Assembly: GCF_000284015.1 (NCBI RefSeq)
Contig: NC_016943.1
Location: forward strand, 1,467,541 to 1,531,540
Source of the DNA: Blastococcus saxobsidens DD2
GTDB lineage: Bacteria; Actinomycetota; Actinomycetes; Mycobacteriales; Geodermatophilaceae
Direction of reading: 5' to 3'
DNA length: 64,000 nucleotides
This document shows, one piece after another, positions 1 to 64,000 of the stretch. Numbering within the stretch: position 1 is the stretch's first letter; the number at the start of each line of letters is the position of its first letter. The translations under genes were made by a program, and so were the position numbers. The notes below the pieces were generated by a model that made no database searches, had not been told where the DNA came from, and worked only from the letters and a program-made list of their open reading frames with translations.

Positions 1-504
1 TGGCTGCAGGTCGCGGTCCTCTGCGTGCTCGCCCCCGTGCTGCTGTGGCGCCGGACACGGCCGCTGCTCGTGTTCGTCGTCTGGTTCGGGGTCCTGGCCG
101 TGCTCGGGATCGTCACCGGTGACGGCGACGGCCTGTACTCCGCCGCGTTCGGGCTGCTGCTGCTGCCGTACGCCATCGTGCGTTGGGGCTCGGGCGTCCA
201 GGCGGTCGCCGGTCTCGGCGTCCTGCTGGTCAGCGCGGTGGCCTCGATGGTCCTCAGCCCGGCATCGCCGGGCGATGCCATCGGCGGCTCCGCGATCCTG
301 CTCTCGTCCCTCGCCCTCGGTGCCGCTGCCCGCTACCGGTCGCGCGCCCGGGCTGGCGAGCTCGACCAGGTGGCCCCCCGCGAGCGGGAGAACCTCGCCC
401 GCGACCTGCACGACACCGTCGCCCACTACGTGTCGGCGATCGCCGTCCGCTCGAGGCGCCGCACTCGGTCGCCGACCCCGTGCCGCTCGTGGTGCACATC
501 GTGA
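1..504 (+). pseudogene. truncated sensor histidine kinase (fragment)
   Basis: The reading frame is already open at base 1, so the gene begins outside the window. It encodes several hydrophobic segments (about codons 10-110) followed by a dimerisation/H-box of the HisKA_3 (NarX/LytS-like) type, ending LARDLHDTVAHYVSAIAVR near base 455, where His is the expected autophosphorylation residue. After that point homology stops: there is no catalytic ATPase domain, and the frame runs through arginine-rich shadow sequence to a stop at 504. The DNA passes directly into a DUF2306-like gene in another frame, so this looks like a deletion junction that fused two genes. The remnant should be non-functional. 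Confidence 0.7.
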
Positions 505-1005
505 GCGCCGTCGTGTTCACGGTGGTCGGCGCCTTCCAGTTCGTGCCCGGCACCCGGACGCCGCGGCCGCGCTGGCGCCGGGTCACCGGGCGGATCGCCG
601 CCCCGGCCGGGCTCGTGGCGGCGCTGAGCGGGCTGTGGCTGACCCTCGTGATCACCGGGGCCGACAGCAAGTCGCTGACCGGGTTCCGCGCAGCGGCCGG
701 GGCCGGGATGGCCGTCTCTCTCGCTCGGCGTCGTCGCCGTCCTGCACCGCGACATCCGGCGGCACCGCGCCTGGATGCTGCGCGGCTACGCCATCGGCAT
801 CGGCGCCGGCACGCAGGTGTTCACCGCCGGCATCTGGTTCGCGGTCGCCGGCGAGCCCGGCCGGACCGCCGAGGCGCTGGCCATGGGCGCCGGCTGGCTG
901 ATCAACCTGACCGTCGCCGAGTGGTTGATCCGGCGCCCGTCCGGCCGGGGTGCCCCCGCCTGGCCCGCGGGTGTGCGGACGGTGGCGGCCGAGCAGGTCG
1001 GGTGA
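471..1005 (+). pseudogene. DUF2306-type membrane protein gene, 5'-truncated and frameshifted
   Basis: Two consecutive frames together give one recognisable DUF2306 membrane protein. Bases 471 to about 714 encode HIVSAVVFTVVGAFQFVPGT and the following helices. Bases about 712-1005 encode the rest, including HRDIRRHRAWMLRGYAIGIG and the final helix. The switch from frame 3 to frame 1 falls in a TCTCTCTC run at 714-721, a typical slippage site. The natural start was not found; the 5' end abuts the histidine-kinase fragment. A sequencing or assembly error in the TC run would repair the frameshift but would not supply a start codon. Confidence 0.65.
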
Positions 1006-1049
1006 CCACCACGTCGTGGGAGCCGGGGGGTGGTGTCGGACACCGCAGC

Positions 1050-1055
1050 TACGGT
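1050..1055 (+). promoter_or_regulatory. -10 element of amidase gene (leaderless layout)
   Basis: TACGGT lies 6 bases before the GTG at 1062. This fits an actinobacterial TANNNT -10 hexamer with transcription starting at or next to the start codon. No -35 element is evident. Confidence 0.45.
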
Positions 1056-1061
1056 GCCCGT

Positions 1062-2513
1062 GTGATCGAGACCACGTGGCTGGACGCCACCGCGCAGGCC
1101 GAGCTGATCCGGGACGGGGAGGCAACCCCCGCGGAGCTGGTCGAGGCGGCGATCGAACGGATCCAGCGGGTGAACCCGCAGCTGGACGCGGTCATCCGCG
1201 AGCGCTTCGACGCCGCCCGCGAAGAGGCTCGCGGCGAGCTCCCGGACGGCCCCTTCCGCGGGGTGCCGCTGCTACTCAAAGACCTGGGCTGCCACGTCGC
1301 CGGCGAGGAGACCAACTACGGCACGTCCTTCCTGCGGGACGCCGCGTTCCGCTGGCCGGGCGACAGCTACCTCGCCCAGCGGTTCCGCGCGGCGGGCTTC
1401 GTCGTCCTCGGCCGCACCAACGTGCCCGAGTTCGGCACCACGATCACCACGGAGCCGGCCGCGAACGCCCCGGCCCGCAACCCGTACGACACCAACCGCT
1501 CCACCGGGGGCTCCAGCGGCGGCTCCGCGGCCGCGGTCGCCGCCGGCCTGGTACCCGTCGCGCACGCCGGCGACGGTGGGGGGTCGATCCGCATCCCCGC
1601 CAGCGAGTGCGGCCTGGTCGGGCTGAAGCCGACGCGGGCCCGGGTCAGCCAGGGCCCGGACGTGGGGGAGAGCTGGGCCGGCGCCACGACCGACGGCGTC
1701 GTCACCCGCTCGGTGCGCGACACCGCCGCCGTCCTGGACGTCCTCGCAGGGCCGATGCCCGGTGATCCCTACGTCGCCCCGCCGCTGCCCCGCCCCCTGG
1801 CCGAGGAGGTGGGGGCGCCGGTGGGCCGGCTGCGCGTCGGCCTGCTGGACGCCGACCCGGGGGAGCAGTACCTGGACGACCCCGCGTGCCGGGCCGCGGT
1901 GGAGCGGGCCGGGCGGCTGCTGGCGGACCTGGGCTGCGACGTCGAGCCGGGGACTCCGGACGCGATGTTCGACCCGCTGTTCCCGCGCTTCTTCACCACC
2001 ACGATCTCGGCCGACATCGCCCTCACCCTCTCCGCGCTCGAGCGCGCACTGGGCCGCCCCGTGGGGGACGCCGACCTCGAGCGGCGCAACGTCATGTACC
2101 GCGCCGTCGGCCGGAAGCTGTCCGCGGAGAAGTACGTCGGGGCGCGGACGTGGCTCGGCGCGTGGACCCGCCGCATGTCGGGCTGGTGGGCGCCGCCCGA
2201 GCTGGGTGGTCAGGGATTCGACCTGCTGGTGACGCCCACGATCGCCGCACGCCCGCCGGAGCTCGGCTGGTTCACCGCCGCCGGGCCGGAGGAGGAGGGC
2301 CGGCGGATCAACAGCGTCATGCCCTTCACCGCGCAGTTCAACGTCACCGGGCAGCCGGCGATCAGCCTGCCGCTGCACTGGACCGACGAGGGGCTGCCCG
2401 TCGGGGTCCAGATCGTCGCGGCCTTCGGTCGGGAGGACGTGCTCGTCCGGGTGGCCGCCGCGCTGGAGGAGGCGGCGCCGTGGGCGGACCGTCGTCCGGC
2501 GGTGTCCGCCTGA
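1062..2513 (+). CDS. amidase, amidase-signature family
   Basis: This 483-residue protein belongs to the amidase signature family (GatA, acylamidases, 6-aminohexanoate hydrolase). It hydrolyses a carboxamide to acid and ammonia through a Ser-cisSer-Lys triad. The lysine lies in PLLLKDLG (about residue 70). The signature stretch reads GGSSGGSAAAVAAG and then GDGGGSIRIPASECGLVGLK (about residues 150-190). The length is normal for the family, and the C-terminus has the usual TGQPAISLP motif. It stands alone rather than in a gatCAB operon, so a catabolic or nitrile/amide-detoxifying amidase is more likely than tRNA amidotransferase subunit A. The GTG at 1062 is chosen because the protein aligns from there and a -10 element precedes it. 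The open frame extends far upstream, but only through the decayed region. The substrate is unknown. Confidence 0.85.
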   Translation: MIETTWLDATAQAELIRDGEATPAELVEAAIERIQRVNPQLDAVIRERFDAAREEARGELPDGPFRGVPLLLKDLGCHVAGEETNYGTSFLRDAAFRWPGDSYLAQRFRAAGFVVLGRTNVPEFGTTITTEPAANAPARNPYDTNRSTGGSSGGSAAAVAAGLVPVAHAGDGGGSIRIPASECGLVGLKPTRARVSQGPDVGESWAGATTDGVVTRSVRDTAAVLDVLAGPMPGDPYVAPPLPRPLAEEVGAPVGRLRVGLLDADPGEQYLDDPACRAAVERAGRLLADLGCDVEPGTPDAMFDPLFPRFFTTTISADIALTLSALERALGRPVGDADLERRNVMYRAVGRKLSAEKYVGARTWLGAWTRRMSGWWAPPELGGQGFDLLVTPTIAARPPELGWFTAAGPEEEGRRINSVMPFTAQFNVTGQPAISLPLHWTDEGLPVGVQIVAAFGREDVLVRVAAALEEAAPWADRRPAVSA

Positions 2514-2547
2514 CGGGTTGCCGGGCTGCGGCCCGCGCGGTGCCGCC

Positions 2548-2553
2548 TAGACT
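2548..2553 (+). promoter_or_regulatory. -10 element of tRNA-Pro
   Basis: TAGACT is followed by CGGG and the mature tRNA starts 10 bases later, a normal spacing for a tRNA promoter. The same 11-base core CTAGACTCGGG recurs ahead of tig at 2691-2701. Confidence 0.45.
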
Positions 2554-2563
2554 CGGGCAGCCA

Positions 2564-2637
2564 CGGGGTGTGGCGCAGCTTGGTAGCGCACCTGCTTTGG
2601 GAGCAGGGGGCCGCAGGTTCAAATCCTGTCACCCCGA
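2564..2637 (+). tRNA. tRNA-Pro (anticodon TGG)
   Basis: The 74-nt sequence folds as a cloverleaf. The acceptor CGGGGTG (2564-2570) pairs with CACCCCG (2630-2636), and the discriminator base is A at 2637. The anticodon arm CCTGC-TTTGGGA-GCAGG gives anticodon TGG, reading CCA and, by wobble, other proline codons. The T-loop reads TTCAAAT. CCA is not fully encoded (ACCG follows). It lies between the amidase gene and tig on the same strand. Confidence 0.95.
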
Positions 2638-2691
2638 CCGGACGAGCGCGATGCCTCCATCCCGCCACCGCGCGCGTGCCCCCGACGTCTC

Positions 2692-2697
2692 TAGACT
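2692..2697 (+). promoter_or_regulatory. -10 element ahead of tig
   Basis: TAGACT gives a predicted start near 2704 and a leader of about 65 bases. The leader ends in a good Shine-Dalgarno (GAGGAG, 2753-2758), spaced 10 bases from the GTG at 2769. Confidence 0.4.
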
Positions 2698-2768
2698 CGG
2701 GGGTCGACCCGGCGTCACCGGACCCGCGGGCGCCCACAACCGCCGTCTTACCGAGGAGCACTGCCGCT

Positions 2769-4217
2769 GTGAAGAGCACCATCGAGGAACTGGGCCCCAC
2801 GCGGGTCCGGCTGGCGATCGAGGTGCCGTGGGGGGACCTGGACCACGCCTTCGGTGAGGTCTACAAGGAGCTGGGCAAGCAGGTCCGCGTTCCGGGCTTC
2901 CGCCCCGGCAAGGTCCCCAACCGCGTGCTCGACCAGCGCATCGGCCGGCCGGTCGTCCTGGAGCAGGTCGTCCAGCACGCGGTCCCCGAGGTCTACTCGG
3001 AGGTCATCCGCGAGAACCAGGTGCGGGTGCTCGGCCAGCCCGACATCGAGGTGACCCGCCTCGACGACAACGACACCCTCGCCTTCACCGCCGAGGTCGA
3101 CGTCGCCCCGCAGCTGGAGCTCCCCAGCCTGGACGACCTCGCCGTGACCGTCGACGACGTCGAGGTCACCGACGAGGAGATCGACCAGCAGGTCTCGGTC
3201 ATGCGCGAGCGCTTCTCCATGCTCACGGGCGTCGAGCGCCCGGCGCAGGACGGCGACTTCGCCTCCATCGACCTCGAGGCCAAGCTCGGTGACGAGGTGC
3301 TGGAGGACGGCTCCACCACCGGCATGTCCTACGAGGTGGGCTCCGGCAACCTCATGGAGGGCCTCGACGACGCCGTCCGCGGGCTGTCCGCCGACGAGTC
3401 GAAGACCTTCGAGACCGCACTGCTCGCGGGCCCGAACGCCGGTGAGATGGCCGAGGTCACCGTCACCGTCCGCTCGGTGAAGGAGAAGGAGCTGCCGGAG
3501 CTGGACGACGAGTTCGCCTCCACCGCCAGCGAGTTCGACACCTTGGAGGAGCTCCGCGAGGACGTCCGCACCCGGGTGGCCCGCTCCAAGGTGATCCAGC
3601 AGGGCACCCAGGCGCGCGACAAGCTGGTCGAGCACCTGCTCGAGACCATCGAGGTGCCGATCCCCGAGAACCTGGTCCAGCGCGAGGTCGAGTGGCGCAA
3701 CCAGGCATTCGAGCGCGAGCTGCAGCAGGCCGGCATGGACTGGGACACGTTCCTCCAGATGTCGGGCGTGGAGAGCCGCGAGGCCTACGACGCCGAGCAG
3801 CTGAAGAACGTCGAGGAGGCGGTCAAGACCCAGTTCATCCTGGACGCGATCGCCGACGCCCGTGAGGTCACCGTCGACAACGAGGACCTCTCGGCGCAGG
3901 TCATGGCCCAGGCCCAGCGCAACCGGATGAGCCCGGAGCAGTACGCCCAGCAGCTCCAGCAGGGCGGCAACATCGCCGAGTTCGTCGCCGACGTCCGCCG
4001 CACCAAGACGCTGGCCCAGCTGCTCGAGCAGACGACGATCACCGACGCGTCGGGCAACACCGTCGACCTCGAGGCGCTGCGCCCCAAGACGGTGCAGGCT
4101 CCGGCCGCCGACGAGGCGCCGGACGAGGACACCGACGAGGCCCCGGCCGGGGCCGCCGCCGACACGCCGGCCGACGGCGCCGACGACACGCCGGCCGAGG
4201 ACGCCGACAAGGCCTGA
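2769..4217 (+). CDS. tig: trigger factor, ribosome-associated chaperone / peptidyl-prolyl isomerase
   Basis: The 482-residue protein binds at the ribosome exit tunnel and shields nascent chains. The N-terminal ribosome-binding domain opens with [20 protein letters not shown] and carries the tunnel-docking signature [11 protein letters not shown] (about residues 44-54). An FKBP-type PPIase domain follows (about 155-245, [17 protein letters not shown] and [11 protein letters not shown]), then the C-terminal helical arms. The last ~45 residues are a low-complexity acidic A/D/P/T tail, common in actinobacterial trigger factors. The GTG start is preceded by GAGGAG. An upstream in-frame extension crosses the tRNA gene and is rejected. 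tig-clpP1-clpP2-clpX is the classical folding/degradation cluster. Confidence 0.96.
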
Positions 4218-4294
4218 TCGCCCCCGTACCGCCGCCGACGCCGCTCCGCCCACCCGGGCGGGGCGGCGTCGGCGCGTTTCCCGGGCGCACGCTG

Positions 4295-4308
4295 CGCCGA
4301 CGGCGAAC
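4295..4308 (+). promoter_or_regulatory. candidate ClgR activator site upstream of clpP1
   Basis: CGCCGACGGCGAAC matches the core CGCYNANRGCGWWS reported for the actinobacterial Clp regulator ClgR. The outer W positions on the 5' side do not match. It sits about 50 bases before a TAGGGT -10 candidate, where an activator would bind. Confidence 0.4.
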
Positions 4309-4346
4309 ACCGCCCGCTCGGGGACTGTCCCGTCGCGCCTGCGGGT

Positions 4347-4352
4347 TAGGGT
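4347..4352 (+). promoter_or_regulatory. candidate -10 element of the clpP1-clpP2 operon
   Basis: TAGGGT, preceded by a T, lies about 114 bases before the clpP1 start. No convincing -35 hexamer is present, as expected for an activator-dependent promoter. Confidence 0.3.
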
Positions 4353-4465
4353 CGACAGGACTCAGGCGATCGCCGGGGGGTACCGCCTCCCCGGTGGGCC
4401 GAACCGGGCCCGCACCACCGACGAGACCTACTGCCACGACGCGTCCTACGGAGGTCACCGCACCC

Positions 4466-5104
4466 GTGAGCACCACCGACCCGATCTTGGCGAGCGCACC
4501 CATGATGCGTGGCGCCAGCGGCATGATGAACCTCGGCGACTCGGTCTACGAGCGTCTGCTGCGCGAGCGGATCATCTTCCTGGGCACCCAGGTCGACGAC
4601 GTCATCGCCAACCAGCTCGTCGCCCAGATGCTGCTCCTCTCCGCCGAGGACCCCAAGCAGGACATCCACCTCTACATCAACTCGCCCGGTGGCTCGGTCA
4701 CCGCCGGCATGGCCATCTACGACACCATGCAGTTCATCGACTGCGACGTCGCCACGTACGGGATGGGCCTGGCCGCCTCGATGGGCCAGTTCCTGCTGAC
4801 CGCCGGCACCAAGGGCAAGCGCTACGCCCTGCCGCACGCGCGGATCCTGATGCACCAGCCCTCGGCCGGTGTCGGCGGCACGGCCTCCGACATCGCCATC
4901 CAGGCCGACCTGTTCCGGCGGACCAAGCAGGAGCTGTCGGAGTTGCAGTCGCAGCTCACCGGGCAGACCGTCGAGCGGATCCTCGAGGACTCCGACCGAG
5001 ACCGCTGGTTCACCGCCCAGGAGGCCCTGGAGTACGGCTTCGTCGACCACGTCGTCAGCCGCGCGGCCATGACCGACAGCGCCAACCCGGTCTCCGACAA
5101 CTGA
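4466..5104 (+). CDS. clpP1: ATP-dependent Clp protease proteolytic subunit 1
   Basis: A 212-residue serine protease subunit that forms heptameric rings capped by ClpX or ClpC. Catalytic Ser105 lies in [10 protein letters not shown], His130 in [12 protein letters not shown], and the Asp in the 175-185 region. The oxyanion motif [11 protein letters not shown] is intact. The first ~25 residues should be a propeptide, as in other actinobacterial ClpP1. The GTG at 4466 is preferred over an earlier in-frame ATG because TACGGAGG (4447-4454) is a well-spaced ribosome site. clpP2 follows after 19 bases, so the two are co-transcribed and probably form a mixed ClpP1P2 barrel. Confidence 0.94.
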
Positions 5105-5123
5105 GTCCCGAGGACAGACGACG

Positions 5124-5753
5124 ATGAGCTTCCAGATGCCCTCCAGCCGCTACATCCTGCCCTCCTTCGTGGAGCGCACGAGCTACGGCATGAAGGAGTC
5201 CAACCCCTACAACAAGCTCTTCGAGGAGCGGATCATCTTCCTCGGGGTGCAGGTCGACGACGCGTCGGCCAACGACGTGATGGCCCAGCTGATCACGCTG
5301 GAGTCCGCCGACCCCGACCGCGACATCACCATCTACATCAACTCGCCCGGTGGCTCGTTCACCTCGCTGATGGCCATCTACGACACGATGATGTTCGTCC
5401 GGCCCGACATCCAGACCGTCTGCATGGGCCAGGCAGCCTCGGCCGCCGCCGTCCTGCTCGCGGCCGGGACGCCGGGCAAGCGCCTGGCGCTGCCCTACTC
5501 CCGGGTGCTGATCCACCAGCCGTCCGGCGAGTCCGGCGGTCAGGTGTCCGACCTCGAGATCCACGCCGCCGAGATCGAGCGGGTGCGCGTGCAGATGGAG
5601 GAGATCCTGGCCCGGCACACCGGTCGCCCTCAGGAGCAGGTCCGCAAGGACATCGACCGCGACAAGATCCTGACGGCCGCCGAGGCCAAGGACTACGGCA
5701 TCGTCGACCAGGTGATCCAGAGCCGGAAGCTCAACGCCCTCCCGACTCCGTGA
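5124..5753 (+). CDS. clpP2: ATP-dependent Clp protease proteolytic subunit 2
   Basis: A 209-residue second ClpP paralogue. Catalytic Ser106 lies in [10 protein letters not shown], His131 in [10 protein letters not shown], and the handle and substrate motif is [11 protein letters not shown]. It is the downstream partner of clpP1. In mycobacteria and streptomycetes the two form mixed heptamers that process each other, and the same is inferred here. The ATG is preceded by the weak purine run GAGGACAGACGACG. A long hairpin follows directly after the stop. Confidence 0.94.
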
Positions 5754-5755
5754 TC

Positions 5756-5800
5756 CGGTACGGGCCGGGGACGCGCGTGACGCGTGTTCGGCCCGTACCG
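5756..5800 (+). terminator. long hairpin between clpP2 and clpX
   Basis: CGGTACGGGCC (5756-5766) is perfectly complementary to GGCCCGTACCG (5790-5800). The 23-base loop contains a nested ACGCG/CGCGT stem. There is no T-tract, so it may end the clpP1P2 transcript, attenuate read-through into clpX, or stabilise a 3' end. Confidence 0.5.
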
Positions 5801-6049
5801 TCGGAGGGGTCTGAGGGCACGGCGGGACACGAGTGGGACGGCCGGGGCGGAACCGGGTGAGTCATTGCCCGACCTCGTCCACGGCGGCAGGTACGTTCGG
5901 CGAACACCCGATCCCCGGCCAGAAGCGCCGGGAGGAGAGCCTCGCGGGACAGCCTGTCAGCGGGGTCGAGCAGGGGTAGCAAGCAGTACACATCCAACCC
6001 GCGGGTACCTGGCACCAGGACCGGCGACTGTCGAGGTGGAGGTCAGCAG

Positions 6050-7324
6050 GTGGCACGAATCGGTGAGAGCGGTGATCTGCTCAAGTGCTCGTTCTGCGGC
6101 AAGAGCCAGAAGCAGGTCAAGAAGCTCATCGCTGGCCCCGGGGTCTACATCTGCGACGAGTGCATCGATCTCTGCAACGAGATCATCGAGGAAGAGCTCT
6201 CGGAGTCGTCGGACCTGAAGTTCGACGAGCTGCCGAAGCCCAAGGAGATCCACGACTTCCTCGACCAGTACGTGATCGGCCAGGACAAGGCCAAGCGCAC
6301 GCTCTCGGTCGCGGTCTACAACCACTACAAGCGGATCCAGGCCGGCGGTGACCGCGCCTCCCGCGAGGACGCCGTCGAGCTGGCCAAGTCCAACATCCTG
6401 CTGATCGGCCCCACCGGCTGCGGGAAGACCCACCTCGCGCAGACCCTGGCCCGGATGCTGAACGTCCCGTTCGCCATCGCCGACGCCACCGCGCTCACCG
6501 AGGCCGGCTACGTGGGTGAGGACGTCGAGAACATCCTCCTCAAGCTGATCCAGGCCGCCGACTACGACGTCAAGCGCGCCGAGACCGGCATCATCTACAT
6601 CGACGAGGTCGACAAGATCGCCCGCAAGAGCGAGAACCCGTCGATCACCCGGGACGTCTCCGGCGAGGGTGTGCAGCAGGCCCTGCTGAAGATCCTCGAG
6701 GGGACGACGGCGTCGGTCCCGCCGCAGGGTGGGCGCAAGCACCCGCACCAGGAGTTCATCCAGATCGACACGACGAACGTGCTGTTCATCGTGGGTGGCG
6801 CCTTCGCCGGCCTGGAGCAGGTCATCGAGGCGCGCGCCGGCAAGCAGGGCATCGGCTTCGCCGGCGAGATCCGCGGCAAGAAGGAGCTCGAGGAGCTCAA
6901 CGCCTTCGCCGAGGTCATGCCCGAGGACCTGCTGAAGTTCGGCATGATCCCCGAGTTCATCGGCCGCCTCCCGGTGATCACCAGCGTGAAGAAGCTGGAC
7001 CGTCAGGCGCTGATCAACATCCTGACCCAGCCGAAGAACGCACTGGTGCGCCAGTACCGGAAGCTGTTCGAGCTCGACGGCGTGGAGCTGGAGTTCACCG
7101 ACGACGCGCTCGAGGCCGTCGCCGACCAGGCGATCCTCCGCGGGACGGGCGCCCGCGGGCTCCGCGCGATCATGGAGGAGGTGCTCCAGTCGGTGATGTA
7201 CGACATCCCCAGCCGCGAGGACATCGCCTCCGTGACGATCACCAAGGAGGTCGTCCTGGAGCACGTCAACCCGACGATCGTCCCGCGCAAGCCGTCCCGC
7301 GCCCCCCGCGAGAAGTCGGCCTGA
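6050..7324 (+). CDS. clpX: ATP-dependent Clp protease ATP-binding subunit ClpX
   Basis: A 424-residue AAA+ unfoldase that feeds substrates to ClpP. The N-terminal zinc-binding domain has four cysteines in CSFCGKS and CDECIDLC (residues ~14-42). Walker A is [11 protein letters not shown] (~residue 121) and Walker B is IIYIDEVDK (~183). The IGF loop that docks to ClpP is present as [10 protein letters not shown]. The C-terminal D2 domain includes sensor-2 [10 protein letters not shown]. The GTG start follows GGTGGAGGTCAGCAG. The 296-base gap after clpP2 contains the hairpin and probably a separate clpX promoter, including the near-palindrome GTTCGGCGAAC at 5895-5905. Confidence 0.96.
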
Positions 7325-7340
7325 GCCAGGTAGCACCCGT

Positions 7341-7373
7341 GCGAGCCCGTCCCCGATCCGGGGGCGGGCTCGC
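7341..7373 (+). terminator. rho-independent-type terminator after clpX
   Basis: GCGAGCCCGTCCCCG (7341-7355) pairs with CGGGGGCGGGCTCGC (7359-7373) in a 15-bp stem with one G-T pair and a three-base loop. It starts 17 bases after the clpX stop. No T-run follows, as is usual in this GC range. Confidence 0.8.
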
Positions 7374-7614
7374 TGCGTCTCGCCGGTGGGAGCCCGTGGC
7401 AGCGCCCCAGGGTGTGCCGGCCCCGGTGCCGAGGCGCGCGGCGAGCGGCTGGGTGGAGGGTGTGACGGTCACGACCCCGGACGGTGGCCGGGCCGGTCCT
7501 CGACGATGTGCTCGGCGTTCGCGAGCGACGACGTCGCCGCGGGTCGGGGGGCGGAGTGCACACGGCCGGGGCCGCCCACGTCCTGGCGATGCGGACCGCC
7601 GGCCTTAGGGCCGC

Positions 7615-7620
7615 TACGGT
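7615..7620 (+). promoter_or_regulatory. -10 element of a leaderless transcript upstream of the acyl-CoA dehydrogenase gene
   Basis: TACGGT lies 6 bases before the GTG at 7627, the same layout as several confident genes here. It is the best promoter candidate for the acyl-CoA dehydrogenase/CoA-transferase operon. Confidence 0.4.
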
Positions 7621-7626
7621 GGCTCT

Positions 7627-7845
7627 GTGGCAGCAGTCACCGAAGATCGCAGCCGGGCGCCGAAGCGACTGCTCGGAGTGACCGCCGGTGAGTGCCCCGC
7701 GGGGGTGCGACCCCCTCACCCTGGCCCCGTGGGAGACCACGTCCCGTCGCGTCGACGCCGCTTGCGGTCGGGGCCACCGGGTCCGCGCGGTCCCTGGAGA
7801 GCCCCGCTCCGACGACGTCATCCGATCCGGCCAGGGGCATCCTGA
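7627..7845 (+). CDS. possible 72-residue leader ORF or remnant of a regulator gene
   Basis: A GTG-initiated frame of 72 residues opens with VAAVTEDRSRAPKRLLGVTA, which faintly resembles the start of a TetR-type regulator, then becomes Arg/Pro-rich with no recognisable domain. Two facts argue that it may be translated: a TACGGT -10 element lies 6 bases upstream, and its TGA overlaps the ATG of the acyl-CoA dehydrogenase as TGATG, giving translational coupling. Against it, the composition looks like random high-GC sequence. Nothing else was recognised between the clpX terminator and 7844. Confidence 0.25.
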   Translation: MAAVTEDRSRAPKRLLGVTAGECPAGVRPPHPGPVGDHVPSRRRRLRSGPPGPRGPWRAPLRRRHPIRPGAS

Positions 7846-9011
7846 TGGACTTCGAACTCAGCGACGACCAGACGCAGGTACGTGACGGCGTCCGGAAGCT
7901 GGCCGCCACCTTCTCCGACGAGTACTGGGCCGAGCGGGACGAGAAGCACGAGTTCCCGTGGGACTTCTACAACGCGTTCGCCGAGGCGGGCTGGCTGGGC
8001 ATCGCCATCCCCGAGGCGTACGGCGGTGGTGGGCTCGGCATCCTCGAGGCGGCGCTCCTGCTGGAGGAAGTGGCTGCATCCGGCGCCGGGATGAACGGCT
8101 GCAGCCCCATGCACCTGACGATCTTCGGACTCAACACCATCGTCAAGCACGGGAGCACGGAGCTGCGCGAAGAGGTCCTTCCTCGAGCCGCCGACGGGTC
8201 GCTGCACGTGTGCTTCGGGGTGACGGAACCCGACGCCGGGACGGACACGTCACGCATCTCCACCTTCGCCCGGCGAAGCGGCACCGACTACGTCATCAGC
8301 GGCCGGAAGGTGTGGATCACCAAGGCGGGCCAGTCCGAGAAGATGGTGCTGATCTGCCGTACGTCCCCGCGCGAGGAGACCGCCCGGCCCACCGAGGGCA
8401 TGTCGCTGTTCCTGGTGGACCTTGATTCCGACGCCGTCCACCTGCGGGCCATCCCGAAACTGGGGCGCAACGCCGTGGCGTCCTACGAGGTGTTCATCGA
8501 CGACCTGCGGGTGCCGGCGAGCGCGTTGATCGGCGAGGAGGGCCAGGGGTTCACCTACCTCCTGGACGGCCTCAACCCCGAGCGCATCCTGTTGGCCCAC
8601 GAGGCACTGGGGATCGGTCGGGCGGCGTTGCGCCGGGCGACCCGCTACGCCAACGAGCGGGTCGTCTTCGGCCGGCCCATCGGCATGAACCAGGGCATCG
8701 CGTTCCCGCTCGCCGAGGCGTTGATGCGGCTGGATGCCGCCGAGCTCGCCGCACGCCACGCGGCCTGGCGCTACGACCGGGGCCTGCCCTGCGCACGCGA
8801 GGCCAACACGGCGAAGTACCTCTGCGCCGAGGCGGGTTTCCAGGCCGCCGACCAGGCGATCCAGACCCACGGGGGGATGGGGTACGCCAAGGAGTACCAC
8901 GTGGAGCGCTACTTCCGGGAAGCGCGACTGCTGCGGCTGGCCCCGGTGAGCCAGGAGATGGTGCTGAACCACATCGCCCAGCACGTGCTGCGCCTGCCGA
9001 AGTCCTACTGA
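7845..9011 (+). CDS. acyl-CoA dehydrogenase family protein
   Basis: A 388-residue FAD-dependent dehydrogenase that introduces an alpha-beta double bond into an acyl-CoA. The family features are an N-terminal helical domain from MDFELSDDQTQVRDGVRKL, the FAD/substrate motif CFGVTEPDAGTD (about residue 125), the middle beta domain, and a C-terminal region with QTHGGMGYAKEYHVERYFRE. The length is normal. An in-frame upstream extension to 7692 is compositionally random, so the ATG at 7845 is chosen. The downstream CaiB-type CoA transferase starts 9 bases after the stop, so the two probably act in one pathway that activates and oxidises an organic acid as its CoA thioester. The substrate cannot be deduced. 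Confidence 0.88.
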   Translation: MDFELSDDQTQVRDGVRKLAATFSDEYWAERDEKHEFPWDFYNAFAEAGWLGIAIPEAYGGGGLGILEAALLLEEVAASGAGMNGCSPMHLTIFGLNTIVKHGSTELREEVLPRAADGSLHVCFGVTEPDAGTDTSRISTFARRSGTDYVISGRKVWITKAGQSEKMVLICRTSPREETARPTEGMSLFLVDLDSDAVHLRAIPKLGRNAVASYEVFIDDLRVPASALIGEEGQGFTYLLDGLNPERILLAHEALGIGRAALRRATRYANERVVFGRPIGMNQGIAFPLAEALMRLDAAELAARHAAWRYDRGLPCAREANTAKYLCAEAGFQAADQAIQTHGGMGYAKEYHVERYFREARLLRLAPVSQEMVLNHIAQHVLRLPKSY

Positions 9012-9020
9012 GAGGCCACC

Positions 9021-10190
9021 ATGTCCCACCACGCCGGCGCGTTGTCGGGTCTGCGCGTCGTGGACCTGTCGCGGGTCCTCGCCGGCCCGCTGTGCACGCA
9101 GATGCTCGCCGACCACGGCGCGGAGGTGATCAAGGTCGAGCCGCCTGCCGGTGACGAGACCCGGGGGTGGGGGCCGCCGTTCGTCGGGCCCCGGACGAGC
9201 GCGTACTTCACCGGCGTGAACCGGAACAAGCAGAACATCGTGCTCGACCTCGGTTCCGACGGCGGCCGGGAGGCGCTGCGCCGGCTGCTGGAGGACGCGG
9301 ACGTGCTGGTGGAGAACTTCAAGGCCGGGACGCTCGCCGCGTGGGGCTTCGACGACGAGCACCTCTCCACCCGGTACCCGCGCCTGGTCCATGCCCGGAT
9401 CACCGGCTTCGGGGTCGAGGGGCCGCTGGGCGGCGCTCCGGGCTACGACGCGGTGCTGCAGGCGTACGGCGGGCTGATGAGCATCAACGGCGAGGAGACC
9501 GGGCCACCGCTGCGCGTGGGCGTACCCGTCGTGGACATGGTGACCGGGATCTACGCGGTCACCGGCATCCTGCTGGCGCTGCAGGAACGGCAGGTCTCGG
9601 GACGGGGCCAGCTCGTGGACTGCGCGCTCCTGGACACCGCGGTCAGCCTGCTGCACCCGCACAGCGCGACCTGGTTCGCCAACGGGCACGTGCCTGCCCG
9701 GACCGGCTCGGCGCACCCCACGATCGCCCCCTACGACACCTTCGAGTGCCGCGACGGGATCTTCTTCCTCGCCGTCGGCAACGACCGGCAGTTCCGCGCG
9801 CTGGTGGACGTGCTCGGGGTGCCGGGCCTCGCCGACGAGGAGCGTTTCGCCTCGAACGCCGACCGGGTCGGGCACCGTGACGAGCTCCGCGGCGTCCTGG
9901 CGCCGCTGCTGCGCGGCCGGGACCGGGAGGAGCTGGGGCGCACCCTGCTCGAGCGCGGGGTGCCGTCGAGTCCGGTGCACGACATCGGCGAGACGTTGAC
10001 CGATCCGCAGGTGCGGCACCGCGACCTCGTCGTCGAACTCGACGGCTACACCGGGGTGGGTCTCCCGATCAAGCTCAGCCGGACGCCGGGCTCCGTGCGC
10101 ACTCCGCCGCGCGAACCCGGCGCCGACACCGACGAGGTGCTCCGGCGCCTCGGCCTCGGCGGGGACGACGCCCTGACCGGTCGCGGCTAG
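9021..10190 (+). CDS. CaiB/BaiF family (type III) CoA transferase
   Basis: A 389-residue member of the formyl-CoA/carnitine CoA transferase family, which moves CoA between carboxylic acids. The family N-terminus is seen as [20 protein letters not shown] and [12 protein letters not shown]. The catalytic aspartate region is [20 protein letters not shown], followed by DMVTGIYAV. The position after an acyl-CoA dehydrogenase suggests that it activates the dehydrogenase substrate. The gene ends in TAG (10188-10190), which overlaps on the other strand with the TAG of valS: both stops are formed by one CTAG. No terminator separates the convergent genes. Confidence 0.88.
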
Positions 10191-12796
10191 TCCGCGCCGG
10201 GTCCGGCCAGGACGACGTCGACGGCCAGGGCGCCCTCGCCCGGGCGGACCATCAGCAGCTGGATGCGACCGGCGTCGATCAGGTCGGAGCGCACCGCCTC
10301 CACCAGCGGCACCTGGTCGGGCGTCGCGGTCACGGTCGCCGACTCCACGTCGGCGCGCATCGATTGCTTGGCGTCGGACTTGGCCTTGCGCACCGCGGCC
10401 AGCGCCGCGGCGGCCACGGTCACCACCGCAGGGTCGCCGTTCCCGGGCAGCTCGGCGGCCGACGGCCACGCGGCGCGGTGCACCGAGCCGGTCTGCCACC
10501 AGGACCAGACCTCCTCGGTGACGAAGGGCAGGACCGGGGCGAACAGCCGCAGCTGCACCGACAGGGCGAGCGCCAGGGCGGCCTGCGCGGAGGCGGCGGC
10601 GTCGTCGCTCCGGTAGGCGCGGGACTTCACCAGCTCCACGTAGTCGTCGCAGAACGACCAGAAGAACGTCTCGGCGACCTCGAGCGCACGGGTGTAGTTG
10701 TAGGCCTCCATCGCCGCGGTGGCCTCGTCCACGACGGCGGCCAGGGCGGTGAGCATCCCCCGGTCGATGGGCTCGGTGATCCGCTCGGTCGCCGACGCCA
10801 GGTCCACCGAGCCCGCGCCCAGCCCCAGCACGAACTTGCCGATGTTGAGGATCTTCATCGCCAGCCGCCGGCCGACCTTCATCTGCGCTTCGTCGAACGG
10901 CGAGTCGGCCCCGGGCCGAGCCCCGGCGGCGCGCCAGCGCACGGCGTCGGTGCCGTAGCGCTCGAGGACGTCGATCGGCGTCGTCGCGTTGCCCTTGGAC
11001 TTCGACATCTTCTTGCGGTCGGGGTCGACCACGAAGCCGGAGATGGTGGCGTGCGACCAGGGCGCGCTGCCGTGCTCGAAGTGCGCCCGGACCACGGTGG
11101 AGAACAGCCAGGTGCGGATGATGTCGTGCGCCTGGGGCCGCTGGTCCATCGGGAAGACCTTGGCGAACAGCTCGGGGTCGGTGTCCCAGCCCGAGGCCAC
11201 CTGCGGCGACAGCGACGACGTCGCCCAGGTGTCCATCACGTCGGGGTCGGCCATGAACCCGCCCGGCTTGCCGCGCTGGTCCTCGGTGAAGCCCTCGGGG
11301 ACGTCCGACGACGGGTCGACCGGCAGCGCCGACTCCGGCGCCAGGATCGGCTCGTCGTGGATCGGCTCACCGGAAGCGTCCAGCCGGTACCAGACCGGGA
11401 ACGGGACGCCGAAGAACCGCTGCCGGCTGATCAGCCAGTCGCCGTTGAGACCCTCGACCCAGTTGTCGTAGCGGTGCCGCATGTGCTCGGGCACCCACTG
11501 GATCTCCCGGCCGCGGGCGATCAGCGCGTCCCGCAGGTCGGCGTCCCGGCCACCGTTGCGGATGTACCACTGCCGCGTGGTGACGATCTCCAGCGGGCGC
11601 TCGCCCTTCTCGAAGAACTTCACCGGGTGGGTGATCTGCTTCGGCTCGCCCTCGAGGTCGCCGGAGTCGCGCAGCAGCTCCACGATCCGCTGCTGGGCGC
11701 TGAACATCGTCTTGCCGGCCAGCTCGTCGTAGGGGTGCACGGGCACGCCGGGCGGCGGGTCGGCCAGGATCCGGCCGTCCCAGCCGACGATCGCGCGGGT
11801 GGGCAGCTGCAGCTCCCGCCACCAGGTGACGTCGTTGAGGTCACCGAAGGTGCAGATCATCGCGATGCCGGAGCCCTTGTCGGGCTCGGCGAGGCGGTGC
11901 GCGACCACCGGCACCTCGACGTCGAACAGCGGCGTCCGGACCGTCTTCCCGAACAGCGGCTGGTAGCGCGCGTCGTCGGGGTGCGCGACCAGTGCCACGC
12001 ACGCCGGCAGCAGCTCCGGCCGGGTGGTCTCGATGAAGACCGAGCCGTCGGCGGAGGAGAAGGAGATCCGGTGGTAGGCGCCGGGGCGCTCCCGGTCCTC
12101 CAGCTCGGCCTGGGCGACGGCGGTGCGGAAGGTGACGTCCCAGAGGGTCGGCGCCTCCTGGGCGTAGGCCTCGCCGCGGGCCAGATTGTGCAGGAACATC
12201 CGCTGCGCGGTCGCGCGGGAGGTCTCCGAGATCGTCCGGTAGACGTTGCCCCAGTCGACCGACAGACCGACGCGGCGCCAGAGCTTCTCGAACTCTGCCT
12301 CGTCGTCCTCCGTCAGCTGCATGCACAGCGCGACGAAGTTGCGGCGGGAGACCGGCACCTGGTCCTTGCCCGCCTTGGCGGGGGGCTCGAACGACGGGTC
12401 GTAGGGCAGGGCCGGGTCGCAGCGGACGCCGTAGTAGTTCTGCACCCGCCGCTCGGTCGGCAGCCCGTTGTCGTCCCAGCCCATCGGGTAGTAGACGTGC
12501 TTGCCGCGCATCCGCTGGTAGCGGGCGACGATGTCGGTGTGGGTGTAGCTGAACACGTGCCCCACGTGCAGCGAGCCGCTGGCGGTCGGCGGGGGAGTGT
12601 CGATCGAGTAGATCTGCTCCCGCGGCGCCTGCAGGGCGGCCGCGCGGTCGAAGCCGTAGGTGTCCTCGGCGGCCCAGCGGCCGACCCACTTCTCCTCGAG
12701 GCCGTCGATCGAGGGCTTCTCGGGTACGCCGCTCGAGGCTCCCGGGTCGGCCGTGGTCACGGCGGCACCATCCGGGCTCGCGATGCGGGTTTCCAT
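10187..12796 (-). CDS. valS: valyl-tRNA synthetase (archaeal-like short form)
   Basis: An 869-residue class I aminoacyl-tRNA synthetase that charges tRNA-Val and edits mischarged threonine. The HIGH motif appears as [14 protein letters not shown] (~residue 55) and KMSKS as [14 protein letters not shown] (~590). The stretch [20 protein letters not shown] and the absence of the long C-terminal coiled coil resemble the archaeal/Rickettsia-type ValRS known from several actinobacteria rather than the E. coli type; this is judged from memory of the families. The ATG at 12796 is chosen because TAGGAT lies 7 bases upstream, a leaderless arrangement. An in-frame ATG at 12805 overlaps that -10 element. 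Confidence 0.93.
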
Positions 12797-12803
12797 GACC
12801 GGC

Positions 12804-12809
12804 ATCCTA
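12804..12809 (-). promoter_or_regulatory. -10 element of valS (leaderless layout)
   Basis: On the minus strand TAGGAT is followed by 7 bases and then the ATG at 12796. This argues against the earlier in-frame ATG at 12805, which lies inside the hexamer. Confidence 0.45.
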
Positions 12810-12912
12810 GAAAGGCGTGGCAACACCGTTCCGGCGGGCGCGGTGACGCGCCTGTGGCCGGTCGCACGGTGCGTCGCGGGAACCGTGCGTGGCGCCGCCT
12901 CGTGGTTCAGGT

Positions 12913-13368
12913 GTGGATACCTTGCGGTTGCTGCTCAACCTCGTCTGGCTGGTGCTCCAGGGCTGGGTGCTCGCCCTGGCCTACGCCCTGGCAGGCGTGC
13001 TCGCCTGCCTGCTGATCGTCACCATCCCGTTCGGCATCGCCGCGTTCCGGCTCGCCTTCTTCGTGATCTGGCCGTTCGGGCGCACGACCGTGCGGGCCCC
13101 GGACGCCGGGGTCGCGTCGGCCGTGGGCAACCTCTTGTGGTTCCTGGTCGCCGGCTGGTGGCTGGCGCTGCTGCACATCGTCGCCGGCATCGGGTTCTGC
13201 CTCACGATCATCGGGATCCCGTTCGGCGTGGCGTCCTTCAAGCTCGCGGCGGTCGGGCTGTTCCCGCTCGGCAAGCGCGTCGTGGAGAACACTCCGCCGC
13301 GTGACTGGATGCACGCCGGCGGAGGGGTCGTCGGCGGCGCCCCCGGCCGGGCCGCCGTCGCCCGGTGA
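12913..13368 (+). CDS. YccF-domain inner-membrane protein
   Basis: A 151-residue membrane protein with two copies of the YccF (DUF307) unit. Each copy is a hydrophobic helix pair ending in the signature [20 protein letters not shown] (first copy) and [20 protein letters not shown] (second copy). Function is unknown in the family. The GTG at 12913, read as [17 protein letters not shown], fits homologues. An in-frame GTG at 12889 would add eight residues. The C-terminal ~25 residues are Gly/Ala-rich and unconserved. It is transcribed divergently from valS. Confidence 0.8.
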
Positions 13369-13390
13369 CCGTGCTGGCATCCTGAGCAGG

Positions 13391-14746
13391 ATGAGCAACG
13401 GCAGCACCGGTGAGATGGCCCGGGTCGAGAGCGAGCTGCTGGCCCGGTGGCCGGAGAGCCGGCTGGAGCCGTCCCTCACCCGCATCAGCGCCCTGGTCGA
13501 CCTGCTCGGTTCGCCGCACCGCGCGATGCCGGTCATCCAGGTGGCCGGCACCAACGGCAAGACGACGACGGCGCGGATGATCGACGAGATCCTGCGCGGC
13601 TTCGGGCTGCGGGTGGGCCGGTTCACCAGCCCGCACCTGCAGACCATCCGCGAGCGGATCGTGCTCAACGGCGAACCGGTCGGCCCCGAGCGCTTCGTCG
13701 AGACCTACGACGACATCGCGCCGTACGTGCAGATGGTCGACGCCGCCGGTGAGATCCCGATGAGCTTCTTCGAGGTCATGGTGGGGATGGCCTACGCGCT
13801 CTTCGCCGACGCGCCGGTCGACGTCGCCGTCGTCGAGGTGGGCATGGGCGGCCGGTGGGACGCCACGAACGTGGCCGACGCGCGGGTCGCCGTCGTCACC
13901 CCGGTGGCGATGGACCACGCCGAGTACCTCGGCCCCGACGTCGCCACGATCGCCGGCGAGAAGGCCGGGATCATCAAGGCCGACTCGATCGCGGTGCTGG
14001 CGCACCAGCAGCCCGGGGCCCTGGACGCGCTGGTCCGCCGCGCCGTCGAGGCCGACGCCGTGGTCGCCCGCGAGGGCACCGAGTTCGGCATCCTCGACCG
14101 GAAGGTGGCCGTCGGGGGGCAGCAGGTGCGGCTGCAGGGTCTCGGCGGGGAGTACGAGGAGGTCTTCCTCCCGCTCTTCGGCGCCCACCAGGCGCAGAAC
14201 GCGGCCACCGCGCTGGCCGCGGTCGAGGCGTTCCTGGGTGCGGGCGCGGCCACCGGCCCGATCGAGCAGGAGACCGTCCGCGCGGCCTTCGCGGCGGTCC
14301 GCTCGCCCGGCCGGCTCGAGCGCCTGCGCACCAGCCCCACCGTGCTGGTCGACGCGGCCCACAACCCGGCCGGCATGACCGCGACGGTCGAAGCGATCCG
14401 GGAGTCCTTCGACTTCACCCGGCTGGTCGGCGTCGTCGGCGCCGTCCACGGCAAGGACGTCGCCGGGATGCTCGCCGCGCTCGAGGAGGTCTGCGCCGAG
14501 CTGGTCGTCACCCAGAACAGCTCGTCGCGCGCCATGCCGGCCGACGAGCTGGGCGCGCTCGCGGTCGACGTCTTCGGGGCCGACCGGGTGAGCGTCTCGC
14601 CGCGGCTGAACGAGGCCATCACCGAGGCGATCGAGCTGGCCGAGGCCGGCCCGGACGACGCGCTCGGCGGCTCCGGCGTGCTGGTCACCGGCAGCGTCAT
14701 CACCGCCGGCGAGGCCCGCACCCTGCTGTCCGGGAGCCGGCGGTGA
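13391..14746 (+). CDS. folC: bifunctional folylpolyglutamate synthase / dihydrofolate synthase
   Basis: A 451-residue Mur-ligase-like enzyme that adds glutamate to dihydropteroate and to tetrahydrofolates. The P-loop is [18 protein letters not shown] (~residue 52), followed by the folate/omega-loop motif [13 protein letters not shown]. Further family motifs are [14 protein letters not shown] (~150) and, in the C-terminal domain, DAAHNPAGM (~320). The ATG at 13391 follows GAGCAGG. The stop overlaps the GTG of the DUF4233 gene (GTGA), so the two are translationally coupled. The folC-DUF4233-ndk order is standard in actinobacteria. Confidence 0.94.
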
Positions 14747-15150
14747 CCGCACCGGACCCGCTCCGCGCCGCGAAGGCGCTGCGCGGTGCCGCGGCGGCGG
14801 TGCTCGTGCTCGAGGGCATCGCCGTCCTGTTCGTGCCGCGGGGTATCGCGCAGACCGAGGAGGGGCTCGGTGCCGGCCGCCTGACGGTCCTGCTCGTCCT
14901 CGCGCTCCTGCTGATCCTGGCGTCGGCGGTGCAGCGGCGGGAGCGCGGCCTGCTCATCGGTACCGCGCTGCAGGTGCCGTTGCTGCTCACCGGCCTGCTC
15001 AACAGCGTCATGTGGATCGTGGCCGGGGCGTTCGTGCTCATCTGGAGCTACCTGCTGCAGGTGCGCAAGCAGCTGATCGGCACCTCCTTCGGCCCGGTTC
15101 CGTCCCCCCGGGCCGGCGACGCCGACGGCGAGGACCAGGCCACCCCGTAA
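14743..15150 (+). CDS. DUF4233 domain membrane protein
   Basis: A 135-residue protein with four predicted membrane helices (about residues 10-30, 42-60, 66-84 and 86-105), typical of the DUF4233 family found between folC and ndk in actinobacteria. It starts with a GTG inside the folC stop. The C-terminus is a short polar tail. No biochemical role is known; constant linkage to folC suggests a housekeeping membrane function, but that is inference only. Confidence 0.85.
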
Positions 15151-15153
15151 GCT
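15148..15153 (+). promoter_or_regulatory. -10 element of ndk
   Basis: TAAGCT overlaps the TAA stop of the DUF4233 gene and lies 8 bases before the ndk GTG at 15162. Confidence 0.35.
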
Positions 15154-15161
15154 GCCGCCCC

Positions 15162-15572
15162 GTGACCGAACGCACCCTCGTCCTCGTCAAGCCCGACGGC
15201 GTCTCCCGCGGCCTGGTCGGCGAGGTGATCACCCGGCTGGAGCGCAAGGGGCTGCGCCTGGTCGCCGCCGAGCTGCGCACGCTGACCGCCGAGGTCGCCG
15301 AGACGCACTACGCCGAGCACCGCGAGCGGCCGTTCTTCGGCTCGCTCGTCGAGTTCATCACCGGCGGCCCGCTGATGGCCCTGGTCGTGGAGGGCCCGCG
15401 CGCCATCGAGGCGTTTCGCGCCCTCGCCGGTGCCACCGACCCGGTGAAGGCCGCGCCCGGCACGATCCGCGGCGACTTCGCCCTCGAGGTGCAGGACAAC
15501 ATCGTGCACGGCTCCGACTCGCCCGAGTCCGCCGCGCGCGAGATCGCCTTGTTCTTCCCCGACCTCGGCTGA
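15162..15572 (+). CDS. ndk: nucleoside diphosphate kinase
   Basis: A 136-residue enzyme that transfers the gamma phosphate from ATP to nucleoside diphosphates through a phosphohistidine. The N-terminal motif [18 protein letters not shown] and the active-site motif [12 protein letters not shown] (His about residue 115) are intact, and the length is exactly that of bacterial Ndk. The GTG start sits 11 bases after the DUF4233 stop. Confidence 0.96.
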
Positions 15573-15620
15573 CTCCCGGCGCGTGCCGAGAACGGGTCGT
15601 CCGCCGTCGGTGGGGCTGAC

Positions 15621-15626
15621 TACGGT
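15621..15626 (+). promoter_or_regulatory. -10 element of the ABC exporter operon
   Basis: TACGGT lies 6 bases before the GTG at 15633, in the leaderless layout. Confidence 0.45.
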
Positions 15627-15632
15627 CTCCCG

Positions 15633-16592
15633 GTGCCCACCGACCAGTCCCTGATCTCCGCCCGCGGACTGGTCAAGCGGTTCGGCACCTTCACCGCCGT
15701 CGACGGCATCGACGTCGACGTCGCGCCCGGGGAGGCGTTCGGGTTCCTCGGCCCGAACGGCGCCGGCAAGAGCTCGACGATGCGCATGATCGGCGCGGTG
15801 TCGCCGCCCACGGCCGGTGAGCTCCGGATCCTCGGCCTCGATCCGGTGGTCGACGGCCCGGCGATCCGCGCCCGCCTCGGTGTCGTGCCGCAGACCGACA
15901 ACCTCGACCCCGAGATCACGGTCGCGGAGAACCTGCTGGTCTACGGGCGGTACTTCGGGATCGCGCGGTCGGTGCTGCGCAGCCGCGCCGCCGAGCTGCT
16001 GGAGTTCGTGCAGCTCACCGAGCGGGCCGGCGACAAGGTGGAGCCGCTCTCGGGTGGCATGAAGCGGCGGCTGACCATCGCACGGGCGCTGATCAACGAG
16101 CCCGAGGTCGTCCTGCTCGACGAGCCGACGACCGGGCTGGACCCGCAGGCCCGCCACGTCCTGTGGGACCGGCTCTACCGGCTCAAGCAGCGCGGGGTGA
16201 CCCTCGTGCTCACCACGCACTACATGGACGAGGCCGAGCAGCTCTGCGACCGGCTGGTCGTCATGGACAAGGGCCGGATCGCCGCCGAGGGGTCGCCGGC
16301 GGAGCTGATCCGCCGGTACGCGACCCGGGAGGTCCTGGAGCTGCGCTTTCCGCTGCTGGAGGGGCAGCCCGGCCCGGAGCGGTACGTCCCCGACCTCGAC
16401 GGGGTGCTGCAGGCCGGCGCCGTCGAGCGGGTCGAGGTGCTGCCCGACCGCCTGCTGCTCTACACCGGCGACGGCGACGACGCCCTGTCGGCCGTCACCG
16501 GCGCCGGCGTGCACCCGCTGTCGAGCCTGGTGCGCCGGAGTTCGCTGGAGGACGTCTTCCTCCGGCTGACCGGCCGGACGCTGGTGGACTGA
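15633..16592 (+). CDS. ABC transporter ATP-binding protein (drug/lipid exporter type)
   Basis: A 319-residue ATPase of the DrrA/NodI (ABC-2) class. Walker A is GPNGAGKSSTMRM (~residue 42), the Q-loop VPQTDNLDP, the signature LSGGMKRRLTIARAL (~138) and Walker B VVLLDEPTTGLDPQ, followed by the H-loop TTHYMDEAE. It also has a C-terminal extension like that of DrrA proteins. Two ABC-2 permeases follow directly (1-base gap, then a 4-base overlap), giving a complete exporter. NodI/NodJ-type systems move lipo-oligosaccharides or drugs; the cargo here is unknown. Confidence 0.92.
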   Translation: MPTDQSLISARGLVKRFGTFTAVDGIDVDVAPGEAFGFLGPNGAGKSSTMRMIGAVSPPTAGELRILGLDPVVDGPAIRARLGVVPQTDNLDPEITVAENLLVYGRYFGIARSVLRSRAAELLEFVQLTERAGDKVEPLSGGMKRRLTIARALINEPEVVLLDEPTTGLDPQARHVLWDRLYRLKQRGVTLVLTTHYMDEAEQLCDRLVVMDKGRIAAEGSPAELIRRYATREVLELRFPLLEGQPGPERYVPDLDGVLQAGAVERVEVLPDRLLLYTGDGDDALSAVTGAGVHPLSSLVRRSSLEDVFLRLTGRTLVD

Positions 16593-16593
16593 C

Positions 16594-17367
16594 GTGACCG
16601 CTCCCGGCGCCCTCGCCTTCACCGCTCACCGGCTCACCGCCTACCGGCACTTCTGGCGCAGCAGCCTGGTCAGCAGCGTGCTGGAGCCGGCGCTCTTCCT
16701 CGCGGCGATGGGGCTGACGCTGGGCGTCCTCGTCGACCGCGGCTCCGGCCTGCCCGGCGGCGTGGACTACCTGTCCTTCCTCGCGCCCGGCCTGCTGGTC
16801 GCCGCGGCGATGCAGCTGGGCAGCTTCGAGTCGACCTACCCGGTGCTCGGCGCGATCAAGTGGGACAAGACCTACGAGGCGGTGCTGGCCACGCCGGCGG
16901 GGGTGCGCGACCTGCTGGCCGGCCACCTGCTGTACGTCGCCTTCCGGGTGGGGACGTCGGCGGCGCTGTTCCTCGCCGTCCTCGTGCTGTTCGGTGCCGC
17001 CGAGAGCCTGCTCGTCCTGCTCACGCTGCCCGCAGCCCTGCTCACGGGTCTGGCCTTCGCCGCCCCCATCACCGCCTTCTCCGCGACGTTGGACAACGAC
17101 ACCGGCTTCGCCGCGCTGCAGCGGTTCCTGGTCCTGCCGATGTTCCTGTTCTCCGGGACGTTCTTCCCGGTGGACCAGCTGCCGCGGTTCTTCGAGTGGG
17201 TGGCCTACGCGACCCCGCTGTGGCACGGGGTGGCCCTCTCCCGCGGGCTGTCGCTGGGCTCGATCGAAGCGGGTGCCGCGCTGCTGCACGTCGGCTACCT
17301 GCTGCTGTGGTTCCTCGTGGGCCTGGCGCTCGCGGCACGCACCTTGCGCCGGAGGCTGGTCACGTGA
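16594..17367 (+). CDS. ABC-2 type exporter permease
   Basis: A 257-residue permease with six predicted membrane helices and the NodJ-type ABC-2 signature (KWDKTYEAVLATP near residue 90, and PMFLFSGTFFPVDQLP near 180). It starts one base after the ATPase stop. It pairs with the next permease to form the membrane pore. Confidence 0.9.
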   Translation: MTAPGALAFTAHRLTAYRHFWRSSLVSSVLEPALFLAAMGLTLGVLVDRGSGLPGGVDYLSFLAPGLLVAAAMQLGSFESTYPVLGAIKWDKTYEAVLATPAGVRDLLAGHLLYVAFRVGTSAALFLAVLVLFGAAESLLVLLTLPAALLTGLAFAAPITAFSATLDNDTGFAALQRFLVLPMFLFSGTFFPVDQLPRFFEWVAYATPLWHGVALSRGLSLGSIEAGAALLHVGYLLLWFLVGLALAARTLRRRLVT

Positions 17368-18197
17368 GCACCGTGGAGACCACCGCTCCGCGGCAGGCGC
17401 TGCTCTGGCGGGTGTTCCCCCTCTACCCGCTCTCCGCCCGGCGGGCCGGGCACCTGGTGCACCGGAACTTCCTGGTGGCCAAGCGCACCTGGCCGCTGTT
17501 CGTCTCCGGGATGTTCGAGCCGTTCTTCTACCTGCTCTCGATCGGCGTCGGGATCGGCGGGCTGATCGGCACCGTGGTCACCGACACCGGTGCGTCGCTG
17601 AGCTACCAGGAGTTCGTCGCACCGGGGCTCATGGCGGCCGCCGCGATGAACGGCGCGATCTACGACTCGGTGTTCAACCTCTTCTTCAAGCTGCGGTACT
17701 CGAAGCTCTACGACGCCGTCCTGGCCACCCCGCTGTCCGCGCCGGACGTGGCGGTGGGGGAGGTGGCCTGGTCGCTCATGCGGGGCGCCACCTACTCCGC
17801 GGCCTTCCTGGGGATCATGGTGGTCATGGGGCTGGTCGGCTCCTGGTGGGCGGTGCTCGCGCTGCCCGCCGCGATCCTCATCGGGTTCGCCTTCGCCGCG
17901 GTGGGGCTCGCCGCCACGACGTTCCTGCGCGGCTGGCAGGACTTCGAGTTCGTGCAGCTGGTGCTGCTGCCGCTGTTCCTCTTCTCGACGACCTTCTACC
18001 CGCTGTCGACCTACCCCGGGCCGCTGCAGGTCGTCGTCCAGTGCACGCCGCTGTACCACGGCATCGAGCTGATCCGCGGCCTCGTCACCGGCGACGTCGG
18101 CTGGTCGCTGCTGGGCAACGCCGGCTACCTGGTGGTCATGGGGCTGGTCGGCCTGACCATCGGCGCCCGCCGCCTCTCCGGTCTCCTGCTGAAGTAG
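17364..18197 (+). CDS. ABC-2 type exporter permease, second subunit
   Basis: A 277-residue six-helix permease clearly paralogous to the previous one (SKLYDAVLATPLSAPDVAVG, and LLPLFLFSTTFYPLSTYP). The longer N-terminal cytoplasmic leader includes RRAGHLVHRNFLVAKRTWPL. Its GTG overlaps the preceding TGA. The gene ends in TAG. Confidence 0.9.
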   Translation: MSTVETTAPRQALLWRVFPLYPLSARRAGHLVHRNFLVAKRTWPLFVSGMFEPFFYLLSIGVGIGGLIGTVVTDTGASLSYQEFVAPGLMAAAAMNGAIYDSVFNLFFKLRYSKLYDAVLATPLSAPDVAVGEVAWSLMRGATYSAAFLGIMVVMGLVGSWWAVLALPAAILIGFAFAAVGLAATTFLRGWQDFEFVQLVLLPLFLFSTTFYPLSTYPGPLQVVVQCTPLYHGIELIRGLVTGDVGWSLLGNAGYLVVMGLVGLTIGARRLSGLLLK

Positions 18198-18243
18198 CCG
18201 CCGGCGCGGCATGGCGTCCTGGCGGCGTCCTGGCTCAGCTGGT

Positions 18244-18281
18244 GGGGTCCTGGCTCACCGTCGACGCTGAGTCAGGACCCC
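18244..18281 (+). terminator. hairpin terminator after the ABC exporter operon
   Basis: GGGGTCCTGGCTCA (18244-18257) pairs with TGAGTCAGGACCCC (18268-18281), a 14-bp stem with one G-T pair and a 10-base loop. Two partial copies of GTCCTGGCTCA just upstream suggest local duplication. Confidence 0.7.
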
Positions 18282-18285
18282 GATC

Positions 18286-18302
18286 GATCAGGTCACCTGA
18301 TC
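18286..18302. promoter_or_regulatory. 17-base palindrome, possible operator
   Basis: GATCAGGT-C-ACCTGATC is a perfect 8+1+8 inverted repeat. It lies 28 bases before the TACCCT -10 candidate of the radical-SAM gene, about where a -35 region or activator/repressor site would be. The cognate protein is unknown. Confidence 0.4.
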
Positions 18303-18330
18303 AACAGGGGGGGCGGGACAGCGGGGCGGC

Positions 18331-18336
18331 TACCCT
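18331..18336 (+). promoter_or_regulatory. -10 element of the TIGR03960 gene
   Basis: TACCCT lies 9 bases before the ATG at 18346. The GGACAGG between them may also serve as a weak ribosome site. Confidence 0.4.
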
Positions 18337-18345
18337 GGACAGGTC

Positions 18346-20268
18346 ATGACTGGTGAGACCCTGTACCCCCGCCTCGAACCGCTGCTGGCCCAGATCCAGA
18401 AGCCCATCCAGTACGTCGGCGGTGAACTCAACGCCCAGGTGAAGCCGTGGGAGTCCGCAGCCGTTCACTGGGCGCTGATGTATCCGGACGCCTACGAGGT
18501 GGGGCTGCCCAACCAGGGCCTCATGATCCTCTACGAGGTGCTCAACGAGCGCCCCGATGCGCTGGCCGAGCGCACCTACGCCGTCTGGCCCGACCTCGCC
18601 GCGCTCATGCGCGAGCACGGCGTTCCGCAGTTCACCGTCGACGGGCACCGCGCGGTGCGCGACTTCGACCTGCTCGGCGTCAGCTTCGCGACCGAGCTCG
18701 GCTACACCAACCTGCTCGAGGCCCTCGACCTCGCCGGCGTGCCGATCCACGCCGTCGACCGGGACGAGACCCACCCGGTCGTCGTCGCCGGGGGGCACGC
18801 CGCGTTCAACCCCGAGCCGGTCAGCGACTTCGTCGACTGCGCCGTCCTCGGTGACGGCGAGCAGGCCGTCGGCGACATCACCGACGTCGTCGCCGCGTGG
18901 AAGGCGCAGGGGCGCCCCGGCGGCCGCGAGGAGCTGCTGGCCCGCCTGGCCCGCGTGGACGGCGTCTACGTGCCGCGCTTCTACGCCTTCACCTACGGTG
19001 CCGACGGCACCATCGCCGCGGTCACCCGCACCCGCGACGACGTGCCCGCCAAGGTGGGCAAGCGCACCGTCATGGACCTCGACGAGTGGCCCTACCCGAA
19101 GACCCCGCTGGTACCGCTCGCCGAGAGCGTGCACGAGCGGATGAGCGTGGAGATCTTCCGCGGCTGCACCCGCGGCTGCCGCTTCTGCCAGGCCGGGATG
19201 ATCACTCGTCCCGTACGCGAGCGGACCATCACCGGCATCGGCTCCATGGTGGAGCAGGGGCTGAAGTCCACCGGGTACGAGGAGGTCGGGCTGCTGTCGC
19301 TGTCCAGCGCCGACCACTCCGAGATCGGCCAGGTGGCCAAGGAGCTCGCCGACCGCTACGAGGGCACCAACACCAGCCTCAGCCTGCCCAGCACCCGGGT
19401 GGACGCCTTCAACGTCACGCTGGCCAACGAGCTGTCCCGCAACGGACGGCGCAGCGGCCTGACCTTCGCCCCCGAGGGCGGCAGCGAGCGGATCCGCCGG
19501 GTGATCAACAAGACGGTGTCCAAGGAGGACCTCGTCCGCACGGTGACCACCGCCTACGCCAACGGCTGGACGCAGGTGAAGCTCTACTTCATGTGCGGTC
19601 TGCCCACCGAGACCGACGAGGACGTGCTGGAGATCGCCGACCTCGCGGTCGAGGTGATCCGCGCCGGCCGCGAGGCCAGCGGCCGCAAGGACATCCGCTG
19701 CACCGTCTCCATCGGTGGCTTCGTGCCCAAGCCGCACACCCCGTTCCAGTGGGCGAGCCAGGCCAGCGCCGAGACCATCGACTCCCGGCTCCGGCTCCTG
19801 CGCCAGGCGATCAACAGCGATCGCCGCATCGGCCGCTCCATCGGGCTGCGGTACCACGACGGCAAGCCGGGCGTCATCGAAGGCCTGCTCTCCCGCGGCG
19901 ACCGCCGGGTCGGCCGGGTCATCGAGCGCGTCTGGCGCGACGGCGGCAGGTTCGACGGCTGGAGCGAGCACTTCTCCTACGACCGGTGGATGCAGGCCGC
20001 GGCCGACGAGCTGGCGCCGTTCGGCGTCGACGTCGGCTGGTTCACCACCCGGGAGCGCACCGAGCACGAGATCCTGCCCTGGGACCACCTGGACTCGGGG
20101 CTGGACAAGGAGTGGCTCTGGGAGGACTGGCAGGAGGCCCTCTCCGAGGAGGAGGTCGCCGACTGCCGGTGGACCCCCTGCTACGACTGCGGTGTCTGCC
20201 CCACCATGGGCACCGAGATCCAGATCGGGCCCACCGGCCGCAGCCTGCTCCCGCTCACCGTCGTCTGA
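18346..20268 (+). CDS. TIGR03960 family B12-binding radical SAM protein
   Basis: A 640-residue protein with an N-terminal cobalamin-binding-like domain (about 30-190, including GVSFATELGYTNLLEALDLA and VVAGGHAAFNPEP). The radical SAM domain has the 4Fe-4S ligands C274, C278 and C281 in RGCTRGCRFCQAG. The C-terminal cysteine cluster CYDCGVCP may hold a second cluster. The family is conserved next to TIGR03936 and RNase E/G in actinobacteria and many other bacteria, and its reaction is not established. The next gene starts within its stop (ATGA-type overlap), so the two are expected to act together. Confidence 0.9.
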   Translation: MTGETLYPRLEPLLAQIQKPIQYVGGELNAQVKPWESAAVHWALMYPDAYEVGLPNQGLMILYEVLNERPDALAERTYAVWPDLAALMREHGVPQFTVDGHRAVRDFDLLGVSFATELGYTNLLEALDLAGVPIHAVDRDETHPVVVAGGHAAFNPEPVSDFVDCAVLGDGEQAVGDITDVVAAWKAQGRPGGREELLARLARVDGVYVPRFYAFTYGADGTIAAVTRTRDDVPAKVGKRTVMDLDEWPYPKTPLVPLAESVHERMSVEIFRGCTRGCRFCQAGMITRPVRERTITGIGSMVEQGLKSTGYEEVGLLSLSSADHSEIGQVAKELADRYEGTNTSLSLPSTRVDAFNVTLANELSRNGRRSGLTFAPEGGSERIRRVINKTVSKEDLVRTVTTAYANGWTQVKLYFMCGLPTETDEDVLEIADLAVEVIRAGREASGRKDIRCTVSIGGFVPKPHTPFQWASQASAETIDSRLRLLRQAINSDRRIGRSIGLRYHDGKPGVIEGLLSRGDRRVGRVIERVWRDGGRFDGWSEHFSYDRWMQAAADELAPFGVDVGWFTTRERTEHEILPWDHLDSGLDKEWLWEDWQEALSEEEVADCRWTPCYDCGVCPTMGTEIQIGPTGRSLLPLTVV

Positions 20269-21035
20269 TGGCCCGCCAGCCCTCGGGCCCGCCCCCGCCG
20301 CCGACCGTGCAGAAGCTGCGCATCCGCTACGCCAAGCGGGGGCGGCTGCGCTTCGCCTCGCACCGCGACCTCGCCCGGGCGCTGGAGCGCGCGCTGCGGC
20401 GGGCGCAGGTGCCGATGGCGTTCTCGGCCGGGTTCAGCCCGCACCCGAAGATCTCCTACATCGGTGCCGCGCCGACCGGGTCGGCCAGCGAGGCGGAATA
20501 CCTGGAGATCGGGGTCGCGATCCGCTGCGAGCCCGAGGCGGTGCGGGTCGCGCTGGACGCCGCCCTGCCGCCCGACGTCGCCGTCCTCGCGGTCGTGGAG
20601 GCGCAGGAGGGGACCGGTTCCCTGGCCGACCGCATCGACACCTCCGTCTGGCGCGTCGAGCTGCCAGGGGTGTCCCTCGCAGAGCTCGCGCCGGCGGTGG
20701 AGAAGTTCCTCGCCAGCGACGTGGTGACCGTAGCCAAGCGGACCAAGAACGGGCTCAAGGACATCGATGCCCGCCCCGCCGTCGCCAGCGCGTCGGCGAT
20801 CGAGGGGGCAGGTTGTGCCATACTGCACATGGTCGTCCGGCAGGTGACGCCCGCTGTACGACCCGATGACGTGTTGGCCGCCCTGGCTGCCGTCGCCGAC
20901 CTGCGCCCGCCGTTGCCCCCACGGGCCGTGCGTGAGGCGCAGGGCCGGCTCGACGACAGCGGGACCGTGGCCGATCCGCTCGGTCCTGACCGTGCGGCGC
21001 GCACCCGCTGCCAGGGGGAGCATGCGACGGTCTGA
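20268..21035 (+). CDS. TIGR03936 family radical-SAM-associated protein (DUF2344)
   Basis: A 255-residue protein opening, after a short Pro-rich leader, with RIRYAKRGRLRFASHRDLAR and FSAGFSPHPKISYI, the hallmark of DUF2344. This domain is fused to the upstream radical SAM protein in some bacteria, so it likely forms a complex with it. It lacks its own iron-sulfur motif. The last ~30 residues are unconserved. The ATG overlaps the previous stop. Its downstream neighbour, RNase E/G, has suggested an RNA-related role for the pair, but this is unproven. Confidence 0.87.
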   Translation: MARQPSGPPPPPTVQKLRIRYAKRGRLRFASHRDLARALERALRRAQVPMAFSAGFSPHPKISYIGAAPTGSASEAEYLEIGVAIRCEPEAVRVALDAALPPDVAVLAVVEAQEGTGSLADRIDTSVWRVELPGVSLAELAPAVEKFLASDVVTVAKRTKNGLKDIDARPAVASASAIEGAGCAILHMVVRQVTPAVRPDDVLAALAAVADLRPPLPPRAVREAQGRLDDSGTVADPLGPDRAARTRCQGEHATV

Positions 21036-21358
21036 CCGGCGGAGGCCCCGGGGGCTGCGCGCCGTCGAGCGGCACGGCTGCCAGACGTGACGCGACCGAT
21101 CCGGGCCACCCGGTCCCGGACGCCCAGACCACCGCAGGACTCAGCACCACCGCACCCGGCGTCACCGGAGGCGCGCACCACCGCATTCCGGCTCCCCGCC
21201 GCGGCAACCGTCGCGCGGGAGCCGCCCACAGACTTCGCAGGGCGAGCCCGTCCGCCGTACCCCGAGCGGCGGCTCGCCCCGCCCAACCCGTGCTCCTGCG
21301 CGGCCGCCAGTCGAACCGATCGGCGCCCGGGAGCACCACACAGGAGGCGAGAGCCCTC
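21036..21358 (+). other. 323-base gap before rne, probable long 5' leader
   Basis: No gene is supported here; the open frames are Arg/Pro/Ser-rich shadows. The only clear element is the ribosome site AGGAGGCGAG (21342-21351). Long autoregulatory leaders are known for RNase E genes, but no specific structure was recognised. Confidence 0.4.
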
Positions 21359-24300
21359 GTGGCTGACACCGACCACACCCCGACGCACGACGAGACCCAG
21401 GGCGACGACGTCCCCGCGGGCACACCGCAGGCCGCCGAGAACGAGGCCGGCGGCATCCCGGCGCTCCCCGAGGACGGAGCACCGGCCGAGGAGGAGCCGG
21501 ACGCCGCGGCGGAGGCCGGCACCCCGCCCGGATCGCCCGCCGAGCCGGAGTCGCCCGCCGAGCCGGCCGCGGACGTCGAGTCCGACGAGCCGGAGCACGA
21601 CTCGGTGCGGTCCCCGTTCGGGGCGCAGTTCAGCTCGCCGGAACCGACCGCCGTCGTCGCCCGTCCCCGCCGCCGGGCCACCCGCCCGGCGGGCGCGGCC
21701 GCCCCGGACTCGGTCGAGGCGGTCGCCCCCGCACCCGCGGCGCCGGCCCCGGCCTTCATCAGCTTCATGGCCCCGCCCGCCGACGTGCCGCCGGCCCCGC
21801 GCCGGCGCAGTCGCCGGCCGGCGGAGTCACCCGATCCCGACACGCTCGACGAGTCGGCCGAGACCCCCGGCAGCGCCGGCGACGACGCTGTCGAGGAGGC
21901 GCCTTCCCGCTCGCGCCGGAACCGCTCGCGCCGCCGTCCGGCCGAGGACCAGCAGGAGCCCGCCGAGGCGACCGTCGTCGAGGACGAGGACGCCGAGGAG
22001 CGCGACGCCTCGGACGAGTCCGGCGAGGACTCCGACGAGGGCGGCTCGTCGGCCAGCCGGCGGCGGCGTCGTGGCCGTCGCGGGCGCGGCCGTGGGCGCA
22101 GCGGCGAGGACTCCTCGGACTCCGACGACGACAACGGGAACGAGCGCCCCGGCGCCGACGAGGACACCGACACCGACGAGGACACCGACACCTCCGACGG
22201 CGCCACGGACACCGAGGACGACGGCGACGACGAGGGATCGACCGGCGCCGGCACCCGCCGCCGCCGGCGCCGTCGCCGGCGCAGCAGCGGCTCGGGCGCC
22301 GAGGACTCCGCCGACGAGAGCGACGACGACCGCCCGGAGCGGGCCGGTCGCAACGGCCGGAGCACCAGCGACGACGACGTCCGCGGGATCGCCGGCTCCA
22401 CGCGGCTCGAGGCCAAGCGTCAGCGCCGCCGGGACGGCCGGGACACCGGGCGTCGGCGCACGCCGATCCTGACCGAGTCGGAGTTCCTCGCCCGCCGCGA
22501 GGCGGTGGACCGGAAGATGGTCATCCGCCAGCGCGGCGAGCGCACCCAGATCGCCGTCCTCGAGGACGACGTCCTGGTCGAGCACTACGTCACCCAGGCG
22601 ACGGCGACGTCGTTCGCCGGGAACGTCTACCTCGGCCGCGTGCAGAACGTGCTCCCCAGCATGGAGGCGGCCTTCGTCGACATCGGCAAGGGGCGCAACG
22701 CCGTCGTCTACGCCGGTGAGGTCAACTGGGACGCCGCGGGTCTGTCGGGCAAGCAGCGCTCCATCGAACAGGCGTTCAAGTCCGGCGACAAGATCCTGGT
22801 GCAGGTCACCAAGGACCCGATCGGGCACAAGGGCGCCCGGCTGACCCAGCAGGTCAACCTGCCGGGCCGGTTCCTGGTCTACGTGCCCGGTGGCTCGATG
22901 ACCGGCATCAGCCGCAAGCTGCCCGACACCGAGCGGCAGCGGCTCAAGGACATCCTCAAGCGCATCGTGCCCGAGGACGCCGGCGTGATCATCCGGACCG
23001 CCGCGGAGGGCGCCTCCGAGGAGGAGCTCACCCGCGACGTCAACCGGCTGACCGCGCAGTGGGAGGTCATCCAGAAGAAGGCGGAGTCGACGTCCAACGC
23101 CCCGGCGCTGCTCTACGGCGAGCCCGACCTCGCCATCCGGGTCATCCGGGACGTCTTCAACGAGGACTTCAAGGAGCTGGTGGTCCAGGGCGACGACGCC
23201 TGGGACACCGTCGAGGCCTACGTCGCGCACGTCTCCCCGGAGCTGACCGAGCGGCTCACCCGCTACACCGGGGAGGGCGACGTCTTCCGCGACCTGCGGG
23301 TGGACGAGCAGCTGACCAAGGCGCTCGACCGCAAGGTGTGGCTGCCCTCGGGTGGATCGCTGGTGATCGACCGCACCGAGGCGATGACCGTCGTCGACGT
23401 GAACACCGGCAAGTTCACCGGCTCCGGGGGCAACCTCGAGCAGACCGTCACGCGCAACAACATGGAGGCGGCCGAGGAGATCGTCCGCCAGCTCCGGCTG
23501 CGCGACATCGGCGGCATCATCGTCATCGACTTCATCGACATGGTGCTGGAGAGCAACCGGGACCTCGTCCTGCGCCGGCTCACCGAGTGCCTGGGCCGCG
23601 ACCGCACCAAGCACCAGGTCGCGGAGGTCACCTCGCTCGGCCTGGTGCAGATGACCCGCAAGCGGGTCGGCCAGGGCCTGCTGGAGGTCTTCTCCGAGTC
23701 CTGCGAGCACTGCCGTGGCCGCGGGATCCTCGTGCACCTCGACCCGGTGGACGAGAAGCGCCGCGGCGGCGGCGGTGGCGGCGGCAAGGACTCCGGGGCC
23801 AAGGACTCCGGCGGCAGGGACTCCGTGGCCAAGGACTCCGGCGGCAGGGACTCCGGGGCCAAGGACTCCGGGGCCAAGGACTCCGGCGGCAAGGACTCCG
23901 GCCGCAACCGCGGCGACGGCAGCAAGGACACGTCCGACAAGGAGACCGCCGAGGACGGGGCCGAGGCCGGTTCGGCCGAGACCCCGACCGGTGACGGCGA
24001 GGCCTCCGAGAGCGGCCGCGGCGGCCGTCGCAACCGGGGCCGCCGGAACCGCGGCCAGTCGGGCGAGGAGCGCGCGGCCGAGGACGCCGCCGTGCTCGCG
24101 GGCGCGGCTGATCCCGGGGACGAGGCCGGCACCGGCGGACCCGCCACCGAGGAGGCGGCGCCCGCGACCCAGCAACCGGCCGACAACGAGATCCACGGGG
24201 AGCCGGTCGTGCCGCCCGTGCGCCGTCGCAGCGGGTCGGTCGCGACGGTCGAGCCGCTGCCCGAGACCGTGCCGGCGCCGCCGGCGCCGGCGAAGACCCA

Positions 24301-24559
24301 GGCCGAGGACGTGCTGCCGGCCGGCGAGGTCGGTGCCGTCGAGGTACCGGAGCAGAACCAGGTCCCGATTACCCCGGCGACCACGACTGCCGACGTCCTC
24401 CCCGGCGCGGTGGCTCACACGGCCGACGCCGACGCCGGTGCCGAGTCCGACGGTCCGCGCGCCCAGGACGGCTTCACGGCCGACGGCGAGCCGCCGGCCG
24501 CGACCACCCGGCCGCGCCGTCGCCGGGCCGCCAGCCGCCCGGCAGGTCCGCCCGCGTAA
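21359..24559 (+). CDS. rne: ribonuclease E/G family endoribonuclease
   Basis: A 1066-residue RNase E/G that cuts single-stranded RNA in mRNA decay and rRNA/tRNA processing. The conserved core is about residues 370-815. It contains the S1 domain (ERTQIAVLEDDVLVEHYV, then GNVYLGRVQNVLPSMEAAFV), the catalytic DNase-I-like domain (MTVVDVNTGKFTG and GGIIVIDFIDM, with the Mg-binding aspartates) and the Zn-link CEHCRGRG. Long disordered arms flank the core, as in other actinobacterial RNase E: an acidic/Arg-rich N-terminal arm of ~370 residues and a C-terminal arm with basic RRNRGRRNRG patches for RNA or partner binding. The GTG at 21359 follows AGGAGGCGAG. Confidence 0.92.
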   Translation: MADTDHTPTHDETQGDDVPAGTPQAAENEAGGIPALPEDGAPAEEEPDAAAEAGTPPGSPAEPESPAEPAADVESDEPEHDSVRSPFGAQFSSPEPTAVVARPRRRATRPAGAAAPDSVEAVAPAPAAPAPAFISFMAPPADVPPAPRRRSRRPAESPDPDTLDESAETPGSAGDDAVEEAPSRSRRNRSRRRPAEDQQEPAEATVVEDEDAEERDASDESGEDSDEGGSSASRRRRRGRRGRGRGRSGEDSSDSDDDNGNERPGADEDTDTDEDTDTSDGATDTEDDGDDEGSTGAGTRRRRRRRRRSSGSGAEDSADESDDDRPERAGRNGRSTSDDDVRGIAGSTRLEAKRQRRRDGRDTGRRRTPILTESEFLARREAVDRKMVIRQRGERTQIAVLEDDVLVEHYVTQATATSFAGNVYLGRVQNVLPSMEAAFVDIGKGRNAVVYAGEVNWDAAGLSGKQRSIEQAFKSGDKILVQVTKDPIGHKGARLTQQVNLPGRFLVYVPGGSMTGISRKLPDTERQRLKDILKRIVPEDAGVIIRTAAEGASEEELTRDVNRLTAQWEVIQKKAESTSNAPALLYGEPDLAIRVIRDVFNEDFKELVVQGDDAWDTVEAYVAHVSPELTERLTRYTGEGDVFRDLRVDEQLTKALDRKVWLPSGGSLVIDRTEAMTVVDVNTGKFTGSGGNLEQTVTRNNMEAAEEIVRQLRLRDIGGIIVIDFIDMVLESNRDLVLRRLTECLGRDRTKHQVAEVTSLGLVQMTRKRVGQGLLEVFSESCEHCRGRGILVHLDPVDEKRRGGGGGGGKDSGAKDSGGRDSVAKDSGGRDSGAKDSGAKDSGGKDSGRNRGDGSKDTSDKETAEDGAEAGSAETPTGDGEASESGRGGRRNRGRRNRGQSGEERAAEDAAVLAGAADPGDEAGTGGPATEEAAPATQQPADNEIHGEPVVPPVRRRSGSVATVEPLPETVPAPPAPAKTQAEDVLPAGEVGAVEVPEQNQVPITPATTTADVLPGAVAHTADADAGAESDGPRAQDGFTADGEPPAATTRPRRRRAASRPAGPPA
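23786..23905 (+). repeat. eight tandem 15-bp repeats inside rne
   Basis: Eight in-frame units encode K/R-D-S-G/V-A/G/R pentapeptides (KDSGA, KDSGG, RDSVA and so on) directly after the poly-Gly stretch that ends the catalytic core. The unit length is a multiple of three, so copy-number change would only lengthen or shorten the disordered linker. Confidence 0.9.
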
Positions 24560-24619
24560 CCCGCGGACGGGTCAGCAGGGCCACAGCCGGGGCGTGTCGA
24601 CCGGCCGGGACGGCTCGGG

Positions 24620-24767
24620 TACGCTGGACGGGTTGCTGCGCCACCGCGCGGGCGCCTCCGGGCGCCGCCGGGCAGGTGTGCGCAACCCGTCCAAGCACCC
24701 GGCGCCCGTTCCGGTCGTGCGCGCCGGACACAGAGCTTGACGTGAAGAAGCGAACGAGGAGTCAGTG
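24620..24767 (+). promoter_or_regulatory. promoter and structured leader of rplU-rpmA
   Basis: TACGCT (24620-24625) is a good -10 element. The predicted leader is about 135 bases long and begins with a 9-bp stem, ACGGGTTGC (24628-24636) with GCAACCCGT (24682-24690), enclosing a GC-rich inner region. A structured leader ahead of rplU would suit ribosomal-protein feedback; no known Rfam leader was recognised with confidence. Confidence 0.45.
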
Positions 24768-25079
24768 GTGTACGCAGTGGTGAAGGCCGGTGGCAGCCAG
24801 CACAAGGTGGCCGTGGGCGACACGTTCACGATCAACCGCCTGCAGGGCGCGGCGGGCGACACCGTCGCCCTCCCGGCCATCCTGCTGGTCGACGGGGACA
24901 CCGTCACCAGCGATGCGGCGACCCTGGCCACGGTGACCGTGACCGGCGAGATCGTCGAGCACGGCAAGGGCCCGAAGATCCACATCCACAAGTTCAAGAA
25001 CAAGACCGGCTACCACAAGCGGCAGGGGCACCGTCAGCCCCTGACCAGCGTCGTGGTCCGCGACATCTCGAAGGGCTGA
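24768..25079 (+). CDS. rplU: 50S ribosomal protein L21
   Basis: A 103-residue protein of the large subunit that contacts 23S rRNA. The N-terminus [18 protein letters not shown] and the C-terminal signature [18 protein letters not shown] are typical. Two adjacent GTG codons (24765, 24768) could start it. The second is chosen because AGGAG (24757-24761) is then 6 bases away and the product begins MYAVVK as in homologues. rpmA follows after 7 bases. Confidence 0.96.
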
Positions 25080-25086
25080 CGCCGAC

Positions 25087-25344
25087 ATGGCACACAAGAA
25101 GGGCGCCTCGTCGTCCCGCAACGGTCGTGACTCGAACGCCCAGCGCCTCGGCGTGAAGCGTTTCGGTGGGCAGGTCGTCAAGGCCGGCGAGATCATCGTC
25201 CGCCAGCGCGGCACCCACTTCCACCCGGGCCTCGGCGTCGGCCGCGGCGGCGACGACACGCTGTTCGCGCTCGCGCCCGGCTCGGTCACCTTCGGCACCC
25301 GGCGGGGACGCAAGACCGTCTCCATCACCGCGGTCGAGGCCTGA
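25087..25344 (+). CDS. rpmA: 50S ribosomal protein L27
   Basis: An 85-residue protein whose N-terminus [20 protein letters not shown] reaches into the peptidyl-transferase centre. It starts directly with the mature sequence, without the cleaved leader seen in Firmicutes. It is co-transcribed with rplU, and a strong hairpin terminator follows. Confidence 0.97.
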
Positions 25345-25390
25345 ACAACACCTCCTGCTCCTGCAGGGGGTGCGAACATTCGCTTCGCGA

Positions 25391-25421
25391 CGAGCGCACG
25401 GGCCACCGGCCCGTGCGCTCG
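25391..25421 (+). terminator. terminator after rplU-rpmA
   Basis: CGAGCGCACGGGCC (25391-25404) and GGCCCGTGCGCTCG (25408-25421) form a perfect 14-bp stem with a three-base loop, 46 bases after the rpmA stop. Confidence 0.85.
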
Positions 25422-25474
25422 TGGCGCTTGACAGGTAGCTAGGAGGCGGCGCGGACCTCGTCCGCTCGGAACAC

Positions 25475-27088
25475 ATGGCCGCTTTCGTCGACCGCGTCAC
25501 CATCCACGTCTCCGCCGGTAACGGCGGGCACGGCGTGTCCTCGGTGCACCGCGAGAAGTTCAAGCCGCTCGGCGGCCCCGACGGGGGCAACGGAGGGGAC
25601 GGCGGCAACGTCATCCTCGAGGTCGACCCCAGCGCGCACACCCTCCTCGACTTCCACCACCGCCCGCACCAGAAGGCGGCCAACGGCCGCCCCGGCGCCG
25701 GCAGCAACCGGCACGGCGCCCGGGGCGAGGACCGCGTGCTGCGGGTGCCCGAGGGCACCGTGGTCAGCACCCCCGACGGCCGCGTGATCGCCGACCTCGT
25801 CGGCGCCGGCACCCGCGTCGTGCTGGCGCACGGCGGCAAGGGCGGGCTCGGCAACGCCGCACTCGCCAACCCCCGGCGGAAGGCGCCCGGCTTCGCGCTC
25901 CTCGGCGAGCCCGGTGAGGCGTTCGACGCGGTGCTGGAGCTCAAGAGCATCGCCGACGTCGGCCTGGTCGGGTACCCGTCGGCCGGCAAGTCCTCGCTGA
26001 TCGCCGCCATGTCCTCGGCCCGGCCGAAGATCGCCGACTACCCGTTCACCACGCTGGTGCCCAACCTCGGCGTGATCCGCTCCGGCGACACCGTCTACAC
26101 GATGGCCGACGTCCCCGGGCTGATCCCCGGCGCCTCCTCCGGCAAGGGGCTGGGCCTGCAGTTCCTCCGCCACGTCGAGCGCTGCGCCGTCCTCGTGCAC
26201 GTCGTCGACATGGCCACGATCGAGCCCGGCCGGGACCCCGAGAGCGACATCGAGGCGCTGGAGCACGAGCTCGCCGAGTATTCAGGAGCCGTGGCCTCAG
26301 GGGCGGCGGCCGGCGGCGACGAGCTCGACCTCGTCGGACGGCTCCGGATCGCGGTGCTCAACAAGATCGACGTCCCGGACGGCCGGGAGCTGGTCGACCT
26401 CGTGCGGGCCTCGCTCGAGGAGCGCGGCCTGCAGGTCTTCGCCGTCAGCGCCGCGACCGGCGAGGGGCTGGCCGCGTTCGGCTACGCGCTCGCCGCGGCG
26501 GTCGAGGAGCACCGGGCCGCGCTCCCGGCGCCCGAGCCGGTGCGGATCACCCTCACCCCGCGCGCCGTCGACGACACCGGCTTCACCGTCGAGCGGGATC
26601 CCCACGGGGCGGGCGGGGAGGACGGCGCAGCGTTCGTCGTCCGCGGCGCGAAGCCCGAGCGGTGGGTCCGGCAGACCGACTTCACCAACGACGAGGCCGT
26701 CGGCTACCTGGCCGACCGGCTCAACCGGCTCGGCGTCGAGGAGAAGCTGGCCGAGGCCGGCGCCCGCGAGGGTGACGCGGTCACCATCGGCGACGTCACC
26801 TTCGACTGGGCCCCGACGCTGCCGGCCGGCACGCTCACCGCCGAGGAGTCCGCCGGGCTCGGCGGTCGCGGCACCGACAACCGGCTGGAGACCACCGAGC
26901 GGATCGGCGCCGTCGAGCGGCTCGCCGCCAAGCGCGCCCGCCGGGTGCCGTTCGAGGTCACCGAGGGCGGCTGGACCGACGAGGACCTCGCCGGCCTCGA
27001 CGACGACGCGGACGACGACGTGGACGGACCGGCCGACGGCCTTTCCGGGGAGGACGTCGACGACGACGATCGGGCGGGCCGACGGTGA
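25475..27088 (+). CDS. obgE: Obg family GTPase (50S assembly, stress control)
   Basis: A 537-residue ribosome-associated GTPase. The glycine-rich Obg domain covers ~1-160 ([30 protein letters not shown]). The G domain has G1 [10 protein letters not shown] (~168), G3 DVPGL and G4 LNKIDVP. An OCT domain is present (~350-430), and the acidic C-terminal tail is actinobacterial. The ATG at 25475 follows AGGAGGCGG only at a long distance. The gene lies in the usual rplU-rpmA-obgE-proB order, but a terminator precedes it. proB overlaps its stop (GTGA). Confidence 0.95.
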
Positions 27089-28221
27089 CCGGTGCGCCCG
27101 CCACCACCGCCGCCCGCCCGGAGATCGCCGGTGCCGGGCGGGTCGTGGTCAAGGTCGGCTCCTCGTCGCTGACCACCCTGCCCGGCGGTCTGGACGTCGA
27201 GCGGCTGACGGCGCTGGTGGACGTGCTCGCCGCGGTGCGGGCGTCCGGCCGGGAGGTCGTGCTGGTGTCCTCCGGCGCGATCGCCGCCGGACTGGCCCCG
27301 CTGGGCATCGACGGGCGCCCGCGTGACCTGGCCACCGCGCAGGCGGCGGCCAGCGTGGGTCAGCTGCGGCTGGTCCAGACCTACGCCGACGCCTTCGCCC
27401 GGCACGGGATCACCGTCGGGCAGGTGCTGCTCACCGCCGACGACCTGACCCGTCGCAGCCACTACCGCAACGCCCACCGGACGGTCGAGCGGCTGCTGTC
27501 GCTGGGCGTGCTGCCGATCGTCAACGAGAACGACACGGTGGCCACCGAGGAGATCCGGTTCGGTGACAACGACCGGCTGGCCGCGCTGGTGGCGCACGTC
27601 GCCCAGGCCGGAGCGCTGGTGCTGCTCTCCGACGTCGACGGGGTCTACGACGGCGACCCGCGCACCGGCCCCGCCCAGCTGGTCGACACGGTGCGCGAGC
27701 CCGGCGACCTCGCGGCGGTCAGCCTGGGCTCGGCCAGCCGCAACGGCGTGGGCACCGGGGGCATGGCCACCAAGGTCGAGGCCGCCTTCATCGCCGCGCA
27801 CGCCGGCGTCCCCGTGGTGGTCACCTCGACCCCGCAGGCCGCCGACGCGCTGGCCGGCAACCGGGTGGGCACGTTGTTCGGCGCCATGGGCAGGCGGCCC
27901 AGCGCCCGGCAGTTCTGGCTGCGCTACGCCAGCCGTCCGCGCGGCCGGCTGATCCTCGACGACGGTGCGGTCACCGCCGTGCGGGAGCGGCACGCCTCCC
28001 TGCTGGCTGCCGGCATCACCGGCATCGCGGGGGACTTCCTCGCCGACGACCCGGTCGAGCTGGTCGGGCCCGACGGTGCGGTGGTGGCCCGTGGGCTGGT
28101 CGCCTACGACGCCCGCGAGATGCCGGGCCTCCTCGGCCGCAAGACCGGCGACCTGCCGCCGGAGCACCGCCGCGAGGTGGTGCACCGCGACGAGATGGTG
28201 CTGGTCGGACGCCTGCGCTGA
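27085..28221 (+). CDS. proB: glutamate 5-kinase
   Basis: A 378-residue enzyme that phosphorylates glutamate as the first step of proline synthesis. The amino-acid-kinase domain shows [16 protein letters not shown] (~residue 15), [12 protein letters not shown], the glutamate-binding motif [20 protein letters not shown] and [14 protein letters not shown]-terminal PUA domain begins near residue 285. Its GTG overlaps obgE. The partner proA is not adjacent but lies 3.8 kb downstream at 32048. Confidence 0.95.
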
Positions 28222-28251
28222 GCGCTGTGGCCGGGCTGCCAGACTGGCCCG

Positions 28252-28734
28252 GTGACGATCCGTCCCATCCGCGAACTCGGTGACCCCGTGCTCCGCACCC
28301 CCTCCGACCCCGTCCGAGCCTTCGACGGCTGGCTGGCCGCGTTGATCCGCGACCTGGAGGACACCGTCGAGCACCCCGGCCGGGCGGGCGTGGCCGCGCC
28401 CCAGATCGGCGTGGGGGTCCGCGCGTTCTCCTACAACGTCGACGGGGTGATCGGGCACATGGTCAACCCGGTGATCGTCGAGCGGTCCGAGGAGATCCAG
28501 GACGGCGACGAGGGGTGCCTGTCGGTGCCCGGCATCTGGGCGCCGACGGTCCGCGCGATGCACTGCGTCGCCGAGGGGTTCGACGTCGACGGCACGCCGC
28601 TGCGGCTGGAGGGCACCGGGCTCATGGCCCGCTGCCTGCAGCACGAGGTCGACCACCTCGACGGCACGGTCTTCCTGGACCGGCTGACCGGCGAGGCGCG
28701 GAAGTCCGCGCTGCGCGCCCTGCGGTCGCGCTGA
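28252..28734 (+). CDS. def: peptide deformylase
   Basis: A 160-residue metalloprotease that removes the formyl group from nascent N-termini. All three family motifs are present: motif 1 GVAAPQIGVG, motif 2 EGCLSVPG (metal-binding Cys) and motif 3 QHEVDHLDG (two metal-binding His and the catalytic Glu). The GTG start lies 30 bases after proB. It converges with zur, leaving only 7 bases between the stops. Confidence 0.95.
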   Translation: MTIRPIRELGDPVLRTPSDPVRAFDGWLAALIRDLEDTVEHPGRAGVAAPQIGVGVRAFSYNVDGVIGHMVNPVIVERSEEIQDGDEGCLSVPGIWAPTVRAMHCVAEGFDVDGTPLRLEGTGLMARCLQHEVDHLDGTVFLDRLTGEARKSALRALRSR

Positions 28735-28741
28735 CGCCTCC

Positions 28742-29170
28742 TCAGCCCTCGGCGGGGCCGGCCGTGGTGCAGGCGCGGCAGGTGCCGAAGACCTCCACCT
28801 GGTGCTGGACGTCGGCGAAGCCGTGCTCGGCCGCGATCTGCCTGGCCCACCGCTCGACGGGCGGGTCGGCGACCTCGACCGTCGTGCCGCACGACCGGCA
28901 CACCAGGTGGTGGTGGTGGACCAGCGAGCACCGCCGGTAGGCCGCCTCCCCGTCCGCTCCCCGGAGGACGTCGACCTGGCCGTCGTCCACCAGCGCCTGC
29001 AGGGCCCGGTAGACCGTCGCCAGCCCCACCGGGTCGCCGCGCTCCCGCAGCAGCGCGTGCAGGTCCTGCGCGCTGCTGAACCCGTCGAGGTCGTCGAGCA
29101 GGGCGAGCACCGCGCTGCGCTGCCGGCTCGGCCGCCGCCCCGTCCCCTCCTGCTGGTCGGCCCCGCTCAC
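28742..29170 (-). CDS. zur: Fur-family zinc uptake regulator
   Basis: A 142-residue Fur-family repressor. A winged-helix DNA-binding domain (~15-85) includes GLATVYRALQALVDDGQVDV. The dimerisation domain carries the structural zinc site in two CxxC pairs (CRSC and CRAC) and sensory ligands in LVHHHHLVC. Its position as last gene of a znuACB operon identifies it as Zur rather than Fur. The GTG overlaps the znuB stop (GTGA), so it is translationally coupled to the permease. A Zur-like operator lies at the head of the operon, implying autoregulation. Confidence 0.9.
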   Translation of the reverse strand: MSGADQQEGTGRRPSRQRSAVLALLDDLDGFSSAQDLHALLRERGDPVGLATVYRALQALVDDGQVDVLRGADGEAAYRRCSLVHHHHLVCRSCGTTVEVADPPVERWARQIAAEHGFADVQHQVEVFGTCRACTTAGPAEG

Positions 29171-30195
29171 CGGGCGGCCCCCGTCCCGGGCTCGTGCACG
29201 GGGGCGGGATCCGACCCGTGCTCGTCGTAGTGGACGCCCGTACCGGTCAGGTGCGGGGCGTGGAGATGCCCGTCGTGGTCGTAGTCGACGTGGTCGCCGT
29301 GGGGGACCGGCTGGTGCCCGCAGCCCTCCCCGTGCTCGTGCGGGTGCGCGTCGTGCACGTCGGTCCTGCGCCGGTGCCGGCGGCGGGCCGTCGCGTCCCG
29401 CACGGTGACCCCGGTGGTGACGAGCAGGAACAACGCGATGGCCAGCAGCACGATGGTCCCGCCCGAGGGGGTCCCGGCGTAGAAGGACGTGGTCGTCCCC
29501 GCGACGCTGACGGCCAGCCCGAGCACGCACGCCAGGGCCAGGGTCGTCCGGAAGCTGCGGGCCAGCAGCTGGGCGATGGCGCTCGGCACGATCATGAGCG
29601 CGCTGATCAGCAGCAGGCCGACCACCCGCATGGAGAGCACGACCGTGGCGGCGACGAGGGCGGCCAGCACGATGTTGAGCCCGAGGACGGGGAGCCCGAC
29701 CGCGCGGGCGTACTCCTCGTCGTCGCTGACCGCGTACAGCCGGTGGCCGAGCAGCGCCACGGTGGCCAGCACGACCAGCGAGATCGCGGCGAACACGGCC
29801 ACGTCCTCGGTGCTGGTCGTGGTGATGGCGCCGAAGAGGTAGGAGTCGAGGTTGGTGGCCTGCCCACGGGGTGCCAGGCCCAGCAGGACGACGCCGCCGG
29901 CGATGCCCCCGTAGAAGAGGACGGCGAGGGCGACGTCGCCGCTGGTGCGTCCCCGGGCCCGGACCAGCTCGATGAGCACCGCGCCCAGGACCGCGGCCAC
30001 CAGCGCCGTCCACACCGGGCTGGTGGCGGTCAGGACGCCGACGGCCACGCCCGTGAGCGCCACGTGGCCGAGCCCGTCACCGAGCAGGGACAGCCGCCGC
30101 TGCACCAGGAACACACCGACGGCGGGGGCGACGAGCCCGACCATGAGGGAGGCCAGCAGCGCCCGCTGCATGAAGTCGTAGTCGAGGATGTCCAC
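29167..30195 (-). CDS. znuB: zinc ABC transporter permease (ZnuB-like)
   Basis: A 342-residue ABC-3 family permease with about eight helices over residues 1-265, including LSLLGDGLGHVALTGVAVGV. The C-terminal cytoplasmic tail of ~65 residues is exceptionally histidine-rich (for example DAHPHEHGEGCGHQPVPHGD), a likely zinc-binding or sensing extension. GTG start, one base downstream of the znuC stop. Confidence 0.9.
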   Translation of the reverse strand: MDILDYDFMQRALLASLMVGLVAPAVGVFLVQRRLSLLGDGLGHVALTGVAVGVLTATSPVWTALVAAVLGAVLIELVRARGRTSGDVALAVLFYGGIAGGVVLLGLAPRGQATNLDSYLFGAITTTSTEDVAVFAAISLVVLATVALLGHRLYAVSDDEEYARAVGLPVLGLNIVLAALVAATVVLSMRVVGLLLISALMIVPSAIAQLLARSFRTTLALACVLGLAVSVAGTTTSFYAGTPSGGTIVLLAIALFLLVTTGVTVRDATARRRHRRRTDVHDAHPHEHGEGCGHQPVPHGDHVDYDHDGHLHAPHLTGTGVHYDEHGSDPAPVHEPGTGAAR

Positions 30196-30196
30196 G

Positions 30197-31009
30197 TCAG
30201 CGTCCCTGCTCGGCGGAGCCGCCCCGCCGGGGAGTCACGGTCGGCTGGTCCATCCGGTAGCCGCGGCGGGTGCCGCGCGGCGCCGGGTGGTGGTGCGGGT
30301 CCGGCTCGTCCTGGCCCGGCAGCAGGGGACCGTCGTAGGAGATCCGGCCGTGGTCGACCACCACGGCGCGGGTGAGGACGCCGGCCAGCGGGGCCGTCTC
30401 GTGCGTGACGACGACCAGCGTGGTGCCGAGCGCCGAGATCCGGGCGAGGACGCCGGCCAGCGCCTCCTGGCTCGCGGCGTCCACCCCGGCGGTGGGCTCG
30501 TCCATGATCAGCAACTCCGGTTCGGCGGCGAGCGCGCGGGCCACGAGCACCCGCCGCTGCTGGCCGCCGGACAGCGCGGCGACCGGGTCGTCCAGCCGGT
30601 CGGCGAGGCCGACCGCGGCCACGGCGTCGGTGACGGCCGCCCGGTCGGCGGCGCCGAGCCGGCGGAACAGGCCCAGGCGGGCCAGCCGGCCCACGCCCAC
30701 GACCTCGCGGACGGTGGCCGGGACGGCCCCGGTCACCGAGTGGCGCTGCGGGACGTAGCCGACCCGGCCGCGCTCCGACAGCCGCCCGACCGGCGCGCCG
30801 AGCAGCTCGACGTCCCCGCCCAGCACCGTCGCCAGTCCCAGCAGCCCCCGGGCGAGGGTGGTCTTCCCGGAGCCGTTGGAGCCGAGGACCGCGACCGCCT
30901 CCCCGGGGCCGACCGTCAGGTCCGCCCCGCGCACGATCGGGACGTCGCCGTAGCCGATCGTGGCGTCGCGGAGGCGGATGACGGCCGGTGCTGGAGCCGG
31001 TCGGCTCAT
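30197..31009 (-). CDS. znuC: zinc ABC transporter ATP-binding protein (ZnuC-like)
   Basis: A 270-residue ATPase. Walker A is GSNGSGKTTLARG, the Q-loop YVPQRHSVTG, the signature LSGGQQRRVLVARAL and Walker B LLIMDEPTAGVD, followed by the His switch VVTHE. The C-terminus contains a short His cluster (PDPHHHPAP), in keeping with metal transport. The ATG at 31009 overlaps the znuA stop by four bases. The reading frame is open for kilobases upstream, but only as the complement of other genes. Confidence 0.9.
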   Translation of the reverse strand: MSRPAPAPAVIRLRDATIGYGDVPIVRGADLTVGPGEAVAVLGSNGSGKTTLARGLLGLATVLGGDVELLGAPVGRLSERGRVGYVPQRHSVTGAVPATVREVVGVGRLARLGLFRRLGAADRAAVTDAVAAVGLADRLDDPVAALSGGQQRRVLVARALAAEPELLIMDEPTAGVDAASQEALAGVLARISALGTTLVVVTHETAPLAGVLTRAVVVDHGRISYDGPLLPGQDEPDPHHHPAPRGTRRGYRMDQPTVTPRRGGSAEQGR

Positions 31010-31959
31010 GAGCAGGACTGGCCCTCGGCCAGGGTGGCGAGGTTGCTGCGCATGACCTCGAGGTAGTCCTCGCCGGCCGATTCGTCGGTCAGGCCCTCGA
31101 TCGGGTCCAGGACGGCGGTCCGCACGCCGGCCTCGTCGGCGACGGTCTCGGCCAGGGCCGGGTCGACCAGCGTCTCGGTGTAGACGGTCGTCACCCCGCG
31201 CTCGCCGACGAGCGTGGCGATCTCGGCCAGCTGGTCGGCCGAGGTCTCCTGGTCGGGGCTGAGCCCGCTGATACCGACCACGTCGAGACCGTAGCGGTCG
31301 GCGAGGTAGCCGAAGGCGTCGTGGCTGGTGACCAGGGTGTCCACCCGGCAGTCGCCGAGGGCCGCGGCCATCTCGACGTCCAGGGCCTCGAGGTCGGCCC
31401 GCAGGGCGGCGGCGTTGCCGGCGTAGGCCTGCGCGTTGTCGGGGTCGAGTTCGGCCAGCCGGTCGGCCAGCGCGTCGCCGACCGCGGCCAGGCGCAGCGG
31501 GTCCAGCCAGAAGTGCGGGTCGGCCGCCGCCTCGTCGTCGGCGTGCTCCTCCTCGGCGTGCTGCTCGCCGGCGTGCTCGGACCCGTCCGAGGTCAGCGAG
31601 AGGTCGGCCGCCTCGGCCGCGTCCCAGGCGGAGTCGCCGGCCTGGGACTCGGCCGCGTCGTCCACCGCGGGCTGGAAGCCGCTCAGGTACACGAGGAGGT
31701 CGGCGTCGGAGACCCCGGCGACGTCCTGGGGGGTGAGCTCGAGGTCGTGCGGCTCGCCGCCGGGGGCGGTCAGGGAGGAGACCGACACGAGGTCCCCGCC
31801 GACGCGCTCGGCGGCCCACTCCAGCGGGTAGAAGCCGGCGACGACGTCCAGCCGGCCGTCGTCCGGAGCCGACGCGTCGGATCCGCCGCACCCGGCGAGC
31901 AGCAGCAGGGTGGCTGCGGCAGACGCGGCAGCAGTCCGACGGACGACCGAAGTGTTCAT
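31006..31959 (-). CDS. znuA: zinc ABC transporter substrate-binding lipoprotein (ZnuA-like)
   Basis: A 317-residue cluster-9 (TroA/ZnuA) binding protein anchored by a lipobox, LLLLAGC (Cys ~24). The metal ligands expected for the fold are seen as GGEPHDLELTP, ADPHFWLDPL and TSHDAFGYLADRYGL. Between the first two is the His/Glu-rich loop HAGEQHAEEEHADDE, diagnostic of zinc-specific ZnuA. The ATG at 31959 is preferred to the in-frame ATG at 31968, because the latter falls inside the presumed -10 element and operator. Confidence 0.92.
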   Translation of the reverse strand: MNTSVVRRTAAASAAATLLLLAGCGGSDASAPDDGRLDVVAGFYPLEWAAERVGGDLVSVSSLTAPGGEPHDLELTPQDVAGVSDADLLVYLSGFQPAVDDAAESQAGDSAWDAAEAADLSLTSDGSEHAGEQHAEEEHADDEAAADPHFWLDPLRLAAVGDALADRLAELDPDNAQAYAGNAAALRADLEALDVEMAAALGDCRVDTLVTSHDAFGYLADRYGLDVVGISGLSPDQETSADQLAEIATLVGERGVTTVYTETLVDPALAETVADEAGVRTAVLDPIEGLTDESAGEDYLEVMRSNLATLAEGQSCS

Positions 31960-31972
31960 GAGAATCATTCTC
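31960..31972. promoter_or_regulatory. Zur-like operator on the znuA promoter/start
   Basis: GAGAATCATTCTC is a palindrome apart from its central base and resembles known actinobacterial Zur boxes (TGAAAATNATTTTCA class). On the minus strand, GAGAAT (31972-31967) could serve as a -10 hexamer, with 7 bases to the ATG at 31959. A bound repressor would then cover the -10 and the start of a leaderless mRNA. Confidence 0.7.
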
Positions 31973-32034
31973 GCATAGCCGGACGGTGGAGCGGCGCCGG
32001 GTCCGCGGGCTCGGGGAGGCAACGGCCCCGCGCG

Positions 32035-32040
32035 TACTCT
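32035..32040 (+). promoter_or_regulatory. -10 element of proA
   Basis: TACTCT lies 7 bases before the GTG at 32048. The divergent Zur operator is about 65 bases away. Confidence 0.45.
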
Positions 32041-32047
32041 TCCCTGC

Positions 32048-33301
32048 GTGACCGACGTCTCCGGCCTGCCGCTGATCGGTGCCGCCGCGCTGCGCGCGCG
32101 GGCGGCCGCACGGGTGCTGCGCACCCTGCCCACCGAGACCAAGGACGCCGCGCTGACCGCGATGGCCGACGCGCTGGTCGAGCGCACCGACGAGATCCTC
32201 GCCGCGAACGCCGACGACGTGGCGGCCGCCGCGGCCGCCGGCACCCCGGCGTCGGTGCTCGACCGGCTGCGCCTGGACGCCGGCCGGGTGGCCGGCGTGG
32301 CCGACGCGCTCCGCCAGCTCGTTGCGCTGCCCGACCCGGTGGGCGACGTCGTCCGCGGCTCCCGGCTGGCCAACGGCCTGCAGCTGCGCCAGGTCCGGGT
32401 GCCCCTCGGGGTGGTCGGCATCGTCTACGAGGCCCGACCCAACGTCACCGTCGACGCGGCGGGGCTGTGCCTCAAGAGCGGCAACGCCGCCCTCCTGCGC
32501 GGCTCGGCCTCGGCGTTCGGCACCAACACCGCGCTGGTCGCCGTCCTCACCGAGGCCGCAGAGAAGGCCGGGCTGCCGGCCGGCTCCGTGGAGCTGCTGC
32601 CGGCCGACCGCGCGTCGGTGGGGGAGCTGCTGAACGCCCGCGGCCTGGTCGACGTCGTGATCCCGCGCGGCGGGGCCTCGCTGATCGAGCGCGTCGTCCG
32701 CGAGTCGACCGTGCCGGTCATCGAGACCGGCGTCGGCAACTGCCACGTCTACGTCGACGCCTCCGCCGACGCCGCGATGGCCGAGGCCGTCGTGCTGAAC
32801 TCCAAGACCCACCGGGTGAGCGTCTGCAACTCCGCCGAGACGCTGCTGGTGCACCGCGACGTGCCGTTCCTGCCCCGGCTGCTGTCGGCGCTCGCGGAGG
32901 CCGGCGTGACGCTGCACGGCGACGGGACCGCTCGGGCTGCCCACGGGTCCGTCGTCCCCGCCACCGACGAGGACTGGGCGACCGAGTACCTGTCGATGGA
33001 CATGGCCGTGCGGGTGGTCGACGACCTGCCGCAGGCCCTCGAGCACATCGCGACCTGGGGGAGCGGGCACAGCGAGGCGATCGTCGCCGACTCCGCCGGT
33101 GCCATCGCCGACTTCACCGCCGGCGTCGACGCCGCTGCGGTGCTGGTCAACGCCTCCACCCGGTTCACCGACGGCGGCGAGTTCGGCTTCGGCGCCGAGA
33201 TCGGCATCTCGACCCAGAAGCTGCATGCCCGCGGCCCGCTCGGCCTGCCCGAGCTGACCTCGACCACCTACGTCGTCACGGGCAGCGGCCACACCCGCTG
33301 A
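32048..33301 (+). CDS. proA: glutamate-5-semialdehyde (gamma-glutamyl phosphate) dehydrogenase
   Basis: A 417-residue NADPH-dependent enzyme that reduces the ProB product in proline synthesis. Family motifs include [20 protein letters not shown] (~residue 118), the nucleotide-binding region [14 protein letters not shown], and the catalytic cysteine in [16 protein letters not shown] (~260). The C-terminus shows [19 protein letters not shown]. The length is normal. Confidence 0.95.
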
Positions 33302-33328
33302 CCGCCCTTCGCCAGCACGAGGAGCCGC

Positions 33329-34216
33329 ATGCCCCGCCCGCCGTCGCAGTCCCCGAACTTCTCCTCGGTCGCGGACGTGAGCAAGCGGCTGTCCACCGCC
33401 GGCTACCTGCCCGACGCGCAGATCGCGACGACGGTCTTCCTCGCCGACCGCCTCGGCAAGCCGCTGCTCGTGGAAGGGCCGGCCGGCACCGGTAAGACCG
33501 AGCTGGCCAAGGCGCTGGCGACGGCCACCGGGTCGGAGCTCATCCGGCTGCAGTGCTACGAGGGCCTGGACGAGGCCCGCGCGCTGTACGAGTGGAACTA
33601 CAAGAAGCAGCTGCTGCGCATCCAGGCGTCGCAAACCGACGGCGGGGCCGACTGGGACACCGTCCACGACGACATCTTCGGCGAGGAGTTCCTGCTCTCC
33701 CGCCCGCTGCTCACCGCGATCCGGCGCTCGGAGCCGACGGTGCTGCTCATCGACGAGACCGACAAGGCCGACGTCGAGGTCGAGGGGCTGCTGCTGGAGG
33801 TGCTCAGCGACTTCCAGGTGACCATCCCCGAGCTCGGCACCATCACCGCGACCCGCCGGCCGACCGTCGTCCTCACCTCCAACGCCACCCGCGAGCTCTC
33901 CGAGGCGCTCAAGCGGCGCTGCCTCTACCTGGCGCTGGACTACCCGTCGGCCGAGCGGGAGCGGGAGATCGTGCTCTCTCGCGTGCCCGACCTCGCGCCC
34001 GGGCTGGCCGACCAGCTCGTGCGCACGGTGCGTGCCCTGCGCGGCCTGGAGCTCAAGAAGTCGCCGTCGATCTCGGAGACCCTGGACTGGGCGCAGACCC
34101 TGCTCGAACTGGGCCTGGACACGCTCGACGAGCCGGCGATGGCCTCGACCCTCGGGGTGGTGCTCAAGCACGCCAGTGACCAGACCCGGGCCGCGGCCGA
34201 GCTGCGGCTGAACTGA
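33329..34216 (+). CDS. MoxR-family AAA+ ATPase
   Basis: A 295-residue ATPase with Walker A EGPAGTGKTELAKALA (~residue 51), Walker B TVLLIDETDKADVE (~135) and sensor-1 VVLTSNATRELSEALKRRCL. MoxR proteins work with von Willebrand A partners as chaperones that mature metal enzymes or membrane complexes. The VWA gene lies just downstream, as in the CoxD/CoxE arrangement. Coupling is interrupted here by four tandem repeats. Confidence 0.9.
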   Translation: MPRPPSQSPNFSSVADVSKRLSTAGYLPDAQIATTVFLADRLGKPLLVEGPAGTGKTELAKALATATGSELIRLQCYEGLDEARALYEWNYKKQLLRIQASQTDGGADWDTVHDDIFGEEFLLSRPLLTAIRRSEPTVLLIDETDKADVEVEGLLLEVLSDFQVTIPELGTITATRRPTVVLTSNATRELSEALKRRCLYLALDYPSAEREREIVLSRVPDLAPGLADQLVRTVRALRGLELKKSPSISETLDWAQTLLELGLDTLDEPAMASTLGVVLKHASDQTRAAAELRLN

Positions 34217-34217
34217 T

Positions 34218-34312
34218 GAACGCTGCTCCGCAGGGGAACCGGAACGCTGCTCCGCAGGGGACCGGAACGCTGCTCCGCAGGGGAACCGGAACGCTGCTCC
34301 GCAGGGAAACCG
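34218..34312. repeat. four tandem 23-24 bp repeats between moxR-like and VWA genes
   Basis: Four copies of GAACGCTGCTCCGCAGGGGA plus ACCG start at 34218, 34242, 34265 and 34289. Copy 2 lacks one A and copy 4 has a G-to-A change in the G-run. They start 2 bases after the upstream stop and are read by a 38-codon ORF (34216-34332) whose ATG overlaps that stop as TGATG. Each unit can form a small CTGC/GCAG hairpin. No spacers are present, so it is not CRISPR. Confidence 0.9.
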
Positions 34313-34372
34313 GGCACACCTCCGGTGTGTGATCGGTGCCGGCGGAGCTGCCCCCCTCCTGGGGCAGCAGCG

Positions 34373-35797
34373 TTGACCGCGCCGTCGGCGTCGACGACCG
34401 GGCACGGCGGGCTCGCCGGGCACCTGGACGCGTTCGTGCGCGCGGTCCGCGAGGCAGGCATCCCGGTCGGCATCAGCCAGGCGGTCGACGCCGCCGAGAT
34501 CCTCACCGTCGTCGACCTGCTCGACCGGGAGCAGCTGCGCCACGGTCTGGCGGCGGTGCTGCTGCAGCGGGCCGCCCAGCGGCCCACCTACGACGTGCTG
34601 TTCGACCTGTGGTGGCCGCTGGGCGACCGGCCGGCGGCCGCGGCTGACGGCGAGGACGGGACGGGCGAGCCCGGGAAGTCCACGCTCGACGTCCCCGACG
34701 ACGCGGCGCTGGCCGGGGAGATGCGCGCCGAGCTGCTCCGGCTGCTCGAGGACGGCGACCCGGAGGCGCTGCGCCGCTTCGCCCGGGACGCCGTCGACCT
34801 GCTGGGCCGCGGCCAGCCGACCCCGTCGGGGCAGTCGTACTTCAGCTACCGGGTCATGCGGGGCCTGTCGCCGGACACGCTGGTGGCCCAGTTGCTGGCC
34901 GGGCTGCTCGGCGACGCCGGTCGCGGCGGGCTGGCCGAGCAGGTGGCCCGGCAGACCGTGCGCGACCGGCTGACCGCCTTCCGGGCCGCCGTGGAGGCCG
35001 AGGTGCGGCGGCGGACCGCGGCGGAAAAGGGCCGCGACCGCGTCGCCAAGAACGCCGTCCGGCCGATGGTCGACCAGGTCGACTTCCTCCGCGCCCAGTC
35101 GGCCGACCTCGCCGAGCTGCGCCGTGCGGTGGCGCCGCTGGCCCGGCGCCTGGCCGTCCGGCTCTCCGCGCGCCGCCGGCTCGGCCGCGAGGGACGGCTG
35201 GACTTCCGCAAGACCGTCCGCGCCTCGCTGGGCACCGGTGGCGTGCCGGTGGTCACCCACCACCGGCCGCGCAAGGTGCACAAGCCCGACCTGGTGGTGC
35301 TCTGCGACGTCAGCGGCTCGGTGGCCGGGTTCAGCCACTTCACCCTGATGCTCACCCAGGCCCTGCGCGAGCACTTCACCGGTGTGCGGGCCTTCGCCTT
35401 CGTGGACTCCACCGACGAGGTGACCCGCTTCTTCCGGCCCGGCGTCGACGTGGCCGACGCCATCGTCCGCATCGGCCGGGAGGCCGACGTGGTCGCTTTC
35501 GACGGGCACAGCGACTACGGCAACGCCTTCGACGTGTTCGCCGACCGGTGGGCGTCGGCGGTCGGGCCGAAGACGTCGCTGCTGGTGCTCGGCGACGGGC
35601 GGACGAACTACCGGCAGCCGGGCGTCCCGGTCCTGGCCGGTCTGGTGTCCAAGGCCCGGTCGGCGCACTGGCTGAACCCCGAGCCGCGCCGGCTGTGGGG
35701 GAGCGGTGACTCCGCGGCCGACCGCTACGGCGAGGTCATCGACATGGTCGAGTGCCGCAACGCCGCGCAGCTGGCCGACTTCGTGACCACGCTGTAG
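34373..35797 (+). CDS. von Willebrand factor A domain protein (CoxE-like)
   Basis: About 474 residues. An N-terminal helical region of the CoxE family (GHLDAFVRAVREAGIPVGIS) precedes a C-terminal VWA fold (~300-470) with the metal-ion-dependent adhesion site DLVVLCDVSGSVAGFS. It is the partner of the upstream MoxR ATPase. The start is uncertain: the TTG at 34373 gives LTAPSASTTG, while a GTG at 34325 would add 16 Cys/Arg-rich residues that do not look conserved. Neither has a good Shine-Dalgarno. The gene ends in TAG. Confidence 0.82.
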   Translation: MTAPSASTTGHGGLAGHLDAFVRAVREAGIPVGISQAVDAAEILTVVDLLDREQLRHGLAAVLLQRAAQRPTYDVLFDLWWPLGDRPAAAADGEDGTGEPGKSTLDVPDDAALAGEMRAELLRLLEDGDPEALRRFARDAVDLLGRGQPTPSGQSYFSYRVMRGLSPDTLVAQLLAGLLGDAGRGGLAEQVARQTVRDRLTAFRAAVEAEVRRRTAAEKGRDRVAKNAVRPMVDQVDFLRAQSADLAELRRAVAPLARRLAVRLSARRRLGREGRLDFRKTVRASLGTGGVPVVTHHRPRKVHKPDLVVLCDVSGSVAGFSHFTLMLTQALREHFTGVRAFAFVDSTDEVTRFFRPGVDVADAIVRIGREADVVAFDGHSDYGNAFDVFADRWASAVGPKTSLLVLGDGRTNYRQPGVPVLAGLVSKARSAHWLNPEPRRLWGSGDSAADRYGEVIDMVECRNAAQLADFVTTL

Positions 35798-35992
35798 GGC
35801 TCCTGCCCTGCCGCCCACGGCCGGGCGGCCACCCGCGCGCGTCCCCATCGACCTTGCGGTTGTGTTACGGCTCACAGTGGGCGGTTATCCGGCGTAGGCC
35901 GACGGGCAGTCGCCGAACGGGCCATGAGACCAGGGGCCGATGTCGACGAGGGTCGTCTCTGACCAGCGACGGTCCATGGAAGCAGGAGAGCT

Positions 35993-37633
35993 ATGTCCCA
36001 CATGGCCAGGAGAAGAACGACGAGCAGGCTCAGCGCTGCAGTGGCGCTCGGCCTGTTCGGCACGGCGAGCAGCGTGGGCGCGACGGGGGCGGCGGCGGCG
36101 CCCGCGTCGCCGGCGAATGGTCAGTTCGAACTGCCCGAGGGATACCAGATCGAACAGGTCGTCGGCGGGCTTCAGCTGCCCAGCTCGATCACCTGGGACG
36201 ACGAAGGGCGCATGTACGTGGGCGAGGCCGGCAGCGGGCTCTTCCCCGAGCAGCTCGCGCCCATCCGCATCCTCGAGGTCGCGAACGGGCAGGCGACGCC
36301 GGTCATCGAGCTCGACGAGGCGGTCGAGCCCGCATTGGTAGGACTCAAGTGGCACGACGGCGCCTTCTACTTCACCCACCGGGCCGAGGATCTCACCGGG
36401 GCGGTGTCGCGGGCCACGCCCGACGGCGAGGTGGAGCTGCTCTTCGACGGCATCCTGGACAGCCAGGCCGAGCACCAGATCAACGACATCGACGTGGGGC
36501 CCGACGGCCGGATGTACGTGTCGGTGGGGCCGGCCGGCAACGCCGGCGTGATGGGTCCCTCGGTGGCTCCGTGGGTCATGCGGAGCCCCGGCGTGCACAC
36601 CACGCCGTGCGAGGACATCGTGCTGACCGGGCACAACTACCAGACCCCGAACTTCCTGACCGAGGACCCGGACGACATGGTGCTCACCGGGGCCTACGTC
36701 CCGTTCGGCACCCCGACCGAGCCCGGGCAGGTGATCGAGGGCGTGGAGAAGTGCGGCGGCTCCATCCTGACCTTCGACCCGGACAACGCCGAGGAGACCA
36801 TCGAGACCCACGCCTGGGGATTCCGCAACCTGCTCGGCCTCACCTGGACTGACGACGGCGAGATGTTCGTCGCCGAGAACGGCTACGACATCCGCGGTTC
36901 CCGTCCGGTGCAGGGCGAGATCGATGCGACGCTCCGCGTCGAGCCCGGCCGCTGGTACGGGGTCCCCGAGTACTCCGCGAGCCGGGAACCCCTGACCGAG
37001 CCGCAGTTCGAGCCGCCGGACCAGTTCCAGGTTCCCGTATTCCTGGGCACCGACGAGGAGCTGGGCAAGATCCTCGGATCGGTCATCGATGTGGAGGCCA
37101 GCGGTCTGACCCCGCCCGACCCCGAGTGGGTCCTCGGGCGGCACGCCTTCAACTCGTCCCCGTCGATGATCGACATCGCACCCGAGGGCTTCGGGGAATT
37201 CGCCGGACAGATGATGGTCGCCGAGTGGGGCGACCTGGCGCCGCCGACCAACCCGCTGCGCGAGGGGAACATCGGGCGCCAGGTCGTGGCGGTCGACACC
37301 GAGACCGGCGAGATCACGCCGTTCGTGAAGGGCGACCCGATCGCTCGTCCGTTCGACGTGCAGTTCGGCCCGGACGGCGCGATGTACATCGTCGACTACG
37401 GCATCGTGAACATCGACATGGAGCTCAAGCCGCCGTACGCCTACCAGCCGGGCACCGGTGGCATCTGGAAGGTGACCCGGATGCCGGTGGGCGGCGTCGA
37501 CGCCGGCGCCGGCAGCACCGCCGGTGTCGAATCGATGGGCCTGTTCCTCCTCGGCAGCACGGCCTTGGCCGGTGCCGCCGTCGCGGGCGCCATGGTCGTC
37601 CGCCGCCGCCGCCGCCGCGCCGAAGACGGCTGA
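35993..37633 (+). CDS. secreted, membrane-anchored beta-propeller protein (PQQ sugar dehydrogenase-like fold)
   Basis: A 546-residue exported protein. The signal peptide (RRRTTSRLSAAVALGLFG) has an Ala-rich cleavage region near residue 36. The body resembles soluble glucose/sorbosone dehydrogenase-like propellers, with repeats such as SSITWDDEGRMYVGEAGSG, INDIDVGPDGRMYVSVGPAG and WGFRNLLGLTWTDDGEMFVA. PQQ or calcium binding was not verified. The C-terminus has one membrane helix (about 515-535) followed by a run of arginines. This looks like a cell-surface anchor, but no LPXTG motif is visible. AGGAGAG precedes the ATG, and a strong terminator follows, so it is monocistronic. Confidence 0.8.
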   Translation: MSHMARRRTTSRLSAAVALGLFGTASSVGATGAAAAPASPANGQFELPEGYQIEQVVGGLQLPSSITWDDEGRMYVGEAGSGLFPEQLAPIRILEVANGQATPVIELDEAVEPALVGLKWHDGAFYFTHRAEDLTGAVSRATPDGEVELLFDGILDSQAEHQINDIDVGPDGRMYVSVGPAGNAGVMGPSVAPWVMRSPGVHTTPCEDIVLTGHNYQTPNFLTEDPDDMVLTGAYVPFGTPTEPGQVIEGVEKCGGSILTFDPDNAEETIETHAWGFRNLLGLTWTDDGEMFVAENGYDIRGSRPVQGEIDATLRVEPGRWYGVPEYSASREPLTEPQFEPPDQFQVPVFLGTDEELGKILGSVIDVEASGLTPPDPEWVLGRHAFNSSPSMIDIAPEGFGEFAGQMMVAEWGDLAPPTNPLREGNIGRQVVAVDTETGEITPFVKGDPIARPFDVQFGPDGAMYIVDYGIVNIDMELKPPYAYQPGTGGIWKVTRMPVGGVDAGAGSTAGVESMGLFLLGSTALAGAAVAGAMVVRRRRRRAEDG

Positions 37634-37665
37634 CCCCGGCCGTCGGGGGCGGAGCACGCGCAATC

Positions 37666-37705
37666 CCCGTGGCCGCCGGCGCGTTCGCACGCCGGCGGCC
37701 ACGGG
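37666..37705 (+). terminator. terminator after the beta-propeller gene
   Basis: CCCGTGGCCGCCGGCG (37666-37681) and CGCCGGCGGCCACGGG (37690-37705) form a perfect 16-bp stem with an 8-base loop, 33 bases after the stop. Confidence 0.85.
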
Positions 37706-38083
37706 TCTGCTCGTCGTCGGTGCCCAGCTGGTCCGGCCGGATAAGACCCGCTGGGGCGCCGAACGCGGCTACCGCGAACTGACGACCGATCTGTACCGGG
37801 ACCCCGGGCGATACGTCGACCTGTCGACATCCCGCCGTGACGACGCGTCTCGGAAGCGCCCGGCACACCGCTGTTTCGAGGCATTGCCGTAACCGAATGC
37901 CCGACGAGCCGTTGGTCAGCGCGGTGTCGACATGTCGACATCCCGGACCGCTTCGCCGCGGCCGGATCGCGACCGGCTGCACGGGGGAGCCGGTCGCCGC
38001 GGCCTCCGCTCCGGCCCCCGGGTCCGGACGGCGGCCAGCCGGGCGGGGCCGGTCCTCACGGGGCCGGCCCTGGTGGCCCCGGA
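37706..38083 (+). other. intergenic region with repeated GTCGAC elements
   Basis: About 380 bases without a convincing gene; short open frames here show no domain. Two near-identical 20-base elements, GTCGACCTGTCGACATCCCG (37815-37834) and GTCGACATGTCGACATCCCG (37926-37945), lie 111 bases apart in the same orientation. The second is embedded in the perfect 16-base palindrome TGTCGACATGTCGACA (37925-37940). They look like operator sites for an unknown regulator. Confidence 0.5.
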
Positions 38084-38089
38084 TAGGCT
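38084..38089 (+). promoter_or_regulatory. -10 element of nadD-rsfS operon
   Basis: TAGGCT lies 6 bases before the GTG at 38096, in the leaderless layout. Confidence 0.45.
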
Positions 38090-38095
38090 CGGACG

Positions 38096-38839
38096 GTGGC
38101 AGGACGACGAGTCGGCGTGATGGGCGGGACCTTCGATCCCATCCACCACGGCCACCTGGTGGCCGCCAGCGAGGTCGCCGGCCTCTTCGGGCTGGACGAG
38201 GTCGTGTTCGTGCCCACCGGGGAGCCGTGGCAGAAGAGCGACCAGGCGGTCAGCCCGGCGGAGGACCGGTACCTGATGACGGTCATCGCGACCGCGTCCA
38301 ACCCGCGGTTCTCCGTCAGCCGGGTCGACATCGATCGAGGCGGCCCCACCTACACGTTCGACACCCTCACCGACCTGCAGGCCCAGCGGCCCGGTGCCGA
38401 GCTGTTCTTCATCACCGGCGCCGACGCGCTGGCCCAGATCATGACCTGGCGGGACGGCGCCCGGTGCTTCGAGCTGGCGCACTTCATCGGTGTGACTCGG
38501 CCCGGGTACACCCTGGTCGATTCGCACCTGCCCGAAGGCGGGGTCAGCCTGGTCGAGATCCCGGCCCTCGCGATCAGCTCCAGCGACTGCCGCGACCGCG
38601 TGGGCCGCGGCATGCCCGTCTGGTACCTGGTCCCCGACGGGGTGGTGCAGTACATCGAGAAGCGCGGGCTCTACCGCCAGCCGTCCCGCCGGCAGCAGCC
38701 CGCGGTCGCGGACGGGCGCGCGACCGGTGACCGGCCGACGTACGACCGCCCACCGCCCGACGCACCCGGGAACACCTCCGAGGGCGCCGGCGCTGAATCA
38801 TCATCGACGACTTCTCACCTCCAGGAGGTACCCCGATGA
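38096..38839 (+). CDS. nadD: nicotinate-nucleotide adenylyltransferase
   Basis: A 247-residue NAD biosynthesis enzyme that adenylates nicotinate mononucleotide. The nucleotidyltransferase motif [20 protein letters not shown] (~residue 6) and the C-terminal [13 protein letters not shown] (the SxTxxR-like site) are present. The last ~50 residues (from about 200) are a polar, unconserved tail. rsfS starts within its stop, in the usual nadD-rsfS-phosphatase order. Confidence 0.94.
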
Positions 38840-39261
38840 CCGCCTCGGCCGAAGCACGGGAAACCGCGCTCGTCGCCGCGCAGGCGGCTGCGGACAAGCT
38901 GGCCACCGACGTCTCCGTCATCGACGTCAGCGACCGACTGGCGATCACCGACGCCTTCGTGCTCGCGTCGGCGCCCAACGAGCGGCAGGTCCAGGCCATC
39001 GTCGACGAGGTGGAGGAGCGGCTCCGCGAGCACGGCGTGAAGCCGGTGCGTCGCGAGGGCGTGGCCGAGGCCCGCTGGGTCCTGCTCGACTTCGTCGACG
39101 TCGTCGTCCACGTGCAGCACGCCGAGGAGCGCGCCTACTACGCCCTCGAGCGGCTCTGGAAGGACTGCCCCACCATCCCGTTCGTCGACTCGGCCGCGCC
39201 CGTCGCCGAGGGCTCGACCGACGCCGGCTCCCCTCCCGTCGCGGAGACGGCCGGCCAGTGA
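38836..39261 (+). CDS. rsfS: ribosomal silencing factor RsfS
   Basis: A 141-residue protein that binds L14 and blocks subunit joining in starved cells. Family motifs include [20 protein letters not shown] and [21 protein letters not shown] very strong ribosome site (CCAGGAGGTA) precedes the ATG, and this ATG lies within the nadD stop (ATGA). Confidence 0.95.
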
Positions 39262-40007
39262 CCCCGTCGGCCCTGCCCGAGCTGCCGGTGACCCGACTCG
39301 TGGTCTGGCGGCACGGGCGGACCGAGTGGAATGCGGCCGGCCGCTTCCAGGGCCAGCTAGACCCGCCGCTGGACGACGTCGGCCGCGCGCAGGCGGCCCA
39401 CACCGCGCCGCATCTGGTGGCGGCCGGGCTGGCGGGCCGCTCGACGGCGGTGGTCTCCAGCGACCTGGAGCGTGCTGTGGAGACCGCCCGGGCGCTGACC
39501 TCCCTGCTCGACGTGCCGTTGCGCCTGGACGCCCGGCTGCGCGAGCACGGCATGGGCGCCTGGGAAGGGCTGACCCGGGACGAGGTGGCCGAGCGCTACC
39601 CGGAGCAGTACGCCGACTGGATGGCCGGCCGGCCGGTGCGCGGCCGTGGTGGCGAGGAGCAGGTGGCGGTGGTCGAGCGGGTGCTCGCGGCATTGACCGA
39701 CCTGCCGCCGGTCGACGTGGCGGTCGTGGTGGCCCACGGCGGCACGAGCGGCCGGCTGCTCGAGCTGCTGCTCGAGCTCGGTCCCGACCACCGGCGCGTG
39801 TTCGGTCCGCTCGGCAACTGCGCCTGGAGCGAGCTGGTGCGGCAGAGCGGCCGGTGGCGGCTGGTGCGGCACAACTCGTCGGCCGGCCCGCTCCCGGAGG
39901 GGCTCTCCGTGCCCGCCGCCGAGCGGCTCCGGGTCGACCCGGGGCCCGGCACGGACGCAGCCGACGGCGGGGACCGACCCGCGCAGGACGCCGACGCCGT
40001 GGGCTGA
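39258..40007 (+). CDS. histidine phosphatase family protein (phosphoglycerate-mutase-like)
   Basis: A 249-residue branch-1 histidine phosphatase. The catalytic RHG motif is VWRHGRTEWNAAGRFQGQLD (~residue 18), and the second active-site His lies in VVVAHGGTSGRLL (~155). The conserved Glu is in REHGMGAWEG. In actinobacteria this gene follows nadD-rsfS, and some homologues are glucosyl-3-phosphoglycerate phosphatases (GpgP); the substrate here is unproven. The GTG overlaps the rsfS stop. Confidence 0.9.
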   Translation: MTPSALPELPVTRLVVWRHGRTEWNAAGRFQGQLDPPLDDVGRAQAAHTAPHLVAAGLAGRSTAVVSSDLERAVETARALTSLLDVPLRLDARLREHGMGAWEGLTRDEVAERYPEQYADWMAGRPVRGRGGEEQVAVVERVLAALTDLPPVDVAVVVAHGGTSGRLLELLLELGPDHRRVFGPLGNCAWSELVRQSGRWRLVRHNSSAGPLPEGLSVPAAERLRVDPGPGTDAADGGDRPAQDADAVG

Positions 40008-40056
40008 GCGGCCCGCCTGCGCGACGGGTGCCGGGCCCCTGCCCCGGGACGACGGC

Positions 40057-40062
40057 TAGCCT
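40057..40062 (+). promoter_or_regulatory. -10 element of degV-like gene
   Basis: TAGCCT lies 6 bases before the GTG at 40069. Confidence 0.45.
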
Positions 40063-40068
40063 CGCCGC

Positions 40069-40971
40069 GTGCGCGTCGCCGTCCTCACCGATTCGACGGC
40101 CTACCTGCCCCGGGCACTCGCCGACGAGTACGGCATCCACGTCGTCCCGCTCTACGTCGTGCTGGCCGGCCGGTCGGGGCGCGAGGGCGAGGACATCTCG
40201 TCGGAGGACGTGGCCCGGGCGCTGTCGTCGCGCGGCCAGCGGGTCTCCACGTCCCGGCCGACGCCGGGGGACTTCCTGGCCGCCTACCGTGCCGAGCTGG
40301 ATGCCGGCGCCGACCGGCTGGTGTCCGTCCACCTGTCGGCGGAGCTGTCCGGCACCTGGGACGCCGCCCGGGTCGCCGCGTCCCAGGTGGGGGAGCACAT
40401 CGTCTCCGTGGTGGACTCGCGATCGGCGGCGATGGGACTCGGGTTCGCGGTTGTCGCGGCCGCCCGTGCGGCGGCGGACGGGGCGGACCGGGACACCGTG
40501 GTCCGGGCGGCGCGGGAGGCCGCCGACGGCACTCGCACGCTGTTCGTCGTGGAAACCCTGGAGCACCTGCGCCGCGGCGGGCGGATCGGCTCCGCGGCCG
40601 CCGTCCTGGGGTCGGCCCTCGCGGTGAAGCCGGTGCTCCACGTGGTCGACGGGAAGGTCGTCCCGCTGGAGAAGGTGCGCACGTCGGCGCGGGCGCTGAG
40701 CCGGCTGGTGCAGCACGTCGTCGACCACGCGGGGGACCGGGAGGTCTCGCTCGCCGTCCACCACCTCGCCGCACCGGAGCGCGCCGACCGGCTGGTCACC
40801 GAACTCCGTGAGCGGGTGCCCGGCCTGCGGGAGCTGCACGTGAGCGAGCTGGGAGCCGCGATCGGGGCACACGTGGGCCCCGGCTCCGTCGGGGTGGTGA
40901 TCTCCACGGGCGCGCCTACGCCTGCGGAGCCGACGGACGGCCCGGCGCGCGACGATCCCGCGGCGCGATGA
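40069..40971 (+). CDS. DegV family fatty-acid-binding protein
   Basis: A 300-residue DegV-fold protein (FakB class), which holds a fatty acid for a kinase such as FakA. The N-terminal VAVLTDSTAYLPRALADEYG, the loop STSRPTPGDFLAAY and the motif HLSAELSGTWDAARVA are typical, as are FVVETLEHLRRGGRIG and the C-terminal HVGPGSVGVV. The last ~18 residues are an unconserved charged tail. No FakA gene is visible in the window. Confidence 0.9.
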   Translation: MRVAVLTDSTAYLPRALADEYGIHVVPLYVVLAGRSGREGEDISSEDVARALSSRGQRVSTSRPTPGDFLAAYRAELDAGADRLVSVHLSAELSGTWDAARVAASQVGEHIVSVVDSRSAAMGLGFAVVAAARAAADGADRDTVVRAAREAADGTRTLFVVETLEHLRRGGRIGSAAAVLGSALAVKPVLHVVDGKVVPLEKVRTSARALSRLVQHVVDHAGDREVSLAVHHLAAPERADRLVTELRERVPGLRELHVSELGAAIGAHVGPGSVGVVISTGAPTPAEPTDGPARDDPAAR

Positions 40972-41092
40972 TCGGCGAGGTCCCATCGGCCCAGCGTGCA
41001 CCGGGGACGGCGCCCGGGGCGGTTCGCCGTCCACAGGACGACCCGGCGTCCACAGTCCGGTCCTGACCGGCTCACGGCGGGGCGGCGCTCCC

Positions 41093-41098
41093 TAGCGT
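41093..41098 (+). promoter_or_regulatory. -10 element of comEA-comEC
   Basis: TAGCGT lies 7 bases before the GTG at 41106. Confidence 0.4.
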
Positions 41099-41105
41099 CG
41101 CCCGA

Positions 41106-41966
41106 GTGCGCCTGACCACCCGCCGCGGCGACGACGCCGACATCATCCGCGCCCGCCTGCGGGCGCTGCTGGCGGAGGAGGCGCCGGTCGGCGGGTGGCT
41201 CCCGGAGGAACAGCCGGACGAGGGTTGGCCGACCCCGTCAGCCCCGGCCGAGGAGCGGTCGCCTCTGCCGGACGGGCTCGCCGGCGAGGACGACGGGCTG
41301 CCGCAGGGCGTGGGCCGGCACCGCGCACCGGGGGTCGCCGTCCGTTGGGGCGCCGGCCCGAGCGGGTCCCGTGCCCTGTGGGTGGCGGCGGTGGCCACCA
41401 TCCTGGTGGTGCTGGGCTGGACGTGGCTGGAGCGGCCGCGGGTGGAACCGGCCGCCGCCGCGTCGGATGCCGCCGGCGCCTCCGCCCGGGTACCGGCGTC
41501 ACCGTCCGCACCGCCCGGCGAGGCGCCCTCGACACCTCCGACGGTGGTCGTCTCCGTGGTGGGCGAGGTGGCGCGGCCGGGCCTGGTCACGCTCGCCGCC
41601 GGAGCGCGGGTCGCCGATGCCGTCGCCGCCGCCGGTGGCCTCCTGCCCGACGCCGATCCGGCCTCGGTGAACCTGGCGGCTCCCGTCACCGACGGGCAGC
41701 AGATCCCGGTGGGTGCGCCGGCGGCGGCTGCACCGGTCGGCGGGGCCGGCGGTCCCGCCGGCGGGGGACCGGCTGGTCCGGTCGATCTCAACACCGCCGG
41801 GATGGCGGACCTGGACGCGCTGCCGGGCATCGGGCCGGTGCTCGCCCAGCGGATCGTCGACCACCGCACCCGGCACGGGCCGTTCCGCACCGTCGAGGAA
41901 CTCGACGAGGTCCCGGGAATCGGCCCGGCCATCGCGGCAGAGCTGGCCGAGCTGGTGGCCGTGTGA
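41106..41966 (+). CDS. comEA: ComEA family DNA-binding protein
   Basis: A 286-residue membrane protein. A cytoplasmic Pro/Glu-rich head is followed by one membrane helix (~95-113, ALWVAAVATILVVLGWTWL), then an SLBB domain (~138-190, VVVSVVGEVARPGLVTLAAG) and a C-terminal helix-hairpin-helix pair (LNTAGMADLDALPGIGPVLA, ELDEVPGIGPAIA) that binds double-stranded DNA. With comEC in the next overlapping frame it forms the DNA-uptake core. No type IV pilus genes are in this window, so natural competence cannot be judged. Confidence 0.92.
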   Translation: MRLTTRRGDDADIIRARLRALLAEEAPVGGWLPEEQPDEGWPTPSAPAEERSPLPDGLAGEDDGLPQGVGRHRAPGVAVRWGAGPSGSRALWVAAVATILVVLGWTWLERPRVEPAAAASDAAGASARVPASPSAPPGEAPSTPPTVVVSVVGEVARPGLVTLAAGARVADAVAAAGGLLPDADPASVNLAAPVTDGQQIPVGAPAAAAPVGGAGGPAGGGPAGPVDLNTAGMADLDALPGIGPVLAQRIVDHRTRHGPFRTVEELDEVPGIGPAIAAELAELVAV

Positions 41967-44900
41967 GCGACCGGCGACCGCCGGCCGGTCCGCCGGCGCC
42001 CGGCCGCTGGCACTGGCTCGACCTGCGGCTGTGGCCGGTCGCCGCCGCGGTCTGGGCGGTCGGGCTCGCGGCCCCGTTCCTGCCACAGCACCTGCTCACC
42101 GCTGGAGCGGTCGGGGGGATCGTGACCGCGGCGGTGGTCGGTGCGCGGGGCCGGGGCGCGCCTGCGGCGATCGTGCTGGTCGTGCTCGCCGGAACCACGG
42201 TCGCCTCCGGGGCCGCCGCGGTGCGGGCCGCGGCACAGGAGGGCTCGCCGCTCCGGGCCGCCGCGGAGTCCGGTGCCACGGCGGACGTGACGCTGACGGT
42301 CCGCAGCGATGCCCGGCGCCTGACCGGCCCAGGCGGCCCCCGGGTGCTGCTCGACGCCGAGGTCACCTCCCTGTCCGACGGCGGCACCGTCCATCGGGTG
42401 CGGGATGCGGTCCTGGTGTTCGCGCCGGCCGATGGCTGGACCGGAGCGCTCCCCGGCCAGGTCCTCCGCGTGCGCGCCCGGGTCGCGCTACCGGAGGTGG
42501 GCGACGACGTCGCCGCGGTGCTCACCGCGCGCGGGCCACCGGAACGCGGTGCGGGCCCGGGCGCCGTCCAGCGGGCGGCCGGCGCGCTGCGGGAGTCGCT
42601 GGCGACCGCCTCCGCGCGCGTGCTCGACGACCGGTCCGGTGGGCTGCTGCCGGGGCTGGTGGTCGGGGACACCCGCCGCATGGACGAGGTGCTCGACGAG
42701 GAGTTCCAGCGCGCCGGGCTGGCCCACCTGACCGCCGTCTCGGGCGCCAACGTGGCCATCGTGATCGCCTGCGTGCTGCACCCGCTCCGGCGGCGTGCCG
42801 TCGATCGCCGGGTGCAGGCCGGCGTGGCCCTGGTGGCCCTCGTGGGCTTCGTCGTCCTCGCCCGGCCCAGCGCGAGCGTGCTGCGTGCGGGTGCGATGGG
42901 CGCGGTGACGCTGTTCGCCCTCGCCTCCGGCCGCCCACGGGCCGCGCTGCCGGCCCTGGGTGCCGCGGTGACCGTGCTCCTGCTCGCCGTGCCGGAGTTC
43001 GCGCGCGACCCGGGCTTCGCGCTGTCGGTCACGGCGACCGCGGCCATCGTGCTGCTGGCCCCGCCGTGGGCCCGGCGGCTGCGCGCCGGTGGCTGGCCGG
43101 CGTGGGCAGCTGATGCCGTCTCGGTGAGCGTCGCCGCCGGGCTCGCCACGGCCCCGATCGTCGCGGGCCTGAACGGCACCGTCAGCCTGGTCTCGGTACC
43201 GGCGAACCTGCTTGCCGTCCCCGCGGTGACACCGGCGACCGTGTTCGGGCTGCTGGCGGCCCCGGCGGGGCTCGTGTCGCCCGCGCTCGGCGACGCGCTG
43301 GTGTGGCTCGCCGGCTGGCCGGTGCGCTGGATCGTCGGAGTGGCCGAGCGCGCCGCGGCCGCTCCGGACGCGGTCGCCGACTGGCCGGGGGGAACGCTCG
43401 GCGCCCTGCTGCTCGCCGGTGTGCTGCTCGGCGCCGGCTGGGCGTTCTGGCGCTTCCCGCGGCTGCGGCCCCTCGGGGTGGCCGCCCTGGTCGGTCTGGT
43501 CGTCGTCGCCTGGCCGCTGCGCCAGCGCGTCGACGGCTGGCCGCCTCCCGGTGCGGTGCTGGTCGCCTGCGACGTCGGGCAGGGCGACGCGCTGGTCCTG
43601 CCGGTGGGAGCCGGGCGCGGGATCCTCGTCGACGCCGGCCCTGACGTGGCCGCGGTCGACCGTTGCCTGGACCGGCTGGGCATCGACGAGCTGCCGCTGG
43701 TGCTGCTCTCGCACCTCGACGCCGACCACGTCGGCGGGCTGGCCGGCGCCCTGACCGGTCGGGCGGTCGGGGAGGTGGCCGGCGGGACCCTGCCACCCGG
43801 CGACGACCGCGCACCGGTGGTGGACGAGCTGGTGCGGCAGGCCGGCAGCACCCGCACCGTGCTGGTCCCCGGTGACCGGCGCACCGTGGCCGGGGTCGTG
43901 CTGGACGTCCTGGCTCCGGAACCCCGGCGGGCGACCGCGGCTGCGGAGAGCAACGACCTGTCCCTCGTCGTGCGGGTGACGGTGCGCGGTCTGCGGCTGC
44001 TGCTGACCGGTGACCTCGGCGCGGACGCGGAGACGCGGCTGCGCCGGGACGGCACCGATCTGCGGGCCGACGTGCTGAAGGTGCCGCACCACGGCAGCGG
44101 GGACGCCGACCCGGCCTTCCTGGCCGCCACCGGCGCCCGGATCGGGCTCATCTCCGTAGCGGCGGACAACTCCTACGGCCATCCGGCGCCCCGGCTGCTG
44201 GGCTGGCTGGCCGACGCCGGCATGCGGGTGCACCGCACCGACCGCGAGGGCGACCTCGCCGTCGTCGGCGAGGAGGGGGACTGGGGCGTCGTCCCGCGGG
44301 GGAGCAGCGGCGCGGACGCGGCGTCGGAGCGGCCGGCCACCCCCTGGCCGCATCCGACGGTGCCCGCGCCGGCTACCCGGCGGACCGGCGGGAACGGTCG
44401 GCGGCGCGTGGGACCATGCACCCGTGCCTGCAGCCCCGGTCGAGCCCACGTCGCGCCTGCGGGTGGTCATCGGCGAGGAGGAGCTGCTGCGGTCCCGCGC
44501 GGTCGGCGCCGTCCGCTCCGCCGTCCTCGCCCACCACCCCGACGCCGAGGTGCACGAGCTCGCCGCGCTCGGCCTGCCGGTGGGCCAGCTGGCCGACGTG
44601 CTCGCCCCGTCGCTGTTCGGCGGCCACCGGATGGTGGTGGTCACCGGGGTGCACGAGGCGGCCGGTGCGTTGACCGACTCGCTCACCGCCTACGCCAAGG
44701 ACCCGGATCCGGACCTGACGCTCGTCGTCGTGCACTCCGGCGGGAAGCGCAACGAGGCCCTGGTGAAGGCGTTCAAGGCCGCGGGAGCCGCGGTGGACGA
44801 CTGCCCGAAGGTCAGCTCGGTCGGCGACCGCATCGCCTTCGTGCGCAACGAGGTGCGCCGGCTGGGCGGCCGGATCACCCCCGATGCGGTCACCGCGCTG

Positions 44901-45061
44901 GTCGACGCCATCGGGGCCGACCTCCGGTCCCTGTCGGCCGCGGCCAGCCAGCTCGTCTCCGACTTCGGCGGCAGCGTCGATGCCGACGACGTCGCCCGGT
45001 TCCACCGGGGCCAGGCGGAGGTCACCGGCTTCACCGTCGCCGAGCGGGTGCTGACCGGTGA
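41963..45061 (+). CDS. comEC: ComEC/Rec2 DNA-translocation channel, with abnormal 3' end
   Basis: A polytopic membrane protein with the Competence domain (~200-470, GLVVGDTRRMDEVLDEEFQR and LAHLTAVSGANVAIVIACVL) and a C-terminal metallo-beta-lactamase-like domain (~530-780, DVGQGDALVLPVGAGRGILV, LLSHLDADHVGGL, KVPHHGSGDAD). Recognisable homology ends near base 44310. No stop exists in this frame until 45061, inside holA, so the formal product is 1032 residues and overlaps holA by 638 bases with Arg/Gly-rich shadow sequence. Either the stop was lost (or lies beyond a frameshift) or a true long overlap exists. The GTG start overlaps the comEA stop. Confidence 0.75.
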   Translation: MSDRRPPAGPPAPGRWHWLDLRLWPVAAAVWAVGLAAPFLPQHLLTAGAVGGIVTAAVVGARGRGAPAAIVLVVLAGTTVASGAAAVRAAAQEGSPLRAAAESGATADVTLTVRSDARRLTGPGGPRVLLDAEVTSLSDGGTVHRVRDAVLVFAPADGWTGALPGQVLRVRARVALPEVGDDVAAVLTARGPPERGAGPGAVQRAAGALRESLATASARVLDDRSGGLLPGLVVGDTRRMDEVLDEEFQRAGLAHLTAVSGANVAIVIACVLHPLRRRAVDRRVQAGVALVALVGFVVLARPSASVLRAGAMGAVTLFALASGRPRAALPALGAAVTVLLLAVPEFARDPGFALSVTATAAIVLLAPPWARRLRAGGWPAWAADAVSVSVAAGLATAPIVAGLNGTVSLVSVPANLLAVPAVTPATVFGLLAAPAGLVSPALGDALVWLAGWPVRWIVGVAERAAAAPDAVADWPGGTLGALLLAGVLLGAGWAFWRFPRLRPLGVAALVGLVVVAWPLRQRVDGWPPPGAVLVACDVGQGDALVLPVGAGRGILVDAGPDVAAVDRCLDRLGIDELPLVLLSHLDADHVGGLAGALTGRAVGEVAGGTLPPGDDRAPVVDELVRQAGSTRTVLVPGDRRTVAGVVLDVLAPEPRRATAAAESNDLSLVVRVTVRGLRLLLTGDLGADAETRLRRDGTDLRADVLKVPHHGSGDADPAFLAATGARIGLISVAADNSYGHPAPRLLGWLADAGMRVHRTDREGDLAVVGEEGDWGVVPRGSSGADAASERPATPWPHPTVPAPATRRTGGNGRRRVGPCTRACSPGRAHVAPAGGHRRGGAAAVPRGRRRPLRRPRPPPRRRGARARRARPAGGPAGRRARPVAVRRPPDGGGHRGARGGRCVDRLAHRLRQGPGSGPDARRRALRREAQRGPGEGVQGRGSRGGRLPEGQLGRRPHRLRAQRGAPAGRPDHPRCGHRAGRRHRGRPPVPVGRGQPARLRLRRQRRCRRRRPVPPGPGGGHRLHRRRAGADR

Positions 45062-45428
45062 CCGCGCCGGCTCCATCGAGATGCTGCGCTGGGCACTGGA
45101 GCGCGGGGTCGCCCACGTGCTGATCGCCGACGCGATCGCCGATGGCGTGCGCACCGCCGCGCGCGTGGCATCCCTGAGCTCCAGCAACCCCGGAGACCTC
45201 GCCCGCACCTTGAAGATGCCGCCCTGGAAGGTCAAGAAGGCCCAGGTGCAGGCGCGTGGCTGGAGCATCGAGGGGCTGCAGCAGGCCCTGGGCGTGGCCG
45301 CGGACCTGAACGCCGACGTCAAGGGCGTCGCCGCCAGCGCCGACTACGCGCTCGAGCGGGCGATCCGGCGCATCGTCACCATCCGCACCGAGACCGGCCG
45401 GGGCCGACCGGCTCGCACCGGTCACTGA
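44424..45428 (+). CDS. holA: DNA polymerase III delta subunit
   Basis: A 334-residue clamp-loader subunit with the actinobacterial form of the HolA fold. The N-terminal AAA-like domain (SRLRVVIGEEELLRSRAVGA) has the conserved stretch KVSSVGDRIAFVRNEVRRLG and the C-terminal collar KMPPWKVKKAQVQARGWSIE. The GTG at 44424 gives VPAAPVEPTSRL. The frame is intact and normal in length, which supports holA as the real gene where it overlaps the open comEC frame. A terminator shared with rpsT follows. Confidence 0.92.
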   Translation: MPAAPVEPTSRLRVVIGEEELLRSRAVGAVRSAVLAHHPDAEVHELAALGLPVGQLADVLAPSLFGGHRMVVVTGVHEAAGALTDSLTAYAKDPDPDLTLVVVHSGGKRNEALVKAFKAAGAAVDDCPKVSSVGDRIAFVRNEVRRLGGRITPDAVTALVDAIGADLRSLSAAASQLVSDFGGSVDADDVARFHRGQAEVTGFTVAERVLTGDRAGSIEMLRWALERGVAHVLIADAIADGVRTAARVASLSSSNPGDLARTLKMPPWKVKKAQVQARGWSIEGLQQALGVAADLNADVKGVAASADYALERAIRRIVTIRTETGRGRPARTGH

Positions 45429-45500
45429 GCGCGCCGTCCAGCCACGGGCCCGGCGCGCCGGTGCCGGGCAGGGACGCGTGCACGCACGGGTCCGGACACG

Positions 45501-45535
45501 CGACGAGCCCCCTCCCACCGGGAGGAGGCTCGTCG
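45501..45535. terminator. bidirectional terminator between holA and rpsT
   Basis: CGACGAGCC plus CCTCCC (45501-45516) pairs with GGGAGG plus GGCTCGTCG (45520-45535): 15 bp with one C/A mismatch and a three-base loop. It sits between convergent genes, 72 bases after holA and 59 bases after the rpsT stop. Confidence 0.8.
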
Positions 45536-45594
45536 GGAAGTGGAGCTAGTGAGGTGACCGCCGCGACGGCGTCAGCTCACCGGTGCCGCGCGGC

Positions 45595-45855
45595 TCAGAG
45601 GCCGGCGGTCAGCTTCGCCAGGCCGGACTTGCGGTTGGCCGCCTGGTTCTTGTGGATGACGCCCTTGCTGGCGGCCTTGTCCAGCTGCTTGGCAGCGACC
45701 TGGTAGGCGGCGGTCGCGGCGGCGGCGTCCCCGGACTCGGCGGCCGTGCGGACGCGCCGGACGGCCGTCTTCAGGGCGGACTTGACCGCAACGTTGCGCT
45801 GGCGCGCCTTCTCGTTGGTCTTGATCCGCTTCAACTGGGACTTGATGTTCGCCAC
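45595..45855 (-). CDS. rpsT: 30S ribosomal protein S20
   Basis: An 86-residue helical protein that binds 16S rRNA. The sequence begins [20 protein letters not shown] and ends [18 protein letters not shown], both diagnostic. The GTG at 45855 is used; an earlier ATG in frame has no conserved sequence. It is divergent from lepA, a common arrangement in actinobacteria. The 227 bases between them must hold both promoters, but no clear hexamer pair was assigned. Confidence 0.96.
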
Positions 45856-46082
45856 GCGTGAGCCTCGGTGTCTCGACAGGAGGGAGTACTTCTGACAGTC
45901 GTGCAAAATTCTGCGTCCGCGCATGCGCCACAGGACCGGCCTGCAAGATTACCAGCGTCGCCCCCGCTACCCCAACCCGCGGTCCGGGGACGTACCGCAC
46001 ATCCCGTGCCCGCCACCCAGCACCCACCGCCCGCCGCGCCCGTTCCCGCTCCCGGGCGGGGACGTGGGACGATGGCGGCACT

Positions 46083-47933
46083 GTGACGACTCCTGCTGCC
46101 ACCGATCCGGCCCGTATCCGGAACTTCTGCATCATCGCCCACATCGACCACGGCAAGTCGACGCTGGCCGACCGGATGCTGGAAGTCACCGGAATCGTCG
46201 AGGGCCGGAACATGCGCGCCCAGTACCTCGACCGCATGGACATCGAGCGCGAGCGCGGCATCACCATCAAGGCCCAGAACGTCCGCCTGCCCTGGACGCC
46301 GCGGAGCGGCGCGGACACCAGCACCGAGTTCGTGCTGGACATGATCGACACCCCGGGTCACGTCGACTTCACCTACGAGGTGTCCCGGTCGCTGGCCGCC
46401 TGCGAGGGCGCGGTGCTGCTGGTCGACGCCGCGCAGGGGATCGAGGCCCAGACGCTGGCGAACCTGTACCTGGCGCTGGAGAACGACCTCACGATCATCC
46501 CGGTCCTGAACAAGATCGACCTGCCGGCGGCCCAGCCGGAGAAGTACGCCGCGGAGATCGCGCACATCATTGGCTGCGACCCCGACGAGGTCATGCGGGT
46601 CAGCGGCAAGACCGGTGTCGGCGTCCCGGAGCTGCTCGACCGGATCGTCACCGACATCCCGGCGCCCACCGGCGTCGCCGAGGGGCCCGCCCGGGCGATG
46701 ATCTTCGACTCCGTCTACGACATCTACCGCGGCGTCATCACCTACGTCCGGGTCGTCGACGGCCGGATCTCCGCCCGCGAGCGGATCAAGATGATGTCCA
46801 CCGGCGCCACCCACGAGCTGCTCGAGATCGGCGTCATCTCACCCGAGCCCAAGCCCGTGGGCTCCCTCGGCGTCGGCGAGGTCGGCTACTTCATCACCGG
46901 GGTGAAGGACGTCCGCCAGTCCCGCGTCGGCGACACCGTCACGCTCCAGCACAAGCCGGCCACCGAGTCCATCGGCGGCTACCGCGATCCCAGGCCGATG
47001 GTCTACTCCGGCCTCTATCCCATCGACGGCAGCGAGTACCCGCTGCTGCGCGAGGCCTTGGACAAGCTGCTGCTCAACGACGCCGCGCTGGTCTACGAGC
47101 CGGAGACCTCGGCCGCGCTCGGCTTCGGCTTCCGGGTCGGCTTCCTGGGCCTGCTGCACCTGGAGATCGTCCGTGAGCGGCTCGAGCGCGAGGCCGGGAT
47201 CAGCCTGATCTCGACCGCGCCCAACGTCGTCTACCGCGTGATCATGGAGGACGGCACCGAGCACACGGTGACCAACCCCAGCGACTGGCCCGAGGGCAAG
47301 ATCGACAAGGTCCACGAGCCGATCGTCAACGCCACGATCATCGCCCCGAGCGACTACACCGGCGCGATCATGGAGCTCTGCCAGAGCCGCCGCGGTCAGC
47401 TCGGGGGGATGGACTACCTCTCCGAGTCCCGGGTCGAACTGCGCTACACCCTGCCGCTCGGCGAGATCATCTTCGACTTCTTCGACGCGCTGAAGTCGCG
47501 CACCCGCGGCTACGCCAGCCTCGATTACCAGGAGGCCGGCGAGCAGGAATCCGCGCTGGTCAAGGTGGACATCCTGCTGCAGGGCGAGGCGGTCGACGCG
47601 TTCAGCGCGATCGTGCACAAGGACAAGGCCTACAGCTACGGCGTGATGATGGCCGGCAAGCTCCGGGAGCTCATCCCGCGCCAGCAGTTCGAGGTGCCCA
47701 TCCAGGCCGCCGTCGGCTCCCGGGTCATCGCCCGCGAGACCGTCCGCGCCATCCGCAAGGACGTCCTCGCCAAGTGCTACGGCGGTGACATCACCCGCAA
47801 GCGGAAGCTGCTGGAGAAGCAGAAGGAGGGCAAGAAGCGGATGAAGATGGTCGGCCGCGTCGAGGTCCCCCAGGAGGCGTTCGTCGCGGCGCTCTCCACC
47901 AACGAGTCCACCGCCTCGGCCAAGCCCAAGTGA
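46083..47933 (+). CDS. lepA: translation elongation factor 4 (back-translocase)
   Basis: A 616-residue GTPase. G1 is [16 protein letters not shown] (~residue 17), G3 [20 protein letters not shown] and G4 LNKIDLP. EF-G-like domains II, III and V follow, with the LepA-specific C-terminal domain ending in [24 protein letters not shown] at 46083 is chosen because the protein aligns from [20 protein letters not shown]. The stop overlaps the GTG of the MOSC gene. Confidence 0.95.
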
Positions 47934-48586
47934 CGGGGCGGGTCGACGCCGTCTGCGTGTCGGGGGCCGACCTCCTCCCGCTGCCCGGCCGCCGGCCCGA
48001 CCGCAGCGGCATCTCCAAGCGGCCGGTGGCCGGCCGGATCGCCGTCGGCACGCTGGGCCTGGACGGTGACGTCCAGGTCAACCGCAAGTACCACGGCGGC
48101 GAGGGGCAGGCGGTGTACGCCTACGCCCAGGAGGACGCCGACCTCTGGATCGCCGAGCTGGGCCGCGAGCTCCCGCCGGGGATGTTCGGCGAGAACCTGC
48201 GGACGACGGAGCTGGACCTCACCGGTGCGCTGCTCGGCGAGCGGTGGCGCGTCGGGACGACGCTGCTCGAGGTGACCGCCCCACGGATCCCGTGCGCGAC
48301 CCTCGCCCGCTTCTGGGACGAGCCGCAGCTGGTCAAGCGGTTCACCGCGCGGGGCGCGAGCGGGGCGTACCTGCGGGTGCTGGAGACCGGGGAGGTCGCC
48401 GCCGACGACGAGGTGACGGTCGTGGCGCGGCCCGACCACGAGGTCACGATCGGGCTGGCGTTCCGGGCGTTCACGACGCAGAAGTACCGGATCACCGAGC
48501 TGGAACCGGCGCTGCCCCACCTGCCAGACAAGGACCGCGCGAAGGTGGCGGGGAAGATCGCCAGGCGGATCGCTCCCATCCTCTAG
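47930..48586 (+). CDS. MOSC domain protein (YiiM-like)
   Basis: A 218-residue protein of the MOSC family, related to the molybdenum-cofactor sulfurase C-terminal domain and to YiiM, which reduces N-hydroxylated bases such as 6-N-hydroxylaminopurine in E. coli. The motif [20 protein letters not shown] and the conserved cysteine in [14 protein letters not shown] are present. Its GTG overlaps the lepA stop, so it is at least translationally coupled. The gene ends in TAG. The exact substrate is not deducible. Confidence 0.85.
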
Positions 48587-48648
48587 GGCTCCGGCGCGCT
48601 AGTGTCCGCCGGACGGCCGGGGAACCCAGCCGGGACGTGGAGGTCGCC

Positions 48649-49353
48649 ATGCTGTTGCGCCGATCGGGCCTGCCCGTTCTCGTGATCGCACTGTTCACCG
48701 GCCCGGTCCTGGCCGGCTGTGGCGCCGACGAGCCGGAGGAGTCGGCCGCACAGCTGCTCGAACGCGCCAAGGCGACCCTGGACGAGGCCGAGAGCGCGCA
48801 CTTCGTCCTGGACAGCGAGGGCGCCCCGTCCAGCGGCACCCTGCTGGTCGGCGGCGAGGGCGACATCGCCCGGCCGGCGTCCTTCGACGGCACGCTGGAG
48901 GTGCAGGCGCTGGGATCCACGCTGGACCTCGAGGTGGTGTCGGTCGACGACACGGTCTACGCCCAGCTGCCGTTCACCAGCGGGTTCAGCGTCATCGACC
49001 CGGCCCAGTTCGGCTTCGGCGACCCCGGCGACCTGCTGGACCCGGAGACCGGCATCTCGCAGCTGCTCGCCGAGGCGACCTCCGCCGAACTCGGTGAGGA
49101 GAGCCGGGTCGACGGCGAGGTGGTGCGCGAGGTCACCGCCGAACTGCCCGGTGAGCTCGTCGAGGAGATCCTGAGTACCCAGAGCCTGTCCGAGCCCGTG
49201 CAGGCGCGGTTCTCCGTCGCCGCTGACAGTGGGGAGCTGCGCCGGGCGGAGCTGACCGGGCCGTTCTTCACCGCCGACGCGGACGCCACGTACACCCTCG
49301 AGCTCAGCGACTTCGGGGCCGATGTCGAGATCAGCGCACCGCCCACCGGCTGA
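48649..49353 (+). CDS. LppX/LprG-family lipoprotein
   Basis: A 234-residue lipoprotein with lipobox FTGPVLAGC (Cys ~24) and the LppX_LprAFG fold, a beta-sandwich with a hydrophobic pocket for acyl chains (AESAHFVLDSEGAPSSG, DTVYAQLPF, LSDFGADVEI). A GTGGAGGTC ribosome site precedes the ATG. The MFS gene overlaps its 3' end by 32 bases. In mycobacteria lprG and the MFS efflux gene P55 form the same operon and move triacylated lipids to the outer envelope. An LprG-like role is inferred from family plus context. Confidence 0.87.
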   Translation: MLLRRSGLPVLVIALFTGPVLAGCGADEPEESAAQLLERAKATLDEAESAHFVLDSEGAPSSGTLLVGGEGDIARPASFDGTLEVQALGSTLDLEVVSVDDTVYAQLPFTSGFSVIDPAQFGFGDPGDLLDPETGISQLLAEATSAELGEESRVDGEVVREVTAELPGELVEEILSTQSLSEPVQARFSVAADSGELRRAELTGPFFTADADATYTLELSDFGADVEISAPPTG

Positions 49354-51073
49354 CCGGCCGCCCGCCGTCCGGGAGGTCCCCGGGCTGGCGGCGATCGCGC
49401 TGGCCACCCTCGCCGTGCTGGTCACGGCGGCCGACACCTATGTCGTCGTCCTCGCGCTGCCCGACATCCTCGCCGGCGTCGGGGTCGGTCTGGACGAGCT
49501 GCAGAAGGCGACGCCGATCGTCGGCGGCTTCCTGCTCGGCTACACCGCCACGCTGCCGCTCCTGGGCCGGCTGGCCGACCTGCGCGGGCGGACGCCGGTG
49601 CTCATCGGTTGCCTCCTGCTGTTCGCGCTCGGGTCGCTGCTGACCGCCGCGGCGGAGTCGCTGGGGCTCGCAGTGGCCGGACGGGGGCTGCAGGGCATCG
49701 GTGCCGGCGGGCTGGTCCCGGCCACGCTCGCGCTGGTCGCCGACCGCTGGCCGCCCGAGCGCCGGTCGCTGCCCCTCGGCGTGGTCGGGGCCGTCCAGGA
49801 GGCGGGCGCCGTGCTGGGCCCTCTGGCGGGGGCGGCGGTGCTGGCCCTGGCGGACTGGCGGGCCATCTTCTGGCTGAACCTGCTGCTCGGGCTGGGGCTC
49901 GCGGCCGGGGTGGTCGTCACCGGGCGGGTGCGGCGGCCGGACCCGGTGGGGCTGGTGCTGGCCGTCGCCGCCGCGGCCGCGCTGGGGCTGCTGCTCGCCG
50001 AGCCCGCCGCGCTGGCCGAGGACATCACCTTCGGCCTGCTGTACGTGCCGCTCGTGGCGGGGCAGGCGTGGACGGCGCCCCTGCTGCTGGCCACCGTGCT
50101 GGCTGCCGTGGCTCTGGTCGCGTGCAGCCTGCTCCGGCCGGCCGGGGCCGTGCTGCCGCTGCGGGGGCTCGGGCGGCTGGCCCGGGAGGTCGACGTCGTC
50201 GGCTCGGCGCTGGTCGTGCTGTCGCTGGGCGCGCTGGTCTGGGCGTTCGCCGCCGCCGACACCTCCCGGGAGGTGGTCGCGCACGGCTGGGTGCTGCTGC
50301 CGCTGGCCGGCGTCGCCGCGGTGCTGTTCGTGCTGCACGAGCGGCGGACGCCGAACCCGGTGCTGCCGCTGGCCGCGCTCCGGCCGGTGGGTGCGTGGGG
50401 GGCACTGCTGGTCAACCTGCTGGTGGGTGCCGCGCTCGTCGCCGCGCTGGTCGACGTCCCGCTCTTCGCCCGTGCCACCACCACGCCGGGTGACCAGTTG
50501 GGCGCGGCGCTGGTGCTGCTCCGGCTGCTGGTCGCCGTTCCGGTGGGCGCCGTGGCCGGCGGGTGGTTGTGCCGGGTGGTCGCGCCACGGGTGGTGGCCG
50601 GGGCCGGCATGGCGCTGACCGCGGTCGCCTTCGTCGCCATGACCGGCTGGGACGAGCGGTCGCTGGACGGTGCGTGGTCGACGGTCGTGCTGCTCGCCGC
50701 GGGCCTGGGCTTCGGCCTGGCCATCGCGCCGGTGAACGCCGTGCTGCTCGCCGTCACCCGGGCCGAGGTGCACGGCAGCGCCGGCGCGCTCGCCGTCGTC
50801 GCCCGGACCGTCGGCATGCTCGCGGGCCTGTCGCTGCTCACCGCCGTGGCGCTGCGCCGGTTCACCGCCGAGATCGCCGCGATCGGTACGCCGATGGAGG
50901 TGTGCCCGACGAGCCCCGCCGACTGTCCCGCCTACGACGCCGCGACCGAGACGGCGCTGCTGACCCAGCTGCACACGGTCTTCGCCGGGGCGGCGATCGC
51001 GGCAGGTCTGGCGGCGGTCGCCGCCCTGGTGCTGCTGCGCGGGGGGACAGTCAGGGGTTCAGCGCGATCCTGA
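49322..51073 (+). CDS. MFS transporter, 14-helix type (P55-like)
   Basis: A 583-residue DHA2/EmrB-type major facilitator. Motif A is GRLADLRGRTPVLIG (~residue 78) and motif C lies in VGAVQEAGAVLGPLAGAAVL (~158). A large loop with the cysteine pair CPTSPADCPAYD comes before the last helix, as in P55 proteins. It is coupled to the LprG-like lipoprotein gene by a 32-base overlap. Predicted role: export of lipid or lipophilic drug handed to the lipoprotein. Its 3' end overlaps the convergent Clp-N gene by 23 bases. Confidence 0.88.
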   Translation: MSRSAHRPPADRPPAVREVPGLAAIALATLAVLVTAADTYVVVLALPDILAGVGVGLDELQKATPIVGGFLLGYTATLPLLGRLADLRGRTPVLIGCLLLFALGSLLTAAAESLGLAVAGRGLQGIGAGGLVPATLALVADRWPPERRSLPLGVVGAVQEAGAVLGPLAGAAVLALADWRAIFWLNLLLGLGLAAGVVVTGRVRRPDPVGLVLAVAAAAALGLLLAEPAALAEDITFGLLYVPLVAGQAWTAPLLLATVLAAVALVACSLLRPAGAVLPLRGLGRLAREVDVVGSALVVLSLGALVWAFAAADTSREVVAHGWVLLPLAGVAAVLFVLHERRTPNPVLPLAALRPVGAWGALLVNLLVGAALVAALVDVPLFARATTTPGDQLGAALVLLRLLVAVPVGAVAGGWLCRVVAPRVVAGAGMALTAVAFVAMTGWDERSLDGAWSTVVLLAAGLGFGLAIAPVNAVLLAVTRAEVHGSAGALAVVARTVGMLAGLSLLTAVALRRFTAEIAAIGTPMEVCPTSPADCPAYDAATETALLTQLHTVFAGAAIAAGLAAVAALVLLRGGTVRGSARS

Positions 51074-51590
51074 GGTCGGTGCGTAGTGCACCGGCGTCGA
51101 CCCCCCGGTCGTGCAGCACCTTCATCGCCAGACCCTCGCCCTCCCGAATCAGGCCCAGCGCTATGTGCCCGTCGGTGATGGTCTTGGTCCGCATCGCGAT
51201 GGTCTCCCGGAGCGACAGCTCCAGCACCTTCTTCGCGCGGGGGCTGAACGGGATGTGTTCAGGGCTTGCCCTTCCGCTGCCGGGTGGCCGGTCCAGCGCG
51301 CCTGGCCCGAAGGTGGCTTCGACCGAGCTGCGGACGGCGTCCAGGTCGATGCCCACGGCTTCCAGCGCCCCGGCATCCAGCTCCGGCCCGCCGACGTGGG
51401 CGGCGACCGCCTCGATCACGGCGTCATGGGTCAGTCCGTGCCGGACGAGCACGGCGGCGCTGCGGGTGTCCTGGGCCAGCAGGGCCAGCAGCAGGTGCTC
51501 GGTGCCGATCGAGCGGTGGTGCAGCTGCCGGGCCTCCCGCTGCGCCCCGACGACGACCGCCCGGGCCTCGGGAGTGAAGCGTTCGAAAAT
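51051..51590 (-). CDS. Clp N-terminal-domain protein, probable ATT start
   Basis: A 179-residue protein made of two Clp-N repeats as in ClpC, but with no ATPase domain. The first is FERFTPEARAVVVGAQREAR, then HRSIGTEHLLLALLAQ; the second is FSPRAKKVLELSLRETI, then ITDGHIALGLIREGEGLAMK. Homologues start MFERFT. Here the codon before FERFT is ATT (51590-51588) and no ATG, GTG or TTG lies near it in frame; the first standard start (GTG, 51452) would delete most of repeat one. Initiation at ATT, 2 bases after the HTH stop, is proposed, with GGGGGACTG as a poor ribosome site. It may be an adaptor or decoy for Clp substrates. Confidence 0.75.
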   Translation of the reverse strand: MFERFTPEARAVVVGAQREARQLHHRSIGTEHLLLALLAQDTRSAAVLVRHGLTHDAVIEAVAAHVGGPELDAGALEAVGIDLDAVRSSVEATFGPGALDRPPGSGRASPEHIPFSPRAKKVLELSLRETIAMRTKTITDGHIALGLIREGEGLAMKVLHDRGVDAGALRTDLRIALNP

Positions 51591-51592
51591 GG

Positions 51593-51826
51593 TCAGTCCC
51601 CCCGACGGAGCGGCCCGCGGCCGCTCGCGTACTTCTTGTGCACGGCCTGCCGGCTGACGCCGAGCAGTTGGGCGATCTGCTCCCAGGTCCAGCCCTGGTC
51701 GCGGGCGTTCCGCACCTGCAGGGCCTCCAGGCGCTCGACGAGCACCCGCAGCGACCGGACGGCCTTCAGCCCGACCGTGGGGTCCTTGCTGCCGGCGGCG
51801 CCGGCCACCTGCGCTGTATCGGACAT
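51593..51826 (-). CDS. small helix-turn-helix protein
   Basis: A 77-residue protein whose C-terminal half is a helix-turn-helix, WTWEQIAQLLGVSRQAVHKK, preceded by a helix RSLRVLVERLEALQVRNARD. It is paired with the Clp-N gene 2 bases downstream, an arrangement that recurs in actinobacteria. The ATG at 51826 lies 7 bases after a TAAGTT -10 element, so the mRNA is probably leaderless. Upstream frame extension to 52111 crosses the promoter and is rejected. The target is unknown. Confidence 0.85.
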   Translation of the reverse strand: MSDTAQVAGAAGSKDPTVGLKAVRSLRVLVERLEALQVRNARDQGWTWEQIAQLLGVSRQAVHKKYASGRGPLRRGD

Positions 51827-51833
51827 GGCTGTC

Positions 51834-51862
51834 AACTTAGGTTGCTCCTGATTCCCTGTCAA
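51834..51862 (-). promoter_or_regulatory. promoter of the HTH/Clp-N operon
   Basis: On the minus strand TTGACA (51862-51857), a 17-base spacer and TAAGTT (51839-51834) form a near-consensus sigma-A promoter ending 7 bases before the ATG. The -35 lies in one arm of the inverted repeat CTGTCAA-N6-TTGACAG (51856-51875), a possible autoregulatory operator. Confidence 0.65.
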
Positions 51863-51926
51863 CGCTGATTGACAGCGTGGGCGACGGAGCGCCGTGCCAG
51901 ACTGAGGGAGAGCCGCGACCACGGCT

Positions 51927-51970
51927 CCCGGACGAGCGGTGCCGTACCCGGTGTGCGACAAGACGGCGCC
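51927..51970 (+). promoter_or_regulatory. guanidine-III (ykkC-III) riboswitch
   Basis: The sequence contains, in order, the conserved elements of this class: CCGGACGAG (51928-51936), GTGCCGTACCCGG (51939-51951) and ACAAGACGGCGC (51958-51969). GTGCCGT pairs with ACGGCGC (one G-T pair) and CCGG with CCGG, as in the known pseudoknot. The ribosome site AGAGGAG (51971-51977) follows at once. Binding of guanidinium should control access to it and switch on the exporter gene. Confidence 0.88.
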
Positions 51971-51983
51971 AGAGGAGCCCGCG

Positions 51984-52298
51984 ATGTCGTGGTTGGTGCT
52001 GGTCGTGTCAGGGGTGCTCGAGGCGGTGTGGGCGGCGGCCCTGGACCGGTCGGAAGGGTTCAGCCGGCTCCGGCCGACGGTGCTCTTCGTCGTCGCCCTG
52101 GCCGCGAGCATGGCCGGGCTCGCCTACGCCATGCGCGAGCTACCCCTGGGCACGGCCTACGCGGTGTGGGTCGGCATCGGTGCGGTGCTCACCGTCGTCT
52201 ACGCGATGGTCACCGGTGCGGAGTCGGTATCGGTGGTGAAGATCCTGCTGCTCGCCGGGATCGTCGGGTGCGTCGTCGGGCTGAAAGTTCTGCACTGA
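51984..52298 (+). CDS. SMR-family guanidinium exporter (Gdx/SugE-like)
   Basis: A 104-residue, four-helix small multidrug resistance protein. The essential membrane glutamate is in VVSGVLEAVWAAALDRSEGF (Glu ~13), and GTAYAVWVGIGAVLTVVYAM is the usual dimer/substrate helix. Sequence and the guanidine-III riboswitch directly upstream identify it as a guanidinium/proton antiporter (Gdx) rather than a broad drug pump. A single gene implies a homodimer. The ATG at 51984 follows AGAGGAG. Confidence 0.9.
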   Translation: MSWLVLVVSGVLEAVWAAALDRSEGFSRLRPTVLFVVALAASMAGLAYAMRELPLGTAYAVWVGIGAVLTVVYAMVTGAESVSVVKILLLAGIVGCVVGLKVLH

Positions 52299-52389
52299 CC
52301 CTCGCGCTGAGTGAGCAGTCGCGGCAGGCGGCCGCGCCGAGGCCGCATGTGTCGGCGGCCGCAACTGCCCACCCATCCGCGCGGCGGTC

Positions 52390-53364
52390 TCAGAGGGTGA
52401 AGACGATCTTCCCGTTGGTACGGCCCTCGAGCATGCGCTGGAAGCCCTCCCGGGCCTCGGTCAGCGGCAGCTCGACGTCGATCTGCGGCCGGATCCCGGT
52501 GACCCGGCACATCTGGATCAGGGCCTCGAGCTCCGGCTTGGTGCCCATGGTGGAGCCGATGACCGACAGCTGGGTGAAGAAGACCCGGTTCAGCTCGGCG
52601 CCCGGGTTGAAGCCGGTGGTGGCGCCGGAGGTGACCAGGACGCCGCCGGGCTTGAGCGACTTGATGCTGTGGCTCCAGGTGGCCTCGCCGACGGTCTCCA
52701 TGACGCCGTCCACCCGCTCGGGCAGCCGGGCGCCGGTCTCGAAAGCCTGCTCCGCGCCGAGCGCGAGCGCCGCCGTCCGCTTCTCCTCGCTCCGGCCGGT
52801 GACCCACATCCGGTAGCCGGCGGCACGGCCGAGCACGATCAGCGCCGTCGCGACGCCGCCGCTGGCGCCCTGTACCAGGACGGTCTGGCCCGGCCGCAGG
52901 CCGGACTTCACGAAGAGCATCCGGTAGGCGGTCAGCCACGCGGTGGGCAGGCAGGCGGCCTCGGCGAAGGAGAGCTCGGCCGGCTTGGGCAGCAGGTTCC
53001 GGCGGGGGACGGCGACCTTCTCCGCCATCGATCCCTGGTGCACCTCCGACAGGAGCGAGCGCTTCGGGTCGAGCGTCTCGTCGCCCATCCAGTGGGGCGT
53101 GGAGATGACCCCGTGGACGACGACCTCGTTGCCGTCCTCGTCGATCCCCGCGGCGTCGGTGCCCAGGATCATCGGCATCCGCTCGGCCGGCAGCCCGATG
53201 CCCTGAAGACTGAACAGGTCGTGGTGGTTGAGCGAGACCGCCTTCACCTGGATCGTCGTCCAGCCCTCCGGCGCTTCCGGCTCGGGGCGCTCACCCACCT
53301 CGAGCACGGAGAGCGGGTCCTTCGGGGCGGGGGCGGAGACGAAGGCAGCCAGCATGCCCCGCAC
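52390..53364 (-). CDS. zinc-binding-type alcohol dehydrogenase / quinone oxidoreductase
   Basis: A 324-residue medium-chain dehydrogenase/reductase. The GroES-like N-terminal domain (VKAVSLNHHDLFSLQGIG) precedes a Rossmann domain with TVLVQGASGGVATALIVLGR (~residue 155). The residues usually binding catalytic zinc are not all evident, so a QOR-like, NADPH-dependent enoyl reductase/quinone reductase is likely. Start: the GTG at 53364 has GGAGG 10 bases upstream; the ATG at 53355 (MLAAFVSA) is the alternative. It is followed by 91 bases without a gene before the SMR stop on the other strand. Confidence 0.86.
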   Translation of the reverse strand: MRGMLAAFVSAPAPKDPLSVLEVGERPEPEAPEGWTTIQVKAVSLNHHDLFSLQGIGLPAERMPMILGTDAAGIDEDGNEVVVHGVISTPHWMGDETLDPKRSLLSEVHQGSMAEKVAVPRRNLLPKPAELSFAEAACLPTAWLTAYRMLFVKSGLRPGQTVLVQGASGGVATALIVLGRAAGYRMWVTGRSEEKRTAALALGAEQAFETGARLPERVDGVMETVGEATWSHSIKSLKPGGVLVTSGATTGFNPGAELNRVFFTQLSVIGSTMGTKPELEALIQMCRVTGIRPQIDVELPLTEAREGFQRMLEGRTNGKIVFTL

Positions 53365-53421
53365 TATGTCATCGCCTCCCTCCGGGCCGCACCATGGCGA
53401 GGTGGCCCGGAGGGGCGACGA

Positions 53422-54018
53422 TCAGCTGCTGCAGACGATCCGCTGCTGGCGCAGCTCGCTCTCCGCGGGATCCTCATTGGCCAGCGGGGCAACGGCCACC
53501 CCGGGCACGATGAGAACGATCCGGCCGGTGACGTGCGCGCCGCGCACGTCCATGTACTCGGTGCAGCCGTCGCCACGGTCGAAGACGTGCCGCTCCACCG
53601 GCCCCGTTCCCCGCCAGCTCAGCGCCACGACCACGTAACCGCTGCGGTCGGGCAGCCCGTCCGGAGAGAAGCAGTCGACCCGGAGCACCCCCGCCGCGAA
53701 GGCCGAGCTCAGTGCGTCGAGCCGCGCCCGCACCCGGTCCTCGGTCATGCATTCGTAGATGATTCCCTCGCCGCCCCCGGTCACGACTCCGCCGACGAAG
53801 ACGTCGGTGACCCCGAAAGCGTTCTCGTCCGGCGGGTCGAACACGTCGAAGCCGCTGTGCAGCGTTCGACCGGTGCGGGGATCGGTGCCGTCGAGCCCGG
53901 TGGAGGCGAAGCCGATCCGTGTCTCGGTCTCGGCGGCGGCCGGGCCCGCCGTCATTGCTCCGGTCGTCGCCGCCAGCAGCGCCACGGTGAGCGCGCGCCT
54001 GGCCGTCCTCGTCCTCAT
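53422..54018 (-). CDS. secreted protein of unknown function
   Basis: A 198-residue protein with a clear signal peptide (RTARRALTVALLAATTGAMT, cleavage after AGPAAA near residue 29). The mature part has no recognised domain. It contains three cysteines (YECMTED, RVDCFSPDG, DGCTEY) plus one near the C-terminus, so two disulfides are possible. The ATG at 54018 has an excellent GAGGAGGACGGG ribosome site; frame extension upstream is rejected. Confidence 0.8.
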   Translation of the reverse strand: MRTRTARRALTVALLAATTGAMTAGPAAAETETRIGFASTGLDGTDPRTGRTLHSGFDVFDPPDENAFGVTDVFVGGVVTGGGEGIIYECMTEDRVRARLDALSSAFAAGVLRVDCFSPDGLPDRSGYVVVALSWRGTGPVERHVFDRGDGCTEYMDVRGAHVTGRIVLIVPGVAVAPLANEDPAESELRQQRIVCSS

Positions 54019-54132
54019 CCCGTCCTCCTCGGCGTCGGACCGCGGGATCTTCGGGTCCGTCGAGGGCGGCAGCGTGGCAGCGGAATCACCCGTAGGGCGA
54101 GGGACTTTCGTCGGAGAGGAGCCCGGTCTCCG

Positions 54133-54152
54133 GCGTGTCCCGCGGGACACGC
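54133..54152. promoter_or_regulatory. perfect 20-base palindrome between selD and the secreted-protein gene
   Basis: GCGTGTCCCGCGGGACACGC reads the same on both strands. It lies 54 bases after the selD stop and 115 bases before the next minus-strand start. It could be an operator for the secreted-protein gene or a compact transcription stop for selD. Confidence 0.4.
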
Positions 54153-54205
54153 GGAAGTCCGCTGACGCGCCCCGGTCCGTTCTTCGCCGCGACGCACCTG
54201 AGGGC

Positions 54206-55213
<1,008 letters not shown>

Positions 55214-55223
55214 GCCCCCGAAT

Positions 55224-55613
55224 CTAGGCCCGTCCCCCGGGGAGGACGACCAGCCGTGGTGGGACGGGCGCCTCGGGGGCGGGCCGGGCCGGGTCAGGAT
55301 CGGACCGATGCCTCCGGCCGGCGGGGTGTCGGGGCGAGGGGACACGCTCCCCGGTGCGTGCGCGTCGCGACGGGTGCCCGGCGACACGGGCGACCGCGGC
55401 CAGCAGCCCGGCGTGCCGGCGCGGATCGGGCTCGAGCGCGGCCAGCACCTTTTCCAGGGCACCGCGCCCGGCGGCGGTGTAGGCGCCCTCCGGCTGCCCG
55501 GCGAGGGCGAGGGCGACCGCCGCGGCCTCCTCGGGCGTGAGGGTGACCGGCGGCAGCGTGGTGGGGGAGCGGGACCCGGTGCGGTTCACGGACCGGAGCC
55601 TGGCAGGAGCCAC
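55224..55613 (-). pseudogene. possible remnant of a YafY/WYL-type regulator
   Basis: The reading frame contains a stretch, PPVTLTPEEAAAVALALAGQ followed by AYTAAGRGALEKVLAALEPD, that resembles the linker just after the HTH of YafY-family WYL regulators (LPPLxLTxDEAxAL...ALxKV). Neither HTH nor WYL domain is present, and the flanks are Arg/Pro-rich, so this would be a decayed fragment. It could instead be chance coding-like composition in the selD-selC gap, in which nothing else was recognised. Confidence 0.25.
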
Positions 55614-55642
55614 CGACAGTTCCGGGGAGACGGCCGGCCACG

Positions 55643-55648
55643 TAGGGT
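55643..55648 (+). promoter_or_regulatory. -10 element of the tRNA-Sec gene
   Basis: TAGGGT lies 7 bases before the first base of the tRNA, so transcription may start at or very near G1 of the mature tRNA. A TTCCGG at 55619-55624 (18-base spacer) is only a weak -35. Confidence 0.45.
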
Positions 55649-55655
55649 GCCCGGC

Positions 55656-55751
55656 GGAGGCGTCAGGGTGTCTGGTGGCCCCCGCGGCCTCTAAAGCCGA
55701 CGTGGCCGAGTAGCTCGGTCAGGCGGGTTCGATTCCCGTCCGCCTCCGCCA
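55656..55751 (+). tRNA. selC: tRNA-Sec with amber anticodon CTA
   Basis: The 96-nt RNA has selenocysteine-tRNA features. The acceptor GGAGGCG(T) (55656-55663) pairs with CCGCCTCC (55740-55747; the eighth pair is T/C), the discriminator is G and CCA is encoded. The D-loop TCTGGTGG matches the bacterial Sec type, on a D-stem with one T/C mismatch. A 7-bp long variable arm is formed by GGCCGAG/CTCGGTC around TAG (55704-55720). The T-arm is GCGGG-TTCGATT-CCCGT. The anticodon stem GGC/GCC region encloses loop CTCTAAA (55689-55695): U33, then CTA at 55691-55693. It should read UAG, not UGA. selA starts 28 bases downstream. Confidence 0.92.
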
Positions 55752-55779
55752 ACACTTCCCGCACATACGCTGCGGGGCG

Positions 55780-57105
55780 ATGACTCAGGACCCGCACGGC
55801 ACCGACCCGCGCCGCCAGGTGCCGCGCACCGACACGCTGCTCGCCGACCTCCGCCTCGCCGGCGCCGGTGAGCGCCTGGGCCGCGGGCTGGTGAAGGACG
55901 CCGTCCAGCGGGTGCAGCAGCGGGTGCGGGCCGGTGAGGTGGCTCCGGACGCAGCGGTCGACGCGGTCCTGGCCGAGCTGCCGGCGACGGCGTCGAGCCT
56001 CCGCCCGGTGCTGAACGCGACCGGCGTCATCGTGCACACCAACCTCGGTCGGGCTCCGCTGTCGGCGGCCGCGGTGGAGGCGATCACCGCCGCCGCCGGG
56101 ACGACCGACGTCGAGCTCGACCTCACCACCGGCCGTCGTGGGCCCCGCGGAGCGGCGGCGATCGCCGCGCTGCTCGAGGCCGTGCCCGCCGCCGAGGCGG
56201 CGATCGTGGTGAACAACTGCGCGTCCGCCCTCGCGCTCGTCGCCACGGCCCTCGGTCAGGGCCGGGAGCTGGTGCTGGCCCGCGGCGAGCTGGTGGAGAT
56301 CGGTGACGGCTTCCGCATCCCGGAGCTGCTGGAGGCCACGGGCGCGCGGCTGCGCGAGGTCGGCACGACCAACCGGGTGACCGTCGACGACTACCGCGGC
56401 GCCCTGGGCCCGGAGACCGGCGCGGTGCTCAAGGTCCACCCGTCGAACTTCGTGGTGCGCGGCTTCACCCGGGCGGTCGAGGTGGCCGAGCTGGCCGGCG
56501 CACTCGGCGGCGTCCCCCTGGTGGCCGACGTCGGCTCGGGGCTCCTCCGCCCGCACCCCCTGCTACCCGAGGAACCGGACCTGCAGACCACGCTGGCCGC
56601 CGGCGCCGACCTGGTGCTGGCGAGCGGGGACAAGCTGCTGGGCGGCCCGCAGGCGGGGCTGGTCCTCGGCCGGGCCGACCTGGTGCAGCGGTTGCGCCGG
56701 CACCCGCTGTACCGGGCGCTGCGGGTGGACAAGACGACGCTCGCCGCCCTGGAGGCCACCCTGCGCGGCCCGCTCCCGCCGGTGCAGCAGATGCTCGCCG
56801 CCGACGTGGACGGCCTGCGCGCCCGGGCCCGTGCACTGGCCGACCGGCTGTCCGGCGCCGGGGTGGACGCCGTCGCGGTCGACGCGGATTCGCGGGTCGG
56901 CGGGGGAGGGGCGCCCGAGCACCCGCTGCCCGGCGCCGCGGTCTCCCTGCCGGCGTCGTTCGCCGAGCCGCTGCGCCGGGGCGCACGACCGGTCGTCGGC
57001 TACCTCGAGGACGACCGGACGCTGCTGAACCTGCGCAGCGTCCCGTCCGCCGCCGACGCCGAGCTGGCTGCCGCGGTGCTGGAGGTGGCCCGCCGGTGGA
57101 CGTGA
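55780..57105 (+). CDS. selA: L-seryl-tRNA(Sec) selenium transferase (selenocysteine synthase)
   Basis: A 441-residue PLP enzyme that converts Ser-tRNA-Sec to Sec-tRNA-Sec with selenophosphate. An N-terminal tRNA-recognition domain precedes the aminotransferase-like core: LNATGVIVHTNLGRAPLSA (~residue 78), VVNNCASALALVATAL, VADVGSGLL, and the PLP lysine K285 in LASGDKLLGGPQAG. The length is slightly short of E. coli SelA (463). It recognises the whole body of tRNA-Sec rather than the anticodon, which explains why an anticodon change is tolerated. selB follows with a 10-base overlap. Confidence 0.95.
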   Translation: MTQDPHGTDPRRQVPRTDTLLADLRLAGAGERLGRGLVKDAVQRVQQRVRAGEVAPDAAVDAVLAELPATASSLRPVLNATGVIVHTNLGRAPLSAAAVEAITAAAGTTDVELDLTTGRRGPRGAAAIAALLEAVPAAEAAIVVNNCASALALVATALGQGRELVLARGELVEIGDGFRIPELLEATGARLREVGTTNRVTVDDYRGALGPETGAVLKVHPSNFVVRGFTRAVEVAELAGALGGVPLVADVGSGLLRPHPLLPEEPDLQTTLAAGADLVLASGDKLLGGPQAGLVLGRADLVQRLRRHPLYRALRVDKTTLAALEATLRGPLPPVQQMLAADVDGLRARARALADRLSGAGVDAVAVDADSRVGGGGAPEHPLPGAAVSLPASFAEPLRRGARPVVGYLEDDRTLLNLRSVPSAADAELAAAVLEVARRWT

Positions 57106-58862
57106 CCCCCGTCGGTATGGACGTCGTCGCGACCGCGGGTCACGTCGACCACGGCAAGTCGGCGCTGGTGCGCGCCCTCACCGGCATGGAGCCCGACCGC
57201 TGGGCCGAGGAGCGCCGCCGGGGCCTCACCATCGACCTCGGTTTCGCCTGGACGACGCTGCCCTCGGGCCGGCGGCTGGCCGTCGTGGACGTGCCGGGTC
57301 ACGAGCGGTTCGTCGGCAACATGCTGGCCGGCGTGGGCTCGGTGCCCGCCGCGCTGGTCGTCGTCGCCGCCGACGACGGCTGGTCGGCGCAGACCGCCGA
57401 GCACGTCGCCGTCCTCGACGCACTCGGCGTGCGGCACGCACTGCTGGCCGTCACCAAGTCCGACCTCGCCGACCCCGCCCCGGTGCTCGACGACGTGCGC
57501 GAGCGGCTGGCCGCGACGTCGATGGGCGAGGTGCCGGGGGTGGCGGTGAGCGCGGTGACCGGCGCGGGGCTGCCGGAGGTCGCCGCAGCCCTGGAGGCGC
57601 TGCTCTCCGGGTTGCCCGCGCCGGACCACGAGGCGCCGGTCCGGCTGTGGATCGACCGTGCCTTCACGATCAAGGGAGCCGGGACGGTGGTCACCGGCAC
57701 CCTCGCCGCCGGGACGGTGGCGCCCGGGGACCGGTTCCTGCTGGGCGGCCGGGAGGTGACCGTGCGGGGCGTGCAGTCGCTCGGCGAGCCGGTCGAGCGG
57801 GCCGCGGCCACCGCGCGCGTGGCGCTGAACCTCCGCGGGGTCGCGGTGGAGGACCTCTCGCGCGGCGACGCCCTGCTCACCCCCGGGGCGTTCCGGCTCA
57901 CCGACGTCGTGGACGTGACCCTCGCTGCAGAGCCCGACGAGCGGCTGCCCACCGAGCCGGTGGTGCACGTGGGGTCCGCGACGGTCGGTGCCCGGCTCCG
58001 GCCGCTGGAGGGCGCGGCCGTGCGGCTGCGGCTGAACGCGCCGCTCCCGCTGAGGGTGGGCGATCGGTTGCTGCTGCGCGATCCGGGTTCCCGGCGGGTG
58101 CTGGGTGCCGACGTGCGCGACGTCGATCCGCCCGGGCTGCGCCGCCGGGGCGCGGCCCGTCAGCGCGCCGCGGAACTCGCGGCCCAGCCCGGGGGAACCG
58201 CGGGGGCGGCCGCCGACCTGGCCCGCCGGCGGATCGTGCGCGCCGCGGACTTCGCGGCCATGGGCTGGCCGGTGCCCGTGGGCGCCACCCCCGCCGGGCC
58301 GTGGCTGCTCGCCGCCGGGCTGGCCGACGAGCTGGCGGCCCGGGTGCCCGACGTCGTCAGCCGCTACCGGAGGCTGCGCCCGCTGGAGCCGGGACCACCG
58401 GCGGAGGTGGTGCGCCGGGCGCTCGACCTGCCCGACGCCGATCTGGTGCCCGCCCTCGTCCGGGCACCGCTGGTGCTGCGCGAGGGCCGGGTCGTCGACG
58501 GCGCCGCGGACCTCCCGCCGGCGGTGCAGCGGGCGGTCGACGACGTGCGCGCCCGCCTCGCGGCCGACCCGTTCGCGGCGCCCGAGGCCCCCGACCTGGC
58601 GGCCGCCGGGCTCGGCGTCCGGGAACTGGCCGCGGCCGTCCGCAGCGGTCAGCTGGTGCGCGTCGGGGAGCAGGTCTACCTGGCGCCGGGGGTCGCCGAC
58701 GTGGCGCGGGCCCGGCTGGCCTCGGTCGCGCAGCCCTTCACCCTCAGCCAGGCCCGGCAGGCGTGGGGAACCAGCCGCCGGGTCGCCGTCCCGCTCATGG
58801 AGTGGCTCGACGCCCGGGGCGTCACCGTCCGGTTGCCCGACAACACCCGCCGGCTGCGGTAG
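57096..58862 (+). CDS. selB: selenocysteine-specific elongation factor SelB
   Basis: A 588-residue EF-Tu-like GTPase that delivers Sec-tRNA-Sec to a recoded codon next to an mRNA SECIS hairpin. G1 is ATAGHVDHGKSALVRALTG (~residue 15), G3 DVPGHERFVGNMLAGV and G4 VTKSDLADP. Domains II-III precede C-terminal winged helices (~380-588, ending PLMEWLDARGVTVRLPDNTR) that bind the SECIS. The GTG at 57096 has GGAGGTGG 8 bases upstream; the ATG at 57117 lacks a site. It terminates in TAG, the very codon its tRNA should decode. Confidence 0.93.
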   Translation: MDVTPVGMDVVATAGHVDHGKSALVRALTGMEPDRWAEERRRGLTIDLGFAWTTLPSGRRLAVVDVPGHERFVGNMLAGVGSVPAALVVVAADDGWSAQTAEHVAVLDALGVRHALLAVTKSDLADPAPVLDDVRERLAATSMGEVPGVAVSAVTGAGLPEVAAALEALLSGLPAPDHEAPVRLWIDRAFTIKGAGTVVTGTLAAGTVAPGDRFLLGGREVTVRGVQSLGEPVERAAATARVALNLRGVAVEDLSRGDALLTPGAFRLTDVVDVTLAAEPDERLPTEPVVHVGSATVGARLRPLEGAAVRLRLNAPLPLRVGDRLLLRDPGSRRVLGADVRDVDPPGLRRRGAARQRAAELAAQPGGTAGAAADLARRRIVRAADFAAMGWPVPVGATPAGPWLLAAGLADELAARVPDVVSRYRRLRPLEPGPPAEVVRRALDLPDADLVPALVRAPLVLREGRVVDGAADLPPAVQRAVDDVRARLAADPFAAPEAPDLAAAGLGVRELAAAVRSGQLVRVGEQVYLAPGVADVARARLASVAQPFTLSQARQAWGTSRRVAVPLMEWLDARGVTVRLPDNTRRLR

Positions 58863-58984
58863 GCGCCCGATCCCGTCTCCGCGTGTCGAGGGGACGGCGT
58901 CCTCGGTCCCGTGGCTGCCCTGCTCAGAAGCGGGGACATCCGCCAGCTCGGGCAGATGATCGCCACCTACGTCTTGTGAGGGAG

Positions 58985-59021
58985 GTCGGTCTCTGCCCAC
59001 CCTGGTTGGGCAGAGACCGAC
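58985..59021. terminator. terminator after selB
   Basis: GTCGGTCTCTGCCCA (58985-58999) and TGGGCAGAGACCGAC (59007-59021) form a perfect 15-bp stem with a 7-base loop. It lies between the convergent selB and enoyl-CoA hydratase genes and can serve both. Confidence 0.85.
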
Positions 59022-59042
59022 TGTGCCGGGAACTGTTCCCGG

Positions 59043-59822
59043 TCAGTCCGCAGCCGGCACCCAGCGGGCCGGGCGCTTCTCCCGGAACGCCGCGATGCCT
59101 TCCTGGCCCTCCTCGCCGGCGAAGAACCGTGCAGACAGCCCGAGCAGGTCCTCGAACGCCAGCTCCGGCTGCCGGCTCCGCAGCAGCCGCTTGGTCGCGG
59201 CCAGGGCCTCCGGCGCACCGGCGGCCAGCGCGGTGAGCTGACCGGCCAGGACGGCGTCCAGCTCGTCGTCGGGGGCGACCAGGTCGACCAGCCCACCGGC
59301 GGCCGCGGTGGCCGCGTCGAAGACCTCGCCGGTGAGCATCAGCCGGTGCGCCACGGAGGTGGTCATCCGCGGCAGGACGACGGCGGAGATGACCGCGGGC
59401 ACCAGGCCCAGCCGCACCTCGGAGAACGCGAAGGTCGCCGACGAGGCGGCCACGACGACGTCGCAGGCGGCCAGCAGCCCGACGCCGCCCGCGCGGGCCG
59501 GCCCCCGGACGACCGCGACGACGGGCTTGGGGGAGGACCAGACCAGCGACAGCAGCTCGGGGAACTCGCGCACGCCCTGGTCCTCCGACGATCCGCCGGC
59601 CGCCTCCGCGAGGTCCATCCCCGAGCAGAAGACGCGGCCGGTGTGGTCGAGCACGACCACGCGGACCGCGTCGTCGGCCAGGGCGTCGGTCAGCGCGGTG
59701 CGCAGCTCGGCGCGCATCGCCCGGGACAGCGCGTTGCGGTTGGCGGGGGAGTCCAGGGTCAGCGTGGCGACGCCGCGCGAGACGGACACCTGCAGCACTC
59801 GGTCGGAGGTCACGTCCGGCAT
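59043..59822 (-). CDS. enoyl-CoA hydratase/isomerase family protein
   Basis: A 259-residue crotonase-fold protein. The oxyanion and CoA motifs are seen as LDSPANRNALSRAMRAELR, VFCSGMDLAEA and VRGPARAGGVGLLAACDVVV, followed by FAFSEVRLGLVPAVI. One of the two catalytic glutamates of true hydratases is at EVRLGL. The other, in the RAGG region, appears replaced by Ala (GPARAGG), so the reaction may not be simple hydration. The start ATG at 59822 is preferred to a GTG at 59813. It is divergent from hemW with 40 bases between starts. Confidence 0.86.
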   Translation of the reverse strand: MPDVTSDRVLQVSVSRGVATLTLDSPANRNALSRAMRAELRTALTDALADDAVRVVVLDHTGRVFCSGMDLAEAAGGSSEDQGVREFPELLSLVWSSPKPVVAVVRGPARAGGVGLLAACDVVVAASSATFAFSEVRLGLVPAVISAVVLPRMTTSVAHRLMLTGEVFDAATAAAGGLVDLVAPDDELDAVLAGQLTALAAGAPEALAATKRLLRSRQPELAFEDLLGLSARFFAGEEGQEGIAAFREKRPARWVPAAD

Positions 59823-59862
59823 CCTGCCGGTCCACGGGCCCCGCGCGGCACACTGGGAGCAG

Positions 59863-61101
59863 ATGAACACCGTCCTGCCGCTGCTGAACGACGCCGGACC
59901 GCCCCCCGGCTCACCCGGCCCCGACCGGCTCCCCGACAGCGCCCGCGAGGGGCTGGCCACCACGCCGTTCGGCCTCTACGTGCACGTCCCGTTCTGCGCG
60001 ACCCGCTGCGGCTACTGCGACTTCAACACCTACACCTCCGACGAACTGGGTCCGGGCGCCAACCGGAGCGAGTACGCCGGCACCGCGATCGCCGAGCTCC
60101 AGCGCGCGGCCCGCACCCTGGGGCCGGACCTGCCGACCGTCTCCACGGTCTTCGTCGGCGGCGGCACGCCCACGCTGCTGCCGGCCGACGACCTCGCCGC
60201 CGTCCTCTCCGCCGCCCGCGGGCTCTTCCCGTTCGCCGGCGACGTCGAGGTCACCACCGAGGCCAACCCGGAGACCGTCTCGCCCGAGTCGCTGGCCCGG
60301 CTCCGCGAGGGCGGCTTCACCCGGGTGAGCCTGGGCATGCAGTCCGCCGCACCGCACGTGCTCGCCACGCTCGACCGGCGGCACACCCCCGGGCGGGCCG
60401 TCGAGGCGGCGCACGAGGCCCGGGCAGCCGGTTTCGAGCACGTCAACCTCGACCTCATCTACGGCACCCCGGGGGAGAGCGAGGCCGACTGGGCCGCCTC
60501 CCTCGACGCCGTCCTGGACTCGCCCGTCGACCACGTCAGCGCCTATGCGCTGATCGTCGAGGAGGGCACCAAGCTGGCCCGGCGGGTCCGCCGCGGCGAG
60601 CTGCCCATGCCGGACGACGACGTCCTCGCCGACCGCTACGAGCAGGCCGACGCGACCCTGCGCGGCGCCGGGTTCCGGTGGTACGAGGTCTCCAACTGGG
60701 CGACCTCGGACGCCGCCCGGTGCCGGCACAACGAGCTGTACTGGGCCAACGCCAACTGGTGGGGCGTCGGCCCGGGCGCGCACAGCCACGTCGGTGGCCT
60801 GCGGTGGTGGAACGTCAAGCACCCGGCCGCCTACGCCGACCGGCTGGCCCGCGGGGAGAGCCCGGCACAGGACGCCGAACTGCTCGACGAGGCCGACCGC
60901 GCCCTGGAGGCGGTGATGCTCGGCCTCCGGCTGCGCGACGGACTGCCCTTGACGGCCCTCACCGACACCGGCCGGGCCCGCGCCGCGGCCGCCGTGACCC
61001 AGGGGCTGCTCTCCCCGGAGGCGTACGGTCGGGGTCTGGCCGTTCTCACCGACCGTGGCCGGCTGCTCGCCGACGCGGTCGTCCGGGATCTGACCGACTG
61101 A
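59863..61101 (+). CDS. hemW: heme chaperone HemW (radical SAM, CPO-III-like)
   Basis: A 412-residue protein with radical SAM ligands C45, C49 and C52 in VPFCATRCGYCDFNTYTSDE and the family stretch VFVGGGTPTLLPADDLAAVL, plus the HemN_C domain (~330-405). Members once annotated as coproporphyrinogen III oxidase mainly bind and deliver heme. The HemW-type CxxxCxxCDF is present rather than the HemN-specific CxxxCxxCxC, favouring HemW. GGGAGCAG precedes the ATG. hrcA-dnaJ, the usual downstream neighbours, are absent. Confidence 0.9.
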   Translation: MNTVLPLLNDAGPPPGSPGPDRLPDSAREGLATTPFGLYVHVPFCATRCGYCDFNTYTSDELGPGANRSEYAGTAIAELQRAARTLGPDLPTVSTVFVGGGTPTLLPADDLAAVLSAARGLFPFAGDVEVTTEANPETVSPESLARLREGGFTRVSLGMQSAAPHVLATLDRRHTPGRAVEAAHEARAAGFEHVNLDLIYGTPGESEADWAASLDAVLDSPVDHVSAYALIVEEGTKLARRVRRGELPMPDDDVLADRYEQADATLRGAGFRWYEVSNWATSDAARCRHNELYWANANWWGVGPGAHSHVGGLRWWNVKHPAAYADRLARGESPAQDAELLDEADRALEAVMLGLRLRDGLPLTALTDTGRARAAAAVTQGLLSPEAYGRGLAVLTDRGRLLADAVVRDLTD

Positions 61102-61195
61102 CCGACTCACCCGAAAGAGCGGGATTGCACGGTCGGTTGTGGGCTATGGTCCCGGTTCCGGCAACGACGCCGGGCTGACGGGGAGGTGATCGGCG

Positions 61196-61381
61196 ATGGA
61201 CGCGTACACGTTCGCGCACCGGCCGGTGCTCCCGCCGCCCGGTGACCGATCCGGTGCCGCGGTACCCCCGCTGACGGGCGGGATGCTGCTCGCCCTGGCG
61301 ATGAACCGGCGAGCGCGTGGCCTGCGAGGACTCGACGTCCTCCGCCGCAGCCAGGATCGGGCCCCGCCGCAGTTCTCCTGA
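61196..61381 (+). CDS. hypothetical small protein (61 residues)
   Basis: A short frame, MDAYTFAHRPVLPPPGDRSG, continuing with a moderately hydrophobic GGMLLALAMNRRARGLRGLD. It has no recognised domain, but a very strong ribosome site (GGGGAGGTGATC, ending 5 bases before the ATG) supports translation. Nothing else was seen in the 363 bases between hemW and the DksA-type gene. Confidence 0.45.
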   Translation: MDAYTFAHRPVLPPPGDRSGAAVPPLTGGMLLALAMNRRARGLRGLDVLRRSQDRAPPQFS

Positions 61382-61464
61382 CTCCCTCCCGGAGTCGCAA
61401 CCGCCCGTCCTGACGCGCCACCACACGGTGACCGCGTCTTCCCGCGTTGCCCGAAGGAGCTCCG

Positions 61465-61785
61465 ATGACCACCACCCTCGACGCCCACACCTCGCCCGCC
61501 GGCTCGCACGACCGCTTCCGCACCCTGCTGCAGACCCAGCGGGCCGACACCATCCAGCAGCGCGATGAGGCGCTGGCCGAGTGCGCCACCTCGGTGCCCG
61601 ACCCGGTCGCCCAGCGCCGCAGCGCCGACCTGCACCGCCAGATCGAGGAGATCGACGCCGCGCTCGCGCGGATCGAGGCCGGCACCTACGGCCGGTGCGC
61701 CGGCTGCCAGGCCGAGATCCCCGAGGAGCGGCTGGAGCTGCGCCCGTTCGCGTCCACCTGCGTGGCCTGCACCGCAGCCGCCTGA
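61465..61785 (+). CDS. TraR/DksA C4-type zinc-finger protein
   Basis: A 106-residue protein. An N-terminal coiled coil (about 15-75, RFRTLLQTQRADTIQQRDEA and LHRQIEEIDAALARIEAGTY) precedes the C4 zinc finger GRCAGCQAEIPEERL and STCVACTAAA. The family binds RNA polymerase through the secondary channel. The acidic residues at the coiled-coil tip needed by DksA are not clearly present, so it may be a divergent RNA-polymerase-binding protein like other actinobacterial DksA homologues. AAGGAG precedes the ATG. Confidence 0.86.
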   Translation: MTTTLDAHTSPAGSHDRFRTLLQTQRADTIQQRDEALAECATSVPDPVAQRRSADLHRQIEEIDAALARIEAGTYGRCAGCQAEIPEERLELRPFASTCVACTAAA

Positions 61786-61878
61786 CCCACCGGTCGCCGG
61801 TCGCCTCTGACGATGTCAGGGGCGCCCGGCGACGTCCGGCACTACTGGCCGCCGCGGCGAGGCAGCAGGCTCGGGGCC

Positions 61879-61978
61879 ATGCCACCCGGACCCGCCCTCG
61901 ACATCCGCGGGCTGACCGTCCGCTACGGCGCCGCGGTCGCCGTCGAGGACCTGCACCTGACCATCCCGCGCGGGCTAC
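61879..61978 (+). pseudogene. 5' fragment of an ABC transporter ATPase gene
   Basis: The ATG at 61879 reads MPPGPALDIRGLTVRYGAAV and AVEDLHLTIPRG, an unmistakable ABC ATPase N-terminus up to the strand before Walker A. Then it stops: the P-loop and everything after are missing, and 10 bases later the histidine kinase gene starts. In related operons ATPase, permease, kinase and regulator genes are consecutive, so an internal deletion has probably removed most of the ATPase gene and the whole permease gene. The frame runs on to a stop at 62073 inside the kinase gene. Confidence 0.7.
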
Positions 61979-61981
61979 GGT
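61976..61981 (+). promoter_or_regulatory. -10 element of the kinase/regulator operon
   Basis: TACGGT lies 7 bases before the GTG at 61989. It straddles the end of the ABC ATPase fragment, so the deletion may have left, or created, a leaderless promoter. Confidence 0.4.
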
Positions 61982-61988
61982 CCCCGCC

Positions 61989-63101
61989 GTGGACCCGCGG
62001 ACCCGATGGCAGCGCCTGGGCTGGGCCGTGCCCTGGCTGCTGTTCCAGATCTTCCCGATCGCCGACCTGGTGACCACGCCCCGGCCGTTGTGGGTGCAGC
62101 TGGTGGCCGCGGCGGCCCTGGTCGCCTTCACCGTCGCGTACCTGGGTGTCTTCGGCCGCGTCTTCGGGCGCGGCGGGGACTGGCCGCGCCTGCAGCTGGT
62201 CGTCGTCGCGGTCCTGGGGGTGGCGCTGGCGGTCTGGCTGGGGCCCGCGTGGGCCGGGCTGATGATCTACCTGTCGGCGGCGGCGTCCTCGGGTCTGCCG
62301 GAGCGGTGGGTGTGGCCGGCGGTGGTCGGTGCGGCCGGCGTCTGCACCGCGGTGCTCGCCGCGCACGGCGTCCTCGGCGAGGTGTTCATCCTGCCGGTGA
62401 TCTGCGTGCTCACCGCGTTCGCCCTGCGGAGCACCCGGCACCTGATCTCGGTGAACGCCGAGCTGGTGGAGGCGCGCGACGAGCTGGCCCGCAACGCCGT
62501 CGCGGAGGAGCGGCTGCGGTTCGCCCGCGACCTGCACGACCTGCTCGGCCACAGCCTGTCGCTCATCGCGCTCAAAAGCGAGCTGGCCGGGCGGCTGGCC
62601 GAGCGCGACCCGGCCCGCGCCCGGCAGGAGATGGCCGATGTCGAGTCCACCGCGCGCCGGGCGCTGGCCGAGGTGCGCGACGCGGTCAGCGGCTACCGCC
62701 AGGTGAGCCTGGCGCAGGCCCTGGCCGAGGCGCGCTCGGCGCTGTCCGCCGCCGGCATCTCGCTCAAGGCCCCGGCGCCGGGCCGGTCGCTGCCGGGCCC
62801 GGTCGACGCCGTCCTGGGCTGGGTGGTCCGCGAGGCCACCACCAACGTCCTGCGGCACAGCGACGCCCGGACGGTCGCGGTCACGCTCCGGACCGGGGAC
62901 GACGGCGTCGAGCTCAGCGTGGTCGACGACGGCCGCGGCGGGGACGCCCCCGCCGGGGCCGGGCTGTGCGGCCTGGCCGAACGGGTCGCCACGCTCGGCG
63001 GGCGGCTGGTGCACGGCCCGGCGGACGGCCGCGGGTTCCGGCTCACGGCCGCCATCCCGCTGAGCACGCCGGTGGCGGCCGGGCAGGTGACCACACCGTG
63101 A
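61989..63101 (+). CDS. sensor histidine kinase (DesK/NarX type)
   Basis: A 370-residue kinase with about five N-terminal membrane helices (residues 10-150) that form the sensor. The HisKA_3 H-box is RFARDLHDLLGHSLSLIALK (phospho-His ~183), and the HATPase_c domain has N-box EATTNVLRHSDAR and G-box DDGRGG / GLCGLAERVATLGG. The GTG at 61989 gives VDPRTRWQRLGWAV. The response-regulator gene overlaps its stop. DesK homologues sense membrane state and usually control a linked ABC exporter, the remnant of which lies just upstream. Confidence 0.9.
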   Translation: MDPRTRWQRLGWAVPWLLFQIFPIADLVTTPRPLWVQLVAAAALVAFTVAYLGVFGRVFGRGGDWPRLQLVVVAVLGVALAVWLGPAWAGLMIYLSAAASSGLPERWVWPAVVGAAGVCTAVLAAHGVLGEVFILPVICVLTAFALRSTRHLISVNAELVEARDELARNAVAEERLRFARDLHDLLGHSLSLIALKSELAGRLAERDPARARQEMADVESTARRALAEVRDAVSGYRQVSLAQALAEARSALSAAGISLKAPAPGRSLPGPVDAVLGWVVREATTNVLRHSDARTVAVTLRTGDDGVELSVVDDGRGGDAPAGAGLCGLAERVATLGGRLVHGPADGRGFRLTAAIPLSTPVAAGQVTTP

Positions 63102-63703
63102 TCCGGGTGCTCATCGCCGAGGACCAGACCATGGTCCGCGGGGCGCTGCGCGCGCTGCTCGAGCTCGAGGACGACATCGAGGTGGTGGCCGAGGTGGGCC
63201 GCGGTGACGCGGTGGCCGCCGCCGCGGCCGAGCACCGCCCCGACATCGCCCTGCTGGACATCGAGATGCCGGGCGCCGACGGGCTGGCCGCCGCCCGCGA
63301 GCTGGCGACGGTGCTGCCGACCTGCCGGTCGGTCATCCTCACCACCTTCGGCCGGCCGGGCTTCCTCCGCCGGGCCATGGAGGTGGGCGCCGCCGGCTTC
63401 CTGGTGAAGGACGCGCCGGTGGCGGAGCTGGCCCGTGGCATCCGGGCGGTCATGGCGGGGGAGCGGGTCATCGACCGGGACCTGGCCGCCGCCGCCCTGG
63501 CGATCGGGGCGACGCCGCTGTCGGCGCGGGAGGCCGACGTGCTGCGGGCAGCCGCCGACGGGGCGACTGTCGCGGACATCGCCGGACGGTTGTTCCTGTC
63601 CGAGGGGACGGTGCGCAACTACCTGTCGTCCGCGATCGGCAAGACCGGCGCGCGCACCCGGGTGGAGGCGGCGCGGGTGGCCGCGGACAAGGGCTGGCTG
63701 TAG
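63098..63703 (+). CDS. NarL/LuxR-family response regulator
   Basis: A 201-residue regulator. The receiver domain has phosphoacceptor D54 in ALLDIEMPGADG, acid pocket LIAEDQTMVRG and lysine LVKDAP. The LuxR helix-turn-helix is LSAREADVLRAAADGATVAD and RLFLSEGTVRNYLSSAIGKT. The GTG overlaps the kinase stop. The gene ends in TAG. Its original target, the linked ABC transporter, appears to be deleted, leaving its present regulon unclear. Confidence 0.92.
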   Translation: MIRVLIAEDQTMVRGALRALLELEDDIEVVAEVGRGDAVAAAAAEHRPDIALLDIEMPGADGLAAARELATVLPTCRSVILTTFGRPGFLRRAMEVGAAGFLVKDAPVAELARGIRAVMAGERVIDRDLAAAALAIGATPLSAREADVLRAAADGATVADIAGRLFLSEGTVRNYLSSAIGKTGARTRVEAARVAADKGWL

Positions 63704-63723
63704 GAGGACCCGACGTCCGGCCG

Positions 63724-64000
63724 TCAGCCGTCGCGCCGGGCGGGCACGGCCGGCTGCGCGGGGATCGCGGCGGTGTCCGGCCCGCGCTGCGACTGCACCG
63801 GGGTGAGCGCGTCCAGGTCGAGCACGCGCACGTGGATCACGGTGCGCTGCTGGAGGGCCGCCCGCAGCGCGCGGTGGAGGCCGTCCTCGAGGTACAGCTC
63901 CCCGTGCCACTGCACGGCGTGCGGGAAGAGGTCGCCGTAGAACGTGGAGTCGTCGGCCAGCAGCGCGTCGAGGGCCAGTTCGCGCTTGGTCGTCGTCAGG
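63724..64000 (-). CDS. conserved hypothetical protein, partial (5' end outside window)
   Basis: The frame is open to the window edge and ends at 63724. The visible 91 codons read TTTKRELALDALLADDSTFY, then HAVQWHGELYLEDGLHRALR and QRTVIHVRVLDLDALTPVQS, followed by a Pro/Ala-rich tail. It is conserved-looking, but I do not recognise a named domain. The start lies beyond base 64000, unless the ATG/GTG codons near 63915 are used, which would cut the conserved part. It converges with the response regulator. Confidence 0.7.
   Translation of the reverse strand, partial: LTTTKRELALDALLADDSTFYGDLFPHAVQWHGELYLEDGLHRALRAALQQRTVIHVRVLDLDALTPVQSQRGPDTAAIPAQPAVPARRDG

Follow-up and report, generated by a model that had tools for sequence, protein, structure and literature searches.

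A guanidine-III riboswitch aptamer in the short leader of a predicted guanidinium exporter gene of Blastococcus saxobsidens

In Blastococcus saxobsidens DD2, a gene for an SMR transporter, which automatic annotation would name a multidrug or quaternary-ammonium pump, is preceded by a compact, riboswitch-like leader, and the locus raises the question of which compound this protein exports and how its synthesis is controlled. All positions given here refer to the window, i.e., the whole stretch of 64,000 nucleotides analyzed. A preliminary description had placed a guanidine-III riboswitch at 51927-51983, immediately before the SMR gene. Covariance-model search of the whole window with Rfam (cmscan) revealed a match to the Guanidine-III family (RF01763) that reached 64.0 bits, compared to a gathering threshold of 36 bits (E = 6.8e-11, counting both strands and 4227 Rfam families). 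The Infernal check suggested for this locus was thus positive. The match covered the model at full length (positions 1 to 67 of 67) with zero non-canonical pairs flagged. It was one of three Rfam matches above gathering thresholds in the window and the sole RF01763 match in the 4.88-Mb genome, in which no guanidine-I (RF00442) or guanidine-II (RF01068) riboswitch was found. The parts of the leader are listed in Table 1. By direct reading, the P2 5' strand and the second CCGG are separated by AC, and a linker, ACAAG and the P2 3' strand follow. The proposed interval proved correct with respect to the pseudoknot and the ribosome site, both of which lie inside it, but it missed the 5' hairpin, on whose final base it begins; its other end lies one base before the ATG at 51984. 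Its placing of the ribosome site one base past the aptamer was true in substance, with P2 ending at 51970, the model at 51972, and AGGAG starting at 51973.

Table 1. Parts of the leader and the gene that follows, in 5' to 3' order (window positions)
Feature	Position	Strand	Basis or remark
Extended -10-like element TGCCAGACT	51895..51903	+	Conserved position in family loci; start site inferred
Guanidine-III (ykkC-III) riboswitch aptamer	51907..51972	+	RF01763, 64.0 bits, E 6.8e-11
5' hairpin GAGCCG/CGGCUC, six-base loop	51910..51927 (51910-51915 / 51922-51927)	+	cmscan alignment
Pseudoknot helix 5' strand CCGG (P1 of crystal structure)	51928..51931	+	Pairs with 51948-51951
Third strand ACGAG, pocket bases C51933 (C6) and G51934 (G7)	51932..51936	+	Conservation; roles as in PMC5696562
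P2 5' strand with pocket base G51944 (G17)	51938..51945	+	Pairs with 51963-51970
Pseudoknot helix 3' strand CCGG	51948..51951	+	Covariation and conservation in relatives
P2 3' strand ACGGCGCC	51963..51970	+	cmscan and pairing in relatives
Shine-Dalgarno (SD) sequence AGGAG, adjoining the aptamer, six-base spacer to ATG	51973..51977	+	Direct reading
SMR transporter gene, Gdx (SugE) subtype, 104 aa	51984..52298	+	PF00893

Since folds of this kind are easily found in G+C-rich sequence, a chance or decayed resemblance without function was considered. The aptamer was compared with its relatives. Of 396 genomes sampled phylum-wide, 51 had an RF01763 match (42 above the cut-off); the element was also found in 66 of 96 genomes sampled from the family Geodermatophilaceae and was retained in all 23 Blastococcus genomes searched. 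All matches of the phylum and family surveys were fetched (119 loci); five weak ones (L096, L097, L113, L118, and L119) were excluded on visual inspection as probable false matches, since they lacked either the core motif or a fitting gene. The remaining 114 loci comprised 112 distinct sequences. Numbering was transferred to the window from the crystal structure of the Thermobifida fusca guanidine-III riboswitch (5NWQ; Huang et al. 2017, PMC5696562), in which C6, G7, and G17 are pocket bases. These three bases were identical in all 112 distinct relatives, as were A5, A8, U18, and A19, while G9 was kept in 109; in total, aptamer positions 2, 4-8, 17-21, 23, 34, and 35 were invariant. The four pairs of the pseudoknot helix were formed in 111, 112, 112, and 112 of the 112 relatives (447/448 cells), i.e., 99.8% pairing, whereas 500 shuffles gave a mean of 90.3% and at most 92.2%. 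Changes on both sides were seen at two of these pairs, one from GC to CG (10 relatives) or UA (10), and another from CG to UA (5) or GC (2). These changes are not independent events, as the relatives share ancestry; still, three forms of one pair would be hard to explain without a helix. Because the MAFFT alignment of the 5' hairpin was faulty (60% paired), this element was tested by a hairpin search instead. Of the 114 relatives, 99 had a comparably strong hairpin ahead of the pseudoknot, versus 786 of 2280 random anchors. Given the E-value, the presence in 23/23 genus genomes, the invariant pocket, and the covarying helix, a functionless resemblance is vanishingly improbable and, as far as sequence can show, already refuted. 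The covariance-model match, the crystallographic pocket bases, and the covariation of the pseudoknot bear out the guanidine-III riboswitch claimed just before the SMR gene and make the identity of the 51907-51972 element as a genuine aptamer of this class secure.

The gene product matched PF00893 with 81.8 bits (cut-off, 23.7), and its closest match in the PDB was Gdx-Clo (6wk5, E = 1.1e-19). An SMR gene followed the aptamer in 108 of the 114 kept loci, and residues G10, E13, W16, S42, Y59, and W62 were present in the window protein as well as in 108/108 of these SMR-linked loci. Position 16 is Trp in Gdx proteins and Gly or Ala in the Qac subtype (PMC7695847); in EmrE, it is Gly. The NCBIfam SugE equivalog was by far the best-scoring SMR model, but its score of 105.8 bits lay below the cut-off of 126, so the protein was assigned to the Gdx type by its pocket residues and not as a SugE equivalog. 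On these grounds, it is likely a guanidinium exporter. Guanidinium as the substrate, which the preliminary description had derived from the riboswitch, is thus supported independently by Trp16 of the transporter, and its view of an otherwise generic SMR transporter did not quite hold, since this residue is that of Gdx proteins. A second PF00893 match in the genome was a C-terminal piece within a 62-aa stop-bounded open frame that had no N-terminal half; no full-length SMR gene other than 51984-52298 was therefore found in the genome. The C-terminal SMR-like piece, located outside the window (G000:C1:1386940-1387059), is possibly a gene remnant. A plasmid search with the SMR protein retrieved only more distant relatives, together with a handful of actinobacterial proteins (70-74% identity), and contributed nothing further. 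Family membership, conservation, covariation, gene order, and transporter subtype were thereby established in the present analysis.

Upstream of the aptamer, no canonical -35/-10 pair was found. Of the 66 family loci, 57 carried the extended -10 form TGNNANNNT no more than 18 bases ahead of the aptamer, 43 of them at exactly -12, compared to a background of 15 in 7260 upstream positions; it also preceded the aptamer in 24 of the 48 kept loci outside the family. The form had 16 sites on the forward strand of the window. Given this element at 51895-51903, transcription likely starts at the 5' end of the aptamer or within a few bases of it, and the leader would then consist of the aptamer and the ribosome site. 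TTGACA at 51869-51874 was considered as a -35 element of the SMR promoter and rejected: its spacer to the -10 element is 23 bases and varies among relatives, and the motif sits in a repeat beside the divergent HTH gene. Between the end of the RF01763 model and the ATG there are only 11 bases; among the 108 SMR-linked relatives, 62 had 10 or 11 bases from the aptamer end to the start codon. The ribosome site follows the aptamer too closely for a terminator to fit in, and no terminator-like site was found within 51800-52420.

Folding tests addressed what the bound aptamer would do to the ribosome site that it adjoins. According to published work on the class, the folded RNA is stabilized by guanidine, and the ribosome site thereby becomes accessible (PMC5696562). 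In the window, opening of the SD sequence cost 1.46 kcal/mol in the free ensemble versus 0.10 kcal/mol with the aptamer locked, and the free folds shifted with the choice of the 3' end. Across 83 relatives, the cost barely differed (3.75 free versus 3.40 kcal/mol locked); opening was more than 1 kcal easier with the locked aptamer in 29 and harder in 16, so that a simple masked-to-open model is poorly supported by two-dimensional folding. Base-pair probabilities were computed for 95 relatives with an SD sequence, i.e., the 108 SMR-linked loci minus 10 with CUGACGAG cores, which the anchor pattern missed, 1 with over 60 bases separating aptamer and start codon, and 2 that were SD-less. In these, the SD sequence was about half unpaired and had no dominant partner. 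By duplex energies, the best complement of the SD sequence in the 83 relatives was the 3' strand of the 5' hairpin together with CCGG, with -10.1 for the locus's own strand, -9.6 across loci, and -7.1 for the shuffled region (2.2% of permutations as low), values to be read with the caveat that the loci share ancestry and that both sides are conserved for other reasons. Masking by this strand is not claimed, since in the window the very stable 5' hairpin (predicted fold of 51907-51931, -13.8 kcal/mol) would outcompete the anti-SD pairing. Overall, the folding tests appear to agree only weakly with the published exposure mechanism.

This weakness, together with the position of the conserved extended -10 element, which suggests that the aptamer stands right at the start of the mRNA, would also suit a riboswitch that acts mainly on mRNA stability. 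In that case, the bound pseudoknot at the 5' end would block scanning by RNase E, with ribosome access playing a minor part; such shielding is stated for guanidine-III in a review (PMC12186494) that cites Richards and Belasco (2021). Protection of this kind is compatible with translational control and does not exclude it, and a translational effect is hard to avoid when the SD sequence abuts the aptamer. As the main mode of action, stability control is a possible but rather unlikely alternative. Short pseudoknot riboswitches such as SAM-II and preQ1 block the 30S subunit sterically, and the SD sequence of the window begins three bases past the last P2 base, so an OFF switch acting in this manner was also considered. 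An exporter repressed by its own substrate would be physiologically senseless, however, and the SD sequence of the window was more open, not less, in the bound-like state, as given by the opening costs above. In addition, all three guanidine classes then known were described as ON switches (PMC5696562), and we regard OFF control as highly improbable. Control of translation appears to be the likeliest mode of regulation. As put forward in the preliminary description, it agrees with the leader geometry and with what has been proposed in print for this class, although folding singled out no masking partner.

Taken together, the locus can with high confidence be read as a guanidine-III ON riboswitch that makes up almost the entire 5' leader of a single-gene mRNA encoding a Gdx-type SMR guanidinium/H+ antiporter. 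We infer the ligand, the ON direction, and the translational level from the published riboswitch class. Accumulating guanidinium would lie over C51933, bound between G51934 and G51944 at their Hoogsteen edges. Binding would pull the ACGAG third strand into the groove of P2 and lock the H-type pseudoknot, and the locked aptamer would abolish rival structures that otherwise vie for the adjoining ribosome site; it may also protect the mRNA from RNase E. Translation of the exporter would consequently go up with guanidinium, as expected of an ON switch for guanidine detoxification.

The surroundings of the locus showed several further features. A divergent operon upstream (51051-51826, reverse strand) encodes an HTH protein of 77 aa and a protein with a Clp_N domain. 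The intergenic region at 51830-51875 contains TGTCAAC at 51830 and TGTCAAC-N5-TTGACA at 51857-51874, which hold the only copies of TGTCAAC in the window. Repeats of the forms GTCAAC..GGTTG and GTCAAC..TTGAC were present in most of 19 genus loci inspected, and those at 51830-51875 are possibly the operator of the HTH protein. Further downstream, at 54206-58862, lies a selenocysteine cluster with SelA, SelB, and tRNA-Sec (55656-55747, forward strand), in which an AIR-synthase-type protein encoded on the reverse strand is probably SelD.

Among relatives, the same aptamer also preceded genes other than SMR. At three loci (L002, L013, and L014), it was located upstream of arginase/agmatinase-family genes, which matched PF00491 at L002 and L013 and started about 120 bases past the aptamer at L013 and L014; this arrangement looks guanidine-hydrolase-like. 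At four further loci, all above the cut-off (L007, L025, L101, and L123), Guanidine-III was found directly upstream of PF06695 genes instead of SMR genes. These loci represent four genera of one other actinobacterial family (Nitriliruptoraceae-type genomes), and the encoded proteins are 152-155 aa long. The fifth above-cut-off RF01763 match in this family (L122) precedes an SMR frame. In this locus, which stems from a metagenome-assembled genome (MAG), the usual ATG position of the frame reads ACG, by sequencing error or as a non-AUG start. Scanning named genomes with an alignment of the four PF06695 proteins yielded 20 loci, three of which carried Guanidine-III upstream. Two of these, L126 and L127, are Nitriliruptoraceae MAGs and probably the same records as L007 and L123, respectively; the third, L128 (a MAG labelled Microthrixaceae), scored 32.9 bits, just below the cut-off of 36, and constitutes a fifth PF06695 locus. 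Upstream of the 17 other PF06695 loci (36-67% identical), no Guanidine-III match was found at E up to 0.1. An SMR match was absent from two of the three PF06695-locus genomes searched, one of the two being only 88% complete. PF06695 is described as a "putative small multi-drug export protein" family linked to DedA/Tmem41b, whose members are predicted transporters of unknown substrate (PMC7818093). The riboswitch-linked PF06695 proteins may be guanidinium exporters unrelated to SMR, a tentative reading of gene order to which we give slightly less credence than to its opposite. If true, it would give a substrate to part of a superfamily with unsettled substrates. No paper joining PF06695 and guanidine was found in the literature searched, and one may still be in print.

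A guanidine-III riboswitch before an SMR gene is not new in kind, as ykkC-III elements before emrE and speB genes in Actinobacteria were published in 2010 (Weinberg et al., PMC2864571), and guanidine binding, structure, and the link to SMR proteins are established (PMC7266159, PMC7736828, PMC7695847, PMC5696562, PMC8492726). For B. saxobsidens, the gain is a firm functional label, i.e., guanidinium efflux that is predicted to be guanidine inducible. The larger gain is the use of the riboswitch as a tracer, which makes PF06695 proteins candidate exporters of guanidinium.

Compared to known systems, the transporter resembles Gdx-Clo in the six residues named above and in its length. Unlike Gdx-Clo, it has Asp-Arg instead of Lys-Tyr at residues 21-22; position 21 varied among the 108 loci, 55 of which had Gly, 29 Asp, and 12 Lys. 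The aptamer shares with the T. fusca structure 5NWQ all pocket bases, the H-type pseudoknot, A5/A19, and the linker to ACAAGAC, as well as P2 (12-18 with 35-41 in T. fusca, equivalent to 51939-51945 with 51963-51969) and the C20/G29 pair (C51947 with G51957). As in T. fusca, a guanidinium-exporter-type gene lies downstream, in keeping with the placement of this riboswitch class ahead of genes for guanidine transport or degradation. In contrast to T. fusca, C51937 and G51938 replace the regular-triplex bases G10 and U11, third-strand positions that vary among relatives too. Finally, the ribosome site is 16 nt from the aptamer in T. fusca (PMC5696562) and 2 bases from the end of P2 in the window, so that direct abutment of the SD sequence is a modest difference.

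Follow-up and report, generated by a model that had tools for sequence, protein, structure and literature searches.

A selenocysteine tRNA with anticodon CUA and probable use of selected UAG codons for selenocysteine in Blastococcus saxobsidens DD2

The analysed window, a stretch of 64,000 nucleotides from the genome of Blastococcus saxobsidens DD2, harbours a tRNA-Sec gene with anticodon CUA on the forward strand at 55656-55751. ARAGORN located a tRNA at exactly these positions, with CTA at position 36 of the gene. The tRNA-Sec model of Rfam (RF01852) matched 55656-55747 with 65.3 bits (gathering threshold 47, E 1.1e-11), covering model positions 1-91 of 91. On direct reading, the anticodon loop C-T-C-T-A-A-A extends from 55689 to 55695 and contains the anticodon CTA, which reads UAG, at 55691-55693 (+); the discriminator G73 lies at 55748 and the encoded CCA at 55749-55751. 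Discriminator G73 and the long variable arm, as seen from direct reading and the model alignment, are those of a tRNA-Sec, and the acceptor, the arms and the CCA are all intact. The preliminary description of this DNA, which had named a tRNA with a long variable arm, G73, CCA and the loop CTCTAAA at this site, is borne out by all three approaches, and the covariance model recognises the gene from end to end.

The tRNA gene is flanked by the divergently oriented selD upstream and by selA-selB downstream, so that selA, selB and selD are all present. The gene selD (selenide, water dikinase) is located at about 54206-55210 (-), its start codon being approximate, and was identified by TIGR00476 (388.7 bits) and the Pfam domains AIRS and AIRS_C. 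The open reading frame of selA (L-seryl-tRNA(Sec) selenium transferase; TIGR00474, 418.3 bits; PF03841) spans 55780-57105 (+). It is followed by the open reading frame of selB at 57096-58862 (+), encoding the Sec-specific elongation factor (TIGR00475, 293.1 bits; PF00009) with a C-terminal winged-helix domain (PF09107, SelB-wing_3). The TIGR00474 and TIGR00475 matches also confirm the earlier placement of the tRNA directly upstream of selA-selB. The window additionally contains a Guanidine-III riboswitch at 51907-51972 (+), found with 64 bits in Rfam.

The order selD, tRNA-Sec, selA, selB is shared with plasmid pYA7-1a of Arthrobacter and plasmid 17 of Tsukamurella. Both differ from the locus described here in having the anticodon UCA, UGA as the Sec codon and an fdh operon directly beside selD. 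The formate dehydrogenases (FDHs) encoded on these plasmids are 61-64% identical to those of strain DD2; at the same column their genes carry TGA, after which comes a hairpin of the same shape and in the same place as the fdhA hairpin described below.

The genome of strain DD2 is complete and consists of one contig of 4,875,340 bases. A whole-genome Rfam search yielded a single true tRNA-Sec gene. The weaker matches were considered as candidates for a second one and were rejected, as they are tRNA-Ser, tRNA-Tyr and tRNA-Leu genes; a tRNA-Sec with anticodon TCA is therefore absent from the whole genome.

Selenoprotein genes were compiled from three family searches (FDH, UGSC and AhpC-TSA) in which stop codons were read through. 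Five genes with a single in-frame TAG at the Sec position were obtained; this number may be incomplete because the genome was searched family by family. Two are copies of fdhA (C1:316372-319422 and C1:2909385-2912414), each containing a single in-frame TAG, in the context ENQARI-TAG-HSSTVPGLG. Two encode UGSC proteins, at C1:2694250-2694750 (ALAD-TAG-GSC) and at C1:3436124-3436612 (AVGD-TAG-GSC), the latter being fused to an upstream thioredoxin-reductase-like Pyr_redox_2 domain (pyridine nucleotide-disulphide oxidoreductase). The fifth, an AhpC-like peroxiredoxin gene at C1:130325-130606, carries TAG at the position of the reactive cysteine (GDW-TAG-PYC). Together with CUA on the only tRNA-Sec, these five genes support the earlier proposal that selected UAG codons are used for selenocysteine.

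TGA was found at the Sec column in none of the FDH, UGSC and AhpC-TSA matches of the genome, so the occurrence that would have spoken against this proposal is not seen in the selenoprotein genes found. This result, along with the presence of CUA as the only tRNA-Sec anticodon, also makes it very unlikely that some UGA codons are read as selenocysteine in addition to UAG, whether through wobble, near-cognate decoding or otherwise, even though one relative (G059, see below) appears to use both codons with one tRNA for each.

Downstream of the TAG codon, fdhA can form a hairpin of 7 pairs; its loop, GGUCU, occupies bases 22-26 if numbering starts with the first codon base. In Escherichia coli, the SECIS element of fdhF has a GGUCU loop at the same distance. 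In an alignment of 19 distinct fdhA sequences, including two from organisms that use UGA, pairing was found in 99.2% of the cells. One pair alternates between GC and CG, and another varies among CG, GU, GC and UA. The number of double-changed cells was 17, compared to 5.6 in shuffled alignments, and none of 500 shuffles reached as high a value. Sliding the partner by 1-3 columns lowered the pairing to 32-57%. As read from the alignment, the co-varying columns are synonymous third codon positions. The UGSC hairpin has 8 pairs and displays compensatory changes similar to those of fdhA. The folding energies of the single hairpins were not clearly better than those of shuffled sequences (z values of -0.5 and -0.9, and +0.2 for AhpC), and the case for SECIS elements is therefore based on covariation in fdhA and UGSC, where compensatory changes argue for such a hairpin after the Sec codon. 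For the AhpC hairpin, the evidence is weak.

UAG also remains in use as a terminator. Stop codons were sampled for 57 genes, 38 in the window and 19 in four other loci, with a simple rule based on third-position GC content; 49 end in TGA, 7 in TAG and 1 in TAA. The genes of UGSC1 and of AhpC contain TAG internally at the Sec position and again as the terminal stop. Since UAG carries both meanings within single genes, a local signal is needed to tell them apart. Termination at UAG in 7 of the 57 genes and in two selenoprotein genes points to hairpin-directed recoding rather than global reassignment, and the restriction to "selected" UAG codons in the preliminary description was correctly worded.

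The same observation bears on the nature of the tRNA. ARAGORN labels it 'tRNA-Pyl' because its anticodon is CTA; if it were a tRNA for pyrrolysine or an amber suppressor of general scope, every UAG would be read as an amino acid without any hairpin. A general suppressor, however, would extend the genes ending in UAG, among them those of the two selenoproteins. Moreover, the Rfam match is to tRNA-Sec and not to tRNA-Pyl, the gene is placed between selD and selA-selB, and neither pylS nor pylBCD was found among its neighbour genes. We regard this explanation as extremely unlikely and retain the assignment as tRNA-Sec.

In the family Geodermatophilaceae, a tRNA-Sec with CTA was found in 104 of 115 genomes, as counted by hand from tRNA pattern matches, and is spread over nine genera. 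Only TCA was present in 7 of the 115 genomes, which belong to three further genera (g5, g6 and g7), and the remaining 4, which are incomplete, had no tRNA-Sec. The assemblies of g5, g6 and g7 are all fragmented and probably are metagenome-assembled genomes (MAGs). Among the matches listed, FDHs spanning the Sec column have one TAG each throughout the family. The 98 UGSC matches comprise 74 with one TAG and 24 without a stop (counted by hand); none has TGA. Because 104 of the 115 genomes share this CTA loop, a base-calling error can in practice be dismissed. The rarity of the UAG-Sec state is all that was found in favour of an erroneous anticodon or a decayed tRNA accompanied by TAG-containing pseudogenes, a practically negligible explanation that the family survey refutes for practical purposes, given the shared loop, a tRNA gene without defects in acceptor, arms or CCA, a TAG column that is the same family-wide in fdhA and in UGSC and is followed by long intact frames, and the compensatory changes in the hairpins of both genes.

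Two further observations from the survey concern single genomes. One genome contains two complete sel loci (selD, tRNA-Sec CUA, selA, selB) on a single contig (G110:C255), at 155000-168000 and 214000-227000, which are about 59 kb apart. In another, fdhA (G080:C12:812469-814946) lacks the stretch around the Sec codon and has a frame break there, reflecting either a dead gene or an assembly error.

The survey allows the codon switch to be placed, as UCA occurs with the same locus in three other genera of the family and is also found in other families of the order. In g6 and g7, selA adjoins the tRNA (63-68% identity), and selB and selD belong to the same loci wherever the contigs are long enough to show them. 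No FDH was detected in g5-g7 at E 1e-60, their UGSC matches are free of any stop, and the AhpC-TSA search gave one sub-threshold match with TGA. As no TGA selenoprotein was found there, it is the tRNA that points to UGA use in these three genera. In the other families of the order, the tRNA-Sec genes among the matches listed all have TCA with one exception. In this genome (G233), CTA and TCA occur on different contigs (C194:787-845 and C119:8061-8119), a pair that is probably due to binning contamination.

Four CTA loci were placed in trees of SelA and of SelB, each built from a small number of sequences, and form one clade in both (support 100/100). The simplest reading is that CUA replaced UCA once, in the common ancestor of the nine genera. 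In all CUA tRNAs the anticodon stem ends with a C-G pair, and in most UCA tRNAs with U-A; C-G is not exclusive to CUA, since one UCA tRNA of Streptomyces has it as well.

A pattern scan of GTDB contigs for amber tRNA-Sec genes outside the family gave two matches, neither of which is a tRNA-Sec; the pattern omitted the family's own loop context and would miss tRNAs sharing that loop. A tRNA with an amber anticodon in an Erysipelotrichaceae MAG (L117:2782-2868, -) is not a tRNA-Sec according to Rfam and possibly represents a UAG-decoding tRNA. The other match, in Paracoccus, arose by chance.

Taken together, the sequence evidence for selenocysteine at selected UAG codons is very strong, and the sole tRNA-Sec of the genome almost certainly reads UAG, with selenocysteine predicted to be inserted where a hairpin marks the codon. 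In the bacterial pathway, seryl-tRNA synthetase charges tRNA-Sec with serine, which SelA converts to selenocysteine on the tRNA with selenophosphate supplied by SelD. In strain DD2, seryl-tRNA synthetase would thus load tRNA-Sec(CUA) with serine, and SelA would turn the serine into selenocysteine using selenophosphate made by SelD. SelB would then deliver the charged tRNA to those UAG codons that have a SECIS hairpin about 12 bases downstream, while translation would still end at UAG codons lacking it. Competition at the Sec codon would presumably come from release factor 1 in place of release factor 2. In evolutionary terms, the survey suggests ancestors with the same sel locus and a UCA-reading tRNA, in which the tRNA would have acquired a new anticodon and a handful of genes new Sec codons.

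Mukai and colleagues reportedly described UAG-directed selenocysteine in Geodermatophilus and Blastococcus in 2016 (Angew Chem). The same work is said to have demonstrated Sec at UAG in relatives by labelling or mass spectrometry. That system and the one described here have tRNA-Sec(CUA) and TAG in FDH and UGSC in common, and no difference was noted in the window. PMC5330540 credits the FDH and UGSC selenoproteins to Mukai et al. (2016). A CUA tRNA-Sec in three Geodermatophilaceae genomes and a Sec-TAG AhpC from Blastococcus saxobsidens DD2 itself were published subsequently (Santesmasses et al. 2017, PMC5330540), and the AhpC-like gene found here likewise has an in-frame TAG at the position of the reactive cysteine. 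UAG, UAA and ten sense codons are listed as Sec codons in nature (2023 review, PMC10778597).

Because UAG-Sec was published in 2016 and the TAG-containing AhpC of DD2 in 2017, the finding as such is considered already known for the family, and probably also for strain DD2. The UAG-Sec reading of the preliminary description stands, whereas its account gave too little weight to prior publication (PMC5330540). New here, relative to the openly accessible literature compared, are the count across the family, the sister genera with UCA and the genome of G059.

G059 belongs to a genus of the family (g3) and has a native tRNA-Sec(CUA) on contig C11, beside selD, selA and selB, as well as FDH and UGSC genes with TAG and one SelB. 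A second tRNA-Sec, with anticodon UCA, is located at C17:1173-1263; its score of 81.8 bits is the best in the family. At a distance of 316 bases, an AhpD-like open reading frame (carboxymuconolactone decarboxylase/AhpD type; C17:1579-2157) contains an in-frame TGA (LNRCFY-TGA-MESH) at a position occupied by cysteine in homologues. The TGA is followed by a hairpin of 7 pairs, whose stability, taken by itself, does not exceed that of shuffled sequences. The segment with the UCA tRNA has a GC content of 60%, compared to 75-78% in its surroundings, and transposase-like genes are found nearby. Contig C17 is considered native to G059, since it bears the only dxs copy of the genome (84-89% identity to relatives in CUA genera) and, between about 39.6 and 68.9 kb, shows collinearity with G048, a complete genome. 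The sequence of its first 39 kb looks like an accessory island. A search of 398 further genomes from the order at E 1e-30 revealed no relative of the AhpD-like gene, and no close relative of the segment was found in viral contigs or plasmids.

G059 is hence put forward as a candidate for a genome that naturally uses two Sec codons in the same cell. We tentatively consider that it may serve its own selenoproteins through UAG and tRNA-Sec(CUA) and a UGA-containing AhpD-like selenoprotein through a horizontally acquired tRNA-Sec(UCA), with one SelB for both. If confirmed, G059 would be a natural test of one SelB serving two Sec codons per cell.

For genome annotation, treating UAG as a stop truncates such genes in more than 100 species. 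The change from one stop codon to another for the 21st amino acid constitutes a natural experiment in the evolution of the genetic code.
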